From positions 1 through 55,254 of the forward strand of contig JAEEKA010000108.1 in the NCBI GenBank assembly GCA_016282135.1: a stretch of 55,254 nucleotides of DNA, in the 5' to 3' direction. The stretch is from Oscillospiraceae bacterium (GTDB lineage: Bacteria; Bacillota; Clostridia; Oscillospirales; Oscillospiraceae). This document shows, in pieces, positions 1-55,254 of the stretch. Position 1 is the stretch's first letter. Each line of letters opens with the position of its first letter. A model generated the notes under the pieces. That model was not told the DNA's origin. It searched no databases and saw only the letters and a program-made list of their open reading frames with translations. Position numbers and translations under genes: made by a program.

Positions 1-1
1 C

Positions 2-277
2 AAGTACACCATCAAGAACAAGTCCACCGGCACCTACCTGGGCAGCTACAACTCCTACCTGTACAGCCGGAGCACCAACTCCTCCAGCTACTGCAGATGG
101 ACCTTCGCCATGAGCAACGGCAACGTGACGGCCTCCAACACCGCCAGCAGCCGTTATCCCTACCTGGCCTTCTCCAGCAGCAACTACTTCATGATGGGCT
201 CCAGCGCTCCCACCGGTCTGTACTTCTGGAAGCTGACCACCACCGGCGGCTCCACCACCACTTACTACACCACCTGA
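2..277 (+). CDS. C-terminal end of a secreted or surface protein (5' truncated)
   Basis: The first base belongs to an upstream codon; the frame starting at base 2 is open for 91 residues and stops with TGA at 275-277, just before a strong terminator. The fragment is rich in Ser, Thr, Tyr and Asn and begins with a YTIKNKSTGTYLG-like segment, the kind of hydrophilic beta-rich module seen in bacterial ricin-like or surface carbohydrate-binding domains. It ends in a low-complexity GGSTTTYYTT tail. There is no catalytic motif and no anchor in the visible part, so the enzyme or adhesin upstream cannot be named. Its style resembles the accessory modules of the nucleotidase at 21671, which is inference only. 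Confidence 0.7.
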   Translation, partial: KYTIKNKSTGTYLGSYNSYLYSRSTNSSSYCRWTFAMSNGNVTASNTASSRYPYLAFSSSNYFMMGSSAPTGLYFWKLTTTGGSTTTYYTT

Positions 278-295
278 TCAACCAAACGTCCATAG

Positions 296-329
296 AAAAA
301 AGGCCGCAGGGTAAAACCTGCGGCCTTTT
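296..329. terminator. Bidirectional rho-independent terminator
   Basis: A perfect 9-bp stem (GGCCGCAGG at 302-310 with CCTGCGGCC at 317-325) has a 6-nt loop and is followed by TTTT, and it is preceded by six A residues. It can therefore stop transcription of both the truncated plus-strand gene and the minus-strand gene ending at 353. Confidence 0.9.
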
Positions 330-352
330 CGCGTGCAAAAGTGAAAACCGGA

Positions 353-562
353 TCAGAGAGAGAAATCTTCCTCTGTAAACTGTGAGAAGTCCTTGACGGC
401 GCTGCGGGAAGGGTTCCGCTTCAGGGGATCGTACCGAAAGCGGCGGCAGCTGTCGTCCGGGGATACGAAGCCCTTCTTGGAGCAGATCAATCCACCGTTG
501 CCCGACTGGCCGGAACGGGCGCAGCAGGCGCAGCACTTATCGACTTTTTTTCGAAACAGCAT
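353..562 (-). CDS. Small Cys-rich protein of unknown function (69 aa)
   Basis: The ORF starts with ATG after a textbook AGGAGG (complement of 569-574) with suitable spacing, which argues that it is real despite its size. The N-terminus carries a CCACC cluster (residues 10-14) and two further Cys residues (about 27 and 39), a pattern that could hold a metal ion. The rest is basic and polar, with a C-terminal segment rich in Phe and acidic residues. There is no signal peptide or membrane segment. It lies just downstream of ylbJ on the same strand (30-nt gap), so it may be co-transcribed with this sporulation gene. I do not recognise the family and assign no function. Confidence 0.7.
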   Translation of the reverse strand: MLFRKKVDKCCACCARSGQSGNGGLICSKKGFVSPDDSCRRFRYDPLKRNPSRSAVKDFSQFTEEDFSL

Positions 563-592
563 GGCGTGCCTCCTGATTTTTTTCTCATTATA

Positions 593-1546
593 TCACAGAA
601 TTCGCAGATTTCCAGTGAAATTTTTCAAACAGACCAGAAGCGCTGCCAAGAGCAGAGAGATTCCGGCCTGAACCGCCTTGTGCAACAGATACGGCCCCAT
701 GGGCAGCCCTGCTCGGTTCAGGGCCTCCGCTGCCTGGAGGTGGACGCAGAGGCCGCCCCAGCCGATCAACGCGGCAGCCGTGGGCAGGGCGGCCCAGCCT
801 TGCTGGCTCCGCAGCAGGGACAGCCCGCCGGTAAGCTCCAGTGCGCCGGAGACGGCTGCCTGCCAGAGAGAAGGCAGAGAGGAAATGGGAAGGATCGTTT
901 CCAGACAGCTCAGGACCGCCTGAAAGAAGCAAACGGCGCCGGTGAGCCGGAGCATGGCCCCGGCGCTTTCCCCGATGCAGCGGGGCAGAATGGCTCCGAG
1001 GGAGGGAGGCCTGCCGGCGGCTTTTTGCGTGGCGGCGGCGCGGCGTACTGATGGTCTCCGGAACAGGAGGCCGGTTATCAGGCTTGCGAGCATCTGAATG
1101 CCAAACAGGGTGCAGCCCAGGACAGGGGAGCCCAGCATCGTGCCAACGGAACCCAGCAAAAACGCTGGGCCGGCGTTGTTGCACAGGCCGCTCAGCCGGG
1201 CGGCCTCTTCTTTTGTCAGCTGTCCCGTTTCGCAAGCGGCGGCTGCCAGCTGCGCGCCCAGCGGGAAGCCCCCCAGCATCCCCAGCAGGAGAGGCAGAGC
1301 GCCGGTCCCGGGCAGGCCGAACAGAGCTTGCATCCGTCGCTCCGTCCACTGCCCCGCGTGGGCGTCAACGCTCATGCGAATCAAGCAGCCTGCCAATACG
1401 CTGACAGGGAACAGGGTGGGTACCAGGACGCCGGCGCAGAGGCTCAGACCAGCCCGGACGCCGGTTCCGGTTCGGTCCGGAAAACACAGAAACAGTCCGA
1501 TCCCCGCCAGGGGGATCAGAAACCGAAGCAGCGTACGCCCTTTCAC
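593..1546 (-). CDS. ylbJ: Sporulation integral membrane protein YlbJ family
   Basis: A polytopic, very hydrophobic protein (317 aa from the chosen start) with the nucleoside-recognition (Gate) fold typical of YlbJ: a Gly-rich MLGGFPLGAQ segment, a CNNAGPAFLLG segment in the first repeat, and a related second half. YlbJ is a mother-cell membrane protein needed for normal spore cortex or coat formation; its substrate is unknown. The frame is open upstream to 1600, but GTG at 1544-1546 has GGGAGGTGG 6 nt upstream, so I chose it. It is transcribed divergently from yqfC, another sporulation gene, across an 86-nt gap with matching promoter-like elements. The family call is good; the membrane topology was not computed. 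Confidence 0.85.
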   Translation of the reverse strand: MKGRTLLRFLIPLAGIGLFLCFPDRTGTGVRAGLSLCAGVLVPTLFPVSVLAGCLIRMSVDAHAGQWTERRMQALFGLPGTGALPLLLGMLGGFPLGAQLAAAACETGQLTKEEAARLSGLCNNAGPAFLLGSVGTMLGSPVLGCTLFGIQMLASLITGLLFRRPSVRRAAATQKAAGRPPSLGAILPRCIGESAGAMLRLTGAVCFFQAVLSCLETILPISSLPSLWQAAVSGALELTGGLSLLRSQQGWAALPTAAALIGWGGLCVHLQAAEALNRAGLPMGPYLLHKAVQAGISLLLAALLVCLKNFTGNLRIL

Positions 1547-1569
1547 AGGGACCACCTCCCGGAAAAGTC

Positions 1570-1601
1570 TATGCAAGTACGGGGCGGCCCTTGCATACAC
1601 T
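1570..1601. promoter_or_regulatory. Divergent sporulation (SigE-like) promoter region of ylbJ and yqfC
   Basis: Two perfect 8-bp inverted arms, TATGCAAG (1570-1577) and CTTGCATA (1590-1597), lie between ylbJ and yqfC. Reading outward, each arm continues as CATACACT (plus strand, 1594-1601) or CATAGACT (minus strand), both close to the SigE -10 consensus CATACAnT. For yqfC an AAGTA about 14 nt upstream could be the -35. Assignment to SigE rests on the motif and on the known SigE control of yqfCD in Bacillus. Confidence 0.5.
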
Positions 1602-1632
1602 GAACTACGATTTTTGCGAGGTGATTCCCTGA

Positions 1633-1908
1633 ATGCAGTTAAGAACCGCTGCCCAGCGCATTTTGACCTGTGCCGATTTTCCGGGAGAAATTTTGACGGG
1701 AGTTCCGGTGGTGGAGCTCAAAGGCGGCTCCGAAGCCGTGGTCCTGAACCACAGGGGCGTCATTGCCTACGATGAAAAGGAGGTCCGGATCGCATCCGCC
1801 CTGGGGCCTGTATCCGTTGTGGGCGCTGAGCTGCGGATCCGGCGGATGAACCGGGAGCGGATCGTCCTGAACGGGAAGATCCGGCGGGTGGAGCTGGGGC
1901 TATGCTGA
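1633..1908 (+). CDS. yqfC: Sporulation protein YqfC
   Basis: A 91-residue protein of the YqfC family (usual length about 90-100 aa), beta-rich, with the conserved pattern of a short N-terminal helix followed by repeated strands such as VELKGGSEAVVLNHRGVIAYDEKEVRI. In Bacillus, yqfC and yqfD form a SigE-controlled mother-cell pair, and YqfD (SpoIV-type) is needed for sporulation. The ATG follows GAGGTGATT with good spacing. The last 7 nt overlap yqfD, so the two are translationally coupled. A SigE-like -10 sits about 30 nt upstream. No catalytic residue is known for the family, and its molecular role is unknown. Confidence 0.88.
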   Translation: MQLRTAAQRILTCADFPGEILTGVPVVELKGGSEAVVLNHRGVIAYDEKEVRIASALGPVSVVGAELRIRRMNRERIVLNGKIRRVELGLC

Positions 1909-3116
1909 GCTTCCTGCGGGAAACTGCCGAAATTGAAGTCACCGGGGCCTCCACCGCGCTCTGCCTGAACCGCTGGACGGCGGCGGACCTGCCATTTTGG
2001 GCTCTGAGTATCCAATCGGAGCTGGTCTTCCGCTGCCGGATCCAGGCGGCTCGACTGGGGGAGATTCGCCGGGAGGCGGCCCGGGCTTGGTGCGACGTTC
2101 GGGTGATCCGGCGCTTTGGCCTGCCCGTGGTCCTGAGCAGGCTCCGATCCAGACCCGTGCTGACAGTTGGCCTGCTGCTGGCCGTCGTGCTGGCATTTTT
2201 CCTGCAAAGCTTTGTTTGGTTTCTGCGGGTGGAGGGCAATGAGCGGGTTCCGGAGGAGGAAATCCTCCGGGCGCTATGGGAGGAGGGGGTTCGCTTCGGG
2301 ACCTGGGGCCCATCCATCGACTCCGAGGATTTGAAAAACCGAATACTCAATCGGATTCCCGCGCTTTGCTGGCTGGCGGTGAACCGGGAGGGCGGGGTGG
2401 TAACGGTGCTGGCTGCGGAGCGGGAACGGGAGGAAACGCCTCTGGAGACGGAGGGCGTGGCCCATATTGTGGCGGCCAGGCCGGGAATCATTCGGAAAAT
2501 ATCCGTCGTCAACGGTTTTGCGGACAAAAAACCGGGAGACTTGGTGCTGGAAGGGGATATTCTGATTTCCGGCATCGCGGAATGGACCCTTCGCATCCAA
2601 GCCACCCGGGCCATGGGAGAGGTATACGCCGATACCCTCCGGGTTTCGGAGCTGGTTTGCCCGGTTTCCGCCCGGAAAAAAGTCTACACGGGCCGCAGGG
2701 AAACCTGTGTTACGCTGGTGTATGAAAGAAAAAGAAGAAAAATATCAGGAAACAGTAGCATTTTTGGTACCAGTTGTGATAGAATGATAAAAGTGAGCAA
2801 TTGGACCCTGCCGGGAGGCTACGAGCTTCCGGTGACGGTAGAGACCGAAACCCTGCTGGAGTACACACTGGAGCCCCTGGAGCTTCCGGCCCGGCAGGCG
2901 GAAACCCTGCTGCGGGAAGAGTCTCTGCGGCTGACCCAGGCGCAGATGACAGCGGGGCAGATAGAGACCGGGTCCGCCGCAATTCAAAAGACCCAGGACA
3001 GCTATCGCTGCCGGGGCGTCTGGAACTGCCTGGAGCTGATTTCCAAGACGATACCGGCGGAGCTGTTCGGAGAGGATGAAGTAAATGGAAAAACTGATCA
3101 ACGCGGAACGGATTGA
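1902..3116 (+). CDS. yqfD: Sporulation protein YqfD
   Basis: This 404-residue protein has an N-terminal cytoplasmic domain (1-80), one membrane span (about 86-108) and a long extracytoplasmic part beginning with a POTRA/FtsQ-like segment (VEGNERVPEEEILRAL), as expected for YqfD. The gene follows yqfC with a 7-nt overlap, and its 3' end overlaps phoH by 32 nt. YqfD acts in the mother-cell membrane during sporulation; its partner is unknown. A short AT-richer stretch near 2724-2800 encodes a Lys/Arg/Ser-rich linker (KRKRRKISGNSS) with different base composition from its surroundings. The extreme C-terminus encoded within the overlap is polar and probably not conserved. Confidence 0.88.
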   Translation: MLSFLRETAEIEVTGASTALCLNRWTAADLPFWALSIQSELVFRCRIQAARLGEIRREAARAWCDVRVIRRFGLPVVLSRLRSRPVLTVGLLLAVVLAFFLQSFVWFLRVEGNERVPEEEILRALWEEGVRFGTWGPSIDSEDLKNRILNRIPALCWLAVNREGGVVTVLAAEREREETPLETEGVAHIVAARPGIIRKISVVNGFADKKPGDLVLEGDILISGIAEWTLRIQATRAMGEVYADTLRVSELVCPVSARKKVYTGRRETCVTLVYERKRRKISGNSSIFGTSCDRMIKVSNWTLPGGYELPVTVETETLLEYTLEPLELPARQAETLLREESLRLTQAQMTAGQIETGSAAIQKTQDSYRCRGVWNCLELISKTIPAELFGEDEVNGKTDQRGTD

Positions 3117-4083
3117 ACAGATCATCAGCGTATTCGGCAATTTTGACGAGAACGTCAAGCGGATCGAGCAGACCTTTGACGTCCATGTGACCAACCGGGG
3201 GACGGAGCTCAAGGTATCCGGCGAGGCGGAGGCCGCCGAGAAGGCGGGCAAGGCCATCGAGGGCCTTTTGACCCTGGCAGCCAAGGGGGAGACCATCGAC
3301 GAGCAGAAGGTCCGTTATCTCATCGACCTGGTGAACTCCGGCAACGAGGACCAGATCGGAGAAATGGCTAAGGATGTGGTCTGCATCACCGCCAAGGGAA
3401 AGCCCATCAAGGCCAAGACTCTGGGCCAGCAGCGCTACATGAAGGCCATTCAAAACAACACCATCACCATCGGCGTCGGCCCTGCCGGTACCGGCAAGAC
3501 CTATCTGGCGGTGGCGGCTGCGGTGGCGGCCTTCCGGGAGAAGAGCGTCAACCGGATCATCCTGACCCGGCCCGCCGTGGAGGCGGGGGAGCGGCTGGGC
3601 TTCCTGCCGGGAGACCTGCAAAACAAGGTGGACCCCTACCTGCGGCCTCTCTACGACGCCCTGTTCGATATGCTGGGGCCGGAGACCTATCAGAAATATT
3701 TGGAGAAGGGCAACATCGAGGTTGCCCCCCTGGCCTATATGCGCGGCCGGACCCTGGACGACAGCTTTATTATTCTCGATGAGGCCCAGAACACCACCCG
3801 GGAGCAGATGAAGATGTTCCTGACCCGTCTGGGCTTCGGCTCCAAGATCGTCATTACCGGCGACGTGACCCAGATCGACCTGCCATCCGACAAGACCAGC
3901 GGTTTGAAGGAAGCGTTGAAGGTATTGGAAAACATCCCGGACATCGCCATCTGCAAGCTCTCCGCCTCCGACGTGGTGCGCCACGCCCTGGTGCAGAGCA
4001 TTGTGGCGGCCTACGATAAGTACGAGACCGCGAAAAACGTCCCGGAGAAGAAGCCTCCCGTGAAAAACTACCGAAAGAGATGA
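3085..4083 (+). CDS. phoH: PhoH family ATPase
   Basis: A 332-residue PhoH-like protein with an N-terminal KH-like domain, Walker A GPAGTGKT (about 132-139) and Walker B FIILDEAQN (about 228-236), followed by the conserved TGDVTQIDLP motif of this helicase-like P-loop family. PhoH/YqfL-type proteins bind and hydrolyse ATP and are linked to RNA metabolism; in Firmicutes the gene almost always sits directly before ybeY, as here. The start ATG lies within the yqfD end (32-nt overlap) and the stop overlaps the ybeY start by 4 nt (ATGA). The length is normal. The exact cellular substrate is not established. Confidence 0.95.
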   Translation: MEKLINAERIEQIISVFGNFDENVKRIEQTFDVHVTNRGTELKVSGEAEAAEKAGKAIEGLLTLAAKGETIDEQKVRYLIDLVNSGNEDQIGEMAKDVVCITAKGKPIKAKTLGQQRYMKAIQNNTITIGVGPAGTGKTYLAVAAAVAAFREKSVNRIILTRPAVEAGERLGFLPGDLQNKVDPYLRPLYDALFDMLGPETYQKYLEKGNIEVAPLAYMRGRTLDDSFIILDEAQNTTREQMKMFLTRLGFGSKIVITGDVTQIDLPSDKTSGLKEALKVLENIPDIAICKLSASDVVRHALVQSIVAAYDKYETAKNVPEKKPPVKNYRKR

Positions 4084-4586
4084 AGGGCATGAAACACAAC
4101 ATCGTAATCACCTTCCGGACTGGGAAGGGCATCCGCCGTCTGCCCCTGTGGATGCACCTGAAAAAGTGCATTGAGGCTACCCTGGAGGCGGAGAGGGTTC
4201 CCGTACCCTGCGAGATCAACGTCCTGGTGGCGGACAATCAGACCATCAAGGCCATCAACAAGGCCTACCGGAATATCGACAGGGAGACCGACGTGCTGTC
4301 CTTCCCCATGTTCCAGTTTGAGCCGGGGAAGCTGCCCAAAGATTTTTCCGAGTACCTGGACCCGGAGACTGGCCTGCTGCCCCTGGGGGATATGGCGATC
4401 TCATACGAGAAGGCGGAGGCCCAGGCCAAGGAGTTCGGCCACAGCACCAAGCGGGAGCTGGGCTACCTGACCATCCACTCCATCCTGCACCTGCTGGGCT
4501 ACGACCATGTGGATGAGGGCCCCATGAAGAAGCAGATGCGGGAGCGGGAAGAAGAAATTTGCCGCTTGATCGACTTGGAGCGATAG
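4080..4586 (+). CDS. ybeY: Endoribonuclease YbeY (rRNA maturation factor)
   Basis: The 168-residue protein carries the zinc-binding signature HSILHLLGYDH with His133, His137 and His143, the hallmark of YbeY (UPF0054). YbeY is a metal-dependent single-strand RNase that takes part in 16S rRNA 3' maturation and ribosome quality control, and it interacts functionally with Era, encoded two genes downstream. The start overlaps the phoH stop by 4 nt. A nearby second ATG (4089) is possible. All expected catalytic ligands are present, and the length matches the family. Confidence 0.95.
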   Translation: MKGMKHNIVITFRTGKGIRRLPLWMHLKKCIEATLEAERVPVPCEINVLVADNQTIKAINKAYRNIDRETDVLSFPMFQFEPGKLPKDFSEYLDPETGLLPLGDMAISYEKAEAQAKEFGHSTKRELGYLTIHSILHLLGYDHVDEGPMKKQMREREEEICRLIDLER

Positions 4587-4608
4587 GTGACAAGTGACAG
4601 TTGATACA

Positions 4609-5145
4609 ATGGTTGAATTTCGAATCGCGCGGGTTTCCGACGCTTCGACTCTCGCCGCTGCCCGGCAAAAGGTCTGGGACGCCACCTATCGGGGCATCTA
4701 TCCCGACGAGATGATCGACCGTTACGATTTGGCCCTCTTTACAGCCAGGGACGAAAAACGGATTGCAAACCCGGAAAATAAGGTTTGGCTTGTCATGGAC
4801 GGAGCCGACTGTGTCGGCTACCTTGTGGCGGGACCCTGCGGCTTCGGCAAGTATAAGGACTTTGATTTCTGCCTTAACAGTCTGTATTTGCTTCCGCCCT
4901 ATCAGAAACTGGGCTTGGGCAGAAGAGCCTTTGAGCTGACTGTTGCGGAGTGCCGCCGCCGCGGCTTTAACAAATTCTTTTGCAGCTGCAGCCCCCATAA
5001 CGAAAATGCCATGGGCTTCTACGAGCACATGGGCGGCGTAATCGGCGCACAGTCCCTCGGCCATGCAAACAAGGCCGAGGACGTGGTTTATTTTGAATTC
5101 TTGCTGAACTCTGAACCAACGGGCCGGAAAACCAGACACCTATGA
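4609..5145 (+). CDS. GNAT family N-acetyltransferase
   Basis: A 178-residue acetyltransferase of the GNAT fold: the N-terminal FRIARVSDAS segment, a TYRGIYPDEMID stretch typical of a large GNAT subgroup, and the acetyl-CoA pyrophosphate-binding loop region YQKLGLGRRAFELTV (the Q/RxxGxG/A motif appears as QKLGLGR), then NENAMGFYEHMG near the C-terminus. The substrate cannot be predicted. A GTG at 4594 would add 5 residues; I prefer ATG 4609 because the protein then begins as family members do, but neither start has a well-spaced ribosome binding site. The leader consists of near-heptamer repeats (GGTGACA, AGTGACA). The gene is an accessory insertion between ybeY and era. Confidence 0.85.
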   Translation: MVEFRIARVSDASTLAAARQKVWDATYRGIYPDEMIDRYDLALFTARDEKRIANPENKVWLVMDGADCVGYLVAGPCGFGKYKDFDFCLNSLYLLPPYQKLGLGRRAFELTVAECRRRGFNKFFCSCSPHNENAMGFYEHMGGVIGAQSLGHANKAEDVVYFEFLLNSEPTGRKTRHL

Positions 5146-5151
5146 CCTGTA

Positions 5152-5172
5152 GGAACGGCACTCTTGCCGTCC
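5152..5172. repeat. Short palindromic element in front of era
   Basis: GGAACGGCA, loop CTCT, TGCCGTCC form a hairpin with one unpaired A. The sequence occupies the gap between the GNAT gene and era and has no T-tract, so it is not a terminator. It resembles the short dispersed GGCGGCA...TGCCGCC hairpins of many clostridial genomes; this comparison is from general knowledge and not tested here. Confidence 0.4.
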
Positions 5173-5204
5173 GCCCTGCTCGAACAACACAAAAGGAGTA
5201 TGAA

Positions 5205-6098
5205 ATGAACACCAAATCTGCTATGATTGCCATTTGCGGGCGGCCCAACGTGGGCAAGTCCACCCTGACCAACACCATCGTCGGGGAGAAGGTGGCCATT
5301 GTTTCCAATAAGCCCCAGACCACCCGGAACCGCATCTGCGGCATTTTGGACCGGGGTGATACCCAGTTCGTCTTTATGGACACGCCGGGCTTCCACAAGC
5401 CCAGAACCAAGCTGGGAGACTATATGGTCAACGTGGTGGAGGAGTCCGTCTCCGACGTGGACGTGGCCCTGCTGCTGGTGGAGCCGATTGCCAACATCGG
5501 ACCCCAGGAGGAGGCCCTGATTGCCCGTTTCGAGCAGCTTGGCGTCCCCGCGATTCTGGTCATCAACAAGATTGACGAGGTAGAGGACAAGGACCAGCTT
5601 CTGGCGGTGATCGGCGCCTACAAGGACGCCTACGACTTCGACCACATCATCCCCATCTCAGCCAAAACCAAGGAGGGCGTGGAAGAGCTTTTGAAGCTCT
5701 GCGAGGGCTATGCGGCCGAGTCTCCCTGGTTCTTCCCGGAGGGCATGACCTCCGACCAGCCGGAGCGCCAGGTGATTGCGGAGATTATCCGGGAGAAGAT
5801 GCTCTGGAATCTGGACAAGGAGATTCCCCACGGCACCGCCGTGGAGATCACCAAGTTTTCCGAGCGGGACAACGGCGTCATCGACGTGGACGCCACCATC
5901 TACTGCGAGAAGGCCAGCCACAAGGGCATCATCATCGGCAAGGGCGGCCAGATGCTGAAAAAGATCAGCTCCCAGGCTCGGGCCGACTGCGAGCGATTCA
6001 TGGGGGCCAAGGTCTATCTCCAAACCTGGATCAAGGTCAAGGAGAACTGGCGGGACAGCGATTTCATGATCCGCAATTTTGGTTATTCTGACCAATAG
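5205..6098 (+). CDS. era: GTPase Era
   Basis: A 297-residue GTPase with G1 GRPNVGKS, G3 DTPG, G4 NKID and G5 SAK motifs, followed by a C-terminal KH domain with GKGGQMLKKI. Era binds the 3' end of 16S rRNA and helps small-subunit assembly. The open frame extends upstream to 5142, but ATG 5205 has AAAGGAG 8 nt upstream and gives the normal family start, so it is preferred. The location after phoH-ybeY and before yqzL-recO is the standard Firmicutes order. Nothing is missing or unusual in the coding region. Confidence 0.97.
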   Translation: MNTKSAMIAICGRPNVGKSTLTNTIVGEKVAIVSNKPQTTRNRICGILDRGDTQFVFMDTPGFHKPRTKLGDYMVNVVEESVSDVDVALLLVEPIANIGPQEEALIARFEQLGVPAILVINKIDEVEDKDQLLAVIGAYKDAYDFDHIIPISAKTKEGVEELLKLCEGYAAESPWFFPEGMTSDQPERQVIAEIIREKMLWNLDKEIPHGTAVEITKFSERDNGVIDVDATIYCEKASHKGIIIGKGGQMLKKISSQARADCERFMGAKVYLQTWIKVKENWRDSDFMIRNFGYSDQ

Positions 6099-6165
6099 CC
6101 CAGCCGCATAACCGGCCCTCCGCCGGGAAAGCTATCCCCAATCAAATATGATGGGAGGCTTTTGC

Positions 6166-6357
6166 ATGGAGGACCCCATTCTGCTTTGGAAAGCATTTGA
6201 ACGCTCCGGCGCGCCGGAGATTTATCTGCAATACCGGCTGGCCGCAGAGCTGCCGCCCGCACCGGTACGGAGGGACCATGTTTATCAAAACCGAAGCCAT
6301 CGTGCTCCGGGAGCTGGAGATCAACGAGGCGGACAAGCTGCTGGACCTGCTCTCTAA
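6166..6357 (+). CDS. yqzL: YqzL-family small protein overlapping recO
   Basis: A 63-residue protein beginning MEDPILLWKAFERSGAPEIYLQYR; the pattern WK.F...G....YL.Y is the YqzL family signature, and yqzL lies between era and recO in Bacillus, as here. GGGAGG stands 7 nt before the ATG. Family members are about 45-50 residues long; this frame continues through 80 nt of the recO coding sequence in another frame, so the last 26 or so residues (Arg/Gly/Ala-rich) are probably not conserved. Function is unknown. Confidence is good for the N-terminal half and lower for the stop being biologically meaningful. Confidence 0.75.
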   Translation: MEDPILLWKAFERSGAPEIYLQYRLAAELPPAPVRRDHVYQNRSHRAPGAGDQRGGQAAGPAL

Positions 6358-7033
6358 GGACCGGGGCCTGCTGACCGTGAAGGCCAGGGGCGTCCGGCGG
6401 GGCAGCTCCCCGCTGAAAAGTGCCTGCCAGCTGCTGACCCTCTCGGAGTTTACCCTCCAGGATTATCGCGGCAAGCTGACCGTGCAGGAGGCCCAGCCCC
6501 TGGAGCAGTTCCGCTCTCTGCGGGAGAACATCGAACTGCTGGCGCTGGGCTCCTACTTTGCCCAGGCGGCGGGAGCGGTAGCCCAGGAGGACGCACCCAA
6601 TCCGGAGCTTTTACAGCTGCTCTGCAACGCCCTCTATGCCTTGGGCAGGCAGGGAAGACCCCAGCTTTTGGTGAAGGCGGGCTTTGAGCTGCGGCTGGCC
6701 TGCCTGGCGGGCTTCACGCCGGATCTCTCCGCCTGCGCGGTCTGCGGGGCGGGGGAGCCGGACCGCTTTGACCTGTCCCGGGGCGCTCTCTCCTGCGCCG
6801 CCTGCCGGGAGGGGGAGACCGGCATCCGCCTGCCCCTGAGCCCGGGGATGCTCCTGGCCATGCGCTATATCGTCTGGTGCGAGCCAAAGCGCCTGTTTTC
6901 CTTCCGACTGGAGGAGGAGAGTCTCCAGGCGCTCAGCGCCCTCACCGAGGGCTATCTGATGACCCAGCTGGAACACAGCTTTTATACCCTGGACTTTTAT
7001 AAGTCCCTGATGCAATACGGAGACATAGTATGA
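6278..7033 (+). CDS. recO: DNA repair protein RecO
   Basis: The 251-residue protein has the N-terminal OB-fold (FIKTEAIVLRELEINEADKLLDLLS, then GLLTVKARGVRR) and a helical C-terminal domain containing the zinc motif C153-x2-C156 ... C173-x2-C176. RecO mediates RecA loading on SSB-coated DNA with RecR in the RecFOR pathway. ATG 6278 has GGAGGG just upstream; the longer open frame from 6197 translates part of yqzL and was rejected. The stop overlaps the mutS2 start by 4 nt (ATGA). Confidence 0.93.
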   Translation: MFIKTEAIVLRELEINEADKLLDLLSKDRGLLTVKARGVRRGSSPLKSACQLLTLSEFTLQDYRGKLTVQEAQPLEQFRSLRENIELLALGSYFAQAAGAVAQEDAPNPELLQLLCNALYALGRQGRPQLLVKAGFELRLACLAGFTPDLSACAVCGAGEPDRFDLSRGALSCAACREGETGIRLPLSPGMLLAMRYIVWCEPKRLFSFRLEEESLQALSALTEGYLMTQLEHSFYTLDFYKSLMQYGDIV

Positions 7034-9423
7034 CAGAAGAAACCATGGAAATGACTGAATTATACGAAAAATCCTTACAGAAATTGGAGCTGGATCGGGT
7101 GCTGGCCCAGCTGGCGGAATGTGCCGTCAGCGGCGAGGCCAAGGAGCGATGCCGCAAGCTGGTGCCCATTGCCGACAAGGAGGACGTGATCGGCCTGCAA
7201 ATCCAGACCAGCGACGCCTGCCGCTTGATCGACCTGCGTTCCAGCCCCGCCTTCCAGGACGTGCAGGACGTGCGGATGAGTCTGGATCGGGCGGACCGGG
7301 GCGGCTGCCTCAGCCCCAAGGAGCTGCTGCAAATCGCCGGGGTCCTGCGCTGCGCCAGGGCTGCCAAAGAGTACTATGACGGGGCCTGCGCCAATACCTC
7401 CCTGGACTGGATGTTTGCCGCCCTGACCCCCAACCGCTACTTAGAGGACCGGATCACCGGCTCCATCCTCTCGGAGGAAGAGATCGCCGACGCCGCCAGC
7501 CCGGAGCTGGCCGACATCCGGCGGCACATGCGCATCCAGAGCGCCAAGATCAAAGAGAGCCTCCAAAAGCTCATTACATCCCCGTCTTACGCCAAGTTCC
7601 TGCGGGACCCCATCATCACCCTGCGGCAGGATCGCTACGTGGTGCCGGTGAAGGCGGAGTTCAAAAACGAAATTCCCGGTCTGATCCACGACGTCAGTTC
7701 CTCCGGCTCCACCTTCTTTGTGGAGCCCATGTCCTCGGTGAACGCCAACAACGCCCTGCGGGAGCTGCTGCTGCGGGAGAAGAAGGAGATCGAGCGGATT
7801 CTTGCGGAGCTCTCCGCCGAGGCCGCCAACCATCGGGAAAACATCGCCCAGGACTACACCATTCTGGTGGACCTGGACGCCATCTTCGCCCGAGCCAAGC
7901 TGTCCTTCCGGATGAAGGCTGTGGAGCCCCAGGTCCGGGACGACGGGGTTTTGGATCTGATCCGGGCCAGACACCCCCTGATTGATCCCAAGGCCGTGGT
8001 GCCCATTTCCGTCCACCTGGGTAAGGACTTCGACACCCTGATTATCACCGGCCCCAATACCGGAGGCAAGACCGTCACTCTGAAAACCGTGGGTCTGCTG
8101 ACCCTGATGGCCGAGTGCGGCCTGCACATTCCCGCCGCCGACGGCAGCTGCGTTTCCGTCTTTGAAAACGTCCTGGCGGACATCGGCGACGAGCAGAGCA
8201 TCGAGCAGAGCCTGTCCACTTTCTCCGCCCATATGCGAAACATCGTACAGGTGGTAGACCAGTGCAATGACCGGTCTCTGGTGCTGTTCGACGAGCTGGG
8301 CGCGGGCACCGATCCCGCCGAGGGCGCGGCGCTGGCCATTTCTCTGATCGAGTTCTGCCGGAGCCGGGGCAGCCGGGTGGCGGCCACCACCCACTACGCG
8401 GAGCTGAAGGTCTACGCCATGCGCACCCCCGGCGTCACCAACGCTGCCTGCGAGTTCGACGTGGAGACCCTGAAGCCCACCTACAAGCTGCTCATCGGCG
8501 TCCCCGGCAAGTCCAACGCCTTCGCCATTTCCCGCCGCCTGGGCCTTCCGGAGGAGATTATCAATTCCGCCCGAAACACCGTCAGCCAGAACGATCTGGA
8601 CTTTGAAGAGGTTTTGGATCAGCTGGAGCAGCAGCGCCAGCAGATGGAGGCTGCCCGGATCGAGGCCGAGCGGCTCCAGCAGGAGACCCTTCGGACCCGT
8701 CAGAAGTCTGAGGAATACTACGCCCAGATCAAGAAGGAGAAGGAGAAGGCCGAGGCCCAGGCCCGGAAAGAGGCCCAGATGATCATCGACGAGGCCCGCC
8801 GCACTGCCAACTCCGTCTACGAGGAGCTGAAACAGCTCCGCAAGCAGATGAAGGACACCGCCGACGCCCAGGGCGTCAACGCCCGGCAGGCGGAGCTCCG
8901 CCGCCAGCTCAACGAGGCGGAGAGCAAAATCGCCCCCAAGCAGAACGCCCCGGAGCGGCCCAAGCCCAGTCGGGAGATTCGGGCAGGGGATACGGTGGAG
9001 CTGCTGAAGCTGGGCACCAAGGCCACGGTGCTGGAGGTGAACAAGGACGGCACTTATCAGCTCCAGGCGGGTATCATGAAGGTCACTGTCAAGCCCGAAG
9101 AGGTCTATCTGCTGGAAAACGAGGCCGCCGAGGTGAAGAAATTCATCGACAAGACCCGGAAGGAGTTCAACAACAAGGCCCAGTCCATGGAGCTGGACCT
9201 GCGGGGCATGGACGCGCTGGAAGCCTCCGCCGTGCTGACCATCTTCCTGGATAACGCCTATATGGCCAATCTGACCCCGGTTCGCATCATCCACGGCAAG
9301 GGCACCGGCGTGCTGCGGAAGATGGTCCACGAGGAGCTGCGGAAGAACAAGCACGTGAAGAAGTTCCGCCTGGGCATCTACGGCGAGGGCGAGGATGGCG
9401 TCACCATTGCCGAATTGGCGTAA
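7030..9423 (+). CDS. mutS2: Endonuclease MutS2
   Basis: A 797-residue MutS2: MutS-like core and ATPase with Walker A GPNTGGKT (341-348), Walker B LVLFDELGAGTDPAEG, a long coiled coil (about 520-640), a KOW-like segment, and a C-terminal Smr nuclease domain (about 720-797) with LDLRGMDALEA and the HGKGTGVLR motif. MutS2 lacks the mismatch-binding domain; it suppresses homologous recombination and in Bacillus acts on collided ribosomes through the Smr domain. All expected motifs are intact. It is coupled to recO by an ATGA overlap and is the last gene of the operon that starts at yqfC. Confidence 0.96.
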   Translation: MTEETMEMTELYEKSLQKLELDRVLAQLAECAVSGEAKERCRKLVPIADKEDVIGLQIQTSDACRLIDLRSSPAFQDVQDVRMSLDRADRGGCLSPKELLQIAGVLRCARAAKEYYDGACANTSLDWMFAALTPNRYLEDRITGSILSEEEIADAASPELADIRRHMRIQSAKIKESLQKLITSPSYAKFLRDPIITLRQDRYVVPVKAEFKNEIPGLIHDVSSSGSTFFVEPMSSVNANNALRELLLREKKEIERILAELSAEAANHRENIAQDYTILVDLDAIFARAKLSFRMKAVEPQVRDDGVLDLIRARHPLIDPKAVVPISVHLGKDFDTLIITGPNTGGKTVTLKTVGLLTLMAECGLHIPAADGSCVSVFENVLADIGDEQSIEQSLSTFSAHMRNIVQVVDQCNDRSLVLFDELGAGTDPAEGAALAISLIEFCRSRGSRVAATTHYAELKVYAMRTPGVTNAACEFDVETLKPTYKLLIGVPGKSNAFAISRRLGLPEEIINSARNTVSQNDLDFEEVLDQLEQQRQQMEAARIEAERLQQETLRTRQKSEEYYAQIKKEKEKAEAQARKEAQMIIDEARRTANSVYEELKQLRKQMKDTADAQGVNARQAELRRQLNEAESKIAPKQNAPERPKPSREIRAGDTVELLKLGTKATVLEVNKDGTYQLQAGIMKVTVKPEEVYLLENEAAEVKKFIDKTRKEFNNKAQSMELDLRGMDALEASAVLTIFLDNAYMANLTPVRIIHGKGTGVLRKMVHEELRKNKHVKKFRLGIYGEGEDGVTIAELA

Positions 9424-9482
9424 TTCCCTGCGAATATTTTTACCAAAAACGCCGAATTCTACGCATTTTTTCAAGATAACGC

Positions 9483-9511
9483 TTGACATTTCTGCCGTAA
9501 CTGTGTATAGT
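9483..9511 (+). promoter_or_regulatory. Vegetative promoter upstream of the HPr-family gene
   Basis: TTGACA (9483-9488), a 17-nt spacer and TATAGT (9506-9511) match the SigA consensus closely. It sits 51 nt before the ATG of the HPr-like gene and separates this operon from mutS2. Confidence 0.8.
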
Positions 9512-9561
9512 TACCTTACCTATTTGGGTGTGTGAACACCCCTCATTCGCGAGGTGACGAC

Positions 9562-9822
9562 ATGTTCAAAGTAACGAAGGTTGTAAAGTGCGCCTCCGGG
9601 CTGCACAACAAGCAGGCGACCTACTTCATTCAGAAGGCCAATGATTTCCGGTCCAGCATCTGGATCGAGGCGGATGACCGCAAGATCAATGCCAAGAGCC
9701 TCCTCGGCGTCCTGTCCATGGCCATTGTGACCGGCACGGAAGTGACGATCTCTGCCGAGGGTTCCGACGAAGAGGAAGCCGTCAATACGCTTGCCGCAAT
9801 GTTGGACGAAGATCTGTTCTGA
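9562..9822 (+). CDS. HPr family phosphocarrier protein
   Basis: An 86-residue HPr-fold protein. With ATG 9562 (GAGGTGACGAC upstream) the numbering is canonical: His15 in SGLHNKQAT and Ser46 in AKSLLGVLSM, the sites used by PTS Enzyme I and by HPr kinase/phosphorylase. Arg17 and Pro18 of classical HPr (GLHARPA) are replaced by Lys17 and Gln18, which is unusual. The protein could be the main HPr, or a regulatory relative like Crh, though Crh lacks His15. The gene has its own strong promoter and lies in front of uvrC rather than next to a PTS gene. No HPr kinase or Enzyme I gene is in the window. Confidence 0.88.
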   Translation: MFKVTKVVKCASGLHNKQATYFIQKANDFRSSIWIEADDRKINAKSLLGVLSMAIVTGTEVTISAEGSDEEEAVNTLAAMLDEDLF

Positions 9823-9830
9823 CGCAAAAT

Positions 9831-9860
9831 GCCCCAAAGGCCGGATCCGGTCTTTGGGGC
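9831..9860. promoter_or_regulatory. 30-bp near-perfect palindrome between the HPr-like gene and uvrC
   Basis: GCCCCAAAGGCCGGA followed directly by TCCGGTCTTTGGGGC forms a 15-bp dyad with a single G-T pairing. There is no T-tract on the plus strand, so it is not a simple terminator. It may act as an RNA-stabilising hairpin or partial attenuator that sets the ratio of the small protein to uvrC. Confidence 0.55.
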
Positions 9861-9885
9861 AAGCTCTATCCGGGAGGTGAGATCC

Positions 9886-11709
9886 GTGACGAAGGCCGAA
9901 TTGAAGGAAAAAGCCCTCTCTTTGCCCCTTTCGCCGGGGGTCTACCTGATGCAGAACAAGGCGGGCGAGGTCATCTACGTGGGCAAGGCCAAGAAGCTGA
10001 AAAACCGGGTGAGTCAGTATTTCATCGACTCCGCCGCCCATACCCCCAAGACCCGGCTCATGGTGTCCAAGGTGGATCACTTCGACGTGATTATCGCCGC
10101 CTCGGAGTTTGAGGCCCTGGTGTTGGAATGCAGCCTCATCAAGCGGCACATGCCCAAGTTCAACATCCTGCTGAAGGACGACAAGGGCTACCCCTGGCTG
10201 CGGCTGGACACGGAGCGTCCCTACCCTGTCATGAGCCTGGCCTCCAGGGTTCTGGAGGACGGCGCCCGCTATTTCGGTCCCTTCGGCGGCCGCTATCTGA
10301 CCCAAAAGGTCATCGATACCCTGCGGCTGACCTTCAAGCTGCCCGGCTGCGGCAAGCAGTTTCCCCGGGAGATCGGCAAGGAGCGGCCCTGCCTGAACTA
10401 TCAGATGGGTAACTGCGAGGGCTGGTGCCGGGGGGTTCCGGACCAGGCGGAATACCGGGAGCGGATTGCCCAGGTGGAGAGCCTGCTCTCCGGCAGCTAT
10501 AAGCCTGTGGCCAACCAGCTTCGGCAAAAAATGCTGGAAGCCTCCGAGGCTCTGGAATTTGAAAAGGCCGCCCAGCTCCGGGACCGGATGAACGCCATCG
10601 AGGCCCTGGGCCAAAAGCAGCTGGTCACCGCTGGCCGCATGGCGGACACTGACGCCATTGGTTTCGCCCAGACGGAGGCCAAGGGCTGCTTTGCCGTGCT
10701 CCACTATGTGGACGGCAATCTGGTGGACAAGGACTACGAGATCCAGCCGCTCGCCGACGACTCGGCGGAGGCGGTGGCCGCCCTGACCAAGCAGTATTAT
10801 CTCAGCCGGGGAGCTGCGCCGAAGCAGATTCTGCTGCCCGTGGAAATGGAGGACGCGGAACTGCTGGAGGAGCTGCTGAGCCAGACTCTGAATAAGCGGG
10901 TCCGCATCCGGGTACCCCAGCGGGGGGACGGCAGCCGCCTGGTGGAGGCTGCCCAACGGAATGCCCTGGAGGAGGCCCAGCGGATCACGACCCGGGAGGA
11001 AAAGCTCCGGGGCACCCTGGAGCTGCTGCGGCAGATGCTCAACCTGGAGGCCCAGCCCCGGCGGATGGAATCCTACGACATTTCCAACATTTCCGGAACG
11101 GATATCGTGGCCTCCATGGTGGTCTTTGAGGACGGCAAGCCTTTTCGCTCCGGCTACCGGCACTTCAAGCTGGAGGGCCTGGAGGTTCAGGACGACTACG
11201 CCTCCATGCGCCAGGTGCTGCGCCGCCGCTTCGTCCATTACCTGGCCGGAGACAAGGGCTTTGAGACGGCTCCCGATCTGCTGCTCATCGACGGGGGCGT
11301 GAACCACGCAAAGGCCGTGCTGGATGAGCTGACCCCCATGGGAATCTCCATTCCCATCTACGGCATGGTAAAGGACGACCGCCACCGGACCCGGGCCCTG
11401 GTGACCCCGGAGGGGGAGGAGATTGGCATTTCCAACCGGCAGAGCGTGTTCGCCCTGATTGGGTCCATCCAGGAGGAGACCCACCGCTTTGCCATTACCT
11501 ACCATCGCAAGCTTCGCAGCAAGCGGGTGAAGGGCAGTACCCTGGAGCAAATACCCGGTATCGGTGCCAAGCGGCGAGAGGAGCTGCTCAAGCGCTTCCA
11601 CACCCTGTCCGCCATTCGCGCGGCCTCGGTGGCCGAACTGGGTACCGTTCTGCCCCGGGACGCCGCAATGGCGGTATATCAGTTTTTCCACGAGGAGGAA
11701 TCCACATGA
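9886..11709 (+). CDS. uvrC: Excinuclease ABC subunit UvrC
   Basis: A 607-residue UvrC with the N-terminal GIY-YIG nuclease (GVYLMQNKAGEVIYVGKAKKL), a Cys-rich section (PCLNYQMGNCEGWC), the UVR motif for UvrB contact (about 211-245), the RNase H-like C-terminal nuclease (LLLIDGGVNHAKA), and a helix-hairpin-helix (IPGIGAKRREELL, about 552-570). It makes both incisions in nucleotide excision repair. GTG 9886 follows GGGAGGTGA and gives the usual N-terminus; the upstream extension to 9829 would run through the palindrome and is rejected. The stop overlaps the rsmD start by 4 nt. Confidence 0.96.
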   Translation: MTKAELKEKALSLPLSPGVYLMQNKAGEVIYVGKAKKLKNRVSQYFIDSAAHTPKTRLMVSKVDHFDVIIAASEFEALVLECSLIKRHMPKFNILLKDDKGYPWLRLDTERPYPVMSLASRVLEDGARYFGPFGGRYLTQKVIDTLRLTFKLPGCGKQFPREIGKERPCLNYQMGNCEGWCRGVPDQAEYRERIAQVESLLSGSYKPVANQLRQKMLEASEALEFEKAAQLRDRMNAIEALGQKQLVTAGRMADTDAIGFAQTEAKGCFAVLHYVDGNLVDKDYEIQPLADDSAEAVAALTKQYYLSRGAAPKQILLPVEMEDAELLEELLSQTLNKRVRIRVPQRGDGSRLVEAAQRNALEEAQRITTREEKLRGTLELLRQMLNLEAQPRRMESYDISNISGTDIVASMVVFEDGKPFRSGYRHFKLEGLEVQDDYASMRQVLRRRFVHYLAGDKGFETAPDLLLIDGGVNHAKAVLDELTPMGISIPIYGMVKDDRHRTRALVTPEGEEIGISNRQSVFALIGSIQEETHRFAITYHRKLRSKRVKGSTLEQIPGIGAKRREELLKRFHTLSAIRAASVAELGTVLPRDAAMAVYQFFHEEEST

Positions 11710-12287
11710 GAGTCATCGCCGGAACTGCCCGATCCGTTCCGCTGCTGAGCCGGGACGGGCTGGATACCCGCCCCACCGCGGACCGGGTCAAGGAAGCCGT
11801 TTTCAATATCATTCAATTTGAGATCGAGGGCCGCCGGGTCCTGGACCTCTTCGGCGGCAGCGGCCAAATGGCCATCGAAGCACTGAGCCGGGGCGCTGCG
11901 GAGGCCGTCATCGTGGACCAGAGCAAGGACTCGGTTTCGATCATCCGGCAGAATCTGGACCGGACCCGGCTGGCGGATCGGGCAGAGGTGGTCTGCGCGG
12001 ACTATATGGAGTACCTCAACCGGGCAAAGGGCCGGTTTGACCTGATTTTTCTGGACCCGCCCTACCGGGAGAAATTCCTGGAAAACGCCTTAAAACGGAT
12101 TTCGGAAATTGACATCTTGAAATCCGGTGGTATAATAATATGCGAAAGACCAGCGGATAAGGCCCTGCCTGGCGAATTCGCCGGGTTTTCCCGGACAAAG
12201 GAATATCGCTACGGCAAAACGGGAATCACTGTCTATCGGGCGGAAGTCTTGTCTGAAACAGAAACAGGAGGAATCAACCATGAATGA
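11706..12287 (+). CDS. rsmD: 16S rRNA (guanine(966)-N(2))-methyltransferase RsmD
   Basis: The 193-residue SAM-dependent methyltransferase begins MRVIAGTARSVPL and has TRPTADRVKEAVFNI, the SAM loop LDLFGGSGQMAIEAL and the N6/N2-methylase signature FLDPPY (about residues 115-120). RsmD methylates G966 of 16S rRNA in the assembled small subunit. It is coupled to uvrC by an ATGA overlap, and its end overlaps the next gene by 8 nt. In many Firmicutes coaD follows; here a coiled-coil protein takes that place. Confidence 0.94.
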   Translation: MRVIAGTARSVPLLSRDGLDTRPTADRVKEAVFNIIQFEIEGRRVLDLFGGSGQMAIEALSRGAAEAVIVDQSKDSVSIIRQNLDRTRLADRAEVVCADYMEYLNRAKGRFDLIFLDPPYREKFLENALKRISEIDILKSGGIIICERPADKALPGEFAGFSRTKEYRYGKTGITVYRAEVLSETETGGINHE

Positions 12288-12852
12288 ACACGGGATCGAA
12301 GAGATCATCAGCGCGCTGTACGAAATGATACAGGACGCCCGGAGCGTACCCCTGAGCTCCGACAAGTGCATCGTGGAGCGGGACCGCGTTCTCGACCGGC
12401 TGGACGAGATCAGCAACATGCTCCCCGGTGAGCTCAAGCAGGCCAAGACCATCGTGGAATCCCGCAGCGAGGTCATCAACAACGCCAAGCGCGAGGCCGA
12501 GAACATCCTCAAGCAGGCCCAGGGCCAGGCCCGCCAGCTGGTTGCCGAGAATGAAATCTACAAGCAGGCCCAGGAGGAAGCCAACGCCATGATGAAGGCC
12601 GCCAAGGAGCAGGCGGAGGCTACGGTGAAGGCCGCCAAGGACGAGGCCGACGCTACGGTCCTGGCCGCTCAGAATCGGATCCGCGAGCTCAAGGGCGTAA
12701 CCAACAAGTACGTGGACGACGCCCTGCGGCAGACCGAGCAGGCCATTTCCGAGGCCCTGAACGAAGTCCGGGAATCCCGGGCAAAGTTCAACGCCCTGGT
12801 TGGTTCCCAGAATAAGAACAACAAGCCCGGCCCCATGATGGACAGAAGATAA
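12280..12852 (+). CDS. Coiled-coil cytosolic protein (DivIVA/ATP synthase b-like), unknown function
   Basis: This 190-residue protein starts after AGGAGG with good spacing and overlaps rsmD by 8 nt. The N-terminal 60 residues are globular (EEIISALYEMIQDARSVPLS); residues about 60-150 form a continuous Ala/Glu/Lys/Gln-rich coiled coil with 11-residue periodicity (KAAKEQAEATV, KAAKDEADATV). There is no membrane segment or signal peptide. Such proteins are often called DivIVA-like or ATP synthase subunit B-like by low-complexity similarity, but it lacks the DivIVA N-terminal motif, and I do not infer either role. The position between rsmD and the hexose mutase gives no functional hint. Confidence 0.8.
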   Translation: MNEHGIEEIISALYEMIQDARSVPLSSDKCIVERDRVLDRLDEISNMLPGELKQAKTIVESRSEVINNAKREAENILKQAQGQARQLVAENEIYKQAQEEANAMMKAAKEQAEATVKAAKDEADATVLAAQNRIRELKGVTNKYVDDALRQTEQAISEALNEVRESRAKFNALVGSQNKNNKPGPMMDRR

Positions 12853-12908
12853 ACCGTCCCCTGCATCCGAAAACCCCAATTAAATCAGGAACGAAACGGG
12901 AGGACACT

Positions 12909-14612
12909 ATGGACTATCAGACACAGTACCGTTACTGGCTGGAGAACGCCCCTGTCTCCTATCGTGATATGCTTCAGGCCATGGAGGGCAGCGATCTGGC
13001 CTTGAAGGGCTGCTTCGGCGCGGAGCTGGCCTTCGGCACCGCGGGCATCCGGGGCATTATGGGCCTCGGCTGCAACCGCCTGAATGAGTTTACCGTGCGT
13101 CGTACCGCCCAGGGCATCGCCAAGTGGCTGAACGGCACCGATCTGCCCAAGGTCTGCGCCATCGGCTATGACAGCCGCCACAATTCCCGGCTTTATGCGG
13201 AAATCTGTGCCGCTGCCCTGGCGGAAACCGGCATCCTGGTCCACATCTACCACGAGCTGGCCCCCACCCCCATGCTCTCCTACGCGGTGCGGGAGCTTCA
13301 CTGCGGCGTGGGCATTATGGTTACCGCATCCCACAACGCCGGAGTCTACAACGGCATTAAGTGCTACGGCGCCGACGGCTGCCAGATGACTGACGAGCCC
13401 GCGGCCATTGTCTATCGGGAGATTCAAAACACGCCCTATTTCGTCCTGCCGGAAAAGAGCTTCGACGCGCTTAAGACCGAAGGACGCATTCGGGACATTC
13501 CCCAATCCCTTTGGACTGCCTACTGCGACCGTGTCATGGCGGAGGGGCTGGATCTGGAGCGGGTAAAGCGTTCCGGCCTCCACGTGGTCTACACCCCCCT
13601 CTGCGGCACCGGCAATAAGCCGGTCCGGGAGCTTTTCCGTCGCATCGGCGTCAAGGCTGACATTGTCAGCATTCAGGAAAAGCCCGACGGCGATTTCAAA
13701 ACCTGCACCTATCCCAACCCCGAGACGGACGCCGCTCTGGACGAGAGCTATAAGCTGGCCCGGACGGTCCATCCTGACCTGATTATCGGCACGGATCCCG
13801 ACGCGGACCGGGTAGCGGTGGCTGTTCCCGTGGGCGGGGAGTTCCGCAAGCTCAGCGGCAACGAGCTGGGCTGCGTTCTGCTGGACTACATTCTCCGCAC
13901 CCGCAGGGAGCGGGCGGATCTGCCCCCGGAGGCTGAGGCCATCAAGTCCATCGTCTCCACACCCCTGGCGGACCGGATCGCCCAGCACTACAACGTGAAG
14001 ATGTTTAACGTCCTGACCGGCTTCAAGTACATCGGCGGAGAGATCCTCCGCTTGGAGGAGCTGGGCCGGGAGGACCGCTTTGTCTTTGGCTTTGAGGAGA
14101 GCTGCGGCTATCTCAAGGGCAGCTACGCCCGGGATAAGGACGCCGTGGTGGCGACGATGCTGGTCTGCGAGGCCGCGGCTTGGGCCAAGGGGAACGGCAT
14201 GAACCTGGCTGACTATATGGACAGGCTTTACGAGCAGTTCGGCTGCTACGCCGCGTACGTGCAGAGCGTGGAGCTCCAGGGCATCACGGCCAATGAGGTC
14301 TCCAAGGCCTTCATGACCAACATCCGGGAGAACAGCCCGGCAGAGGTTGCAGGCTGCAAGGTGACCGCCACGGTGGACTACCTGAGCGGCCTGCGCAAGT
14401 GCCTCGAATGCGGCAGGGAAGAGGAAACCGGCCTGCCCCGGTCCAACGTCTTCATCCTGGAGCTGGGGGAGAAGGGGAAAATCATCTTCCGGCCCTCCGG
14501 CACCGAGCCCAAGATCAAGCTGTACTATACCGCCGTGGGCAGGACCTGGGACGAGGCCAACGCCCTGATGGCGCAGTTCAAGGAGGCCATGACTGGCTTC
14601 CTGCCGGCCTGA
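12909..14612 (+). CDS. pgcA: Phosphoglucomutase/phosphomannomutase (PgcA type)
   Basis: A 567-residue alpha-D-phosphohexomutase. It has the catalytic serine loop VTASHN (phosphoserine at Ser141), the metal-binding loop DPDADR (Asp296, Asp298, Asp300), the sugar-binding GFEESCGYL and the C-terminal phosphate-binding RPSGTEPKIKLYY. The length matches the long PgcA/YhxB class rather than GlmM. The enzyme interconverts glucose-1-phosphate and glucose-6-phosphate (or the mannose forms) and feeds UDP-glucose, glycolipid and envelope polymer synthesis. GGGAGG lies 6 nt before the ATG. The sugar specificity cannot be settled by eye. Confidence 0.94.
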   Translation: MDYQTQYRYWLENAPVSYRDMLQAMEGSDLALKGCFGAELAFGTAGIRGIMGLGCNRLNEFTVRRTAQGIAKWLNGTDLPKVCAIGYDSRHNSRLYAEICAAALAETGILVHIYHELAPTPMLSYAVRELHCGVGIMVTASHNAGVYNGIKCYGADGCQMTDEPAAIVYREIQNTPYFVLPEKSFDALKTEGRIRDIPQSLWTAYCDRVMAEGLDLERVKRSGLHVVYTPLCGTGNKPVRELFRRIGVKADIVSIQEKPDGDFKTCTYPNPETDAALDESYKLARTVHPDLIIGTDPDADRVAVAVPVGGEFRKLSGNELGCVLLDYILRTRRERADLPPEAEAIKSIVSTPLADRIAQHYNVKMFNVLTGFKYIGGEILRLEELGREDRFVFGFEESCGYLKGSYARDKDAVVATMLVCEAAAWAKGNGMNLADYMDRLYEQFGCYAAYVQSVELQGITANEVSKAFMTNIRENSPAEVAGCKVTATVDYLSGLRKCLECGREEETGLPRSNVFILELGEKGKIIFRPSGTEPKIKLYYTAVGRTWDEANALMAQFKEAMTGFLPA

Positions 14613-14615
14613 GTT

Positions 14616-14837
14616 ATGCGCAGTCCGGGTTATCAGCGCTTTGTCGCTGTGTTTGTGGGCGTCCTGCTGGTGCTGGCCGCCGTGATGGCTGCGGTGACCG
14701 GCGACGAGAGCATGATCGGCACCACTGTGGCGGTGGGCGGCTTCTATGCTGTGTATATGGTTCTCTTCCTCCGCAAGGAGAAGGAGCGCCGGAAACAGAA
14801 AAGCAAGAAGGCGGATTCTCCGCTTCTCCGCCGCTGA
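14616..14837 (+). CDS. Small two-span membrane protein, unknown function
   Basis: A 73-residue protein with two predicted hydrophobic spans (about 9-27 and 36-52: FVAVFVGVLLVLAAVMAAV and TVAVGGFYAVYMVLFL) and a very basic tail (RKEKERRKQKSKKA). It starts 4 nt after the pgcA stop without a clear ribosome binding site, so it is probably translated by coupling. It is the last gene before a bidirectional terminator. I do not recognise the family. Confidence 0.7.
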   Translation: MRSPGYQRFVAVFVGVLLVLAAVMAAVTGDESMIGTTVAVGGFYAVYMVLFLRKEKERRKQKSKKADSPLLRR

Positions 14838-14847
14838 ATCAGATACG

Positions 14848-14880
14848 AAAAAACGCTGTGCATCGCGCACAGCGTTTTTT
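14848..14880. terminator. Bidirectional terminator
   Basis: An 8-bp stem, CGCTGTGC (14854-14861) with GCACAGCG (14867-14874), is flanked by A6 on the left and T6 on the right. It lies between the convergent pgcA operon and ohrR-like gene and serves both. Confidence 0.93.
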
Positions 14881-14883
14881 CGT

Positions 14884-15339
14884 TCAGTTTCCCGTTTCAC
14901 TTGTGAGCAGCTTGTATAGCAGCTTGTAGAGGGTGGCTGCTTCCGCATCGGTGAGGCGGAGGCAGGCCCGCATTCCCGCAGGAACGCTCAGCGCCCGCTC
15001 CCGGAGGGCCAGTCCTGTGTCGGTCAGGCGCACCAGCACCACCCGTTCGTCGGCTTCGCTGCGGGTTCGGGTCACATAGCCCTTGGCTTCCAGGCTTTTC
15101 AGCAGAGGAGTCAGGGTGCCGCTGTCCAGGTACAGCCGCCCGCCTAATTGCTTCACGCTGATTTCCCGTTCCTCCCAGATGACCATCATAGTGATATACT
15201 GGGTGTAGGTCAGATCCAAAGCCTCCAGGTAGGGTCGGTAGAGTCGGATAATCTCCCGGCTGGCGGCGTAGAGCGGGAAGCAGAGCTGGTTTTCCAGCAG
15301 CAATCCGGCGTAGTGGTCCTGCTCCATAGGCTCACGCAT
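14884..15339 (-). CDS. ohrR: OhrR-type MarR family organic hydroperoxide-sensing repressor
   Basis: A 151-residue winged-helix regulator closely matching Bacillus OhrR: LENQLCFPLYAASRE with the single redox-sensing Cys20, and Tyr24, Tyr34 and Tyr45 at the same spacing (Cys+4, +14, +25) as OhrR Cys15/Tyr19/Tyr29/Tyr40. The DNA-binding part reads LYLDSGTLTPLLKSLEAKG and the wing EADERVVLVRLT. OhrR is oxidised by organic peroxides and then releases its operator. The start ATG at 15337-15339 overlaps the TSCPD gene by 8 nt (an ATG at 15325-15327 is the alternative). No ohr peroxidase gene is nearby. An OhrR-box-like site lies before the operon. Confidence 0.9.
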   Translation of the reverse strand: MREPMEQDHYAGLLLENQLCFPLYAASREIIRLYRPYLEALDLTYTQYITMMVIWEEREISVKQLGGRLYLDSGTLTPLLKSLEAKGYVTRTRSEADERVVLVRLTDTGLALRERALSVPAGMRACLRLTDAEAATLYKLLYKLLTSETGN

Positions 15340-15589
15340 GGGCTTGGTTATAGGCTTGGCGGACCGCAATGGCCAGCTGATCGGCGCAGGAGGTGGGCTT
15401 GTAGCCGCAGGTGTTGCCCTTGAGATAGCCTTCAATCTGATCCACGGTCATGCCGTTGACCAGCTTGCTGATAGCCTTCAGGTTGCCGTTGCAGCCGCCT
15501 ATGAATTCTACGTCGGTGACCACATCGTCGTTCAGGTTAAAGTTGATCTGCACGGAGCAGACGCCGTTTGTTCTGTAGGAGTAATCCAT
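15332..15589 (-). CDS. TSCPD domain protein (TIGR03905 family)
   Basis: An 85-residue protein made of a single TSCPD domain: YRTNGVCSVQINF at the start, GGCNGNLKAISKLV in the middle and CGYKPTSCADQLAIAV at the end, with the namesake TSC and an Asp two residues later. Related domains occur at the C-terminus of B12-dependent ribonucleotide reductases, but the free-standing family has no established function. The conserved Cys residues suggest metal or thiol chemistry. ATG 15587-15589 with AAAGGATC upstream was chosen over a longer upstream frame. It is the first gene of the operon with the OhrR-type repressor. Confidence 0.85.
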   Translation of the reverse strand: MDYSYRTNGVCSVQINFNLNDDVVTDVEFIGGCNGNLKAISKLVNGMTVDQIEGYLKGNTCGYKPTSCADQLAIAVRQAYNQAHA

Positions 15590-15604
15590 ATCTGTGATCC
15601 TTTC

Positions 15605-15619
15605 TGCAATTAGATTGTA
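15605..15619 (-). promoter_or_regulatory. Putative OhrR box (operator)
   Basis: The plus strand reads TGCAATTAGATTGTA, matching the Bacillus OhrR operator TACAATTAAATTGTA at 13 of 15 positions. It sits just downstream of the minus-strand -10 box, over the expected transcription start of TSCPD-ohrR, where repressor binding would block initiation. The consensus is recalled from the Bacillus literature; binding is inferred. Confidence 0.6.
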
Positions 15620-15627
15620 CACAAGAT

Positions 15628-15656
15628 AATATACAGGCAATTGTTTTTCTTGTCAA
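15628..15656 (-). promoter_or_regulatory. Promoter of the TSCPD-ohrR operon
   Basis: On the minus strand TTGACA (complement of 15651-15656), a 17-nt spacer and TATATT (complement of 15628-15633) form a strong SigA-type promoter. Confidence 0.8.
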
Positions 15657-15680
15657 GTGCGTATTTTTTTACAGAAGTAC

Positions 15681-15709
15681 TTGCATAGAACGGCCGCGTG
15701 CGGTATAAT
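15681..15709 (+). promoter_or_regulatory. Promoter of the aquaporin gene
   Basis: TTGCAT (15681-15686), a 17-nt spacer and TATAAT (15704-15709) lie 49 nt before the aquaporin ATG, divergent from the OhrR operon promoter. Confidence 0.8.
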
Positions 15710-15757
15710 CATTCTGACAGGAGCGATCGCTTCTGATCTGAAAGAGGAGGCATATCT

Positions 15758-16417
15758 ATGAGAGATCTGAGAAAGTACGTTGCGGAATTCATTGGCACCT
15801 TCGTTCTGGTCCTGGTGGCCTGCGGCACCGCCGTTGCCATCGGCTGCGACGTGCCCGGCGGCTATCTCGCGGTGGCTGCCGCCTTCGGCCTGGTGATCGT
15901 GGCCATGGCTTACTCCATCGGCAATATCTCCGGCTGCCACATCAACCCCGCGGTGTCTATCGCCATGCTGGTCAGCAAGAAAATGAACGTCAAGGATTTC
16001 CTTGGCTACGTCATCGCCCAGGTGCTCGGCGCTATCGCCGGTGCTGCTATGCTGGGTGTGATCTTCGGCTTTGACTGCGGCTTTGGGGCAAATGCGGTTG
16101 CCGACGGCAAAGTTGGTGCCGGCTTCCTGGTGGAAGTGGTTCTGACCTGCATCTTTGTCCTGACCATTCTGGGCGTTACCTCCCGGGAGTCCTTCAGCAA
16201 GGTTGCCGGTCTCGTCATCGGCGGCGCGCTGACCCTGGTGCATCTGCTGGGCATTGCCCTTACCGGTACCAGCGTGAACCCTGCACGTTCCCTGGGGCCC
16301 GCTCTCTTTGCCGGCGGCAAAGCTTTTGAGCAGATCTGGGTCTTCATCCTGGCTCCCCTGGTGGGCGGCGTGCTGGCTGCTCTGATCTGGAAGTTCCTGG
16401 ACAAAGAGGAAAACTGA
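15758..16417 (+). CDS. aqpZ: Aquaporin Z-like water channel
   Basis: A 219-residue MIP-family channel with both NPA boxes: GCHINPAVS (Asn63) and GTSVNPARS (Asn174). The ar/R selectivity filter residues are those of water-selective AqpZ: Phe43, His162, Thr171 and Arg177, rather than the wider filter of glycerol facilitators. Six membrane helices and two half-helices are evident. AGGAGG stands 7 nt before the ATG. It is transcribed divergently from an OhrR-type repressor; since some aquaporins pass hydrogen peroxide, a stress link is possible, but the OhrR-like box is on the other promoter. A terminator follows. Confidence 0.95.
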   Translation: MRDLRKYVAEFIGTFVLVLVACGTAVAIGCDVPGGYLAVAAAFGLVIVAMAYSIGNISGCHINPAVSIAMLVSKKMNVKDFLGYVIAQVLGAIAGAAMLGVIFGFDCGFGANAVADGKVGAGFLVEVVLTCIFVLTILGVTSRESFSKVAGLVIGGALTLVHLLGIALTGTSVNPARSLGPALFAGGKAFEQIWVFILAPLVGGVLAALIWKFLDKEEN

Positions 16418-16446
16418 TCTTCTCTGCAACGCATTTGTTCTGACAG

Positions 16447-16485
16447 AAAAAACACCCGCGGTCAGAAGGCCGCGGGTGATTTTTT
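16447..16485. terminator. Bidirectional terminator between aqpZ and asnS
   Basis: A 9-bp stem, CACCCGCGG (16453-16461) with CCGCGGGTG (16470-16478), is flanked by A6 upstream and by ATTTTTT downstream. It separates two convergent genes. Confidence 0.93.
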
Positions 16486-16495
16486 GTGCGGTAAA

Positions 16496-17896
16496 TTACA
16501 GTTCGCAGTTGTTGACGGTGCGGGGGAAGGGGAGCACGTCCCGGATGTTGCCCATGCCGGTGAGGTACATGACGCAGCGCTCAAAGCCCAGGCCGAAGCC
16601 CGCGTGCCGGGCGGAACCGTACTTCCGAAGATCCAGGTAGAAGTCGTAGAGCTCCTTCTTCATGCCCAGTTCCTCAATGCGGGAGAGCAGCTTGCCGTAG
16701 TCGTCTTCACGCTGACTTCCGCCGATGATCTCGCCGATGCCGGGGACCAGGCAGTCCATAGCGGCCACGGTCTTTCCGTCGGGGTTCAGCTTCATATAGA
16801 AGCTCTTAATCTCCTTGGGATAATCGGTGACGAAGACGGGACGCTTGAAAATCTCCTCGGTCAGATAGCGCTCGTGCTCGGTCTGCAGGTCGCTGCCCCA
16901 GTGGACGGGGTAGTCGAACTGCTCGTTGTGGGGTTCCAGCAGCTTGATGGCCTCGGTGTAGGTCACCCGGCCAAAGTCGCTGTTGAGAACGTGATGCAGC
17001 CGCTCCAGAAGGTCCTTGTCCACAAAGGAGTTGAAGAACTCCATTTCCTCGGGGGCGTTTTCCAGCACATAGGAAATGATGTATTTCAGCATATCTTCTG
17101 CCAGCTGCATGTCATCCTGCAAATCAGCAAAAGCAATTTCCGGCTCAATCATCCAGAACTCGGCGGCGTGCCGGGTGGTGTTGGAGTTCTCGGCCCGGAA
17201 GGTGGGGCCAAAGGTGTAGATGTTGCGGAAAGCCATGGCGAAGGTTTCGCCGTTGAGCTGGCCGGAGACAGTCAGGTTGGTGGGCTTGTTGAAGAAGTCC
17301 TTGGAGTAGTCCACGGAGCCGTCCTCCAGCCGGGGCGGGTTGTTGATATCCAGGGTGGTGACCTGGAACATTTCGCCCGCGCCCTCGCAGTCGGAGCCAG
17401 TAATCAGGGGCGTGTGGACATAAACAAAGTCCCGCTCCTGGAAGAACTTGTGGATGGCGTAGGCAATCAGGCTCCGCACGCGGAACACGGCCTGGAAGGT
17501 GTTGGTTCTGGGGCGCAGGTGGGTCACGGTGCGCAGATACTCCAGGGTGTGCCGCTTGGGCTGAATGGGGAAGTCTGGGGTAGAGGGCCCCTCCACCGTC
17601 ACCTTGGAGGCTTGAATCTCAAAGGGCTGTTTGGCGTCGGGGGTCAACTCCAAGGTGCCCTCCACGATCAGCGCGGCGCCGATATTGATCTTGGAGATCT
17701 CGGCGAAACCCTCCATCTGATCGGTGATGACCACCTGAACAGGCTGGAAATAGGTCCCGTCGGAGAGCATGAGGAAGCCGAAGGCCTTGGAGGCTCTGCG
17801 GTTTCGTACCCAGCCGCCCAGATTCACGGTTTTGCCCGCATAGGCGTCGGTGTTGCGATAGAGCTCCCGAAGAGTGAGTAAGGATTCCATTTTCAT
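16496..17896 (-). CDS. asnS: Asparagine--tRNA ligase
   Basis: A 466-residue class II aminoacyl-tRNA synthetase: N-terminal OB-fold anticodon-binding domain ([20 protein letters not shown]), motif 2 region [22 protein letters not shown] and motif 3 [15 protein letters not shown], all typical of AsnRS. It charges tRNA-Asn with asparagine. The start is ATG 17896; a second ATG two codons later is possible and has GGAA at better spacing. The gene is preceded by a strong promoter overlapped by a perfect inverted repeat, but by no T-box. No gatCAB gene is in view, consistent with direct charging. Confidence 0.96.
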
Positions 17897-17917
17897 TCCA
17901 GCTTTCTGTAATATATT

Positions 17918-17966
17918 TTGCGGGGAATATGCGCTGTATTATAGCACGTTCCCCGCAAGATTGCAA
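17918..17966 (-). promoter_or_regulatory. asnS promoter embedded in a perfect 10-bp inverted repeat
   Basis: On the minus strand TTGCAA (17961-17966), a 17-nt spacer and TATAAT (complement of 17938-17943) form the promoter. Perfect arms TTGCGGGGAA (17918-17927) and TTCCCCGCAA (17949-17958) straddle the -10, with centres 31 nt apart. This could be a repressor operator, or a hairpin in read-through RNA from the upstream gene. Confidence 0.65.
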
Positions 17967-17996
17967 CAGGTTAAAATGCAGTTTTTGTTTGTCTGT

Positions 17997-18707
17997 TTAC
18001 GCTTTGACTCGGCGAATGACGCCCATGGGGGTCTGCTGATCGTCCTGGCCCAGGGGATTGTCCTTGAGAATCCGTGCGTAAAGCTTCTTATCCAAGCGTT
18101 TATTGGAGGCACCCAAAATCTCGCCTTCAAGATCGTTGATGTCCACAATGCAGACGTCATAGCCGATCCGCTCGGCAATCTCTTTTGCCACCTTGTCCGG
18201 TTTCAGGGGGCCAAGAACAACATAGTGGTTGTAAGGAGGGATGGTATTGTGACAGGGGCCATCAATGGATTTGGCACGATATCCGACCACGGAATAGAAC
18301 CAGCCTTTTTTGTGGAATATTTTTTTGCCAATGACGGAAACCGCCGCGGCAAAGAGAATACGGGGGGTACCCGATTCCCGCAGTGCCATTTCCATGGTCT
18401 CCGGCATTCCAAGGCCGATGCCGTGGGGGGTTTTGGTGACGTGCTTGCTGAGCTTGACTGCCAACTTCCGGGGATGGATGTCCTCCAGAGGAATGGCCCG
18501 CTTCTGGGTGCAGGCCACGCACTTTTCGGAAATAAACAGAACGTCGTCGGGCTCGGAGAGCACGGGCTTGCCGTACTGCTCTGCCACATCGCAGATATTG
18601 TCCTTGTCGGTAATCAGGTGGGTGACGATAGGCAGTCTGCGATACTGGACCCCATCGACTTCTATGATCTCGTTTTTGCCCTGATTGGGCTTCAGTTCTT
18701 CGCTCAT
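17997..18707 (-). CDS. F420-0:gamma-glutamyl ligase-like protein
   Basis: The 236-residue protein matches the CofE/F420_ligase fold: an N-terminal thr-his-rich segment (RLPIVTHLITDKDN), KCVACTQKRAIPLEDIHPRKLA, a SIDGPCHNTIPPYN segment, and the C-terminal VDINDLEGEILGASN followed by NPLGQDDQQTP. True CofE adds glutamate to coenzyme F420-0 with GTP. Gut Clostridia are not known to make F420, and no other F420 gene is in view, so the substrate is probably different. It starts 10 nt after the ATP-grasp gene's stop, shares its promoter and probably works with it. The ribosome binding site is weak (AGAAGA). Confidence 0.82.
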   Translation of the reverse strand: MSEELKPNQGKNEIIEVDGVQYRRLPIVTHLITDKDNICDVAEQYGKPVLSEPDDVLFISEKCVACTQKRAIPLEDIHPRKLAVKLSKHVTKTPHGIGLGMPETMEMALRESGTPRILFAAAVSVIGKKIFHKKGWFYSVVGYRAKSIDGPCHNTIPPYNHYVVLGPLKPDKVAKEIAERIGYDVCIVDINDLEGEILGASNKRLDKKLYARILKDNPLGQDDQQTPMGVIRRVKA

Positions 18708-18717
18708 GTTTTTTCTT

Positions 18718-19728
18718 CTATTTCAGGTTCAATATGGATTTGTAGAAGGGCCAAAGGCCGTGCTTTTCCGGGTAGTGGGGGGCCAACTGTCCCATATCGG
18801 AGCCGGGATAATCGTTGCCTTCGATCAGCGCGGGCCCGTCCGGGGTAACGGCAACGTCCCAGCCCACATGCCCGATCTCCGGGACTACCATGGCGGCCTC
18901 CTTCGCCAGGGCGACTGCCTCATGGACCATGGGAACCTGATAGCCTTTGAATATGATGCCTGTGTCCGGGTGCTTATCAAAGATGTTGTAATAGTCGTCC
19001 GTGGCGTCAGAAACGATTTTGCCGGATTTGGGATCCACCCGAACCATAACGCCGTTCTGACCGGAATTGTCGCAAAAGCTGTCGCCGCGTCCGAACTTTA
19101 ACGTGATATATGCCAGGTGGACCGTGTCGCCTACCCGATCCGTGACAATTCGCATGGTGTTTACCGACTGGGGATGAGGCCGGGCCATATCCGAGTGCTG
19201 GATCAGTTCCTGCTCCAGCACCAGCAGGTTTTTGGACTTTACGTAGTCCAGAAAGGCCGCCGGGGTAGGCAAGTCTGCCACCGCCAGCTTTTCGATGCCG
19301 TGTCCGCCGATGCCGCGGTTGGGCTTGGCAAAGATATAGGTCTGATCCTTCAAAAAGTCTTCTAAATCGGCCTCCGTGGCCTTGGAAGCGTCCAGCACTC
19401 TCCGATGCAGGAATTTTTCAAACTTGACGTTAAACTGCAGCTTGTCGTCAAACAGGTCTCCAAAGCCGGGTTTGTTCATAATCTCGCAGATCTTCTTGTT
19501 GCGGACCCGGGTGACATAGGTGTCACGCTGCTTGCCGTTCATATCGTAAAAGCCGAAAGCGGTGTAGTCATAGTAACCCGCACCGTATTTGAATCCGCAA
19601 ATCACCATGTCGCAGGCGGTGCGAAGCTTGCTGTGGCCGCTTTTCTGCTTCACAACGTTCAGCAGATTGTTCATTTTCCCAAAGCTCATACCCCGGACAA
19701 CACGGGTGAGATATTTGATTCCAGGCAA
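18718..19728 (-). CDS. ATP-grasp protein (sugar-transfer/hexapeptide-associated type)
   Basis: A 336-residue protein of the ATP-grasp_ST family (alpha-L-glutamate ligase-related): a helical N-terminus, the nucleotide-binding segment YIFAKPNRGIGGHGIEKL, the QSVNTMRIVT core, and the metal-binding end GPALIEGNDYPGSDMGQL. Such enzymes form amide bonds through acyl-phosphates. The start is taken as TTG 19728, which has GAGGTG at 6-nt spacing; the frame runs open further upstream to 19863 but through the promoter and terminator. It is first in a two-gene operon with the F420-ligase-like protein. Both are predicted ligases, suggesting a peptide- or glutamyl-conjugate product; this is inference. Confidence 0.85.
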   Translation of the reverse strand: MPGIKYLTRVVRGMSFGKMNNLLNVVKQKSGHSKLRTACDMVICGFKYGAGYYDYTAFGFYDMNGKQRDTYVTRVRNKKICEIMNKPGFGDLFDDKLQFNVKFEKFLHRRVLDASKATEADLEDFLKDQTYIFAKPNRGIGGHGIEKLAVADLPTPAAFLDYVKSKNLLVLEQELIQHSDMARPHPQSVNTMRIVTDRVGDTVHLAYITLKFGRGDSFCDNSGQNGVMVRVDPKSGKIVSDATDDYYNIFDKHPDTGIIFKGYQVPMVHEAVALAKEAAMVVPEIGHVGWDVAVTPDGPALIEGNDYPGSDMGQLAPHYPEKHGLWPFYKSILNLK

Positions 19729-19759
19729 AAGAATCACCTCTGTTTCACGTGTTTCCGCT

Positions 19760-19788
19760 ATTATAGCCACTTTTGTCCGATTTATCAA
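19760..19788 (-). promoter_or_regulatory. Promoter of the ATP-grasp/F420-ligase-like operon
   Basis: On the minus strand TTGATA (complement of 19783-19788), a 17-nt spacer and TATAAT (complement of 19760-19765) lie about 30 nt before the TTG start, which supports that start choice. Confidence 0.78.
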
Positions 19789-19822
19789 TAGGAAATCCGA
19801 ATTTTTGACAGGGAATTCGTCG

Positions 19823-19854
19823 AAAAAAGGAGTCGGACCGGAGAGTCCGACTCC
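19823..19854 (-). terminator. Terminator of the plsY-xdhC operon
   Basis: A perfect 10-bp stem, GGAGTCGGAC (19829-19838) with GTCCGACTCC (19845-19854), is followed on the minus strand by six T residues. It lies 14 nt after the xdhC stop. Confidence 0.92.
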
Positions 19855-19868
19855 TGACGCCATGTCTG

Positions 19869-20855
19869 TTATCCGCCCGCCCGGTGGAGAATCATTTCCG
19901 CCGCGATAGATATTGCGATTTCCTCCGGGGTTTTGGCCTTGATTTGCAGGCCGATAGGGGCGTGGATCCGGGCGATATCCGCCGGGGAGAAGCCCTCCTC
20001 CTGTAAGATTTGGTTTACATAAGCTGTTTTTCGCCTGCTGCCGATGCAGCCAATGTAGGTGGCGGGGGAACGCAGCACCTGCCGCAGGACGGTCAGATCC
20101 ATAACATGCTCCGGGGTCATGACCACGGCGTAATCCCGGCTTGTGAGGGTGATTCGGCCGGAGATGTTTTCAAAGTCGCCCAGGACCGCCTTTGCCCCGG
20201 GGCAGCGATCGTCCCGGGCAAACTCCGGCCTGGGATCGTAGACCGTCACGGGGAAGCCAAGCCCTGTCAGAATCGGCGTCAGCGCCCGTGCAACGTGGCC
20301 GCCGCCGAAGAGATAGACCATGTAATTCCGGCTGATGGGTTCCAACAGCCGCAGGCAGCCGTCCTTCTCCAGCAGGGTGGGAGTCCGGGGCAGCCGGGGA
20401 GTCTCGCTGTGCAGGTTCGTGTCAGCCAGAAGATTCAGCGCGAACGACCCGTCGGACCGGATGACGGACTCCAGCCAGCGGTCCTGAGACTGTTCCAACG
20501 CCTCCGCCAACTGATTCAGGGTTTCCATCAGCCCGGGATTTCCGGGGCAGAGCGGGAAGAAGCCGATGCGGACGACGCCGCCGCAGATCATGCCCGTGGC
20601 GTCGGACCCGCCGCTGAAAAGATCATATTCCCGGACCAGAGCCTTTTCGCATTCGGACAGGGTTCTGGCAAATTGGATGGCCTGGAGCTCCACCGCGCCG
20701 CCGCCCACGGTGCCGAGAGCTTCGCCGTTTTCAAAGACCGCCATCCGCGCGCCGACGCCCCGGGGGGTGGAGCCCTGGGCGAAGAGGACAACGCACCAGA
20801 TTACCCGCTGCCCGGCGGAGAGCCGGTTGATTGTTTGTTCCAATAATTGACGCAT
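19869..20855 (-). CDS. xdhC: XdhC/CoxI family molybdoenzyme maturation protein
   Basis: A 328-residue protein with the N-terminal XdhC_CoxI domain (VVLFAQGSTPRGVGARMAV and GTVGGGAVELQAI) and the C-terminal Rossmann-like XdhC_C domain (YLFGGGHVARALTPIL, then YIGCIGSRRKTAYVNQIL). XdhC proteins bind molybdenum cofactor and insert its sulfurated form into xanthine dehydrogenase-type enzymes; in Clostridia they also accompany selenium-dependent molybdenum hydroxylases. No such enzyme is in the window. It follows plsY with a 10-nt gap in the same operon, which is an unexpected pairing. GAGGTATC precedes the ATG. Confidence 0.9.
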   Translation of the reverse strand: MRQLLEQTINRLSAGQRVIWCVVLFAQGSTPRGVGARMAVFENGEALGTVGGGAVELQAIQFARTLSECEKALVREYDLFSGGSDATGMICGGVVRIGFFPLCPGNPGLMETLNQLAEALEQSQDRWLESVIRSDGSFALNLLADTNLHSETPRLPRTPTLLEKDGCLRLLEPISRNYMVYLFGGGHVARALTPILTGLGFPVTVYDPRPEFARDDRCPGAKAVLGDFENISGRITLTSRDYAVVMTPEHVMDLTVLRQVLRSPATYIGCIGSRRKTAYVNQILQEEGFSPADIARIHAPIGLQIKAKTPEEIAISIAAEMILHRAGG

Positions 20856-20865
20856 TTGTGATACC

Positions 20866-21492
20866 TCAACGTTTCTTTGATTTTTTCAGCAGAGCGCCCA
20901 GCACGTCCGTTTTGCTTGTTTTCCCGGAAAAGATCCCGAGGATGGATGGGCTGTGGCAGTACAGGGCCAGCAGAGAAAACACAATCGACAAAATTCCGGC
21001 TTCCACATCGCCCTGGATGAACATAAACAGGGTGAAGAAGAGGGGAATCACCGGCCCGGCGATGCAGAGGAACTGGGTGGTGAAGGTTACCAGCATCCCG
21101 GCGACGTTTGCCAGCAGGCCCCAGAGAAAGTCGTTAATCACGATAACCGTGGAGGAGGTGGCCACGCCCTTGCCGCCCCGGAAGCCCCGCCAGAAGGGGA
21201 AATCGTGGCCCAGGGTGCAGCCCAGGCCGGCGTACATGGTGATGATCCAGCCGCTCTTGTGAAACAGAACGTAGGAAAGCGTCATAGCGGCCAGACACTT
21301 GACCAGATCGCCCAGCAGGGTGATGATCCCGGGCCAGAAGCCCAGGGAGGCCATAATGTTTGCCATTCCGGGGTTCCCGGTCTCACCCAGCTCCGAAGCG
21401 GGCTTTCCGGCAAATTTCCGTGCCACCACTTCCGCCGTCAAAAAACAGCCGAAGAGATAGCCGATCAACAGACTCAAAATACGACTCAGCAT
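20866..21492 (-). CDS. plsY: Glycerol-3-phosphate acyltransferase PlsY
   Basis: A 208-residue polytopic membrane enzyme with the PlsY motifs: the first near the N-terminus (IGYLFGCFLTAEVVARKFAG), a GNPGMANIMASLG version of the GNPGATN motif, and GHDFPFWRGFRGGKGVAT. PlsY transfers acyl groups from acyl-phosphate to glycerol-3-phosphate, the first step of phospholipid synthesis. The usual Ser/Ala-Thr-Asn order is altered (GMAN for GATN), which may mark a paralogue. ATG 21492 has AGGAGG upstream. A regulated-looking promoter precedes it. Whether another plsY exists in the genome cannot be seen. Confidence 0.88.
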   Translation of the reverse strand: MLSRILSLLIGYLFGCFLTAEVVARKFAGKPASELGETGNPGMANIMASLGFWPGIITLLGDLVKCLAAMTLSYVLFHKSGWIITMYAGLGCTLGHDFPFWRGFRGGKGVATSSTVIVINDFLWGLLANVAGMLVTFTTQFLCIAGPVIPLFFTLFMFIQGDVEAGILSIVFSLLALYCHSPSILGIFSGKTSKTDVLGALLKKSKKR

Positions 21493-21518
21493 AGGGACCT
21501 CCTCTCCAAAGGGCGAAT

Positions 21519-21564
21519 AGTATACGTATACTCTTATCATACCATGGTCCCTGCCGCATTTCAA
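21519..21564 (-). promoter_or_regulatory. plsY promoter with a perfect palindromic operator candidate
   Basis: On the minus strand TTGAAA (complement of 21559-21564), a 17-nt spacer and TATGAT (complement of 21536-21541) form the promoter. A perfect 14-bp palindrome AGTATACGTATACT (21519-21532) covers the expected start site, the usual place for a repressor. Confidence 0.7.
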
Positions 21565-21603
21565 GATGTGTTTCCGCCCGGGCGATGAAAACGGAATCTC
21601 GTC

Positions 21604-21632
21604 TTGCAATTGGGGGCGCCGACCTGTATAAT
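21604..21632 (+). promoter_or_regulatory. Promoter of the surface nucleotidase gene
   Basis: TTGCAA (21604-21609), a 17-nt spacer and TATAAT (21627-21632) lie 39 nt before the ATG at 21671, divergent from plsY. Confidence 0.82.
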
Positions 21633-21670
21633 ACGACTGTCAACAATTTACAGAAAGGGAGAATCAAGCT

Positions 21671-24600
21671 ATGAGAAAACTGCTTTCCATCCTTCTGGCG
21701 CTGGTCATGCTCCTGGGCCTTCTGCCGGGCGCGGCTTTTGCGGAGTCTTCGGATTCCGTGGACTTCGTGGTGCTCTCCACCACGGACATGCACGGCAAGT
21801 GCTGGGATCAAAACGTGCTGACCGACGGCACGGAGTTCAACAATATGCTCCGGGTTTCCACCGGGGTGAGCCAGTACCGGGAGAGCTTCGGCGGGAACCT
21901 GCTGCTCATCGACAACGGCGACCTCTACCAGGGCACCCCGGTCTCCGTGGTGCAGTTGGGCAAGATTACCTCCGGCGAGAGCGACCTGCCTCCCGCCATG
22001 GCCCTCTGTCTGGGGGATATCGGCTACGACGTTTCTGTCCTGGGCAACCATGAGTTCAACTACCCCTGGACCACCATGAGCAAGGCCTATGACTATCTGG
22101 CCTCCCGAGGCGTCCCCATCATCACCGCCAACCTCTACTACGACGGCATAGACGGCGTTCATGAGAGCGGGGAAAACGTCTTCACCCCCTACCTGATCAA
22201 GACCTTTGAGCTGAACGGTGTTACCCACAAGATCGGCGTTCTGGGCTTTGAGAACACCGACTGCACCCGCTGGGACGTGCCCGCCAACTATCCCGGCATC
22301 GTCTTTGCCCATCCGGATAATCCCCAGCGCTCTATGGCCTGGGAGGCCCAGCGCTATATTCCCATGATGCGGGCCGAGGGCTGCGAGTTCATCATCGTCT
22401 CCTACCACTCCGGCACCGGCTCCGCTTCCGGTGAACTGGTCTTTGGCCAGAATACCGAGGGCCAGGTCACTCGCCTGATTGCCGAGTGCGAGGGCATCGA
22501 TATGGTGATCGCCGGTCACGACCACTCCAACAGCTACTCCAACTCCTTCCTGCCGGACAAGAACGGCGATCCGGTGCTGGTGGTGAACGGCGGCGGAACC
22601 CAACTGACCCAGAGTATCTTCACCTTTACCGAAGGCAGCGACGGCAAGCTGCAGTATACCCTGAAGGAAAGCAAAAATCTCAACCTGTCCCAGTTTGGCG
22701 TGGACGAGACCCTGAAGGCCAAGATCCAGCCCTACGCGGATATGGCCGTCGAATATGTGAACCAGCCTGCCGGTACCGCCGTAGGCGAGTGGGATACCTC
22801 CCACAACTATTTCCTGCAGCAGACCGACACCATGGACCTCATCAACTGCGCCCAGATCGACTACGGCTCCAAGTACATGGCGGACAAGTATGACACGGAA
22901 GAGAAAAAAGCCGCCCTCTATGAGGCCACCGGTCTGGATCATATCGAAGTGGATCTGTCCGCCACCTCCGCCGTCACCACCAACAATTACTTCGTCAAAC
23001 CCGGCGAGATCACCATGAAGACCATCGTGCAGATGTACAAGTACGACAACAACGTGCTCTATCTTCTGCCCCTGACCGGTCAGCAGATCAAGGACGTGCT
23101 GGAGCAGAACGCTGCCACCCGCCTCAAGGCTACGGTCCGGGGCGGCGAGGTGGTCTATTCCACCATCGGCGAGGACTTCACAAACCCCGTCTTCGGCGGC
23201 CTGAATTTCAGCTATGACATGTACCAGCCCGAGGGCAGCCGGGCCGTCATCGAGGGCTTCTCCAACGGCCGGGAGTTCGCCCTGGATAAGACCTATGTGG
23301 TGGCCTGCAACTCCTATCACCTGGGCAATCCCGGCTGCGGCTTCGGCGCCTTCACCACCGAGGATTCCGTCTGGAACCAGAACGACGACCTGGCCGGCGG
23401 CAACGTCCAGGAGGTCCTTTTGGAGTACATCCGGGACATGGGCGAAATCAGCACCGAGCCCTTCACCTGGACCTGGAAGCTGGACTACAGCGGCGACCCC
23501 ACCGCCCCCACGGAGCTGATGGGTGACCTTGCGGCGGAAAAAACCACCGCTGAGGCGCTGAACGCGGGGGACCGGATTGTGCTTTACTACAATGCCGAGG
23601 GCACCGTGGTGGGACTGGATCCCGCCGAGGACGATCGCCGTCTCAGCGCGGTGGAAACCACTTCCTTCCGGGACTATATCGCCTTCGACATGAGTGCCGC
23701 CGTCTTCACGGTGGCAATCGCGGACGGCGGATCCGGCTATTTCTCTCTGCAAAGCGAGAAGGGTTATCTGACGGCGGGGGAGACCGGCAACAGCCTGGGC
23801 TTCTCACAGGACGGCGCTTCGGAGCTGGCCCTGTGGAGTCTCGTCCCCGCAGAGGGCGGCTACCATATCATGAACGTGGGCGCGGCCTACAACGGCAATC
23901 ACAATCAGGCCCTGGAGTGGTACTCCGGCTTCACCACCTATGGAGTCCAGGACAATGAGAAGTACCTGTTCAGCCTCTACAAGGTTGTGGAGACCGCCAA
24001 ATGGGTGGGCGAGCTGGGGGATGAAGGCCCCTATGTGATTTACTTCAACGATGAAAATCTCTGTGTGGGCGACACCGAGAACAGCGGCGGCCTGGGCGGC
24101 GTCACGAATACCGTTTCCGGCGATTTCCTGATTCTGCCAGCCGCGGAGCATACCCTGATCGTCACTGCCATAGTTGACAGCCAGGGCCGGATCGACTTCG
24201 TCACCGAGGACGGCAAGCACCTGACTTCCCAGCCCACGGGCAACGGCCTTCTGCTCACCGACGAGCCTGCCGACAACAATTGTAGCCTTTGGACCCTGGG
24301 CCCCGTTCCCGGCGGCTTCCATGTGATGAACGTGGGCGCGGCCTACAACGGCAGCCACAATCAGGCTCTGGAATACTATGGCGGCAAATTCACCACCTAT
24401 GGCGTCAAGGACACTGGCGCCTACCTGTTCAATTTCTACCGGCTGGACGGGGCGGAGAAGCCGGCCAATCCCTTTACAGATGTGAAGGAGGGGCAGTGGT
24501 ACTACGACGCGGTGCTCTGGGCCTACTACCATGCGCCTCAGATTACCTCCGGCACCGGCGAGGGAAAGTTCTCGCCCAAGACCACCTGCACCCGGGCCCA

Positions 24601-25003
24601 GATCGTGACCTATCTGTGGCACGCCCTGGGGGACCCGGAGCCTGCGGAAGGGGAGAACCCCTTCACCGACGTGAAGCCGAAGGATTATTACTACAAGGCT
24701 GTCCTCTGGGCGGTGCAGAACGGCATCACAGCCGGTACCGGCCCGGATCAGTTCTCCCCGAAGGATCCCTGCACCCGCTGCCAGATTATGACCTACCTCT
24801 GGCACGCTCTGGGGGATCCCGAACCGGAGTCCACGGACAATCCCTTCCTGGACGTGAAGGAAAAGCACTACTATTACAAGGCGGTCCTCTGGGCCGTGGA
24901 GAACGGCATCACCGGCGGTACGGGCGACGGGAAATTCTCTCCCAACAAGACCTGCTCCCGGGCGGAAACAGTGACCTTCCTCTGGAAAGCGCTGCAAAGC
25001 TGA
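21671..25003 (+). CDS. Surface-anchored 5'-nucleotidase/phosphoesterase with SLH domains
   Basis: An 1110-residue secreted protein. Residues 1-25 are a Sec signal peptide (LLSILLALVMLLGLLPGAAFA). A calcineurin-like metallophosphatase follows with STTDMHG (about 36), DNGDLYQG (about 80), GNHEFN (about 124) and GHDHS (about 281), then a 5'-nucleotidase C-terminal domain (about 375-570). Two tandem accessory modules (about 627-775 and 776-930) share MNVGAAYNG.HNQALE and FTTYGV segments. Three SLH repeats begin near 932, 995 and 1056 (NPFTDVK...) and should bind cell wall polymer. It probably dephosphorylates extracellular nucleotides or cyclic phosphodiesters. GGGAG precedes the ATG. The nucleic substrate is inferred from the family. 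Confidence 0.93.
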   Translation: MRKLLSILLALVMLLGLLPGAAFAESSDSVDFVVLSTTDMHGKCWDQNVLTDGTEFNNMLRVSTGVSQYRESFGGNLLLIDNGDLYQGTPVSVVQLGKITSGESDLPPAMALCLGDIGYDVSVLGNHEFNYPWTTMSKAYDYLASRGVPIITANLYYDGIDGVHESGENVFTPYLIKTFELNGVTHKIGVLGFENTDCTRWDVPANYPGIVFAHPDNPQRSMAWEAQRYIPMMRAEGCEFIIVSYHSGTGSASGELVFGQNTEGQVTRLIAECEGIDMVIAGHDHSNSYSNSFLPDKNGDPVLVVNGGGTQLTQSIFTFTEGSDGKLQYTLKESKNLNLSQFGVDETLKAKIQPYADMAVEYVNQPAGTAVGEWDTSHNYFLQQTDTMDLINCAQIDYGSKYMADKYDTEEKKAALYEATGLDHIEVDLSATSAVTTNNYFVKPGEITMKTIVQMYKYDNNVLYLLPLTGQQIKDVLEQNAATRLKATVRGGEVVYSTIGEDFTNPVFGGLNFSYDMYQPEGSRAVIEGFSNGREFALDKTYVVACNSYHLGNPGCGFGAFTTEDSVWNQNDDLAGGNVQEVLLEYIRDMGEISTEPFTWTWKLDYSGDPTAPTELMGDLAAEKTTAEALNAGDRIVLYYNAEGTVVGLDPAEDDRRLSAVETTSFRDYIAFDMSAAVFTVAIADGGSGYFSLQSEKGYLTAGETGNSLGFSQDGASELALWSLVPAEGGYHIMNVGAAYNGNHNQALEWYSGFTTYGVQDNEKYLFSLYKVVETAKWVGELGDEGPYVIYFNDENLCVGDTENSGGLGGVTNTVSGDFLILPAAEHTLIVTAIVDSQGRIDFVTEDGKHLTSQPTGNGLLLTDEPADNNCSLWTLGPVPGGFHVMNVGAAYNGSHNQALEYYGGKFTTYGVKDTGAYLFNFYRLDGAEKPANPFTDVKEGQWYYDAVLWAYYHAPQITSGTGEGKFSPKTTCTRAQIVTYLWHALGDPEPAEGENPFTDVKPKDYYYKAVLWAVQNGITAGTGPDQFSPKDPCTRCQIMTYLWHALGDPEPESTDNPFLDVKEKHYYYKAVLWAVENGITGGTGDGKFSPNKTCSRAETVTFLWKALQS

Positions 25004-25022
25004 TTGCCCAAATACGATTCGG

Positions 25023-25055
25023 ACCGGCCTCCGCTTTTTGCGGAGGCCGGTCTTT
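25023..25055 (+). terminator. Terminator after the surface nucleotidase
   Basis: A perfect 12-bp stem, ACCGGCCTCCGC (25023-25034) with GCGGAGGCCGGT (25040-25051), has a TTTTT loop and is followed by a short CTTT. The T-tract is short but the stem is very stable. Confidence 0.85.
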
Positions 25056-25127
25056 GCACCGATCCAATGCGCATTCCGCAAAAAATGCGTATACCGGTGG
25101 TCCTGTCCGGTTTCGGAACCTGATACT

Positions 25128-25222
25128 AGACTTCGTTAAAATGCTTTAAAAGCATTTTATAGCGCCAACGGCGCGTCGAAGTCTGTATGAGACGGCTTTT
25201 CAGCGCTTTACGCTGAAAAGGC
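25128..25222. repeat. Nested palindromic intergenic element
   Basis: An outer 8-bp stem (AGACTTCG at 25128-25135 with CGAAGTCT at 25177-25184) encloses a perfect 11-bp hairpin (TAAAATGCTTT, A, AAAGCATTTTA, 25137-25159) and a 5-bp hairpin (GCGCC AAC GGCGC, 25162-25174). A third hairpin, CTTTTCAGCG (25196-25205) with CGCTGAAAAG (25211-25220), follows. This cloverleaf-like arrangement looks like a REP/MITE-type repeat. The rest of the 25004-25396 gap holds the preceding terminator and the next promoter; I see no gene in it. Confidence 0.7.
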
Positions 25223-25299
25223 TGTGTGCAGCGCAGCAAAATTCAATGAAAGAATTTAATTGTATTTTAGTGTGAAAAGGGAGGAAACCAAGAAAACAA

Positions 25300-25328
25300 T
25301 TGCAAAGTGTTCCGTTAAGCTGTATAAT
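25300..25328 (+). promoter_or_regulatory. Promoter of the membrane protein/potassium channel pair
   Basis: TTGCAA (25300-25305), a 17-nt spacer and TATAAT (25323-25328) stand 68 nt before the ATG at 25397. Confidence 0.8.
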
Positions 25329-25396
25329 ATTACTGTAAAGTGGTTTCTTTCCGCACCATCAGATAAGCTGTGAAAATACGGAAAGGTGGGAGTGAA

Positions 25397-26515
25397 ATGC
25401 GCCCAATCGGGAAGAATGTTTCTGCGCTGTTGAATGAGAAATCCCGCGCGCCGCTTTCCTATCGGCATCTGCGAATCCTTGGCTGGTTGTTTATCGCGGT
25501 TTCACAGGTCAGCGTCGTGCTGGAATTGGCCTCTTTTTTGGGCCTGCCTGTTGGAAACTACGAAAAATGGTCTACGCTGTGCTATGAGCTTGGTGTGATA
25601 GCAGTTCCGCTGTTTTTACTGGCTAATTTTGCGGTGATTCTGAACGGCAGCAAAAAATATACAAGTCTGCTTGCAATGTACGCCGGATTCTGCGCCGCTT
25701 TCTTCTTCGCATATTTCTTCGTGGTGGAGCACTACCTTTCCGGGCTTATGAACGCTGCCGCGTCGGCGGGGACCTTCCCCCGAGAGAATCTGGAATCACT
25801 CTTGCGCAGCTTTTCACCTTCCGGATTCATCGCATTTAACGTGTTTCTGGATCTGTCCCTCTGCACCGCCTTCAGCTACTTCGTTCTGGGGCAGCCTGGA
25901 CTGTTCCGGGGGAAAAAGCTTCGATACTTCCGGGCCCTTGCTGTGCTGCCAGTTCTTTACGAGGCTGCGGGCATCCTTTTGAAGGCGCTTTCCAGCATGG
26001 GGCGCATCATCATGCCGGTTTACCTGTTCCCGCTGCTGCCCACCAAGCCACCCATGATGTTTGTGCTGTTTGTGGGTTTGGTTTTGATGATTAAGTTTCG
26101 GGAATGCCAATATGAACAAAAGGGAGAGACCACAGAGCAGAGCGAGGAATCGCTCCGCAAATATGTGAATACGCAGCGGTTTTCTCTTGCATTGATGGGC
26201 TTGATGATTGTTGCGGCGCTTCTTGACATCCTGCTGGAGCGTGTTCTTCCCCACGCAATCGTCGGCACGTTCCCGGCCGGCGGGGAAGTGGAGCCCCTTA
26301 CAGCGGCGGTAAACACGGTTAAGGCCTGCGGCTTCGGGGACGCGACCATGCTTCTGTTCCTTGCCCCGTTTTCCCTGCTGATCTCTTTCTCCAAGCGTTA
26401 TGAGAAGACCATGGTGGACATGTTTGTTCCCCTGTTCGGCATGGCACTGATCGTCTACGTCTATTTCGAAGGCGTGTTTCAGATTCTTCGCGGAATAATG
26501 ATGAGCAGCTGGTAA
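25397..26515 (+). CDS. Polytopic membrane protein, unknown function
   Basis: A 372-residue protein with roughly eight hydrophobic segments (first LGWLFIAVSQVSVVLELASFLGL, last MFVPLFGMALIVYVYFEGVF) and a charged cytoplasmic loop in the middle (ECQYEQKGETTEQSEESLRK). No transporter or enzyme motif is visible to me, and I do not recognise the family. ATG 25397 has GGGAG 5 nt upstream; a GTG at 25370 is less likely. The next gene, 49 nt away, is a potassium channel, and the two probably form an operon from the promoter at 25300, so a role with ion flux or membrane potential is possible. Codon use is more A/T-tolerant than in neighbouring core genes. Confidence 0.8.
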   Translation: MRPIGKNVSALLNEKSRAPLSYRHLRILGWLFIAVSQVSVVLELASFLGLPVGNYEKWSTLCYELGVIAVPLFLLANFAVILNGSKKYTSLLAMYAGFCAAFFFAYFFVVEHYLSGLMNAAASAGTFPRENLESLLRSFSPSGFIAFNVFLDLSLCTAFSYFVLGQPGLFRGKKLRYFRALAVLPVLYEAAGILLKALSSMGRIIMPVYLFPLLPTKPPMMFVLFVGLVLMIKFRECQYEQKGETTEQSEESLRKYVNTQRFSLALMGLMIVAALLDILLERVLPHAIVGTFPAGGEVEPLTAAVNTVKACGFGDATMLLFLAPFSLLISFSKRYEKTMVDMFVPLFGMALIVYVYFEGVFQILRGIMMSSW

Positions 26516-26564
26516 CGCGGTTTTCTCCAGGCAGGCAAAGGACGTTATAGGTTTGGTGAACAAG

Positions 26565-27428
26565 ATGAAACAATTTACATCGGTAAAACGGAGACATTTT
26601 TTTCAGTATGCCGACACGGCATGTACGGTAGTCGGTCTTATGCTCAGCCTGCAGATTTCTCTGGATGCGTCCAAAACGGTTTTGATGTGGAACGGTATCC
26701 TGATGCTTGCTGCCCTTGCCGCGTCAAGAGTTTTTGAGGCATTGTTCAAAAAAGGGCAGATCAGTAAGGCTGCATTTGCGAAGGAACTGTGTTTTGCAGG
26801 GGCATATCTGCTTTGCGCGCTGCTCTTCGCTGTGCTTCGGGACACGCAGCTGCGGCTTCAGATCTCGATTGCCGTATTCTTTGGCGTTGTGATTGTAAAC
26901 CGTGTGTTCGCCCTGAATGCCCAGCCGAAAACCCTCCGAAAGATGATCGTAAACGGGGCCCTGATTCTGCTGGTCGTGGTTTTTCTTGGCTTCCTGTTTC
27001 TCGACGATGAAGCAGGCATGTTCCTCTTTCTGTTCTTCTCCTTCCCGATTACGGTAAAAGCATTGTTTCACATCATCGGTATTTCCTTTTCCCGGATCAA
27101 TCCGGAAGCGTTGCGGAAAATCATTCGAAAAACCTATGTCACGCAGATTTTATTTGGGCAGCTGCTTTTGATTGTGTCCTGCGCTGCCTATTTCAAGGCG
27201 ATGGAGCCGGGTTTTGAAACCTATCTCGACGCGCTGTGGTACTGCTTTGCAGTTGTTACGACCATCGGCTTTGGCGATTATACGGTTGCCATGCCCTTTT
27301 CCCGGTTTTTGACTGTCGTGCTGGGAATTTACGGCATCATTGTTGTTGCCCTGATTACCTCGGTGATCGTGAACTTCTATGGAGAGGTCAAGGACGAGAA
27401 GGAAGACGACGAAGAATCGGACCATTAG
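26565..27428 (+). CDS. Potassium channel family protein
   Basis: A 287-residue membrane protein ending in a two-helix pore module with the selectivity filter TTIGFGDYT (232-240), preceded by a pore helix (LDALWYCFAVV) and followed by the inner helix VVLGIYGIIVVALITSVIVNFYG. Upstream are about five further hydrophobic segments that do not show the Arg-rich S4 voltage sensor. The tail is short and acidic (EVKDEKEDDEESDH), with no RCK/TrkA domain. The filter GFGD is the variant found in many prokaryotic K+ channels. ATG 26565 has GGTGA 5 nt upstream; a TTG at 26553 is the alternative. Gating is unknown. Confidence 0.88.
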   Translation: MKQFTSVKRRHFFQYADTACTVVGLMLSLQISLDASKTVLMWNGILMLAALAASRVFEALFKKGQISKAAFAKELCFAGAYLLCALLFAVLRDTQLRLQISIAVFFGVVIVNRVFALNAQPKTLRKMIVNGALILLVVVFLGFLFLDDEAGMFLFLFFSFPITVKALFHIIGISFSRINPEALRKIIRKTYVTQILFGQLLLIVSCAAYFKAMEPGFETYLDALWYCFAVVTTIGFGDYTVAMPFSRFLTVVLGIYGIIVVALITSVIVNFYGEVKDEKEDDEESDH

Positions 27429-27615
27429 GGTATGGCATTATGACGCTATGACGCATAATATGTTGCGGTTTATAGATACTTAGCATCTTGTGGAGTACAA
27501 GAACTGCCTGCGTAACTGTGTTTGCATTCTATCATCGGATGGCTTGCCCTATAGTGTGGGGCAAAGCTGGAAAGTCCCATATTGTATGGCAAAGCTCGAA
27601 ATGCGCTGTAAGCAC
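27429..27615. other. Non-coding stretch with imperfect repeats
   Basis: No convincing gene is present. The left part has a direct repeat TATGACGC and inverted ATTATG/CATAAT. Near 27540-27602 the segment GGCAAAGCTnGAAA occurs twice about 39 nt apart, and TTGCCC...GGGGCAA can form a hairpin. It looks like a decayed repeat; the following terminator ends it. Confidence 0.45.
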
Positions 27616-27654
27616 AAAAACGCCATCTTGGATTTCCTCCAAGATGGCGTTTTT
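27616..27654. terminator. Bidirectional terminator between the channel gene and tRNA-Ala
   Basis: A perfect 12-bp stem, CGCCATCTTGGA (27621-27632) with TCCAAGATGGCG (27638-27649), has a 5-nt loop and is flanked by AAAAA and TTTTT. It serves the channel operon and the convergent tRNA transcript. Confidence 0.93.
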
Positions 27655-27726
27655 GTAATGGTATCAGAGCATTCCCTTCCCGGCAAAACCGCCGTTGGAA
27701 AAGAAGTTGTTCGTCTGCATACCCTT

Positions 27727-27802
27727 TGGTGGACCTTAGGGGGATCGAACCCCTGACCTCAAGATTGCGAACCTTGCGCTCTCCCAGCTGAGCTAAAGGC
27801 CC
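27727..27802 (-). tRNA. tRNA-Ala (anticodon CGC)
   Basis: The minus strand folds into a full cloverleaf of 76 nt including an encoded CCA: acceptor GGGCCTT/AAGGTCC with the alanine identity pair G3-U70, D arm GCTC...GAGC, anticodon arm CAAGG-TTCGCAA-TCTTG with anticodon CGC, and T arm AGGGG-TTCGATC-CCCCT. It reads the GCG codon, which is frequent in this G+C-rich sequence. A consensus promoter lies upstream and a terminator downstream. Confidence 0.97.
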
Positions 27803-27813
27803 ATGCAGGGAGT

Positions 27814-27842
27814 ATTGTAGCACAGCCGGGGCAAAAATGCAA
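27814..27842 (-). promoter_or_regulatory. Promoter of tRNA-Ala
   Basis: On the minus strand TTGCAT (complement of 27837-27842), a 17-nt spacer and TACAAT (complement of 27814-27819) stand 11 nt before the tRNA 5' end. Confidence 0.8.
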
Positions 27843-27892
27843 CTGTTTTTTTTGGCGGGGTAAAAAATCTCTTCAGCGCGGTGAAAAGCGGA

Positions 27893-28318
27893 TTACCTCC
27901 CAGAATAAAACTCCGTTTTCGTCCGATTGGCTTGAATGAGGACAGAACTCTGATTGAACGCCCGAATGAGGTCATCCGAGGCCGCGTGAACCTTTTCTGC
28001 AGTGGTGTCGCTGAGCAGAATCACCACGGTGTATTCGTGATCGACCGTTCCGTTTTCATTCGTCCAGCCTCCGTTGGCGTCCTGAATGGTAAAGCCTTCG
28101 AAATGCTTTGTCAGAACCTCGTCCACCTTTGCTTTAACGGCTTCCGGGGTGCCATAGGGCTCATAGCTGTCCTTGTCGTTTGTACCGAGATAGATAACGT
28201 ACTGCACGTCGTAGGCTTCCTGCTCCGCCTGCTTTGGCACACGCATCAGATTAAACACAGACAGGCCCAGGGCAATCAGAGCCAGAATCAAGGCAATTAT
28301 ACCCAACTTCTTTGACAT
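27893..28318 (-). CDS. Membrane-anchored small protein, unknown function
   Basis: A 141-residue protein with one N-terminal membrane span (LGIIALILALIALGLSVFNLM) and an extracytoplasmic domain of about 110 residues containing VQYVIYLGTNDKDSYEP, FEGFTIQDANGGWTNENG and EYTVVILLSD. The layout is reminiscent of DUF3574-like domains, but I am not certain. AGGAGG precedes ATG 28318. It has its own promoter and sits between tRNA-Ala and the divergent flavodoxin-like gene. No catalytic residues are apparent. Confidence 0.75.
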   Translation of the reverse strand: MSKKLGIIALILALIALGLSVFNLMRVPKQAEQEAYDVQYVIYLGTNDKDSYEPYGTPEAVKAKVDEVLTKHFEGFTIQDANGGWTNENGTVDHEYTVVILLSDTTAEKVHAASDDLIRAFNQSSVLIQANRTKTEFYSGR

Positions 28319-28348
28319 GGCGTTCTCCTCCTTTTGAGTGATACTGCA

Positions 28349-28377
28349 ATTATACAGCGAAAGGAGAAACATTTCAA
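28349..28377 (-). promoter_or_regulatory. Promoter of the membrane-anchored small protein
   Basis: On the minus strand TTGAAA (complement of 28372-28377), a 17-nt spacer and TATAAT (complement of 28349-28354) lie about 30 nt before the ATG. Confidence 0.8.
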
Positions 28378-28433
28378 GATCTTACGCATAAACGACAAAA
28401 AGACTTCGCCCCGGCCAATGAAGAAAGAACCCG

Positions 28434-28462
28434 TTGACTTTGCCCGCGATTTCCGGTAAAAT
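28434..28462 (+). promoter_or_regulatory. Promoter of the flavodoxin-like gene
   Basis: TTGACT (28434-28439), a 17-nt spacer and TAAAAT (28457-28462) stand 73 nt before ATG 28536. Confidence 0.7.
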
Positions 28463-28535
28463 GAAACGGATACCAGCGGGGGCGGAAGAACAACATTTCG
28501 TGATTTTTCTCCCGCAGTTCAACGAGGTGATTGGA

Positions 28536-29075
28536 ATGCGTACCTGTATTCTCTCTTTCAGCTCCAGACCAAATGGGAACTGCGCCCAAATCGGGAAACT
28601 GATTCACCGTCTGTCAGAGGATGCGGTCCTGTTCGACTTTTCCTGCTTTCAGCTCCAGGGCTGCGGCGCATGCGGGTACGAGTGCTTTTCGTCCGGCGAC
28701 AAATGCCCCTGCCGTTCCGACAGGGAGGCAGAACTTTTGGAAGCTGTGACCAGCAGCGATCTGACGTACTTTGTGATTCCCAATTACTGTGATTATCCCT
28801 GCTCCAACTTCTTCATCTTCAACGAAAGAAGCCAGTGCTGGTTCCAGGGCCGTCCTGATCTGTTGGAGCGCTATGAAAAGGTTCCAAAGCGGGCGGTCGT
28901 GATCAGCAACACTGACGAGGAAAACTTCCGAAAGGCGCTGTCCTATCAATCCGACGAAGCAGTGGAAATCCTGTTTTTATCCGCGAAGCAGTACGGGAAA
29001 AGCAGCATCAAAGGAGATCTGCTGAGCGATGAACGAGTCGTGAAGGTTATTACCGAGTTCGTTCATAAACAGTAA
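28536..29075 (+). CDS. Flavodoxin-like/NADPH-dependent FMN reductase family protein
   Basis: A 179-residue protein with the FMN phosphate loop SFSSRPNGNCAQIGKLI at its N-terminus and the Cys-rich CFQLQGCGACGYECF region common in iron-sulfur flavoprotein-like reductases, then VTSSDLTYFVIPNYCDYPCSNF in place of the usual flavin isoalloxazine loop. It probably binds FMN and transfers electrons; the substrate is unknown. GAGGTGATT precedes ATG 28536; the open frame from 28434 begins in the promoter and is rejected. It is a single-gene unit ended by a terminator. Confidence 0.82.
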   Translation: MRTCILSFSSRPNGNCAQIGKLIHRLSEDAVLFDFSCFQLQGCGACGYECFSSGDKCPCRSDREAELLEAVTSSDLTYFVIPNYCDYPCSNFFIFNERSQCWFQGRPDLLERYEKVPKRAVVISNTDEENFRKALSYQSDEAVEILFLSAKQYGKSSIKGDLLSDERVVKVITEFVHKQ

Positions 29076-29093
29076 GGCGTTTCCGATTCCGGC

Positions 29094-29118
29094 AAAAACA
29101 GCCCGAGGGCTGTTTTTT
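29094..29118. terminator. Bidirectional terminator
   Basis: A 7-bp stem, ACAGCCC (29098-29104) with GGGCTGT (29107-29113), is flanked by A5 and T6 and lies between the convergent flavodoxin-like and amidohydrolase genes. Confidence 0.88.
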
Positions 29119-29125
29119 GCTGTAA

Positions 29126-30226
29126 TCAGAGAGAAAACAGAAAAGACAGGAACAATTCCGCGGTGATTGGCGCCAGTTTGTCGGGATAGGTATAAGTCTC
29201 CGTATGCAAAGGCGGCGTATCGAGCCCGGCGCCCACACCGAAGAAGCAGGCCGGAATATGCTGCCCGTAGTGCCCAAAATCCTCGGACCAGCGGAAGGGG
29301 ACGTCCAGATATTTGTACGGTAGTCCGTTTACACGGCAGGCGGCTTCCAGAGCGTCTTGCAGATCGTCGTCATTTTCCGTGGCCGGGAAGAGGTCCTCCC
29401 GATCTGCTGTGAAGCGGAGTCCGTCCGCGACCGCCGCGCTTCGCACCGCTTCGTCTGCCCGGGTGTTCAGCTCCTTGAAAGCGGCCGCTGTCTCCGCTCG
29501 AAGCGTTACCCATAAGCGGCCCTCCGAGGCGGCTACGCCGAAGGCCCGCTCGCCGGTTTTCATGCCCACGACGGTGGCCAGGGTCATGCATCCGTACTTT
29601 TCCGCGGTCTGGGCGGCGATGGCGGGAAGCTCCAGGGCTAGGCGGGCCACAGCGGCGGAGGGATTGACGCCGTTTTCGGGGTAGGCCGCGTGAGTCGGGC
29701 TTCCGGTCAGATGCACGTCCAGGCCGCAGGAGGCGCAGGCGAAGGTTCCCCGTCGAAAGAGAACGGTGCCCAGGGGCTCCCCGGGGATGTTGTGACAACC
29801 GATGATCCGGGCGTTTTCTCCGGTTAGCCCCTCCAAGGCGAACAATTCACAGCAATCCGCCCCGCCCGCCCCGGTCTCCTCGGCGTGCTGAAACAGAAGA
29901 ATCACGTTCTTTCTGACGGTTACGCCCTCCAGCAGCAGAGCCAGACCCAGCAGGGCCGCCGTGTGGCCGTCGTGGCCGCAGAGGTGCCGGGGACCATGGG
30001 GGGTGGGCACCGCGTCGTGATCCGCCCGGACCACGATGGTTTTCTCCGCTCCTTCGTCGTGTTTTGCGTAAAGCCAGGAGCCCCGGTCGATAACTTGCAG
30101 GGAGCAGTGCTCCCGCAAAAAGTCCTTGATATACGCCCGGGTCCGCAGCTCTTGTCCGGAGAGCTCCGCGCAGGCGGACAGACTGCGCCGTGCCTCGATC
30201 ATACGTTCTTTGATTTCCTGCTCCAT
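29126..30226 (-). CDS. M20D family amidohydrolase/metallopeptidase
   Basis: A 366-residue zinc-dependent amidohydrolase of the AbgB/HipO/IAA-amino acid hydrolase type: RADHDAVP (Asp69), CGHDGHTAALLG (Cys83, His85), QHAEETGAGG (Glu116, Glu117), a HNIPG segment (metal His) and the C-terminal PPLHTETY (last His ligand), with the small dimerisation domain between. It should remove an acyl or aryl group from an amino acid or short peptide conjugate; the true substrate is unknown. ATG 30226 has AAGGAGG upstream and replaces a longer frame to 30316 that crosses the promoter. Confidence 0.92.
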   Translation of the reverse strand: MEQEIKERMIEARRSLSACAELSGQELRTRAYIKDFLREHCSLQVIDRGSWLYAKHDEGAEKTIVVRADHDAVPTPHGPRHLCGHDGHTAALLGLALLLEGVTVRKNVILLFQHAEETGAGGADCCELFALEGLTGENARIIGCHNIPGEPLGTVLFRRGTFACASCGLDVHLTGSPTHAAYPENGVNPSAAVARLALELPAIAAQTAEKYGCMTLATVVGMKTGERAFGVAASEGRLWVTLRAETAAAFKELNTRADEAVRSAAVADGLRFTADREDLFPATENDDDLQDALEAACRVNGLPYKYLDVPFRWSEDFGHYGQHIPACFFGVGAGLDTPPLHTETYTYPDKLAPITAELFLSFLFSL

Positions 30227-30268
30227 GGAAGACTGCCTCCTTGCGGTGGAATGAATCATCTCCGCAGT

Positions 30269-30297
30269 ATTATAACGCTGTGAAAAGGACAAATCAA
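30269..30297 (-). promoter_or_regulatory. Promoter of the M20 amidohydrolase gene
   Basis: On the minus strand TTGATT (complement of 30292-30297), a 17-nt spacer and TATAAT (complement of 30269-30274) precede the gene by about 43 nt. Confidence 0.78.
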
Positions 30298-30368
30298 GCG
30301 GAACCGACACAATCAAATTGAACTCGCAAAAAACTATGAATTTTTCCGTAAAATCCCGGATTCCAAGC

Positions 30369-30397
30369 TTGCAATATAACTACGGTTCTGCTATAAT
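30369..30397 (+). promoter_or_regulatory. Promoter of the smc operon
   Basis: TTGCAA (30369-30374), a 17-nt spacer and TATAAT (30392-30397) give a start about 25 nt before the GTG of smc. No other promoter is obvious before leuS ends at 41315. Confidence 0.82.
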
Positions 30398-30428
30398 ATA
30401 GTGAATTTCTATGAGTAGGAGTCTATCT

Positions 30429-33400
30429 GTGTATCTCAAATCACTTGATCTTCAGGGGTTCAAGAGCTTCCCGGACAAAATCCGGCTCCAGTTCGACGGC
30501 GCCATCACAGCCATTGTGGGCCCCAACGGCTCCGGCAAATCCAATATCTCCGACGCCATTCGCTGGGTCATGGGCGAGCAGAGCTCCAAGTCTCTCCGGG
30601 GCGTCAAGATGGAGGACGTGATCTTTGGCGGCACGCTCAAAAGGCCCCAGCTGGGCTTTGCGGAAGCGAGCCTGGTCTTTGACAACGCGGACCGGTATTT
30701 CGCCATCGACAGCGACGAGGTCATGGTCACCCGCCGATTCTATCGGTCCGGCGAAAATGAATTCTATATCAACAAGCAATCCGTCCGCCTCCGGGACGTG
30801 AACGAGCTGTTCATGGACACCGGCCTTGGCAAGGAGGGCTATTCCAACATTTCCCAGGGACGGATCGACGAGATCCTCTCCGTCAAGAGTACGGACCGCC
30901 GGGAGATATTCGAGGAAGCGGCGGGCATCTCCAAATATCGCCACCGCAAGGAGGAGACAGAGCGCCGTCTGGAGCGTACGGAGGATAATCTGCTTCGTAT
31001 TAACGACAAGATCTCCGAGCTTGAGCTCCAGGTGGGTCCTCTGCGGGAGCAGTCCGAGAAGGCCAAGAAATATCTGGCCCTGCGGGACGAGCTCAAGGGG
31101 CAGGAGGTCGCCCTCTGGCTCCACAGCCTGGAAAGCCTTGCCGCCGCCGCAAAAAAAGCGGAGGAGGACTATAACGCCGCAGCCTTTATTCTGAACCAGG
31201 AGCATGAAAACCTGGAGGCGCTGTACCGGCGATCCGAGACCCTGAACGCGGAGCTCCGGGATCGGGACGCGGAGACTGAAACCCGGCGGGAGCGCATTTC
31301 CGAGGCGGAAGCCGAGCTCCAGCGTATCGCCGGACGGACCGACGTGCTGGAAGGGGAGAAGCGCAACGCCGCGGAAAACCTGACCAGACTGCGCCAGGAA
31401 CTCTCCGATGAGGACGGCCGCCGCGGCGACCTGCGGAGCCAGATTCAGGAGCGTCGGGAGCGCCTGGGCGCCATCGATCTTGAGACACGGGATCTGGAGC
31501 TGCGCCTGGCGGAGATTCGCAAAGAGCTGGATGAGTTGACTGCTTCCTCCGAGGGCATGAATCGCAGCTATCTGGAGCTGCGCAACCGCCACGCCGCCTG
31601 CGTGGCCGATCTGGCCGCCAAGCGAGCGGATATTGCCGCTCTGGTAGAGTCGCTGGACCGAAGCCGGGAGCGGGAACGGGAGCTCTGCGCCGACCGGGAT
31701 GCCTCCTTGCGCAGAAAAGCGGAAACTGAGGAAAAGCTTTCCGCCTGCCGCAAGGCTTTAGCCCAGGCCAGAGAAGAGGCGGAGGGCTGCAAAAATTCTC
31801 TGGCCGGATACGCCCTTCGGCAGAAGGCCCGGGAGGAAAAGGCCGAGCAGCTTCGGCAGGAGCTGCAGGACTGCGGGGTCCGGTTGGACACCGCCAATTC
31901 CCGGCTGCATCTCTTCCGGGAGATGGAACGGGAATATGAGGGCTTTTCCAAGGCCGTCAAATTTGTAATGCAGCAGGCGGAGGCCGGCAGTCTGCGGAAT
32001 ATCCACGGACCTGTCTCCCGCCTGATTCAAACGGATGATCGCTTCTCCGTGGCAATGGAGATTGCTCTTGGCAGCGCCATGCAGCACGTGGTGGTCTCCG
32101 CCGAGGAGGATGCCAAGCAGGCCATTCAGCAGCTCAAGCTGCGGGACGTGGGCCGGGCTACCTTCCTGCCCATTTCCGCCATGGAGAGCCGTGCCCTCCA
32201 GGAAAAGGGCGTGGAGGACTGCCGGGGCTTTGTAGGGATTGCTTCCGCCCTGGTCCGCTGCGAGGATCGCTACCGCCCGGTGGTGGAAAACCTCCTGGGG
32301 CGTACCGTCATCACGGAAACCCTGGACGACGCCATCGCCATGGCCCGCCGCTTCAAGAACCGCTTCAAAATCGTCACCCTGGACGGCCAGGTCATGAACG
32401 CCGGCGGCTCCATGACCGGCGGCAGCGTCAGCAAGTCCGCGGGCGTGCTTTCCCGGGCCAATGAGATCAGCCGTCTGGAAGCTCAAATCACCAAGCTGTC
32501 CGCCCAGAAAGAGGATTTGGCCCGGCAGAGCGCCGAGGCCAACCGGCAGCGGGACCTGGTGGGCTTTGAGCAGACCACGATCCAGGGGAAGCTGCGTGAA
32601 TTTGAGGATCAGATTCTGCGCCTGGAGGGCGAGGAAAAGCAATACAGCGTACTCTATGACGCCATTTGCCAGGCGGGCGCCGGCAATCAGCGGGAAATCG
32701 ACGGCCTTGCCGCCCGGATTGGCACCGACGAACGCCGTCGGGACGCCTTGAAGCGGGACTGTGAGACCCTGGAGGCCAGGGAGACCGAACTGAACGCTTC
32801 CATCGACGCCCTTTCCGTGGACCAGAACGCCCTGAGCCAGGAGGGAAGCGGTCTGACCGACGAGCTTACCGAAAAGAAAATGGCTGTAGCCGGGCTGAAC
32901 GCCGAAAAGCTTACCGCCATGGAGAATCTGCGCCGTCTGGAAGAGCTGGCAGCGGCGATGGAGGGAGACCGGAGCCAGAAGCAGGAGCTGATTGATGATC
33001 TGGAGGTCCAGATGCGGACCCTGGAGGAGCGGATTGCGGAAAATAGAAATGCGCTCAGCGATCAGACAGCCAAAACCGAGGTTCTGCGCACGGCCCATCG
33101 GGAGGCCCTGGACCACCGGAACGAGCTGGAAGCCCAGCGCACCGCTGCCGACCGGGACGCCCAGCAGAAGAATAAGGACATCATCGATCTGGAACGGGAA
33201 TGCGCCCGTCTCGAGGCGAAGAAAAATACTTCTCATCTGGAAGAGAAGCAGATTGTGGACAAGCTCTGGGATACCTACGAGCTGACGCCCTCCACCGCGC
33301 CGGCCCAGGCAGCCGTTCTGGAATCCGTGGCCGCGGCCAATCGCAAGGCGGCGGAGCTGCGCCGGAAGCTTCACGGCCTCGGCACCCCGAACCTGGGAGC

Positions 33401-34004
33401 CATTGAGGAATTCGAGCGGGTCAATGAACGCTACACCTACCTCTCCGGCCAGCGGGACGACGTGCTGCAGTCCAAGCGGGATCTGGAGGGCATCATCCGG
33501 GACATCACCAAGCAGATGACCGAGATTTTCGTGGGCGAGTTTACGCGGATTAACCGCTATTTCGGCGAGACCTTTGTGGAGATGTTCGGCGGCGGACGGG
33601 CTTCCCTGGAGCTGGAGGATCCCAACGATCCCCTGGCCTGCGGCATTGAAATCAAGGTCCAGCCTCCCGGCAAGCAGCTGAAAACCATCACCCTGCTGTC
33701 CGGCGGAGAGAAGGCCTTCGTGGCCATCGCCCTGTACTTTGCCATTCTGAAGGTCCGTCCTACGCCCTTCTGTATGCTGGACGAGATCGACGCAGCCCTG
33801 GACGACCGGAACGTGGAGCGTTTCTCCAACTATCTGCGTCAGCTCTGCGCCAAGACCCAGTTCATCGTCATCACCCACCGCCGGGGCACCATGGAGGAAG
33901 CGGACGCCCTCTTCGGCGTCACCATGCAGGAGCAGGGCGTGTCCAAGATCCTGCACCTGAACCTGGACGAGCTGGAAAAAGAGCTTGGCCTGAATCAACA
34001 ATAA
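30429..34004 (+). CDS. smc: Chromosome partition protein SMC
   Basis: A 1191-residue SMC ATPase: Walker A GPNGSGKS (31-38), two long coiled-coil arms, a hinge (about 526-660, ending GGSMTGGS), signature LLSGGEKAFVAI (about 1088) and Walker B FCMLDEIDAALDD (about 1113). SMC with ScpA/ScpB condenses and segregates replicated chromosomes. GTG 30429 has TAGGAG 7 nt upstream; the ATG at 30411 lacks one. The gene heads an operon with ftsY, as is usual in Firmicutes. The length is normal and no motif is missing. Confidence 0.97.
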   Translation: MYLKSLDLQGFKSFPDKIRLQFDGAITAIVGPNGSGKSNISDAIRWVMGEQSSKSLRGVKMEDVIFGGTLKRPQLGFAEASLVFDNADRYFAIDSDEVMVTRRFYRSGENEFYINKQSVRLRDVNELFMDTGLGKEGYSNISQGRIDEILSVKSTDRREIFEEAAGISKYRHRKEETERRLERTEDNLLRINDKISELELQVGPLREQSEKAKKYLALRDELKGQEVALWLHSLESLAAAAKKAEEDYNAAAFILNQEHENLEALYRRSETLNAELRDRDAETETRRERISEAEAELQRIAGRTDVLEGEKRNAAENLTRLRQELSDEDGRRGDLRSQIQERRERLGAIDLETRDLELRLAEIRKELDELTASSEGMNRSYLELRNRHAACVADLAAKRADIAALVESLDRSRERERELCADRDASLRRKAETEEKLSACRKALAQAREEAEGCKNSLAGYALRQKAREEKAEQLRQELQDCGVRLDTANSRLHLFREMEREYEGFSKAVKFVMQQAEAGSLRNIHGPVSRLIQTDDRFSVAMEIALGSAMQHVVVSAEEDAKQAIQQLKLRDVGRATFLPISAMESRALQEKGVEDCRGFVGIASALVRCEDRYRPVVENLLGRTVITETLDDAIAMARRFKNRFKIVTLDGQVMNAGGSMTGGSVSKSAGVLSRANEISRLEAQITKLSAQKEDLARQSAEANRQRDLVGFEQTTIQGKLREFEDQILRLEGEEKQYSVLYDAICQAGAGNQREIDGLAARIGTDERRRDALKRDCETLEARETELNASIDALSVDQNALSQEGSGLTDELTEKKMAVAGLNAEKLTAMENLRRLEELAAAMEGDRSQKQELIDDLEVQMRTLEERIAENRNALSDQTAKTEVLRTAHREALDHRNELEAQRTAADRDAQQKNKDIIDLERECARLEAKKNTSHLEEKQIVDKLWDTYELTPSTAPAQAAVLESVAAANRKAAELRRKLHGLGTPNLGAIEEFERVNERYTYLSGQRDDVLQSKRDLEGIIRDITKQMTEIFVGEFTRINRYFGETFVEMFGGGRASLELEDPNDPLACGIEIKVQPPGKQLKTITLLSGGEKAFVAIALYFAILKVRPTPFCMLDEIDAALDDRNVERFSNYLRQLCAKTQFIVITHRRGTMEEADALFGVTMQEQGVSKILHLNLDELEKELGLNQQ

Positions 34005-34024
34005 TCACCTGTGAGGTTTGAAAT

Positions 34025-34918
34025 ATGGGATTTTTTGAAAAGATCAAAAAGGGACTTACCAAAACAAGAACTGCCCTCAGCGGACTCTTTGCCGGCGAAT
34101 ACGAGGTAGACGACGAGTTCTATGACGAGCTGGAAGAACGACTGATCCTGGCCGATTTGGGCGTGGACATCGCCTCCCGGGCTGTGGAGCAGCTGCGAAC
34201 CGCCGCCTATGAGAAAATGCTGACCACCCCCGCCAAGGTGCGGGACGCCCTGGCGGACATTTTGACAGACATTCTGAACGTGGGCGACCCTGCGCTGAAC
34301 ATCGGCACAAAGCCCTCCGTGATTCTGGTGATCGGCGTCAACGGCGTGGGCAAGACCACCACCATCGGCAAGCTGGCCAATCAGCTGGCGGAGGCGGGCA
34401 AGCGGGTCCTGCTCTGCGCCGGCGATACCTTCCGGGCCGCCGCCGCGGACCAGCTGGAAATCTGGGCCAACCGGGCAAGCGTAGAGCTGGTCCGGCAGCA
34501 TGAGGGGGCGGATCCTGCCTCTGTGGTCTTTGACGGTATTTCCGCCGCCAAGGCCAGGAACGTGGACGTCATCATCATTGATACAGCCGGACGCCTCCAC
34601 AACAAGGCAAACCTGATGAACGAACTGGGCAAGATCAACCGGGTCATTGACCGGGAGCTGCCGAACGCCTGCAAGGAGGTTCTGCTGGTTCTGGACGGCA
34701 CTACCGGACAGAACGGCCTGACGCAGGCCCGCCAGTTCCAGCAGATCGCCGGGGTCACCGGCATCGTCCTGACCAAGCTGGACGGCACTGCCAAGGGCGG
34801 CATCGTCATCGCCGTGGCGGACAGCCTGCAGATCCCTGTCAAGTACATCGGCGTGGGCGAGGGCATCGACGATCTCATGCCCTTCCAAAGCCGCGAATTT
34901 GTGGAAGCGTTGATTTGA
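34025..34918 (+). CDS. ftsY: Signal recognition particle receptor FtsY
   Basis: A 297-residue SRP-type GTPase consisting of the N and G domains: [15 protein letters not shown] (about 104-118), [21 protein letters not shown] (about 186) and [10 protein letters not shown] (about 250). The acidic A domain of proteobacterial FtsY is absent; only a short amphipathic N-terminus ([13 protein letters not shown]) remains for membrane contact, which is common in Gram-positives. It docks ribosome-SRP complexes at the membrane. A GAGGT motif precedes the ATG, 20 nt after smc. Confidence 0.96.
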
Positions 34919-34928
34919 GGGAATGGAT

Positions 34929-35642
34929 ATGATTCGGATCGACGGACGAAAGCTCGACCAGCTTCGGCCAGTGAAGCTTACTCCAAACTTTACAAAATTT
35001 GCCGAGGGCTCCTGCCTGATTGAAATGGGCAACACGGTGGTCCTATGCAACGCCTCTGTGGAGGACAAGGTTCCGCCCCACGTGAAGCAGGGCGGCTGGA
35101 TCACTGCGGAGTATTCCATGCTGCCCCGGGCCAACCGGGAGCGGTCCAAACGGGACATTTCCAAGCTGAAGCTCTCCTCCCGGAGCGCGGAGATTCAGCG
35201 GCTGATCGGCCGCAGTCTCCGCAGCGCGGCGAATCTCGCTGCCCTGGGGGAGCGGACCATCACCATTGACTGCGACGTGCTCCAGGGCGACGGCGGCACC
35301 AGGACGGCTTCCGTCACCGGCGGCTTCCTGGCCCTTGCCCTGGCCCTACAGCGGCTGGTGGAACGGGGAGAGCTGGATCATATTCCGCTGTTGGACTATG
35401 TGAGCGGCGTCTCCGCCGGAATCGTGGACAACACGCCCATGCTGGACCTCTGCTACGAGGAGGACAGCAGCGCCATGGTGGATATGAACTGCGTTATGAC
35501 CGCTGACGGCCGGATCATCGAGCTCCAGGGCACCGGCGAAGCCAGACCCTTTACCCGGGAGGAACAGAGCGTCCTGCTGGATCTGTGCCGGAAGGGAAAC
35601 GAGGAGCTCTGTGAAATGCTCAGGAGGTATGTGCGTCTATGA
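34929..35642 (+). CDS. rph: Ribonuclease PH
   Basis: A 237-residue phosphorolytic 3'-5' exonuclease: RIDGRKLDQLRPVKL at the start, GGWITAEYSMLPRANRER, QRLIGRSLRSA, the catalytic DCDVLQGDGGTRTASVTG and DLCYEEDSSAMVDMN. It trims tRNA 3' ends. ATG 34929 has GAGGGA at a 6-nt distance, making it more likely than ATG 34923 two codons earlier. The stop overlaps the rdgB start (ATGA). The rph-rdgB pair is common and links RNA turnover with nucleotide-pool cleaning. Confidence 0.95.
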   Translation: MIRIDGRKLDQLRPVKLTPNFTKFAEGSCLIEMGNTVVLCNASVEDKVPPHVKQGGWITAEYSMLPRANRERSKRDISKLKLSSRSAEIQRLIGRSLRSAANLAALGERTITIDCDVLQGDGGTRTASVTGGFLALALALQRLVERGELDHIPLLDYVSGVSAGIVDNTPMLDLCYEEDSSAMVDMNCVMTADGRIIELQGTGEARPFTREEQSVLLDLCRKGNEELCEMLRRYVRL

Positions 35643-36232
35643 AGGTCGTCCTTGCTTCCCAGAACCGTCACAAGCTGGCGGAGATACAGGCAATCCTGGC
35701 CCAATATGATATGGAGCTGGTGCTCCAGTCCGACCTGGGCGTCCATGTGGATGTGGACGAAACCGGCGCCACCTTTGAGGAAAACTCCCTGCTCAAAGCC
35801 AAAGCTGTCATGGAGGCCGCCAGAATGCCCGCCATCGCGGATGATTCCGGCCTCTGCGTAGACGTGCTGGGGGGTGCCCCGGGCATCTATTCCGCCCGCT
35901 ACGGGGCTCCGGACTGCGTCACCGACCGGGATCGGCTGAACTATCTGCTGAAAAATATGCGGGGCATCCGCTCCGAGGAGCGTACCGCCCGCTTTGTGTG
36001 TGTCATTACCCTGCTGTATCCCGACGGCCGCAAGCTGGTGGCCCGGGGGAGCTGCGAGGGCATGATCGCTTTTGAGCCCAGCGGGGAGGACGGCTTCGGC
36101 TACGATCCCGTCTTCTACATTCCCAGCCAGGGCTGCACCTTTGCCCAAATGGGGGCGGAACGAAAGAACAAGATTTCCCACCGCGCGAACGCATTGCTTC
36201 GACTGGAGCAGATGTTGGAGGAAAACAAATGA
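35639..36232 (+). CDS. rdgB: dITP/XTP pyrophosphatase (RdgB/HAM1)
   Basis: A 197-residue Ham1-family enzyme: ASQNRHKLAEIQAIL near the N-terminus, TFEENSLLKAKAV, IADDSGLCVDVLGGAPGIYSARYG, and GFGYDPVFYIPSQGCTFAQM near the C-terminus. It hydrolyses non-canonical purine NTPs (dITP, XTP) to monophosphates to keep them out of DNA and RNA. Both ends overlap neighbours by 4 nt (ATGA), implying coupled translation with rph and yhbY. Confidence 0.95.
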   Translation: MKVVLASQNRHKLAEIQAILAQYDMELVLQSDLGVHVDVDETGATFEENSLLKAKAVMEAARMPAIADDSGLCVDVLGGAPGIYSARYGAPDCVTDRDRLNYLLKNMRGIRSEERTARFVCVITLLYPDGRKLVARGSCEGMIAFEPSGEDGFGYDPVFYIPSQGCTFAQMGAERKNKISHRANALLRLEQMLEENK

Positions 36233-36675
36233 TTACGAGTAAACAGCGGGCGGAGCTCCGCGCCAAGGCCAACGAGCTGGAAACCACCCTGATGGTGGGC
36301 AAGGAGGGCGTTACGGACGCTCTGGTGGAGGAACTGGATCGGCAGCTGGAAGCCAGGGAACTGGTGAAGGGCAAGGTCCTGGAAACCGCTTTGATGTCCG
36401 CCCGGGAGGTCAGCGATCAGCTCTGCGAGGCCCTGCATGCCGAGGGAATCCAATGCGTGGGCAACAAGTTTGTTGTCTGGCGGCATTCCGAGACCCTTGC
36501 GAAGAAGACCGGAACCGCCAAGGCCAAGATCAAGGTCAATCCCGTCCGGGCCGGCGCCCAGAGACACAGAGCTGCCGCCAAGGCTGAGCGGGAGCGCAAA
36601 AACGAATATTTCAAGCAGACGGCCATTGAGCTTGCCAAGCAGCGCCGCCGCGCGGAACAGGACGGCGAGAAATGA
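36229..36675 (+). CDS. yhbY: YhbY family CRM-domain RNA-binding protein
   Basis: The first ~95 residues form a CRM domain: KQRAELRAKANELETTLMVGKEGVT, a central LVEELDRQLEARELVKGKVL and VGNKFVVWRHSE. YhbY binds pre-50S ribosomal particles. Residues about 96-148 are a Lys/Arg/Ala-rich helical tail (RAGAQRHRAAAKAERERK) that is longer than in the ~97-residue classical YhbY and likely adds RNA affinity. ATGA overlaps link it to rdgB and nadD. Confidence 0.9.
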   Translation: MITSKQRAELRAKANELETTLMVGKEGVTDALVEELDRQLEARELVKGKVLETALMSAREVSDQLCEALHAEGIQCVGNKFVVWRHSETLAKKTGTAKAKIKVNPVRAGAQRHRAAAKAERERKNEYFKQTAIELAKQRRRAEQDGEK

Positions 36676-37871
36676 GGATCGGCGTCTACGGAGGCAGCTT
36701 CAATCCGCCCCACACCGGCCATGCGCTGGCCGCGTCGGAGCTGATTAAGAACCTGAACCTGGACCGTCTTCTGATTGTACCCGCCGCCGACCCGCCCCAC
36801 AAGACTCTGCCAGCCGGCTCTCCCACGCCGGAGCAGCGGCTGGCACTCTGCCGGGCCGCCTTCGGCGGGATTGCCGGGGCCCAGATCTGCGATCTGGAGA
36901 TCCGCCGGGAAGGGAAGAGCTACACCGTGGATACGCTTGCGGCTCTGCGGGAGCAGTACCCGGATGATGAACTGATTCTGGTCATGGGGACGGATATGTT
37001 CCTGTCCTTTTCCACCTGGCGGGAGCCGGAACGGATCCTTTCCCTGGCTGCCCTGGCGGTGATGCGCCGGGACGACAGGACTGAGACATGGGAAAGCGTT
37101 GTCCGGGAGGCGGAGCGCCTGCGGCGGGAGCTTGGAGCGAAAGTGATTGCCGTGGAGAACCGCTGCGAGCAGATTTCCTCTACCGCGGTCCGCCGCCTGC
37201 TGGCCTTCCATGCGCCGGATTGCCTGAATCCGGGCGCCTTGGATATGATTCTGGAGCATGGCTGGTATCTCACGGGTTCAGAGCTGAAAGGCCTGCCTTA
37301 TTCGAGACTGGAAGAGGTATCCCTCTCTTTGCACGACGAGGGCAGAAGGCCCCACGTGCTGGGAACTGCCGATACGGCGGCCACTCTGGCGGAGCGCTGG
37401 GGCGCGGACCCGGATACGGCCCGCCGCGCCGGAATCCTGCACGACATTACCAAAGCGCTTTCCGGAAAGGAACAGTTGCATCTGTGCCGCAGATATGATA
37501 TGATGCTTACCACCCTCCAGCGGGAAAATCCCAAGCTTCTTCACGCCAAGACCGGCGCGGTTGTGGCCCGGGAGGTATTCGGAGAGCCGGAGGAAATTGT
37601 CAACGCGATCTGGTGGCACACCACCGGGCGGGCAGAAATGACTCTGCTGGAGAAAATCATCTATATTGCCGACTATATGGAGCCCAATCGTCGATTTGAC
37701 GGGGTGGAGATTTTGCGGGAGCTGGTCTGGAAGGATCTGGACGCCGCCGTGTTTCACGGCCTGGATCAGGCAGTCGCTCATGTTCGCAAGCAGGGTATGC
37801 CCCTGGATTCCGACTCCCTTTCCGCCTGGAATTACTACCGAAACCAAACCGAGAGGAGACTAAGCTTGTGA
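36672..37871 (+). CDS. nadD: NadD-YqeK fusion: nicotinate-nucleotide adenylyltransferase plus HD-domain Ap4A hydrolase
   Basis: A 399-residue two-domain protein. Residues 1-200 are NadD: GGSFNPPHTGHA (nucleotidyltransferase HxGH), GTDMFLSFSTWREPERIL and ISSTAVRRLL; it makes NaAD in NAD synthesis. Residues about 205-399 are a YqeK HD hydrolase: HVLGTADTAATLAERWG, GILHDITKAL (HD pair), LLHAKTGAVVA and WWHTTGRAEMTLLEKIIYIADYMEP; YqeK cleaves diadenosine tetraphosphate. The separate nadD-yqeK genes of Bacillus are joined here by a short linker. ATGA overlaps yhbY; the GTG of the next gene overlaps its stop. Confidence 0.94.
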   Translation: MRIGVYGGSFNPPHTGHALAASELIKNLNLDRLLIVPAADPPHKTLPAGSPTPEQRLALCRAAFGGIAGAQICDLEIRREGKSYTVDTLAALREQYPDDELILVMGTDMFLSFSTWREPERILSLAALAVMRRDDRTETWESVVREAERLRRELGAKVIAVENRCEQISSTAVRRLLAFHAPDCLNPGALDMILEHGWYLTGSELKGLPYSRLEEVSLSLHDEGRRPHVLGTADTAATLAERWGADPDTARRAGILHDITKALSGKEQLHLCRRYDMMLTTLQRENPKLLHAKTGAVVAREVFGEPEEIVNAIWWHTTGRAEMTLLEKIIYIADYMEPNRRFDGVEILRELVWKDLDAAVFHGLDQAVAHVRKQGMPLDSDSLSAWNYYRNQTERRLSL

Positions 37872-38521
37872 ATCTCTTTGAAAATGATACAGAAAACGTG
37901 GCTGATGAGCTGGATTCGGAAAACATGAAGCAGGCTGAAATGCCCGAAATTGAAACGGACGCCCTCCTGAAAAAATTGGAAGAAGTACTCGAAATCACAG
38001 ACAGCGAGAAGCCTGACACCGCCGCCTCCACGGAGGAAAGCGCGGAGAAGGCTCCTGCGGAGCAGAAGAACGAGAAGCCCGCTTTACAGGAAAAACCTTC
38101 GTCCTTCCAGGATGAAACGATTCCCGCGGCATCTTTCGTCCCGAAGGCAAGGCCCGCGGCAAACGCCGGGCAGGAGCCTACCGCCCGATTCTCTATGGAC
38201 ACTGTGGACGATGAGAATCTGATCGCGGAGCTCCACGCGCTGATCGGAGATCCGGTCAAGCCAAAGCCCGCCGCGGGCCGGTCCAACTCTCCCGCTTCGG
38301 TCACGCCCGCGCCTCGCACAGCCCCCGCACCCCGGCCTGTTGCCCGCATCACCCCGGACGCGCTGAAGGACGTACCGGAGGACTATGAGGACGTGGCGGA
38401 GGCGGATACGCTGGGTGTCCCCGGCTGGCTCAAAGGCCTGTTTATACTGCTGATCTCTCTGCTGTTGGGTGCGATGACCTTCTACGCGGTGGCGTCCGAC
38501 GTCATCGGCGAGATTTTCTGA
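37868..38521 (+). CDS. Single-span acidic/Pro-rich membrane protein, unknown function
   Basis: A 217-residue protein with a long, acidic, probably disordered cytoplasmic part rich in Glu, Ala and Pro (for example AVTPAPRTAPAPRPVA-like stretches near 140-155) and one membrane span near the C-terminus (about 190-210: GLFILLISLLLGAMTFYAVA). GTG 37868 overlaps the nadD-yqeK stop; AGGAG lies about 9 nt upstream. In relatives this slot often holds a LytR-type protein, but no LytR domain is present here. I do not recognise a family and infer no function beyond membrane tethering. Confidence 0.8.
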   Translation: MNLFENDTENVADELDSENMKQAEMPEIETDALLKKLEEVLEITDSEKPDTAASTEESAEKAPAEQKNEKPALQEKPSSFQDETIPAASFVPKARPAANAGQEPTARFSMDTVDDENLIAELHALIGDPVKPKPAAGRSNSPASVTPAPRTAPAPRPVARITPDALKDVPEDYEDVAEADTLGVPGWLKGLFILLISLLLGAMTFYAVASDVIGEIF

Positions 38522-38555
38522 TCCCAAAACGAACTTCAATGGAAGGAATGATATT

Positions 38556-38900
38556 ATGAATACAAAGGAAATCGCCCTCGCCGCCGCCAAGGCGATGGAG
38601 GAAAAGAAAGGCGTCGGCATTAAGCTTCTGGAGGTCACCGAGGTTACCACGCTGGCGGAGTACTTTCTGATCTGCACCGGCACGTCCAATACCCATGTCA
38701 ATACCCTGTGCGACGCTGTGGAAGAGGCCGTAGAGGCCTGCGGCGAAGCCCTGCTGCACCGGGAAGGCCATCGGAGCGGGACCTGGGTTTTGCTGGATTT
38801 CGGCTCCCTGGTCTGCCACGTCTTCACTGACGAGACTCGCCAGTTCTATGATCTGGAGCGGATGTGGAACGACGCAAAACCGGTACCTCTGGAGGATTGA
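38556..38900 (+). CDS. rsfS: Ribosomal silencing factor RsfS
   Basis: A 114-residue Iojap/YbeB protein: AAAKAMEEKKGVGIKLLEVTEVT, the conserved YFLICTGTSNTHVNTL, GTWVLLDFGSLVCHVFTDETRQFYDLERMW. RsfS binds uL14 on the large subunit and blocks subunit joining when nutrients are low. It follows nadD-yqeK by one gene and precedes leuS by 3 nt, a conserved Firmicutes order. AAGGAATG precedes the ATG. Length and motif are normal. Confidence 0.95.
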   Translation: MNTKEIALAAAKAMEEKKGVGIKLLEVTEVTTLAEYFLICTGTSNTHVNTLCDAVEEAVEACGEALLHREGHRSGTWVLLDFGSLVCHVFTDETRQFYDLERMWNDAKPVPLED

Positions 38901-38903
38901 TTC

Positions 38904-41315
38904 ATGAAATACGACTATACCGCTATTGAATCCAAGTGGCAGAAATACTGGATTGAAAACAAAACCTACCGCACCGAGGACCTGAGCGACAAGCCCAAGT
39001 TCTACGGCCTGATCGAGTTCCCCTTCCCCTCGGGGCAGGGCCTCCACGTGGGCCACGCCCGGCCCTACACCGCTATGGACGTGATCGCCCGCAAGAAGCG
39101 GATGGAGGGTTACCACGTGCTTTTCCCCATGGGCTATGACGCCTTCGGCCTGCCCACGGAGAACTATGCCATCAAGAATCACGTCCATCCGCGCGCGGTC
39201 ACCGAGCGCAACGTGCGCGTCTTCCGCAGCCAGCTCCAGCAGCTCGGCTACAGCTTCGACTGGGATCGCGAGGTCAACACCACCGACCCCAAGTATTACA
39301 AGTGGACGCAGTGGATCTTCCTGCAGTTGTTCAAAAAGGGCCTGGCCTATAAGACTCAGATGCCCGTCAACTGGTGCACCTCCTGCAAGTGCGTGCTGGC
39401 GAACGAAGAGGTCGTCGAAGGCGTCTGCGAGCGCTGCGGCGCTCCGGTCATCCGCAAAGAGCAGAGCCAGTGGATGATGCGCATTACCGCCTACGCCGAT
39501 CGGCTCATTGACGATCTGGTGGACGTGGACTTTCCAGAGCGAGTCAAGGCACAGCAGATCAACTGGATCGGCCGTTCCTACGGCGCGCAGGTGAAGTTTG
39601 CCACCACTCTGGGCGACGACATCACTGTCTACACCACCCGGCCGGACACCCTCTTCGGCGCCACCTACATGGTCCTCTCTCCGGAGCACGCTCTGGTGAA
39701 GAAGTGGATGGACAAGCTGACTAATCCCGAGGAGGTCAAGGCCTATCAGGCTGTGGCCGCCTCCAAGTCTGACATGGAGCGCACCGAGCTGAACAAAGAC
39801 AAGACCGGCGTTTGCCTGGGCGGCGTAAAGGGCATTAACCCCGTCAACGGCCAGGAGATCCCCATCTTTATTTCCGACTACGTCCTGGCCACCTACGGCA
39901 CCGGCGCCATTATGGCTGTTCCGGCCCATGACACCCGTGACTGGGAGTTTGCCAAGAAATTCGGCCTGCCCATCGTGGAGGTCATCGCCGGAGGCAACGT
40001 AGAGGAGGCCGCCTTCACCGACGTAGCCACCGGTACTCTGGTCAACTCCGACTTCCTGAACGGCCTGTCCGTGGCCGACGCCAAGAAGGCCATCATTGAT
40101 TGGATGACGGAGCGGGGAATCGGCGAAGCCAAGAAGAATTTTAAGCTGCGTGACTGGGTTTTTGCCCGGCAGCGCTACTGGGGCGAGCCCATCCCCATCA
40201 TCCACTGCCCCAAGTGCGGCATGGTTCCCATGGACGAGAAGGAGCTGCCGCTGCTGCTGCCGGAGGTGGAGAGCTATGAGCTCACCGATGACGGCGAGAG
40301 CCCCCTGGCTTCCATCCCCGAGTGGGTCAACGTGTCCTGCCCCCAGTGCGGCGGTCCCGCCCGCCGGGAGACCGATACCATGCCCCAGTGGGCCGGCTCC
40401 AACTGGTACTACCTGCGCTATACCGATCCCCACAACGACAACGCCCTGGCCTCCAGGGAGGCGCTGGAGCGCTGGACCCCTGTGGACTGGTACAACGGCG
40501 GCATGGAGCATACCACCCTGCACCTGCTCTACTCCCGCTTCTGGCACAAGTTCCTCTATGACATCGGTGTGGTTCCCACCCGGGAGCCCTACGCCAAGCG
40601 GACCAGCCACGGCATGATCCTGGGCGAAGGCGGCATCAAAATGTCCAAATCCCGGGGCAACGTCATCAATCCCACCGACGTAATCAACGAGTTCGGCGCG
40701 GACACCATGCGTACCTATATCATGTTCATCGGTGACTTTGAGAAGCCTGCCGCCTGGGCCTCCAATTCCGTCAAGGGCTGCAAACGCTTCCTGGATAAGA
40801 TCTGGGCCCTGGCTGAGACCGTGGTGGATCGGGAGACGGAATATGCCCAGGTCAACGAGAACCTGATGCACAAGACCATCCGCAAGGTCAGCTCCGATAT
40901 TGAACAGCTCAAGGCCAACACTGCCCTGGCGCAGCTCATGACCCTGGTGAACCAGCTGGGCGACAAGGGCTGCAACCGGGCGGAGCTGAAGACCCTGCTG
41001 CAGCTGGTCAGCCCCTTTGCTCCCCATATTGCGGAGGAGCTCTGGGAGATGAAGGGCTTCAAGGGGCTCTGCTCCCTCTCCGCCTGGCCGAAGTACGACG
41101 AGGCCAAGTGCAAGGACCAGGAGCTCACCATCGCCGTTCAGATCAACGGCAAGACCAAGGGCACCGTCCAGGCCCCCGCGGATCTGGATCGGGACGCCCT
41201 GGGCGAGCTGGTGAAGGCCGACGAGTGGGTGCAGAAGGCGATTGCCCGGGCGGGCACCACCGTTGTCAAGACGATTACCGTTCCCAATAAGCTGGTCAAC
41301 CTGATCGTGAAATAA
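38904..41315 (+). CDS. leuS: Leucine--tRNA ligase
   Basis: An 803-residue class I synthetase: HIGH variant HVGHARPY (about 48-51), zinc-type CTSCKCVLANEEVVEGVCERC, CP1 editing domain (TTRPDTLFG, about 243-251; HDTRDWEFA), KMSKS (579-583), a second Cys pair region (CPKCGMVPMDEKELP) and the C-terminal anticodon and LysRS-like domains. It charges tRNA-Leu and edits mischarged products. No T-box precedes it; it is expressed from the smc operon after rsfS. Confidence 0.97.
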   Translation: MKYDYTAIESKWQKYWIENKTYRTEDLSDKPKFYGLIEFPFPSGQGLHVGHARPYTAMDVIARKKRMEGYHVLFPMGYDAFGLPTENYAIKNHVHPRAVTERNVRVFRSQLQQLGYSFDWDREVNTTDPKYYKWTQWIFLQLFKKGLAYKTQMPVNWCTSCKCVLANEEVVEGVCERCGAPVIRKEQSQWMMRITAYADRLIDDLVDVDFPERVKAQQINWIGRSYGAQVKFATTLGDDITVYTTRPDTLFGATYMVLSPEHALVKKWMDKLTNPEEVKAYQAVAASKSDMERTELNKDKTGVCLGGVKGINPVNGQEIPIFISDYVLATYGTGAIMAVPAHDTRDWEFAKKFGLPIVEVIAGGNVEEAAFTDVATGTLVNSDFLNGLSVADAKKAIIDWMTERGIGEAKKNFKLRDWVFARQRYWGEPIPIIHCPKCGMVPMDEKELPLLLPEVESYELTDDGESPLASIPEWVNVSCPQCGGPARRETDTMPQWAGSNWYYLRYTDPHNDNALASREALERWTPVDWYNGGMEHTTLHLLYSRFWHKFLYDIGVVPTREPYAKRTSHGMILGEGGIKMSKSRGNVINPTDVINEFGADTMRTYIMFIGDFEKPAAWASNSVKGCKRFLDKIWALAETVVDRETEYAQVNENLMHKTIRKVSSDIEQLKANTALAQLMTLVNQLGDKGCNRAELKTLLQLVSPFAPHIAEELWEMKGFKGLCSLSAWPKYDEAKCKDQELTIAVQINGKTKGTVQAPADLDRDALGELVKADEWVQKAIARAGTTVVKTITVPNKLVNLIVK

Positions 41316-41393
41316 TCCTTTTGTATGCGAATCCTGCGCGGAGCAGCCCCGTTCCCGGAAGGGGAGACGGGCCTGCGAAACCCGCTGCCAAAC

Positions 41394-41434
41394 AAAAACA
41401 AGAGGAAGCCGCCAAATTCGGAGGCTTCCTCTTG
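41394..41434 (-). terminator. Terminator of the lipase gene (minus strand)
   Basis: A perfect 12-bp stem, CAAGAGGAAGCC (41399-41410) with GGCTTCCTCTTG (41423-41434), is followed on the minus strand by TTTTTGTTT. On the plus strand the T-tract is weak, so it may only partly stop leuS transcription. Confidence 0.88.
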
Positions 41435-41451
41435 CGGTTTATGTCGGGCAG

Positions 41452-42213
41452 TTACCAGTTAATCATGGGAGACTGATAGAACTTCCGGGTAGAAAGGTCC
41501 AGGGTGAGCTTTGCGCCGCCGTTTTTTGCGCCGGTTACGTCGTAGGCGCCCCAGACGTCAAATCTGGCGTAGCTCTCGCAGTGCGCGGTGATGATATGGA
41601 TGCCGTAACCGCCGTTTTCACGGTTCAGGCCGAGAATTGCCCAAAGGGTGTTGTTGAACAGGCTGCCGGAGAGGTAGGGCACGGGATCCACCACGTCGCC
41701 CAGACGGCGGGTGGTGCCCTCCCGGGAGCCGGCGGCCAGCAGGGGAGAGCCAAAGCAGACGGTATTGAGGTTGTTGTATTTGGCCTTGATGGTTTGATCG
41801 GCAGCCACCTGCTGGGCGATCATGCCGCCAAGGCTGTGTCCTGCGATGATGAGGTTGGAATTTTGGGGAATGTTGGCCAGAATAGTGCTGACCACGTTGG
41901 TGTAGTAGGGATTCTGAAGATTGAAGCCGGAGAGTAGATCGGTGATGACTTCAGTGGACTGGTTGAAGACCATCTCCGTGCCAGACAGAGTCACGAGGTA
42001 GACTTGCTTGCTGCTGGAGCCGTTTTTGAGCACGCCCTGGGTGATGCTGATGGGGCCGCGGGTGCCCTGGTTATAGCCGTCGCATACGAGATTGAAGATT
42101 TCCGGTGCTTTGGTGTAGGTCTGATTGCTGGATGCGAAGACGAAACAGGAGAGTGCGGAGAGGAGCATCAGGACTGCGAGCAGGGAAGAGAGTATGCGGA
42201 TGGGTTTTTTCAT
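41452..42213 (-). CDS. Secreted class 3 lipase-like alpha/beta hydrolase
   Basis: A 253-residue protein with a Sec signal peptide (ILSSLLAVLMLLSALSCFVFA; cleavage near 27, possibly a lipoprotein-like Cys at 23) and a lipase-3 fold: VYLVTLSGTE, nucleophile elbow IAGHSLGGMIAQ (Ser127), LGDVVDPVPYL (Asp176) and a candidate His211 (ITAHCESY). It likely hydrolyses extracellular or envelope esters. AGGAGG precedes the ATG. It has its own promoter and terminator; the neighbours are housekeeping genes, so it appears to be an isolated insertion. Substrate is unknown. Confidence 0.87.
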   Translation of the reverse strand: MKKPIRILSSLLAVLMLLSALSCFVFASSNQTYTKAPEIFNLVCDGYNQGTRGPISITQGVLKNGSSSKQVYLVTLSGTEMVFNQSTEVITDLLSGFNLQNPYYTNVVSTILANIPQNSNLIIAGHSLGGMIAQQVAADQTIKAKYNNLNTVCFGSPLLAAGSREGTTRRLGDVVDPVPYLSGSLFNNTLWAILGLNRENGGYGIHIITAHCESYARFDVWGAYDVTGAKNGGAKLTLDLSTRKFYQSPMINW

Positions 42214-42302
42214 GGGTCGCGCCTCCTAATTCAATGTTTCAAAATCACTATCCTGTTCGGCAGAGAATCTCAACTGCCGCGGAAGTGAAATTGTACGAAT
42301 CC

Positions 42303-42331
42303 ATCCTATCGCAAAGAACAGTATTTGTCAA
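42303..42331 (-). promoter_or_regulatory. Promoter of the lipase gene
   Basis: On the minus strand TTGACA (complement of 42326-42331), a 17-nt spacer and TAGGAT (complement of 42303-42308) lie about 90 nt before the ATG. Confidence 0.72.
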
Positions 42332-42422
42332 TTCCGTCCAATACAAATTTTTGAACATGTCAAGATATGCGGGCCTTTTGGCGGCCCAGCCCCAAAATAG
42401 TCAAAAAAATATGAAATTTAGC

Positions 42423-42451
42423 TTGACATTTGACAAAATGGCCTGTATAAT
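42423..42451 (+). promoter_or_regulatory. Promoter of rpsU
   Basis: TTGACA (42423-42428), a 17-nt spacer and TATAAT (42446-42451) match the consensus exactly, as expected for a ribosomal protein gene. The gap 42214-42522 otherwise holds only the lipase promoter, a GGGCC/GGCCC hairpin near 42370 and the rpsU leader. Confidence 0.9.
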
Positions 42452-42457
42452 AACCTC

Positions 42458-42502
42458 GCCTTTTGAAAAAGGCCCTGAAAGCGACCTGGAGAGAACCGGT
42501 CG
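42458..42502 (+). promoter_or_regulatory. rpsU leader with two hairpins
   Basis: The leader can form GCCTTTT-GA-AAAAGGC (42458-42473, perfect 7 bp) and a second hairpin CGACC(T)GG-AGAGAA-CCGGTCG (42482-42502) just before the ribosome binding site. This may be an autoregulatory S21 leader; no known family is assigned. Confidence 0.45.
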
Positions 42503-42522
42503 TGTCGGAGGGAGGGAAATCA

Positions 42523-42705
42523 ATGTCTGAAATCAAGGTCAAGGAAAACGAGTCCTTGGAGAACGCGCTCAAGCGCTTCAAGCGGAGCTGCCAGAAGGCG
42601 GGCATCCAGCAGGAAGTTCGTAAGCGTGAGCATTACGTCAGCCCCAGCCTGAAGCGGAAGCAGAAGAGCGAGGCCGCCCGTAAGAACAAGAGAAGAGGCT
42701 ATTGA
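42523..42705 (+). CDS. rpsU: Small ribosomal subunit protein bS21
   Basis: A 60-residue, highly basic protein with the S21 pattern: [24 protein letters not shown], then [26 protein letters not shown]. bS21 sits near the anti-Shine-Dalgarno region of the 30S subunit. ATG 42523 follows GGAGGGAAATCA; the longer frame from 42463 crosses the leader hairpins and is rejected. It stands alone with its own consensus promoter and terminator. Confidence 0.97.
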
Positions 42706-42730
42706 TTTTCTTCCAAATCAGCAATTCACA

Positions 42731-42760
42731 AATCTCCGTCAGTAATGGCGGAGATTTTTT
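42731..42760 (+). terminator. Terminator of rpsU
   Basis: AATCTCCG (42731-42738) pairs with CGGAGATT (42749-42756), loop of about 10 nt with a possible inner CA/TG pair, followed by TTTT. Confidence 0.85.
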
Positions 42761-42843
42761 GTCGTCGTCGGGTCCTCGTCCGTCCTTCTGAGACGCTCCG
42801 CGCCGAAGAATCCGTCTTCCCAAGAAAAAATCTGCCAAAGCTC

Positions 42844-42887
42844 TTTACAAACGAATGAAAGTGTGGTATATTGCGCATGCGCTGTAT
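42844..42887 (+). promoter_or_regulatory. Promoter of the ECF S-component gene with a dyad at the start site
   Basis: TTTACA (42844-42849), a 17-nt spacer and TATATT (42867-42872) are followed immediately by the perfect palindrome GCGCATGCGC (42873-42882). Flanks ATA and TAT extend the dyad to 20 bp (42868-42887) with two mismatched pairs. This may be an operator; the leader is too short for a vitamin riboswitch. Confidence 0.6.
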
Positions 42888-42924
42888 CCGACGATAGGGC
42901 GGAACAGCAGCAGGAGGAAATAAA

Positions 42925-43779
42925 ATGACACAAGCAACTACTTCCGCGTTTGGCTCCAACGGCCGCAAATCCGGGAAGGACCAGGTTCGCAAGCTGACCC
43001 TGGCAGCTATGCTGACCGCCGTTGTGGTGGTTCTGGCCCTGCTGGGTACCGCCATCAAATTCGGCACCTTCAACGTCAATCTGGCCCTTGTGCCCATCGT
43101 TATCGGCGCTGCCCTGCTGGGCGTCTGGTACGGCGCCTGGTTCGGCTTCGTCAATGCCATGGTCATCCTGCTTTCCGGCGACGCAGCCCCGTTCTATACG
43201 GTCAGCGTCGCGGGCACCATCGTGACCGTGATTGCCAAGGGCGTTCTGGCCGGCCTGGTTTCCGGCCTGGTTTACCGCGCTCTGGAAAGATTCAACAAGT
43301 ACGCCGCCGTGGTGGCTGCCGCTTTGGTTTGCCCCTTTGTGAATACGGGTATCTTCCTGATCGGCTGCCGTCTCTTCTTCTGGGAAACCCTTGCCCTGTG
43401 GTCCCAGGGTACCGGCGCGAAATCCACCTTCTCTTATGCCATTGTGTTCCTGGTAGGCGTGAACTTCCTGATCGAGGTTGGCATCAATGTGATTCTGGCC
43501 CCCGTGATCGCCCGGCTTCTGGGCTTCTCCTCCAACAAGAACACCTCCATGGTGGTTTATGGCGCCGCGCTTGCCATTGTTGGGTTGGGAGCTCTGATTT
43601 TTGCCCTTACGCTGCTGCACCGTGTCGCGGCCGGTGAGAATCCCGGCAGCGTGGAAAATCCCCAGACCAGATATCTGGTAATGTCCATCGCATCCGGCGT
43701 TGTCCTTTTGGGCGGCGGCGCGCTGTCTGTCTTCGGTTTCATCCGGGGGAAGAAGGACGCCGCAGGCTCCGCACGCTGA
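42925..43779 (+). CDS. ECF transporter S component (substrate unknown)
   Basis: A 284-residue membrane protein matching the ECF_trnsprt (PF12822-like) S-component pattern: a Lys/Arg-rich start, LTLAAMLTAVVVVLALLG, NVNLALVPIVIGAALLGVWYGAWFGFVNAMVILLSG, and later helices. It has an extra C-terminal pair of helices ending GKKDAAGSAR. With shared EcfA/A'/T subunits such proteins import vitamins or their precursors. No vitamin gene or riboswitch is adjacent, so the substrate cannot be assigned. AGGAGG precedes the ATG. Confidence 0.85.
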   Translation: MTQATTSAFGSNGRKSGKDQVRKLTLAAMLTAVVVVLALLGTAIKFGTFNVNLALVPIVIGAALLGVWYGAWFGFVNAMVILLSGDAAPFYTVSVAGTIVTVIAKGVLAGLVSGLVYRALERFNKYAAVVAAALVCPFVNTGIFLIGCRLFFWETLALWSQGTGAKSTFSYAIVFLVGVNFLIEVGINVILAPVIARLLGFSSNKNTSMVVYGAALAIVGLGALIFALTLLHRVAAGENPGSVENPQTRYLVMSIASGVVLLGGGALSVFGFIRGKKDAAGSAR

Positions 43780-43797
43780 TTCTTTGGAAAATTTCTT

Positions 43798-43825
43798 CGG
43801 ACGCCTCCGGGCGTCCGATTTTTTT
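43798..43825 (+). terminator. Terminator after the ECF S-component gene
   Basis: CGGACGCC (43798-43805) pairs with GGCGTCCG (43810-43817) across a 4-nt loop and is followed by ATTTTTTT. Confidence 0.93.
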
Positions 43826-43826
43826 G

Positions 43827-43855
43827 TTGACGGATTGGGGCGTTTGTTGTATAAT
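43827..43855 (+). promoter_or_regulatory. Promoter of secD-secF
   Basis: TTGACG (43827-43832), a 17-nt spacer and TATAAT (43850-43855), directly after the preceding terminator and 35 nt before the secD ATG. Confidence 0.83.
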
Positions 43856-43890
43856 ACCGTGGAAATCCATTCAGGAGGTAAGAAAGAAGA

Positions 43891-45177
43891 ATGAAAAAAT
43901 CCATATCCGTACTCACCCTTGTGATTGTCGTCCTTGTGGTGGCGGGCCTGTTGTTTACGGCGCTGTACGGCATCGGTGACGTGGTGCAGCCCGTTTCTGA
44001 TGGCGTCGTCCTGGGCCTGGACCTGGTTGGCGGCTCCGAGATCACCTATGAGGCCGTGATCCCCGACAACTATGACGAAAGCGATCTGCCCGAGGGCATG
44101 GAGGTGGCCCGGACCATGCTCCAGAAGCGTTTGAATCTTCTGGGCTATACCGAGGCTTCCTGCTACCTTTCCGGCGAACGCCGGCTTGTGGTGGAGATCC
44201 CCTCCGTGGAGGATCCTGAGAAGGCGGTTGAACAGCTCGGCGCTACTGCCGTTGTCTCCTTTATGGACGCTGATGGGACCGTCTGGCTGACCGGCACCGA
44301 CATTGTGAAAGCTGAGTACGACTATTCTCCCGTTGATTCTACCGGCATCAGCAAGCCCCACGTTCGGCTGGACCTGACCTCCGAGGGCAGGGCAAAGCTG
44401 TCCGAGGCCTCCGTCAAGATCATGAATCGAGCGGATGATAAAAACTATCTGGCAATTTTTCTGGACGAGACGGAAATCAGTACGCCTTATGTCAGCTCCA
44501 GACTGGATACCGATTCTGTCATTATCACCGTGGGCGACGAAGCCCCGAATGGATATGAGACACCGGAGGAGTATGCCCGGTTCCTGGCCAGCATCATCTC
44601 CGCCGGCCGCCTGCCCTTCAAACTCGAGACGGCCAAGCAGCAGACCATCGGCGCTTCTCTGGGTGAAAAGAGCCTTTCCACCAGCCTCCTGGCCGGCCTG
44701 ATTGGCCTGATCCTGGTCATGATCTTCATGATTGCGGTCTACCGCCTTATGGGTCTGATTTCCTGCATCGCTCTTGTGACCTACGCCGCCCTGTTTGCGG
44801 TTGCTATTTCCGTTCTGCACGTGAACCTCAGCCTGCCGGGCATCGCCGGTATTATCCTGACGGTGGGCATGGCTGTGGACGCCAACGTCATTATCTTTGA
44901 GCGCATCAAGGAAGAGCTTCGCCAGGGCAAGACCCTGCGCTTTGCGATTGAATCCGGCTACAAGCGCGCCATGTTGGCGATTATTGACGCCAACGTGACC
45001 ACCATGATCGCCGGTTTTGTCCTGCTGTGGCAGGGCTCCGGCACCATCCTTGGCTTTGCCACGACGCTGTTGATCGGCGTGGCCCTGTCCATGCTGGTGA
45101 TGTTGGTCATGACCAAGATCCTGCTCAAGACCGCCGTGGGCTTGAAGATTACCAATCTCAAGCTCTACTGCGCCTAA
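43891..45177 (+). CDS. secD: Protein translocase subunit SecD
   Basis: A 428-residue SecD with an N-terminal span (SVLTLVIVVLVVAGLLFTALYG), the periplasmic P1 domain start LGLDLVGGSEITYEAV, a second domain ending PFKLETAKQQTIGASLG, and the five-helix transport bundle with LPGIAGIILTVGMAVDANVIIFERIKEELR. With SecF it uses proton motive force to pull preproteins during translocation. The separate secD/secF arrangement differs from the fused Bacillus SecDF. AGGAGG precedes the ATG; secF follows 16 nt later. Confidence 0.95.
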   Translation: MKKSISVLTLVIVVLVVAGLLFTALYGIGDVVQPVSDGVVLGLDLVGGSEITYEAVIPDNYDESDLPEGMEVARTMLQKRLNLLGYTEASCYLSGERRLVVEIPSVEDPEKAVEQLGATAVVSFMDADGTVWLTGTDIVKAEYDYSPVDSTGISKPHVRLDLTSEGRAKLSEASVKIMNRADDKNYLAIFLDETEISTPYVSSRLDTDSVIITVGDEAPNGYETPEEYARFLASIISAGRLPFKLETAKQQTIGASLGEKSLSTSLLAGLIGLILVMIFMIAVYRLMGLISCIALVTYAALFAVAISVLHVNLSLPGIAGIILTVGMAVDANVIIFERIKEELRQGKTLRFAIESGYKRAMLAIIDANVTTMIAGFVLLWQGSGTILGFATTLLIGVALSMLVMLVMTKILLKTAVGLKITNLKLYCA

Positions 45178-45193
45178 GAAAGGAGGCCTTGAC

Positions 45194-46102
45194 ATGATTG
45201 AAAAATGCAGAGGCTTCAGCTTTACGAAGCATTTTAAGCTGTTTGGCATCATTTCTCTGATTATGATTTCCGTGGGCCTGGTGAGTCTGATTCTGACTGT
45301 TTGCGGGGTCAATGGCCTGTTTAACTTTGACATTGACTTTGTGGGCGGCACCACCTTTGAGTTCCAGCTTCCCAGAAGCGTAGACAAGTCTGTCACCGAC
45401 CGGGCTGCCGAACTGTTTGAGCAGGCAGTGGGAAGCAAGCCCTCTTCCGTGACCTCCTCCGGTTCAGACGGTCTTCGGATCAAGGCCCTGGAGCTGACGG
45501 ACGAACAGGTTGGCGCGGTGCAGAACGCCATCGCCAAGGAGTACGGCATCGACATCGAAAAGGGTTATCAGGTGGAGCGCGTTTCCGCCTCCGTGGGCAA
45601 GGACCTGTCCAAGGCGGCCTTCACGGCCTCCCTGGTGGCGGTGATTCTGATTCTGGTCTACATCGCCTTCCGGTTTGAGTTCCGGTCCGGCCTGGCCGCG
45701 ATTTGCGCCCTAATCCACGACCTGCTGGTGATGCTGAGTATGTACGTGATCTTCCGCATCCCCTTCAACATCAATTTCATCGCCGCCGCTCTGACGATCC
45801 TCGGCTACTCCATCAATGCCACCATCGTGGTCTTTGACCGGATCCGGGAGAATCGCAAGTCCATGAAGACCGGCAACTTTGGCGAGATTGTGGACGCCTC
45901 CATCTGGGATACCATGACCCGTTCCATCAACACCACCATCACGACCCTGATCGTCATGGTCATGCTGCTGATTCTGGGCGTCACCTCCATCCGCAATTTT
46001 GCCCTGCCCATCTGCATCGGCATCATCTGCGGCTGCTATTCCTCCGTCTGCATTTCCGGCCCTCTGTGGAACAAATTCAACGGCGGAAAGGTTCGCCGTT
46101 AA
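45194..46102 (+). CDS. secF: Protein translocase subunit SecF
   Basis: A 302-residue SecF: N-terminal helix FGIISLIMISVGLVSLILTV, the conserved FNFDIDFVGGTTFEF, a short extracytoplasmic domain, and the membrane bundle with INFIAAALTILGYSINATIVVFDRIRENR. It forms the SecDF complex with the upstream gene. AAAGGAGG precedes the ATG. A terminator follows. Confidence 0.95.
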   Translation: MIEKCRGFSFTKHFKLFGIISLIMISVGLVSLILTVCGVNGLFNFDIDFVGGTTFEFQLPRSVDKSVTDRAAELFEQAVGSKPSSVTSSGSDGLRIKALELTDEQVGAVQNAIAKEYGIDIEKGYQVERVSASVGKDLSKAAFTASLVAVILILVYIAFRFEFRSGLAAICALIHDLLVMLSMYVIFRIPFNINFIAAALTILGYSINATIVVFDRIRENRKSMKTGNFGEIVDASIWDTMTRSINTTITTLIVMVMLLILGVTSIRNFALPICIGIICGCYSSVCISGPLWNKFNGGKVRR

Positions 46103-46117
46103 CTGAAGCTTTTCCTG

Positions 46118-46161
46118 TGCCCCCTCTGACCGCAAACGCGGTTCGGAGGGGGCATATTTTT
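46118..46161 (+). terminator. Terminator after secF
   Basis: TGCCCCCTC (46118-46126) pairs with GAGGGGGCA (46146-46154), with an inner GACCGC/GCGGTT stem and an AAAC loop, followed by TATTTTT. Confidence 0.92.
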
Positions 46162-46196
46162 GTGACCGCCTCATATCCTGTTCCAGGTGATGATCT

Positions 46197-47171
46197 ATGG
46201 ACAAACGATTGGAGCCTGTGCCGGAGCTTTTTCCGGAGCCTGTCCGCGCCGCTGTGCGGGAGCTTCTGGCTGTGCAGGGAGACCGGGTGGAAGAACTGCG
46301 GCTTCGGGCCGGGTGCCGGGCGGGCTGGGTGACGGCAGGACGGGAAATATACTTGGGTGGACCGAATCTGCCTCTTGTCACAGCGGACCTTCTGTCGGAG
46401 GTGGTGCGCAGGGCCTCCGGATACGCGGTATACGCGGTGCAGGAGCAGCTTCGGAAAGGCTATCTGATCCTGCCCGGCGGACACCGCCTGGGGCTCTGCG
46501 GGACTGCGGCGGTGGAGGAGGGCCATGTGAAAACCATTCGCGGCTATCAGGCGCTGGCCCTGCGCCTCGCGGGGGAGCGGACAGGCTGCGCCGACCCGGT
46601 GATAAGCTTCGTTCGAAGCTGTCCCAGCTCCACACTGATTTTGGGACCGCCCGGCGCCGGAAAGACTACCGTGCTTCGGGACCTGGTCCGACAGAGCTCC
46701 GATCGGCTGGGCCGCCGGGTGGGCATGGTGGACGAGCGGGGAGAGCTTGCCGCCTGTCGGGACGGACTGCCCCAGCTGAACGTGGGCCGATATACCGACG
46801 TCCTCACCGGTTTTCCCAAGGCCGAGGGAATTGAATTGCTGCTGCGCACGATGGCGCCGGAGTGGATCGCTCTGGACGAGATTACCGCGGCGGAGGACGT
46901 GGAAGCCATAGACCGAGCCGCCTATTGCGGGGTACGCTTCTTTGCCACGGCCCATGCCGCCTGCGTTGCCGACTTGAGCGGGCGGCCCGTCTATCGGCGG
47001 CTTCTGGAGAATCGCATTTTTGAGAACGTTGCGCTGATCCGCCCGGATCGGAGCATTGTCTGTGAAAGGATGGACGATGGTTTACAGCAAGCTGGCAGGA
47101 GCGGGATTGATTCTGGCTGCCTCGCTTTGGACAGGCTTTCATGCCGCTTTGCGTCTGCGCCGGACCCATGA
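46197..47171 (+). CDS. spoIIIAA: Stage III sporulation protein AA (ATPase)
   Basis: A 324-residue secretion-type ATPase: an N-terminal domain with VEELRLRAG and GYLILPGGHRLGLCG, Walker A GPPGAGKT (150-157), VDERGELAACRDG and the Walker B region WIALDEITAAEDVEAI. It powers the SpoIIIA-SpoIIQ feeding-tube channel between mother cell and forespore. AGGTGATG precedes the ATG. The last 31 residues lie in a 95-nt overlap with spoIIIAB, which is unusually long; the conserved part ends near the start of this overlap. Confidence 0.92.
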   Translation: MDKRLEPVPELFPEPVRAAVRELLAVQGDRVEELRLRAGCRAGWVTAGREIYLGGPNLPLVTADLLSEVVRRASGYAVYAVQEQLRKGYLILPGGHRLGLCGTAAVEEGHVKTIRGYQALALRLAGERTGCADPVISFVRSCPSSTLILGPPGAGKTTVLRDLVRQSSDRLGRRVGMVDERGELAACRDGLPQLNVGRYTDVLTGFPKAEGIELLLRTMAPEWIALDEITAAEDVEAIDRAAYCGVRFFATAHAACVADLSGRPVYRRLLENRIFENVALIRPDRSIVCERMDDGLQQAGRSGIDSGCLALDRLSCRFASAPDP

Positions 47172-47592
47172 GTCGCTTCGGGAGCTCACCGCTGCCATGG
47201 AGCTGATGGCCGGGGAGGTTTCCTTTGCCGCAACTCCCTTTGCGCCCCTTTGCCGCCGGGCGGGGGAGGGCAGATCGGGAGCGGTCCATAAGTTTTTCAA
47301 TGGATTGGCCCGGGAGGCGGAAAAGCCGGATTTTGCCCAGGCGGGCATGACTCGCCGGGTCTGTGCCGAGGCGGCCTTGTCTCTGCCGAAATCCGCTCTT
47401 TCCGCCCTGGAGCGTTTATTTGACGGTTTCGGCTGTTTTGACCGGGAAGGACAGCTTCGCCAGTTCCGGCTGGCCGCAGCGGAGCTCGAACGCCTTTCCG
47501 GGGAGCTTTCCCGGCAGATGGAGGGCAGGTGCAGGACCTGCGAGGTGCTGGGATTGACGGCAGGGACGGCGGTTTTGGTGATGGTACTCTGA
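47077..47592 (+). CDS. spoIIIAB: Stage III sporulation protein AB
   Basis: A 171-residue protein with an N-terminal span (LAGAGLILAASLWTGFHAALRL) and a GspF-like helical domain (RTHESLRELTAAMELMAGEVSFAATPFAPL), with a final hydrophobic tail (LGLTAGTAVLVMVL). SpoIIIAB is a membrane component of the SpoIIIA channel. ATG 47077 with AAAGGATG upstream is chosen over an upstream extension. It overlaps spoIIIAA by 95 nt and spoIIIAC by 1 nt. Confidence 0.9.
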   Translation: MVYSKLAGAGLILAASLWTGFHAALRLRRTHESLRELTAAMELMAGEVSFAATPFAPLCRRAGEGRSGAVHKFFNGLAREAEKPDFAQAGMTRRVCAEAALSLPKSALSALERLFDGFGCFDREGQLRQFRLAAAELERLSGELSRQMEGRCRTCEVLGLTAGTAVLVMVL

Positions 47593-47786
47593 TGGATATT
47601 GATCTGATTTTTAAGATAGCGGCAGTTGGAATTATTATCTCCATTTTGAATCAGGTGTTGGTTCGCTCCGGGCGGGAGGAGCAGGCCACCATGACCACCT
47701 TGGCCGGTTTGGTGGTGGTTTTGATGATCGTCGTGGAGAAGATTGCCGACCTCTTTGCCCTGGTCAAGGAGTTGTTTCACTTTTGA
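47592..47786 (+). CDS. spoIIIAC: Stage III sporulation protein AC
   Basis: A 64-residue protein of two membrane helices: IDLIFKIAAVGIIISILNQVLV and TLAGLVVVLMIVVEKIADLF, which is the usual SpoIIIAC size and sequence pattern. ATG overlaps the spoIIIAB stop (TGATG). The longer upstream frame from 47529 lies inside spoIIIAB and is rejected. It is part of the channel base in the mother-cell membrane. Confidence 0.93.
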   Translation: MDIDLIFKIAAVGIIISILNQVLVRSGREEQATMTTLAGLVVVLMIVVEKIADLFALVKELFHF

Positions 47787-48172
47787 TGGAGGACTCGTTC
47801 CGACTTTCAGCCATGCTGCTGACCGCCGCGCTGCTGACGCTGGTGCTGAAAAAGCAGAACCCGGAACTGAGCCTTGCTCTGACTCTCTGCGCCTGCGCGC
47901 TCGGGGCCGGACTGCTGTTTGCCCGGCTGAAGCCTGTTTTGACCCTGGCCTCGTCCCTGGCTGCCCGGGCAGAGCTGGAGGACAGGCTCACCGCGCCGCT
48001 CTGGAAATGTCTGGGCCTGGGTCTGCTTACGGAGCTGACCACCACAGTCTGCGCTGACGCCGGGCAGACCGCCCTGGCCAGGCTGGCGGAGCTGGGAGGC
48101 GGTCTGCTCTGCCTGGTGGTCAGCCTGCCTCTGCTGCAGGCAGTGCTGACTCTGATTGAGGAGCTGATATGA
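47786..48172 (+). CDS. spoIIIAD: Stage III sporulation protein AD
   Basis: A 128-residue membrane protein with about four helices, starting at the ATG that overlaps the spoIIIAC stop by 1 nt; a TTG one codon earlier is possible. It contains the SpoIIIAD-like TVCADAGQTALARLAELGGGLLCLVVSLPLLQAVL segment. SpoIIIAD is homologous to SpoIIIAC and part of the same membrane complex. It overlaps spoIIIAE by 4 nt. Confidence 0.92.
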   Translation: MEDSFRLSAMLLTAALLTLVLKKQNPELSLALTLCACALGAGLLFARLKPVLTLASSLAARAELEDRLTAPLWKCLGLGLLTELTTTVCADAGQTALARLAELGGGLLCLVVSLPLLQAVLTLIEELI

Positions 48173-49254
48173 GACTCCTGGCTTGCGTGTGTATTATGCT
48201 TGCCATACTTGGTGCGCTGGCTTTGCGGGCCGAAGCGGCTGACCTGCGAGCCGGTTTGGAAGAGGGAATTGACCCGGAGAAGGGTCTGTCCGCTGAGCTT
48301 GTCGACCGGATCGGCCCCTACGACGGCTCCGTTTCCGGCTTTGGAGAGCGGCTGCTTGCCCTGATTGGTGCAAGCCTTGGCAGAATCCGGGAGCTGGGAT
48401 TGGCCGAGGGTCTGCGTACTTTGGGCGTGATTCTTGCCTCCGCGCTGTTTTGCGCCATTTTGGAGGACAGCCCACACGGAAAGGCCATGGTACCCCTGGT
48501 GGGAGGTGTGACGATTGCCGCCGCCTGCGTGGGGCCCCTTGGCTCCATAGTGGCCCTTGGCACGCAGACAATTCGTGAACTCCAGACCTATATGGGCCTG
48601 TTGTTGCCCGGGATGACAGGCCTGATGGCGGCCTCCGGCGGCCTGTCCGCGTCCGCTTCCACCGGCCTGGGAATGGTTCTTCTGGAGCTGCTGCTGTCGC
48701 TGACCTCCGGCCTTCTGGTGCCCCTTTTGTATCTGTTTTTGGTCCTGAGCGTGGCGGAGTCTGCCCTTGGACTGGATCAGCTTTCCAGGCTCCGGGACTT
48801 TGTCAAATGGCTTCTGGTCACCGGCGTCAAGATCCTGATGTGGTCCTATTCCGCCATTCTGACCATGACCGGCCTGATTTCCGGCACGTTGGACGGGCAA
48901 AAGCTTCGCTCTGTCCGTTCTGCGATCTCCGGAATGGTTCCGGTGGTTGGAAACATCGTGTCAGAAGCTTCCGCTTCCTTGCTCAGCGCGGCCTCTCTGC
49001 TTCGGGCAGGGGTGGGGCTTTACGGCATGCTGGCGGTCTTCGGCATCTGTCTGGGCCCGTTTTTCCGAATGGCCCTGCAGTATCTCCTGCTCCGGCTGGG
49101 GACGGCGCTCTGCGGCCTGTTCGGCAAAGGGAGCCAGAGCCCGCTTCTGGAAAAAATGACCCAGGCAGTCGGAATGATGCTGGCTCTCACCGGAATCGCC
49201 TGTCTGTTATCGCTGATGATCCTTGTACTCTGTATCCGGACGGTGAACCTATGA
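48169..49254 (+). CDS. spoIIIAE: Stage III sporulation protein AE
   Basis: A 361-residue polytopic protein with an N-terminal signal-like segment (LLACVCIMLAILGALALRAEA), an extracytoplasmic stretch, and a helical bundle with SAISGMVPVVGNIVSEASASLLSAASLL, the family hallmark. It is the large membrane subunit of the SpoIIIA channel. ATGA overlaps link it with spoIIIAD and spoIIIAF. Confidence 0.94.
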   Translation: MRLLACVCIMLAILGALALRAEAADLRAGLEEGIDPEKGLSAELVDRIGPYDGSVSGFGERLLALIGASLGRIRELGLAEGLRTLGVILASALFCAILEDSPHGKAMVPLVGGVTIAAACVGPLGSIVALGTQTIRELQTYMGLLLPGMTGLMAASGGLSASASTGLGMVLLELLLSLTSGLLVPLLYLFLVLSVAESALGLDQLSRLRDFVKWLLVTGVKILMWSYSAILTMTGLISGTLDGQKLRSVRSAISGMVPVVGNIVSEASASLLSAASLLRAGVGLYGMLAVFGICLGPFFRMALQYLLLRLGTALCGLFGKGSQSPLLEKMTQAVGMMLALTGIACLLSLMILVLCIRTVNL

Positions 49255-49727
49255 CGGCCATCAAAGCCTATCTTCTGCGTCTGATTTTCTGCGGCTTCCT
49301 TGTGAGCCTGTGCTCCGCGCTGCTGCGAGGCAAACGGGCGGGCAGGGCGCTGAAACTTTGCGGGGGCTGTCTGCTGATTCTGACGGCTGTTCGACCGCTG
49401 CTGCGGGTGGATCTGAGTCGTCTGCCGGATCTTGCCACCGGGCTGACCCGCACGGAGCGGGAAGCCGCGGCCCGGGAGAGGAATGACGAGCTTCTCCGGG
49501 GCCTGGTGGAGGAGCAGACCGCCGCCTGGATTGCGGAAAGGGGAAAGGAGCTTGGCATGGAGATCACGGCCTCCGTGACGGCCCGGGAGGCTGAGGCCGG
49601 GACCTTTGTGCCGGATCAGATCAGCCTTCGGGGAAGCTGGACTGCGGAGCAGCGGGAGGCCCTGGTTCTGATTCTGGAACGAGACCTGGACGTTCCGGCG
49701 GCGCGGCAGAGGTGGGTTGGCGGATGA
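49251..49727 (+). CDS. spoIIIAF: Stage III sporulation protein AF
   Basis: A 158-residue protein with two N-terminal membrane helices (AYLLRLIFCGFLVSLCSALL and LKLCGGCLLILTAVRPLLRV) and a soluble ring-building-motif-like domain ending in LVLILERDLDVP. SpoIIIAF forms a ring of the channel. ATG 49251 overlaps the spoIIIAE stop; the much longer open frame upstream from 48807 is read in the wrong frame of spoIIIAE. It overlaps spoIIIAG by 4 nt. Confidence 0.9.
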   Translation: MTAIKAYLLRLIFCGFLVSLCSALLRGKRAGRALKLCGGCLLILTAVRPLLRVDLSRLPDLATGLTRTEREAAARERNDELLRGLVEEQTAAWIAERGKELGMEITASVTAREAEAGTFVPDQISLRGSWTAEQREALVLILERDLDVPAARQRWVGG

Positions 49728-50272
49728 AGAGCTGCAAGGACACTTTGGGGAAGCTTTCCGTTTTCCTGGACCGATATAAATATCCGGCGCTCATTTTGCT
49801 GATCGGGCTCATTCTTGTTACGCTGCCCACCGGCAGGGAGGAGACCGTCCGGCAGACGCCGCCGGAGACCACTCCGGCGGAAAGCCGCCCCGCAGATGAC
49901 GACGAGTACCGCGCCGGGATGGAACGGGAGCTGTCCGCGCTCTTGAGCCAGGTGGAGGGGGCCGGGAAGGTCAAGGTCATGCTGACCCTGAAAACCGGCC
50001 CGGCGGCCTGCTATCTGACCGACCGTTCCGTGAGCTCCAGCCGGGAAGGGGAAAAAGAAAGCCAGTCCTCCGAGGAGCGGACGGTCATGATCGGGCGAGG
50101 AAGCGCATACGATGAACCAGCCGTAGTGAGCACGGCTTACCCGGTCTTTCAGGGGGCCCTGATCGTGGCGGAGGGCGGGGCGGACCCCAGCGTTCGCTAC
50201 CAGCTTTCCGCCGCGGTGTCCGCACTCCTGGGCTTGGGAGCCGATCAAATCACCGTTGTGAAAATGAAGTAA
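49724..50272 (+). CDS. spoIIIAG: Stage III sporulation protein AG
   Basis: A 182-residue protein with one N-terminal span (YPALILLIGLILVTLP), a Pro/Glu-rich linker and a C-terminal ring-building domain (LLSQVEGAGKVKVMLTL, then VFQGALIVAEGGADPSVRYQLSAAVSALLGLGADQITVVKM). SpoIIIAG makes the large 30-fold ring of the feeding tube. ATG 49724 overlaps the spoIIIAF stop and has GAGGTG upstream; a GTG at 49712 is less likely. Confidence 0.93.
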   Translation: MKSCKDTLGKLSVFLDRYKYPALILLIGLILVTLPTGREETVRQTPPETTPAESRPADDDEYRAGMERELSALLSQVEGAGKVKVMLTLKTGPAACYLTDRSVSSSREGEKESQSSEERTVMIGRGSAYDEPAVVSTAYPVFQGALIVAEGGADPSVRYQLSAAVSALLGLGADQITVVKMK

Positions 50273-50284
50273 AGGGGAATGAAT

Positions 50285-50851
50285 ATGAAATCCTGGAAAC
50301 GCAATGCCCTGGTGGCCGCCATTTTGGTTTTCGTCTGCGGAGGCATCTATCTCAACTGGCGCTATGAGGAACGAAATGCCGTGGACCTGGTGTCCACGCT
50401 GGACGCCGAAAAGATTCTGGACGACGCAGCCCTGGTGCTGGCCCCGGCGGAGGACCCGGCGGCCCAGGCGGCGGCGGAGGACGCCGAAAGTGAAAACCAG
50501 ACCGCCGGTCAGATCTTCGCAAAAATGCGTCTGAGCCGGCAGGAGAGCCGGGACAGCGCCGTTCATCTGCTGCAGGAAACGATTTCCTATGCCGGGGAAA
50601 ACGAGGACGTGAGCGCCAGCACGCTCCAACTGGAGGGAATCGTCAAGACGGCGCTGTCCGAGGCCTCCATCGAAAGCCTGATTATTTCCAAGGGCTTTTC
50701 CGACTGCGTTGCCTACATGAAGGAGGATGGAATCGATCTTGCGGTGGCCTCCCAGGGCCTTTCCGAATCCGACGTGGCCCTTCTGACCGACGTAATCCTC
50801 TCTCAGACGGAATATGAGCTGTCGCAGATCAGAATTATTGAAGTAAATTAG
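50285..50851 (+). CDS. spoIIIAH: Stage III sporulation protein AH
   Basis: A 188-residue protein with one N-terminal span (ALVAAILVFVCGGIYLNW), a long acidic linker and the conserved C-terminal ring-building domain (FAKMRLSRQESRDSAVHLLQETI... FSDCVAYMKEDGIDLAVA). SpoIIIAH binds forespore SpoIIQ across the septum. ATG 50285 has AAGGGG at proper spacing; ATG 50279 two codons earlier is possible. It is the last gene of the complete spoIIIA operon. Confidence 0.94.
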   Translation: MKSWKRNALVAAILVFVCGGIYLNWRYEERNAVDLVSTLDAEKILDDAALVLAPAEDPAAQAAAEDAESENQTAGQIFAKMRLSRQESRDSAVHLLQETISYAGENEDVSASTLQLEGIVKTALSEASIESLIISKGFSDCVAYMKEDGIDLAVASQGLSESDVALLTDVILSQTEYELSQIRIIEVN

Positions 50852-50861
50852 AAAAAAGCGG

Positions 50862-50889
50862 TTGCTATTTTTATAATTTGTGATACAAT
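50862..50889 (+). promoter_or_regulatory. Promoter of asp23-nusB operon
   Basis: TTGCTA (50862-50867), a 16-nt spacer and TACAAT (50884-50889) stand 40 nt before the asp23 ATG, so vegetative transcription can start here independently of the sporulation operon. Confidence 0.6.
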
Positions 50890-50929
50890 GGTTAAAACTA
50901 TCGCTTTATGCACAGAAGGAGGAACCAAT

Positions 50930-51262
50930 ATGGCTGAAAATAAGGATTACATGACCAAGGAGCTGGAAAACGGCACGGTCAACATCAACGAGGACGTGCT
51001 GCTGACGGTGGCCTCCGCCGCGGTCAAGGATGTGGAAGGCGTAGTCAGCGGCCGCAGCGACCGCAAGAGCATTCACGTCCTGCTGGGCGAGGATACCGTG
51101 GCAGTGGAGTGCGGCCTCGTGGTGATCTACGGCCACTCGGTTGTGGAGATCGCGAAGAATGTGCAGAACGCTGTGACCAGCGCCATTGAGTCCATGACCG
51201 GTCTCAAGGTCAGCCGGGTGGACGTCAACGTCGTGGGCATTTCCATGGGCAAACAGGGATGA
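50930..51262 (+). CDS. Asp23/Gls24 family envelope stress protein
   Basis: A 110-residue DUF322/Asp23 protein: NGTVNINEDVLLTVASAAVKDVEGVVS, then VECGLVVIYGHSVVEIAKNVQNAVTSAIESMTGLKVSRVDVNVVGI. The family is anchored near the membrane and linked to envelope homeostasis; in Clostridia this gene (YqhY type) typically lies before nusB and close to accBC. GAAGGAGG precedes ATG 50930; the longer frame from 50888 starts inside the promoter. Its stop overlaps nusB by 4 nt. Confidence 0.93.
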   Translation: MAENKDYMTKELENGTVNINEDVLLTVASAAVKDVEGVVSGRSDRKSIHVLLGEDTVAVECGLVVIYGHSVVEIAKNVQNAVTSAIESMTGLKVSRVDVNVVGISMGKQG

Positions 51263-51729
51263 ACGGAGCGCAGCGCATGACAAGATCTGCCGCCCGGGAG
51301 ATTGCCGTTCATCTGATCTACGCCGTGCAGTGCACCGAAGAAGATCCGAGGACGGTCATCGAGACCCGTTTTGACGAAACCTATTACACGCTGCTGTCTG
51401 AGGAGAACGAGGTATATACGGAACAGCCCAAGCAAAAGCAGCGCGACTACATTTCCGCCGTTGTGCTGGGCGTCAGCGAGCACCGGGAGGAGCTGGAGGC
51501 CTTTCTTGCCAAGTATTCCATCGGCTGGAACGTGAGCCGGATCTCCCGGCTGGCCAAGGCCTGCATGGAGCTTGCCATGTACGAGGCCCTCTACGTGGAC
51601 GACGTGCCCATGAATGTGGCCATTCACGAAGCCGTCAAGCTGGCGCAGAAGTATGAAGAGCCGGAGACGGTGGCCTTCGTCAACGGCGTGCTTGGCGCGT
51701 TCTCCCGGGATCGGGGGCTGGAGGCATGA
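51259..51729 (+). CDS. nusB: Transcription antitermination protein NusB
   Basis: A 156-residue NusB: RSAAREIAVHLIYAVQC at the start, and the C-terminal signature LAKACMELAMYEALYVDDVPMNVAIHEAVKLAQKYEEPETVAFVNGVLGAF. NusB binds BoxA RNA with NusE for rRNA antitermination. A second ATG (51277) is possible. It overlaps both neighbours by 4 nt. Confidence 0.95.
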   Translation: MNGAQRMTRSAAREIAVHLIYAVQCTEEDPRTVIETRFDETYYTLLSEENEVYTEQPKQKQRDYISAVVLGVSEHREELEAFLAKYSIGWNVSRISRLAKACMELAMYEALYVDDVPMNVAIHEAVKLAQKYEEPETVAFVNGVLGAFSRDRGLEA

Positions 51730-52718
51730 TCTGCCTGGGCTTCGATACCAGCAACTATACCACCTCCGTGGCGGCCTATGACGGCGCGGCGGGGAACAAC
51801 GTCTCCCGGCTTTTGCCGGTGAAGGCGGGGGAGTTGGGCCTTCGTCAATCGGAGGCCTTGTTCTCCCATGTCAAGCGCCTGCCGGAGCTTTCCGACAGGC
51901 TCTTTGCGCCTCTGGACCCGTCGCGGATTCAGGCGATCGGGGTCAGCACCCGCCCCCGGGCGGTGGAGGGCTCCTATATGCCCTGCTTCCTGGCGGGAGA
52001 GTCCCAGGCCAGAGTCCTGGCCTCCGCGCTGCACGTGCCGGTATTCGAGTTCTCACATCAGCAGGGACACGTCGCCGCGGTTCTCTGGTCGGCGGGAAGG
52101 CTGGATCTGCTGGGGTCCGAGTTCCTTGCCTGGCACCTCTCCGGGGGCACCACGGAGCTGCTCCGGGTCAGGACCACCGCAGCAGGGGAGATCGACTGTG
52201 AGAAGATCGGCGGCACCACGGACATTTCCGCCGGCCAGCTCATCGACCGCACCGGGCAGATGCTTGGCCTGGATTTCCCGGCAGGGAAGGCCCTGGACGC
52301 CCTGGCGGAGCAGGGATCAGGAATCAGGAATCAAGGATTAGAGATCAGGGATCAGGGTTCTGCGGCGGCGCACACCGTCGCGCCATCAGACAAGTTATTT
52401 TTTCGGGTAAAGGTCAACGGTACTTTCTTCTCTCTCTCTGGCGTACAGAACCAGGTGGAAGCCTTCCGCCGAAAGGACGCCACAGAGACAGAGACAGCGT
52501 ACTTTGCCCTGCGCTCCGTGGTGGAGGCTGTGAAAAAGGCAACCCAAAACGCCCGGAAAGAACGGAATCTTCCCGTTCTCTTTTCCGGCGGCGTCGCCTC
52601 CAATTCCATGCTTCGCCGTATGATACCGGACGCCATTTTCGGTGCGCCGCAGTATTCCACCGATAACGCCATGGGCGTCGCCGTTCTGACCTGGCTTGCA
52701 GCGTCTGGCAATCAATGA
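51726..52718 (+). CDS. TsaD/Kae1-like (peptidase M22 family) paralogue
   Basis: A 330-residue ASKHA-fold protein: LGFDTSNYTTSVAAYD at the start, metal pair in EFSHQQGHVAAVLW (HxxxH), LAWHLSGGTTELLRV, and GLDFPAGKALDALA, then a C-terminal PVLFSGGVASNSMLRRM. True TsaD makes t6A in tRNA with TsaB and TsaE and reads SGGHTQ; here the motif is SGGTTE and no tsaB/E is near, so it is probably a second, clostridial-type paralogue of unknown role. A heptamer-repeat insertion (52313-52361) adds about 16 residues without breaking the frame. It sits between nusB and xseA. Confidence 0.85.
   Translation: MICLGFDTSNYTTSVAAYDGAAGNNVSRLLPVKAGELGLRQSEALFSHVKRLPELSDRLFAPLDPSRIQAIGVSTRPRAVEGSYMPCFLAGESQARVLASALHVPVFEFSHQQGHVAAVLWSAGRLDLLGSEFLAWHLSGGTTELLRVRTTAAGEIDCEKIGGTTDISAGQLIDRTGQMLGLDFPAGKALDALAEQGSGIRNQGLEIRDQGSAAAHTVAPSDKLFFRVKVNGTFFSLSGVQNQVEAFRRKDATETETAYFALRSVVEAVKKATQNARKERNLPVLFSGGVASNSMLRRMIPDAIFGAPQYSTDNAMGVAVLTWLAASGNQ
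52313..52361 (+). repeat. Heptamer tandem repeat inside the tsaD-like gene
   Basis: Seven 7-bp units read GGGATCA, GGAATCA, GGAATCA, AGGATTA, GAGATCA, GGGATCA, GGGTTCT. Two units are identical and the rest differ by 1-3 bases. The coded peptide is GSGIRNQGLEIRDQGS, a hydrophilic loop. Confidence 0.85.
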
Positions 52719-52721
52719 GTT

Positions 52722-53954
52722 ATGAGCAGCGAACAACAGATTTTTACTGTCACCCAACTGAACAATCTGATCAAAGCGGCCTTTGACAACGTGCCTGCCC
52801 TGCAAAACCTCTGCGTTCGGGGCGAGATCAGCAACTACAAGCTCTACCCCTCCGGGCACCACTACTTTACGCTGAAGGACGCAGAGGGCTCCCTTCGCTG
52901 CGTCATGTTCAAGGGCAACGCCGCGTCACTTCGCTTCAAGCCCGAGAACGGCATGTCGGTGCTGGCCTTGGGCAGGGTTTCGGTCTTTCCCCGGGACGGG
53001 GCCTATCAGCTCTATTGTACCCGCTTGATTCCGGACGGGGCCGGGGATCTGCAGATGGCCTTCGATCAGCTCAAGCAAAAGCTCTTTGCGGAGGGCCTGT
53101 TTGATCAGGCACACAAAAAAACTTTGCCGACGTATCCCCACCGAATCGGCGTGGTGACTTCCCCCGCCGGAGCGGCGGTACATGATATGCTTCGGATTCT
53201 CGGCAAACGCTATCCGCTCTCCAAGGTTCTGCTTCTGCCTGTTCGGGTCCAGGGGGAGACGGCGGCAGGGGAGATAGCCAGGGCGATTGAATACGCCAAC
53301 CGGGAGGCGCTCTGCGACCTGCTGATTGTCGGCCGGGGCGGCGGCTCTTTGGAAGACCTCTGGGCCTTCAACGAGGAGCCGGTGGCCCGTGCGATCTACG
53401 CGTCCGAAATCCCGGTGATCTCCGCCGTGGGCCATGAGCCGGACGTGACCATCTCCGATTTCACGGCGGACTTGCGGGCCGCTACCCCTTCCAACGCGGC
53501 GGAGCTTGCTGTACCGGACCAGACGGAGCTGCGAGGCCGGCTTGCGGCCCTGCAAAAGGCCATGACCGCCGCGCTGCGGCGGCAGGCCCAGCTTGCCCGG
53601 AGCCACCTGGACGCCCTGCTGGCCTGCCCGGCCCTGAAGGATCCCCAGAGTCTGATCCGGGACCGGCGGCAGAGCCTGGACATCACATTGAATGAACTGA
53701 TTACCGGGCAAACCAAGCTGGTTCATGCCCAACGGAACAGATTAACCAGCCTGGCCGCTTCCCTGGACGCTATGAGTCCGCTGAAGGTTCTTGCCCGGGG
53801 CTATGCCACGGCGGCCGACGAAGAGGGCGGCCTTGTTACCTCGGCAGCCTCCGCTCGCCTGCGGGAGCGTCTTGTTATTACGTTCCACGACGGAACGATC
53901 CGAACCACAGTGGAAGGAGAGAGCTATGCCAAAAACCAAGTCCCAGACCTTTGA
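52722..53954 (+). CDS. xseA: Exodeoxyribonuclease VII large subunit
   Basis: A 410-residue XseA: N-terminal OB fold (FTVTQLNNLIKAAFDNVPAL, VRGEISNYKLYPSGHHYFTLKD), catalytic core RIGVVTSPAGAAVHDML, LIVGRGGGSLEDLWAFNEE, ISAVGHEPDVTISDF and DLRAATPSNAAE, then a coiled-coil C-terminus. With XseB it degrades single-stranded DNA. It starts 3 nt after the tsaD-like stop, and its end overlaps xseB by 29 nt. Confidence 0.96.
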   Translation: MSSEQQIFTVTQLNNLIKAAFDNVPALQNLCVRGEISNYKLYPSGHHYFTLKDAEGSLRCVMFKGNAASLRFKPENGMSVLALGRVSVFPRDGAYQLYCTRLIPDGAGDLQMAFDQLKQKLFAEGLFDQAHKKTLPTYPHRIGVVTSPAGAAVHDMLRILGKRYPLSKVLLLPVRVQGETAAGEIARAIEYANREALCDLLIVGRGGGSLEDLWAFNEEPVARAIYASEIPVISAVGHEPDVTISDFTADLRAATPSNAAELAVPDQTELRGRLAALQKAMTAALRRQAQLARSHLDALLACPALKDPQSLIRDRRQSLDITLNELITGQTKLVHAQRNRLTSLAASLDAMSPLKVLARGYATAADEEGGLVTSAASARLRERLVITFHDGTIRTTVEGESYAKNQVPDL

Positions 53955-54168
53955 GTCCAACATGACCCGCCTGGAAGAAATTGTTCACCGTCTGGAGGAC
54001 GGCTCAGTCCCGCTGGAAGAGGCAATGAAGCTGTTTCAGGAGGGGACTGCCCTGGCCGGGAGCTGCGGCAAGCTGTTGGACGAGGCGGAGCTGGAGATTG
54101 TGAAGCTGACCAAGGGTCCCGACGGGACCATTCAGGAGGTGCCGTTTGACCGTGAAGACCCTTCTTGA
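53926..54168 (+). CDS. xseB: Exodeoxyribonuclease VII small subunit
   Basis: An 80-residue XseB: TFESNMTRLEEIVHRLEDGSVPLEEAMKLFQEGTAL is the family signature, and the C-terminal tail is short. AAGGAGAG precedes ATG 53926, which lies inside the xseA end (29-nt overlap). The last 23 nt overlap ispA. It binds XseA to form the active multimer. Confidence 0.95.
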   Translation: MPKTKSQTFESNMTRLEEIVHRLEDGSVPLEEAMKLFQEGTALAGSCGKLLDEAELEIVKLTKGPDGTIQEVPFDREDPS

Positions 54169-55024
54169 AACCTGGGCGGCCTCCAATCGGCACTTTGACG
54201 CTTTGCTTGCCGGACGCTATTCCGGTCACGGCGAACCCCAGGAGCGGCTGTTTCAGGCCATGGATTACAGCCTCCTGGCGGGAGGAAAACGCTTACGGCC
54301 CTTCCTGGTCTATCAGTTCTGCGCCGCCTGCGGCGGCGAGGAAGCCGACGCCGACCCTGCCGCCCTGGCCATTGAGCTGATCCACACCTACAGCCTGATT
54401 CACGACGATCTGCCCGCCATGGACAATGACGACTATCGCCGGGGCCGCCTGACCAACCACAAGGTCTACGGCGAGGCCATGGCCATTCTGGCGGGGGACG
54501 GTTTGCTGACAGACGCTTTTGCCGTTCTGGGAAGCGCCGGACTGGCTGGGGATCGCGTCGCGGCCTGCGTCCGGGTTTTGGCTGAAAACGCCGGGCCCTG
54601 GGGCATGGTGGGCGGTCAGGTGCTGGATATACTTTCCGAAGAGCGGAAGCTGACGGAGCGGGAGGTTTTGGACATCCAGACCAGAAAGACCGGCGGCCTC
54701 ATCCGGGCAGCCTGCGAAATGGGCGTTATCTGCGCCGGCGGAACCCCGGAACAGCGTTCCGCGGCCCGGCACTACGCCGACGGCGTGGGCCTGGCCTTTC
54801 AGATCCGGGACGACGTGCTGGATGTGATCGGCGACGCTCAAAAGCTCGGCAAAGCTGTTGGCGTGGACGCTGAAAAGAACACCTTTGTCCGGCTTTACGG
54901 CCTGGAGGCTTGTGAGAAACGGATAGAAGCGGAGACAAAAGCAGCCTGCAAGGCCCTACAATCCTTCCCCAATGCCGGAATTCTTGCAGAACTTGCGTTT
55001 TTTCTCGCAAAAAGAGACCGTTGA
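54146..55024 (+). CDS. ispA: Farnesyl diphosphate synthase (polyprenyl synthetase)
   Basis: A 292-residue trans-prenyltransferase: first Asp-rich motif DDLPAMD (Asp87, Asp88, Asp93), with Tyr82 at position -5, which indicates a C15 product in bacterial type II FPPS, GGKRLRPFLVY and KTGGLIRAACEMG, and second Asp-rich motif DDVLD (222-226). It condenses DMAPP/GPP with IPP. TTG 54146 follows GGAGGT at 5 nt spacing, better than GTG 54152. It overlaps xseB by 23 nt. Downstream begins a structured RNA region where dxs would be expected. Confidence 0.94.
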   Translation: MTVKTLLETWAASNRHFDALLAGRYSGHGEPQERLFQAMDYSLLAGGKRLRPFLVYQFCAACGGEEADADPAALAIELIHTYSLIHDDLPAMDNDDYRRGRLTNHKVYGEAMAILAGDGLLTDAFAVLGSAGLAGDRVAACVRVLAENAGPWGMVGGQVLDILSEERKLTEREVLDIQTRKTGGLIRAACEMGVICAGGTPEQRSAARHYADGVGLAFQIRDDVLDVIGDAQKLGKAVGVDAEKNTFVRLYGLEACEKRIEAETKAACKALQSFPNAGILAELAFFLAKRDR

Positions 55025-55080
55025 TTTTTGCACAGTTTTGCCAAAATGTGTAAATTCACTTATTCTGTATATGTTGCCTC

Positions 55081-55109
55081 TTGTATAATTATTAATTCTG
55101 TGCTATACT
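55081..55109 (+). promoter_or_regulatory. Promoter of the right-edge RNA
   Basis: TTGTAT (55081-55086), a 17-nt spacer and TATACT (55104-55109) predict a transcription start near 55116. A second -10-like TATAAT overlaps the -35 at 55084. Confidence 0.7.
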
Positions 55110-55115
55110 GATGAT

Positions 55116-55254
55116 GGTGGCGCTGTATCCTAGTCGGAACCGACGATTACCAGGAAGGGCCTAAAAATCCTTTGAAGGGCATATCGGTGAAGTCCCTGGT
55201 GCTTGCTTGTTTCGCCCAGATTCGGGTGGGTGCTGGGGGTTAAGGTTTCCGGGC
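55116..55254 (+). ncRNA. Putative structured RNA or long leader, family not identified (truncated by window end)
   Basis: From the predicted start to the window end there is no open reading frame with a ribosome binding site, but there are clear helices: GTCG-GAAC-CGAC (55133-55144), a 6-bp stem ACCAGG (55149-55154) with CCTGGT (55195-55200) enclosing AAGGG...TCCTT, and CGCCC (55213-55217) with GGGTG (55224-55228). Hallmarks of 6S, tmRNA, RNase P, SRP, T-box, TPP and cobalamin RNAs were looked for and not found. It could be a free RNA gene or the leader of the next gene, probably dxs from conserved order; that is inference. The 3' end is outside the window. Confidence 0.55.

Follow-up and report, generated by a model that had tools for sequence, protein, structure and literature searches.

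An RNA gene at a contig end of an Oscillospiraceae genome is very probably the 5′ part of ole

The structured RNA at the right edge of the analysed window (the whole stretch of 55,254 nucleotides) is almost certainly the 5′ quarter of an ole gene, with the OLE RNA completed on a second contig of the same genome, C80, and followed there by oapA and dxs. The window is the entire contig C7, and its end is the contig end. The genome assembly comprises 2.5 Mb in 120 contigs and is 85.6% complete.

Identity and extent of the RNA

In the comparison with the Rfam model RF01071 (OLE, Ornate Large Extremophilic), the RNA at the window end matched model positions 1–154 of 616 with 116.9 bits, cut on the 3′ side, and C80 matched positions 35–616 with 407.9 bits (L005 9981–9384, minus strand). 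Both scores exceed the gathering score of 50 bits, which is the threshold for membership in the family, and RF01071 matched in none of the 14 control genomes. The genome-wide OLE search gave one listing, on C80; the 5′ part on C7 was not listed separately. A first-pass annotation had called the RNA unidentified, since none of the common families checked there by their core motifs fitted. This reading fails with the significant Rfam match, an observation which that annotation itself had named as contradicting it. Its suggestion of an independent RNA gene was right, the gene being ole with a full-size OLE over C7 and C80.

The reverse strand of C80 begins with the last 120 bases of the window as an exact overlap. 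C7 alone has the first 34 bases of the OLE match, and C80 alone has the positions after 154. As the joined gene spans two contigs, their adjacency is deduced from this overlap and from base pairing between them. Over the two overlapping contigs the full-length architecture is found (positions 1–616, about 600 nt), and the A-rich loop and the GCCCA loop in the window part and the symmetrical GGCC loop in the C80 part are all retained. Compared to the OLE RNA of RF01071 (H. halodurans; Clostridium acetobutylicum, cryo-EM), the RNA is alike in sequence and structure over the whole model, in its size of about 600 nt, in the gene order ispA-OLE-oapA-dxs, and in these three loops. It differs from the model by small insertions, e.g. 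13 nt in one loop, and its host is no named extremophile. The most similar OLE of the 120 named GTDB loci listed was that of L116, a cattle-duodenum MAG of the Oscillospiraceae (94% over 611 nt). The OLE variants 1 and 2 of the TANB77 and RF39 clades belong to the same RNA class. According to the available part of PMC11332333, their P7–P9 are shortened or P7 and P8 are absent, whereas the OLE studied here aligns over the full model; also, their hosts are largely without OapB and OapC, whereas this genome has OapB. Taken by itself, the window with only 154 of the 616 positions would also fit a degenerate OLE fragment, i.e. a pseudogene ending at the contig end. Such a fragment is extremely improbable and already refuted unless C7 and C80 prove to be non-adjacent, because C80 shares the 120 identical bases and supplies the rest of the model at 407.9 bits, two long-range helices are formed between C7 and C80, and no stop codon interrupts the oapA frame.

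Table 1. Coordinates of the features described, as positions in the window. Paired cells are given for family sequences + other sequences; P1 and P2 are our own labels.
Feature	Position	Strand	Evidence and remarks
rpsU (bS21)	42529..42693	+	PF01165, 75 bits; S21p, 72.4 bits
ispA (farnesyl diphosphate synthase)	54146..55024	+	NCBIfam FPPsyn, 316.5 bits, cut-off 275
-35 hexamer TTGTAT of the putative ole promoter	55081..55086	+	sequence
Putative extended -10, TGC-TATACT (TG 55101–55102, TATACT 55104–55109)	55101..55109	+	sequence
5′ part of OLE RNA, model positions 1–154 of 616	55101..55254	+	RF01071 match; cut at contig end; RNA proper from about 55116
5′ strand of the closing helix (P1)	55116..55121	+	pairs with L005 9404–9399 on the other contig
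5′ strand of a long-range helix (P2; bases 55122–55125 and 55129–55133)	55122..55133	+	pairs with L005 9581–9573
Hairpin with conserved A-rich loop (CUAAAAAU)	55154..55173	+	184/186 + 571/576 cells paired, compensatory changes
Long hairpin with loop GCCCA	55193..55239	+	outer stem 151/155 + 479/480 cells; inner 422/465 + 1333/1440

Conserved helices and local folding

In the joined sequence, bases 16–21 pair with 612–617 in all six positions (P1), and bases 22–25 and 29–33 pair with 440–443 and 435–439 in all nine positions (P2). Covariation was counted over 127 sequences. The family alignment contained 31 of them, this one included, with the best 30 of the 56 family OLE matches taken for alignment, and the other 96 came from a wider set of at least 120 loci, which were picked by a near-consensus pattern and are therefore biased to conserved OLE; 24 of 120 were excluded since their OLE was cut or divergent. 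P1 and P2 were 97–99% paired, with compensatory changes on both sides. For P1, 179/185 cells were paired in the family and 557/570 in the others, with G-C/A-T, T-A/C-G, and C-G/T-A exchanges; for P2 these were 272/279 and 859/864, with C-G/T-A and A-T/T-A exchanges. Slid controls of P2 reached at most 57%. P1 slid by three columns was still paired to 90% (family) and 78% (others), so that P1 is less decisive on the pairing percentage alone. A third, weaker pairing was found for block 43–50/405–412 (78% and 87%, with many exchanges), and block 34–42/414–422 was paired to only 59% and 63%. As the helix search scanned many column pairs, a single high-scoring pair carries no weight here; for the helices given above, pairs were subsequently counted in the same alignment together with slid controls. 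Given this cross-contig pairing about 400–600 nt downstream, the 5′ strand in the window represents largely one half of helices of which the other halves are located on C80. We read the hairpin with the A-rich loop as P4, the dimer contact in the published structures, and the one with the GCCCA loop as P5, the kissing-loop partner in the published dimer (both according to the available part of PMC12265935).

The stem 55149–55154/55195–55200, for which compensatory changes in relatives had been proposed as a check, is a perfect complement in this sequence (ACCAGG/CCUGGU). It failed the covariation test on the 31 family and 96 wider sequences and was rejected as a conserved helix: 66–67% of the cells were paired (125/186 in the family, 378/576 in the others) versus up to 62% in slid controls (slid by one column, 60–62% and 57–61%), and all six pairs were present in 3/31 family sequences, this one included, and in 4/96 others. 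The 5′ base of pair 51/98, the most variable one, does not follow its partner, as G stood opposite G in 43 cases and opposite U in 41. The stem also competes for bases needed by the conserved OLE stem 55193–55197/55235–55239. The perfect complement could represent a short-lived, lineage-specific alternative of the genus and a few neighbours, formed during transcription before the 3′ partners exist. Its poor conservation in relatives argues against such an intermediate, which we consider very unlikely.

A structured RNA of at least 139 nt had been annotated here. A conserved structured RNA indeed starts at this position, yet the folding energy is no better than that of shuffled sequences. The minimum-energy fold of the 139 nt had a z-score of +0.99, with 167 of 200 shuffles at least as stable, and for the 598 nt on C80 z was no lower than −1.15, with 12 of 100 shuffles just as stable. 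The annotated lack of an ORF was confirmed: in 55025–55254, frames of at least 20 aa were all at most 40 aa long, except for one 54-aa minus-strand frame at 54895–55059, which is mostly within ispA. Inside OLE on C80, there is a frame of 119 aa, longer than in 288 of 300 shuffles. Its start codon column was kept in 118 of 126 relatives, and 100 codons were open in none of the 126; it was therefore taken as a chance frame and set aside as a gene.

Promoter, neighbouring genes, and protein partners

The promoter TTGTAT-N17-TATACT described before is present in the sequence, and transcription would start near 55116. The -35 hexamer matches TTGACA in three of six positions, and a generic promoter scan did not list TTGTAT-17-TATACT. 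A promoter-like pattern (TTG, 16–18 nt, -10-like) was found just before the RNA start in 18 of 30 family sequences, while 12 failed; L019 was left out of this count as only 39 upstream bases were available. In shuffled upstream DNA the pattern occurred in 128 of 9000 cases, a contrast that is optimistic because the pattern was drafted after inspection of these sequences. Eleven of the 30, this one included, have exactly TTGTAT with a 17-nt spacer, and 16 of the 18 promoter-like sequences carry TG one base 5′ of the -10 hexamer. The ole gene of H. halodurans is located inside a large operon, has its own promoter, and its RNA is presumably processed (PMC9723947, available part). By analogy, the same combination of operon, own promoter, and processing is likely here.

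The location of the RNA after ispA was correctly annotated, as the stop codon of this FPP synthase family gene is at 55024. On C80, OLE is followed by a frame of 205 or 210 aa (oapA) and then by dxs (TIGR00204, 669.6 bits); OLE, oapA, and dxs in this order are the published OLE neighbourhood. The start of oapA is within 20 nt of the OLE model end, probably the TTG at L005 9366, which is preceded by GAGG. Its product matches CNNM weakly (18.8 bits, E 0.0013), under the Pfam cut-off of 28.4, and weak similarity of the CNNM/DUF21 type is what would be expected for OapA. The oapA stop codon overlaps the dxs start codon by four bases. With this overlap and the same strand, OLE, oapA, and dxs may share one transcript. 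The first-pass annotation had expected dxs as the next gene; dxs is indeed downstream, yet the remainder of the RNA and oapA come first.

It had also considered a 5′ leader of an mRNA, regulating isoprenoid synthesis (dxs) in cis. The position of dxs downstream on the same strand and the oapA/dxs overlap of four bases would suit such a leader. However, the RNA is a full-size OLE of about 600 nt reaching up to oapA; it lies directly upstream of oapA and not of dxs, and oapA separates the two. Also, a gap of about 2.5 kb between OLE and oapA, as present in genome G029, would not easily be tolerated by a leader, and the available parts of the OLE papers mention no isoprenoid phenotype (PMC11332333, PMC9723947, PMC12286853, PMC12054373, PMC12265935). 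The proposal is thus unsupported, and a dxs leader is highly improbable. The link between OLE and dxs is one of shared position and strand.

Further upstream in the window, rpsU is located about 12.4 kb before ole on the same strand. The bS21 orthologue of H. halodurans was reported to bind OLE RNA as a component of the OLE RNP (PMC12054373, available part). The region 49712–51259 upstream of nusB contains a gene resembling stage III sporulation AG (82.7 bits, below the cut-off of 147.7) and frames without an NCBIfam match. Sporulation genes near ole were also reported elsewhere, in line with this AG-like gene (PMC11332333, available part).

A search for the KOW family as a way to find OapB gave nothing in this genome, yet all 14 control genomes matched. 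As this search was uninformative here, the gene was located by its position beside infA. The 96-aa protein encoded just upstream of infA is a homologue of OapB (PDB 7k9b, 'OLE-associated protein B', E 7.3e-7). OapB homologues were found in 135 of 200 family genomes and are thus commoner than OLE; this wider distribution is also described in the available part of PMC11332333. OapC (YbxF) was not found in the 85.6%-complete genome, in which a contig starts inside rpsL and the expected upstream site is off the contig. The only L7Ae-like match in the genome was placed by eye in the nusA-infB cluster. G164, a genome of the same genus, has a gene just upstream of rpsL whose product is a YbxF homologue (E 1.9e-13 to 4lck).

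Distribution of OLE and meaning of the finding

Among 200 genomes of the same family, this one included, OLE was found in 56 and an OapA homologue in 57. All 56 OLE genomes have an OapA homologue, the agreement being obtained by reading the two tables side by side. In the additional OapA genome, G185, the contig stops 166 bases past the match, in the direction in which OLE would be expected. In 142 of 150 other loci (30 of the family and 120 named GTDB loci), an OapA homologue follows OLE on the same strand at a distance of at most 600 nt. For the other eight, one overlaps the OLE end, one is at a distance of 2 kb, four have too little DNA, and two have none. In these two, L107 (Desulfovirgula sp. 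MAG) and L127 (Peptococcaceae MAG), OLE is nearly full length, and neither tblastn nor a profile search detected OapA in the 8-kb locus; oapA was either moved, lost, or is very divergent. In G029 (C28; L193 1960–4001, L171 1–1500), about 2.5 kb are located between OLE and oapA, with a frame which by eye resembles an extracellular solute-binding lipoprotein.

Several draft assemblies break in or near OLE, namely the window (55135–55254), G092, G146, G184, G008, G097, and G141. One possible reason is that the RNA differs little between co-resident species (this OLE is 94% identical to L116 over 611 nt). G184, with OLE in three pieces, was set aside as a case of a broken OLE; since the pieces are collinear and reach the contig end, it was treated as an assembly truncation.

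On mobile DNA, the exact OLE pattern had no match in IMG/VR, and no OLE match was found in 50,697 phage records. Among 72,556 plasmid records there was one match, to pMM59_01 of Pusillibacter faecalis (L199, NZ_AP023421.1 188876–213466), a linear record of 504 kb. Here, OLE-oapA-dxs occurs together with recN, argR, tyrS, and xseA, and the record annotates no gene at the position of OLE. With tyrS, recN, argR, and dxs around the match, the gene content looks chromosomal, and the plasmid label of pMM59_01 may stand for a chromid or for part of the chromosome. In P. faecalis, the ispA-like gene and OLE-oapA-dxs are about 9.7 kb apart, with nucleoside/transport and other genes in between, so that the tie of OLE to ispA is not fixed.

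The identity as OLE is established by the data presented here, and its function in this genome we infer from other species. According to the available parts of PMC12265935, PMC12286853, and PMC11332333, OLE forms dimers via P4 loops and kissing loops and binds OapA. It has been proposed to cross the membrane, and it promotes growth under several kinds of stress. Following OLE of H. halodurans and clostridia, the RNA would be transcribed from its own promoter with a start near 55116; ole may also receive read-through from upstream, the 3′ end then being trimmed. Two OLE copies would dimerise through the A-rich P4 loops and the kissing loops, and the dimer would bind OapA in the membrane, together with OapB, OapC, and bS21. 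Such a complex might help the cell to withstand stresses such as cold, alcohol, excess Mg2+, or a poor carbon source, effects known only from other species.

The RNA is an ordinary, well-supported member of OLE, and no feature distinguishing it from its relatives was seen. OLE is a known class of large, membrane-associated RNAs from many Gram-positive bacteria, and this member leaves the picture unchanged. The lesson is methodological: when a structured RNA sits at a contig end, its sequence is best extended and a covariance-model search run before any local helix is relied on, since a 5′ strand may have its true partners hundreds of bases away on another contig.
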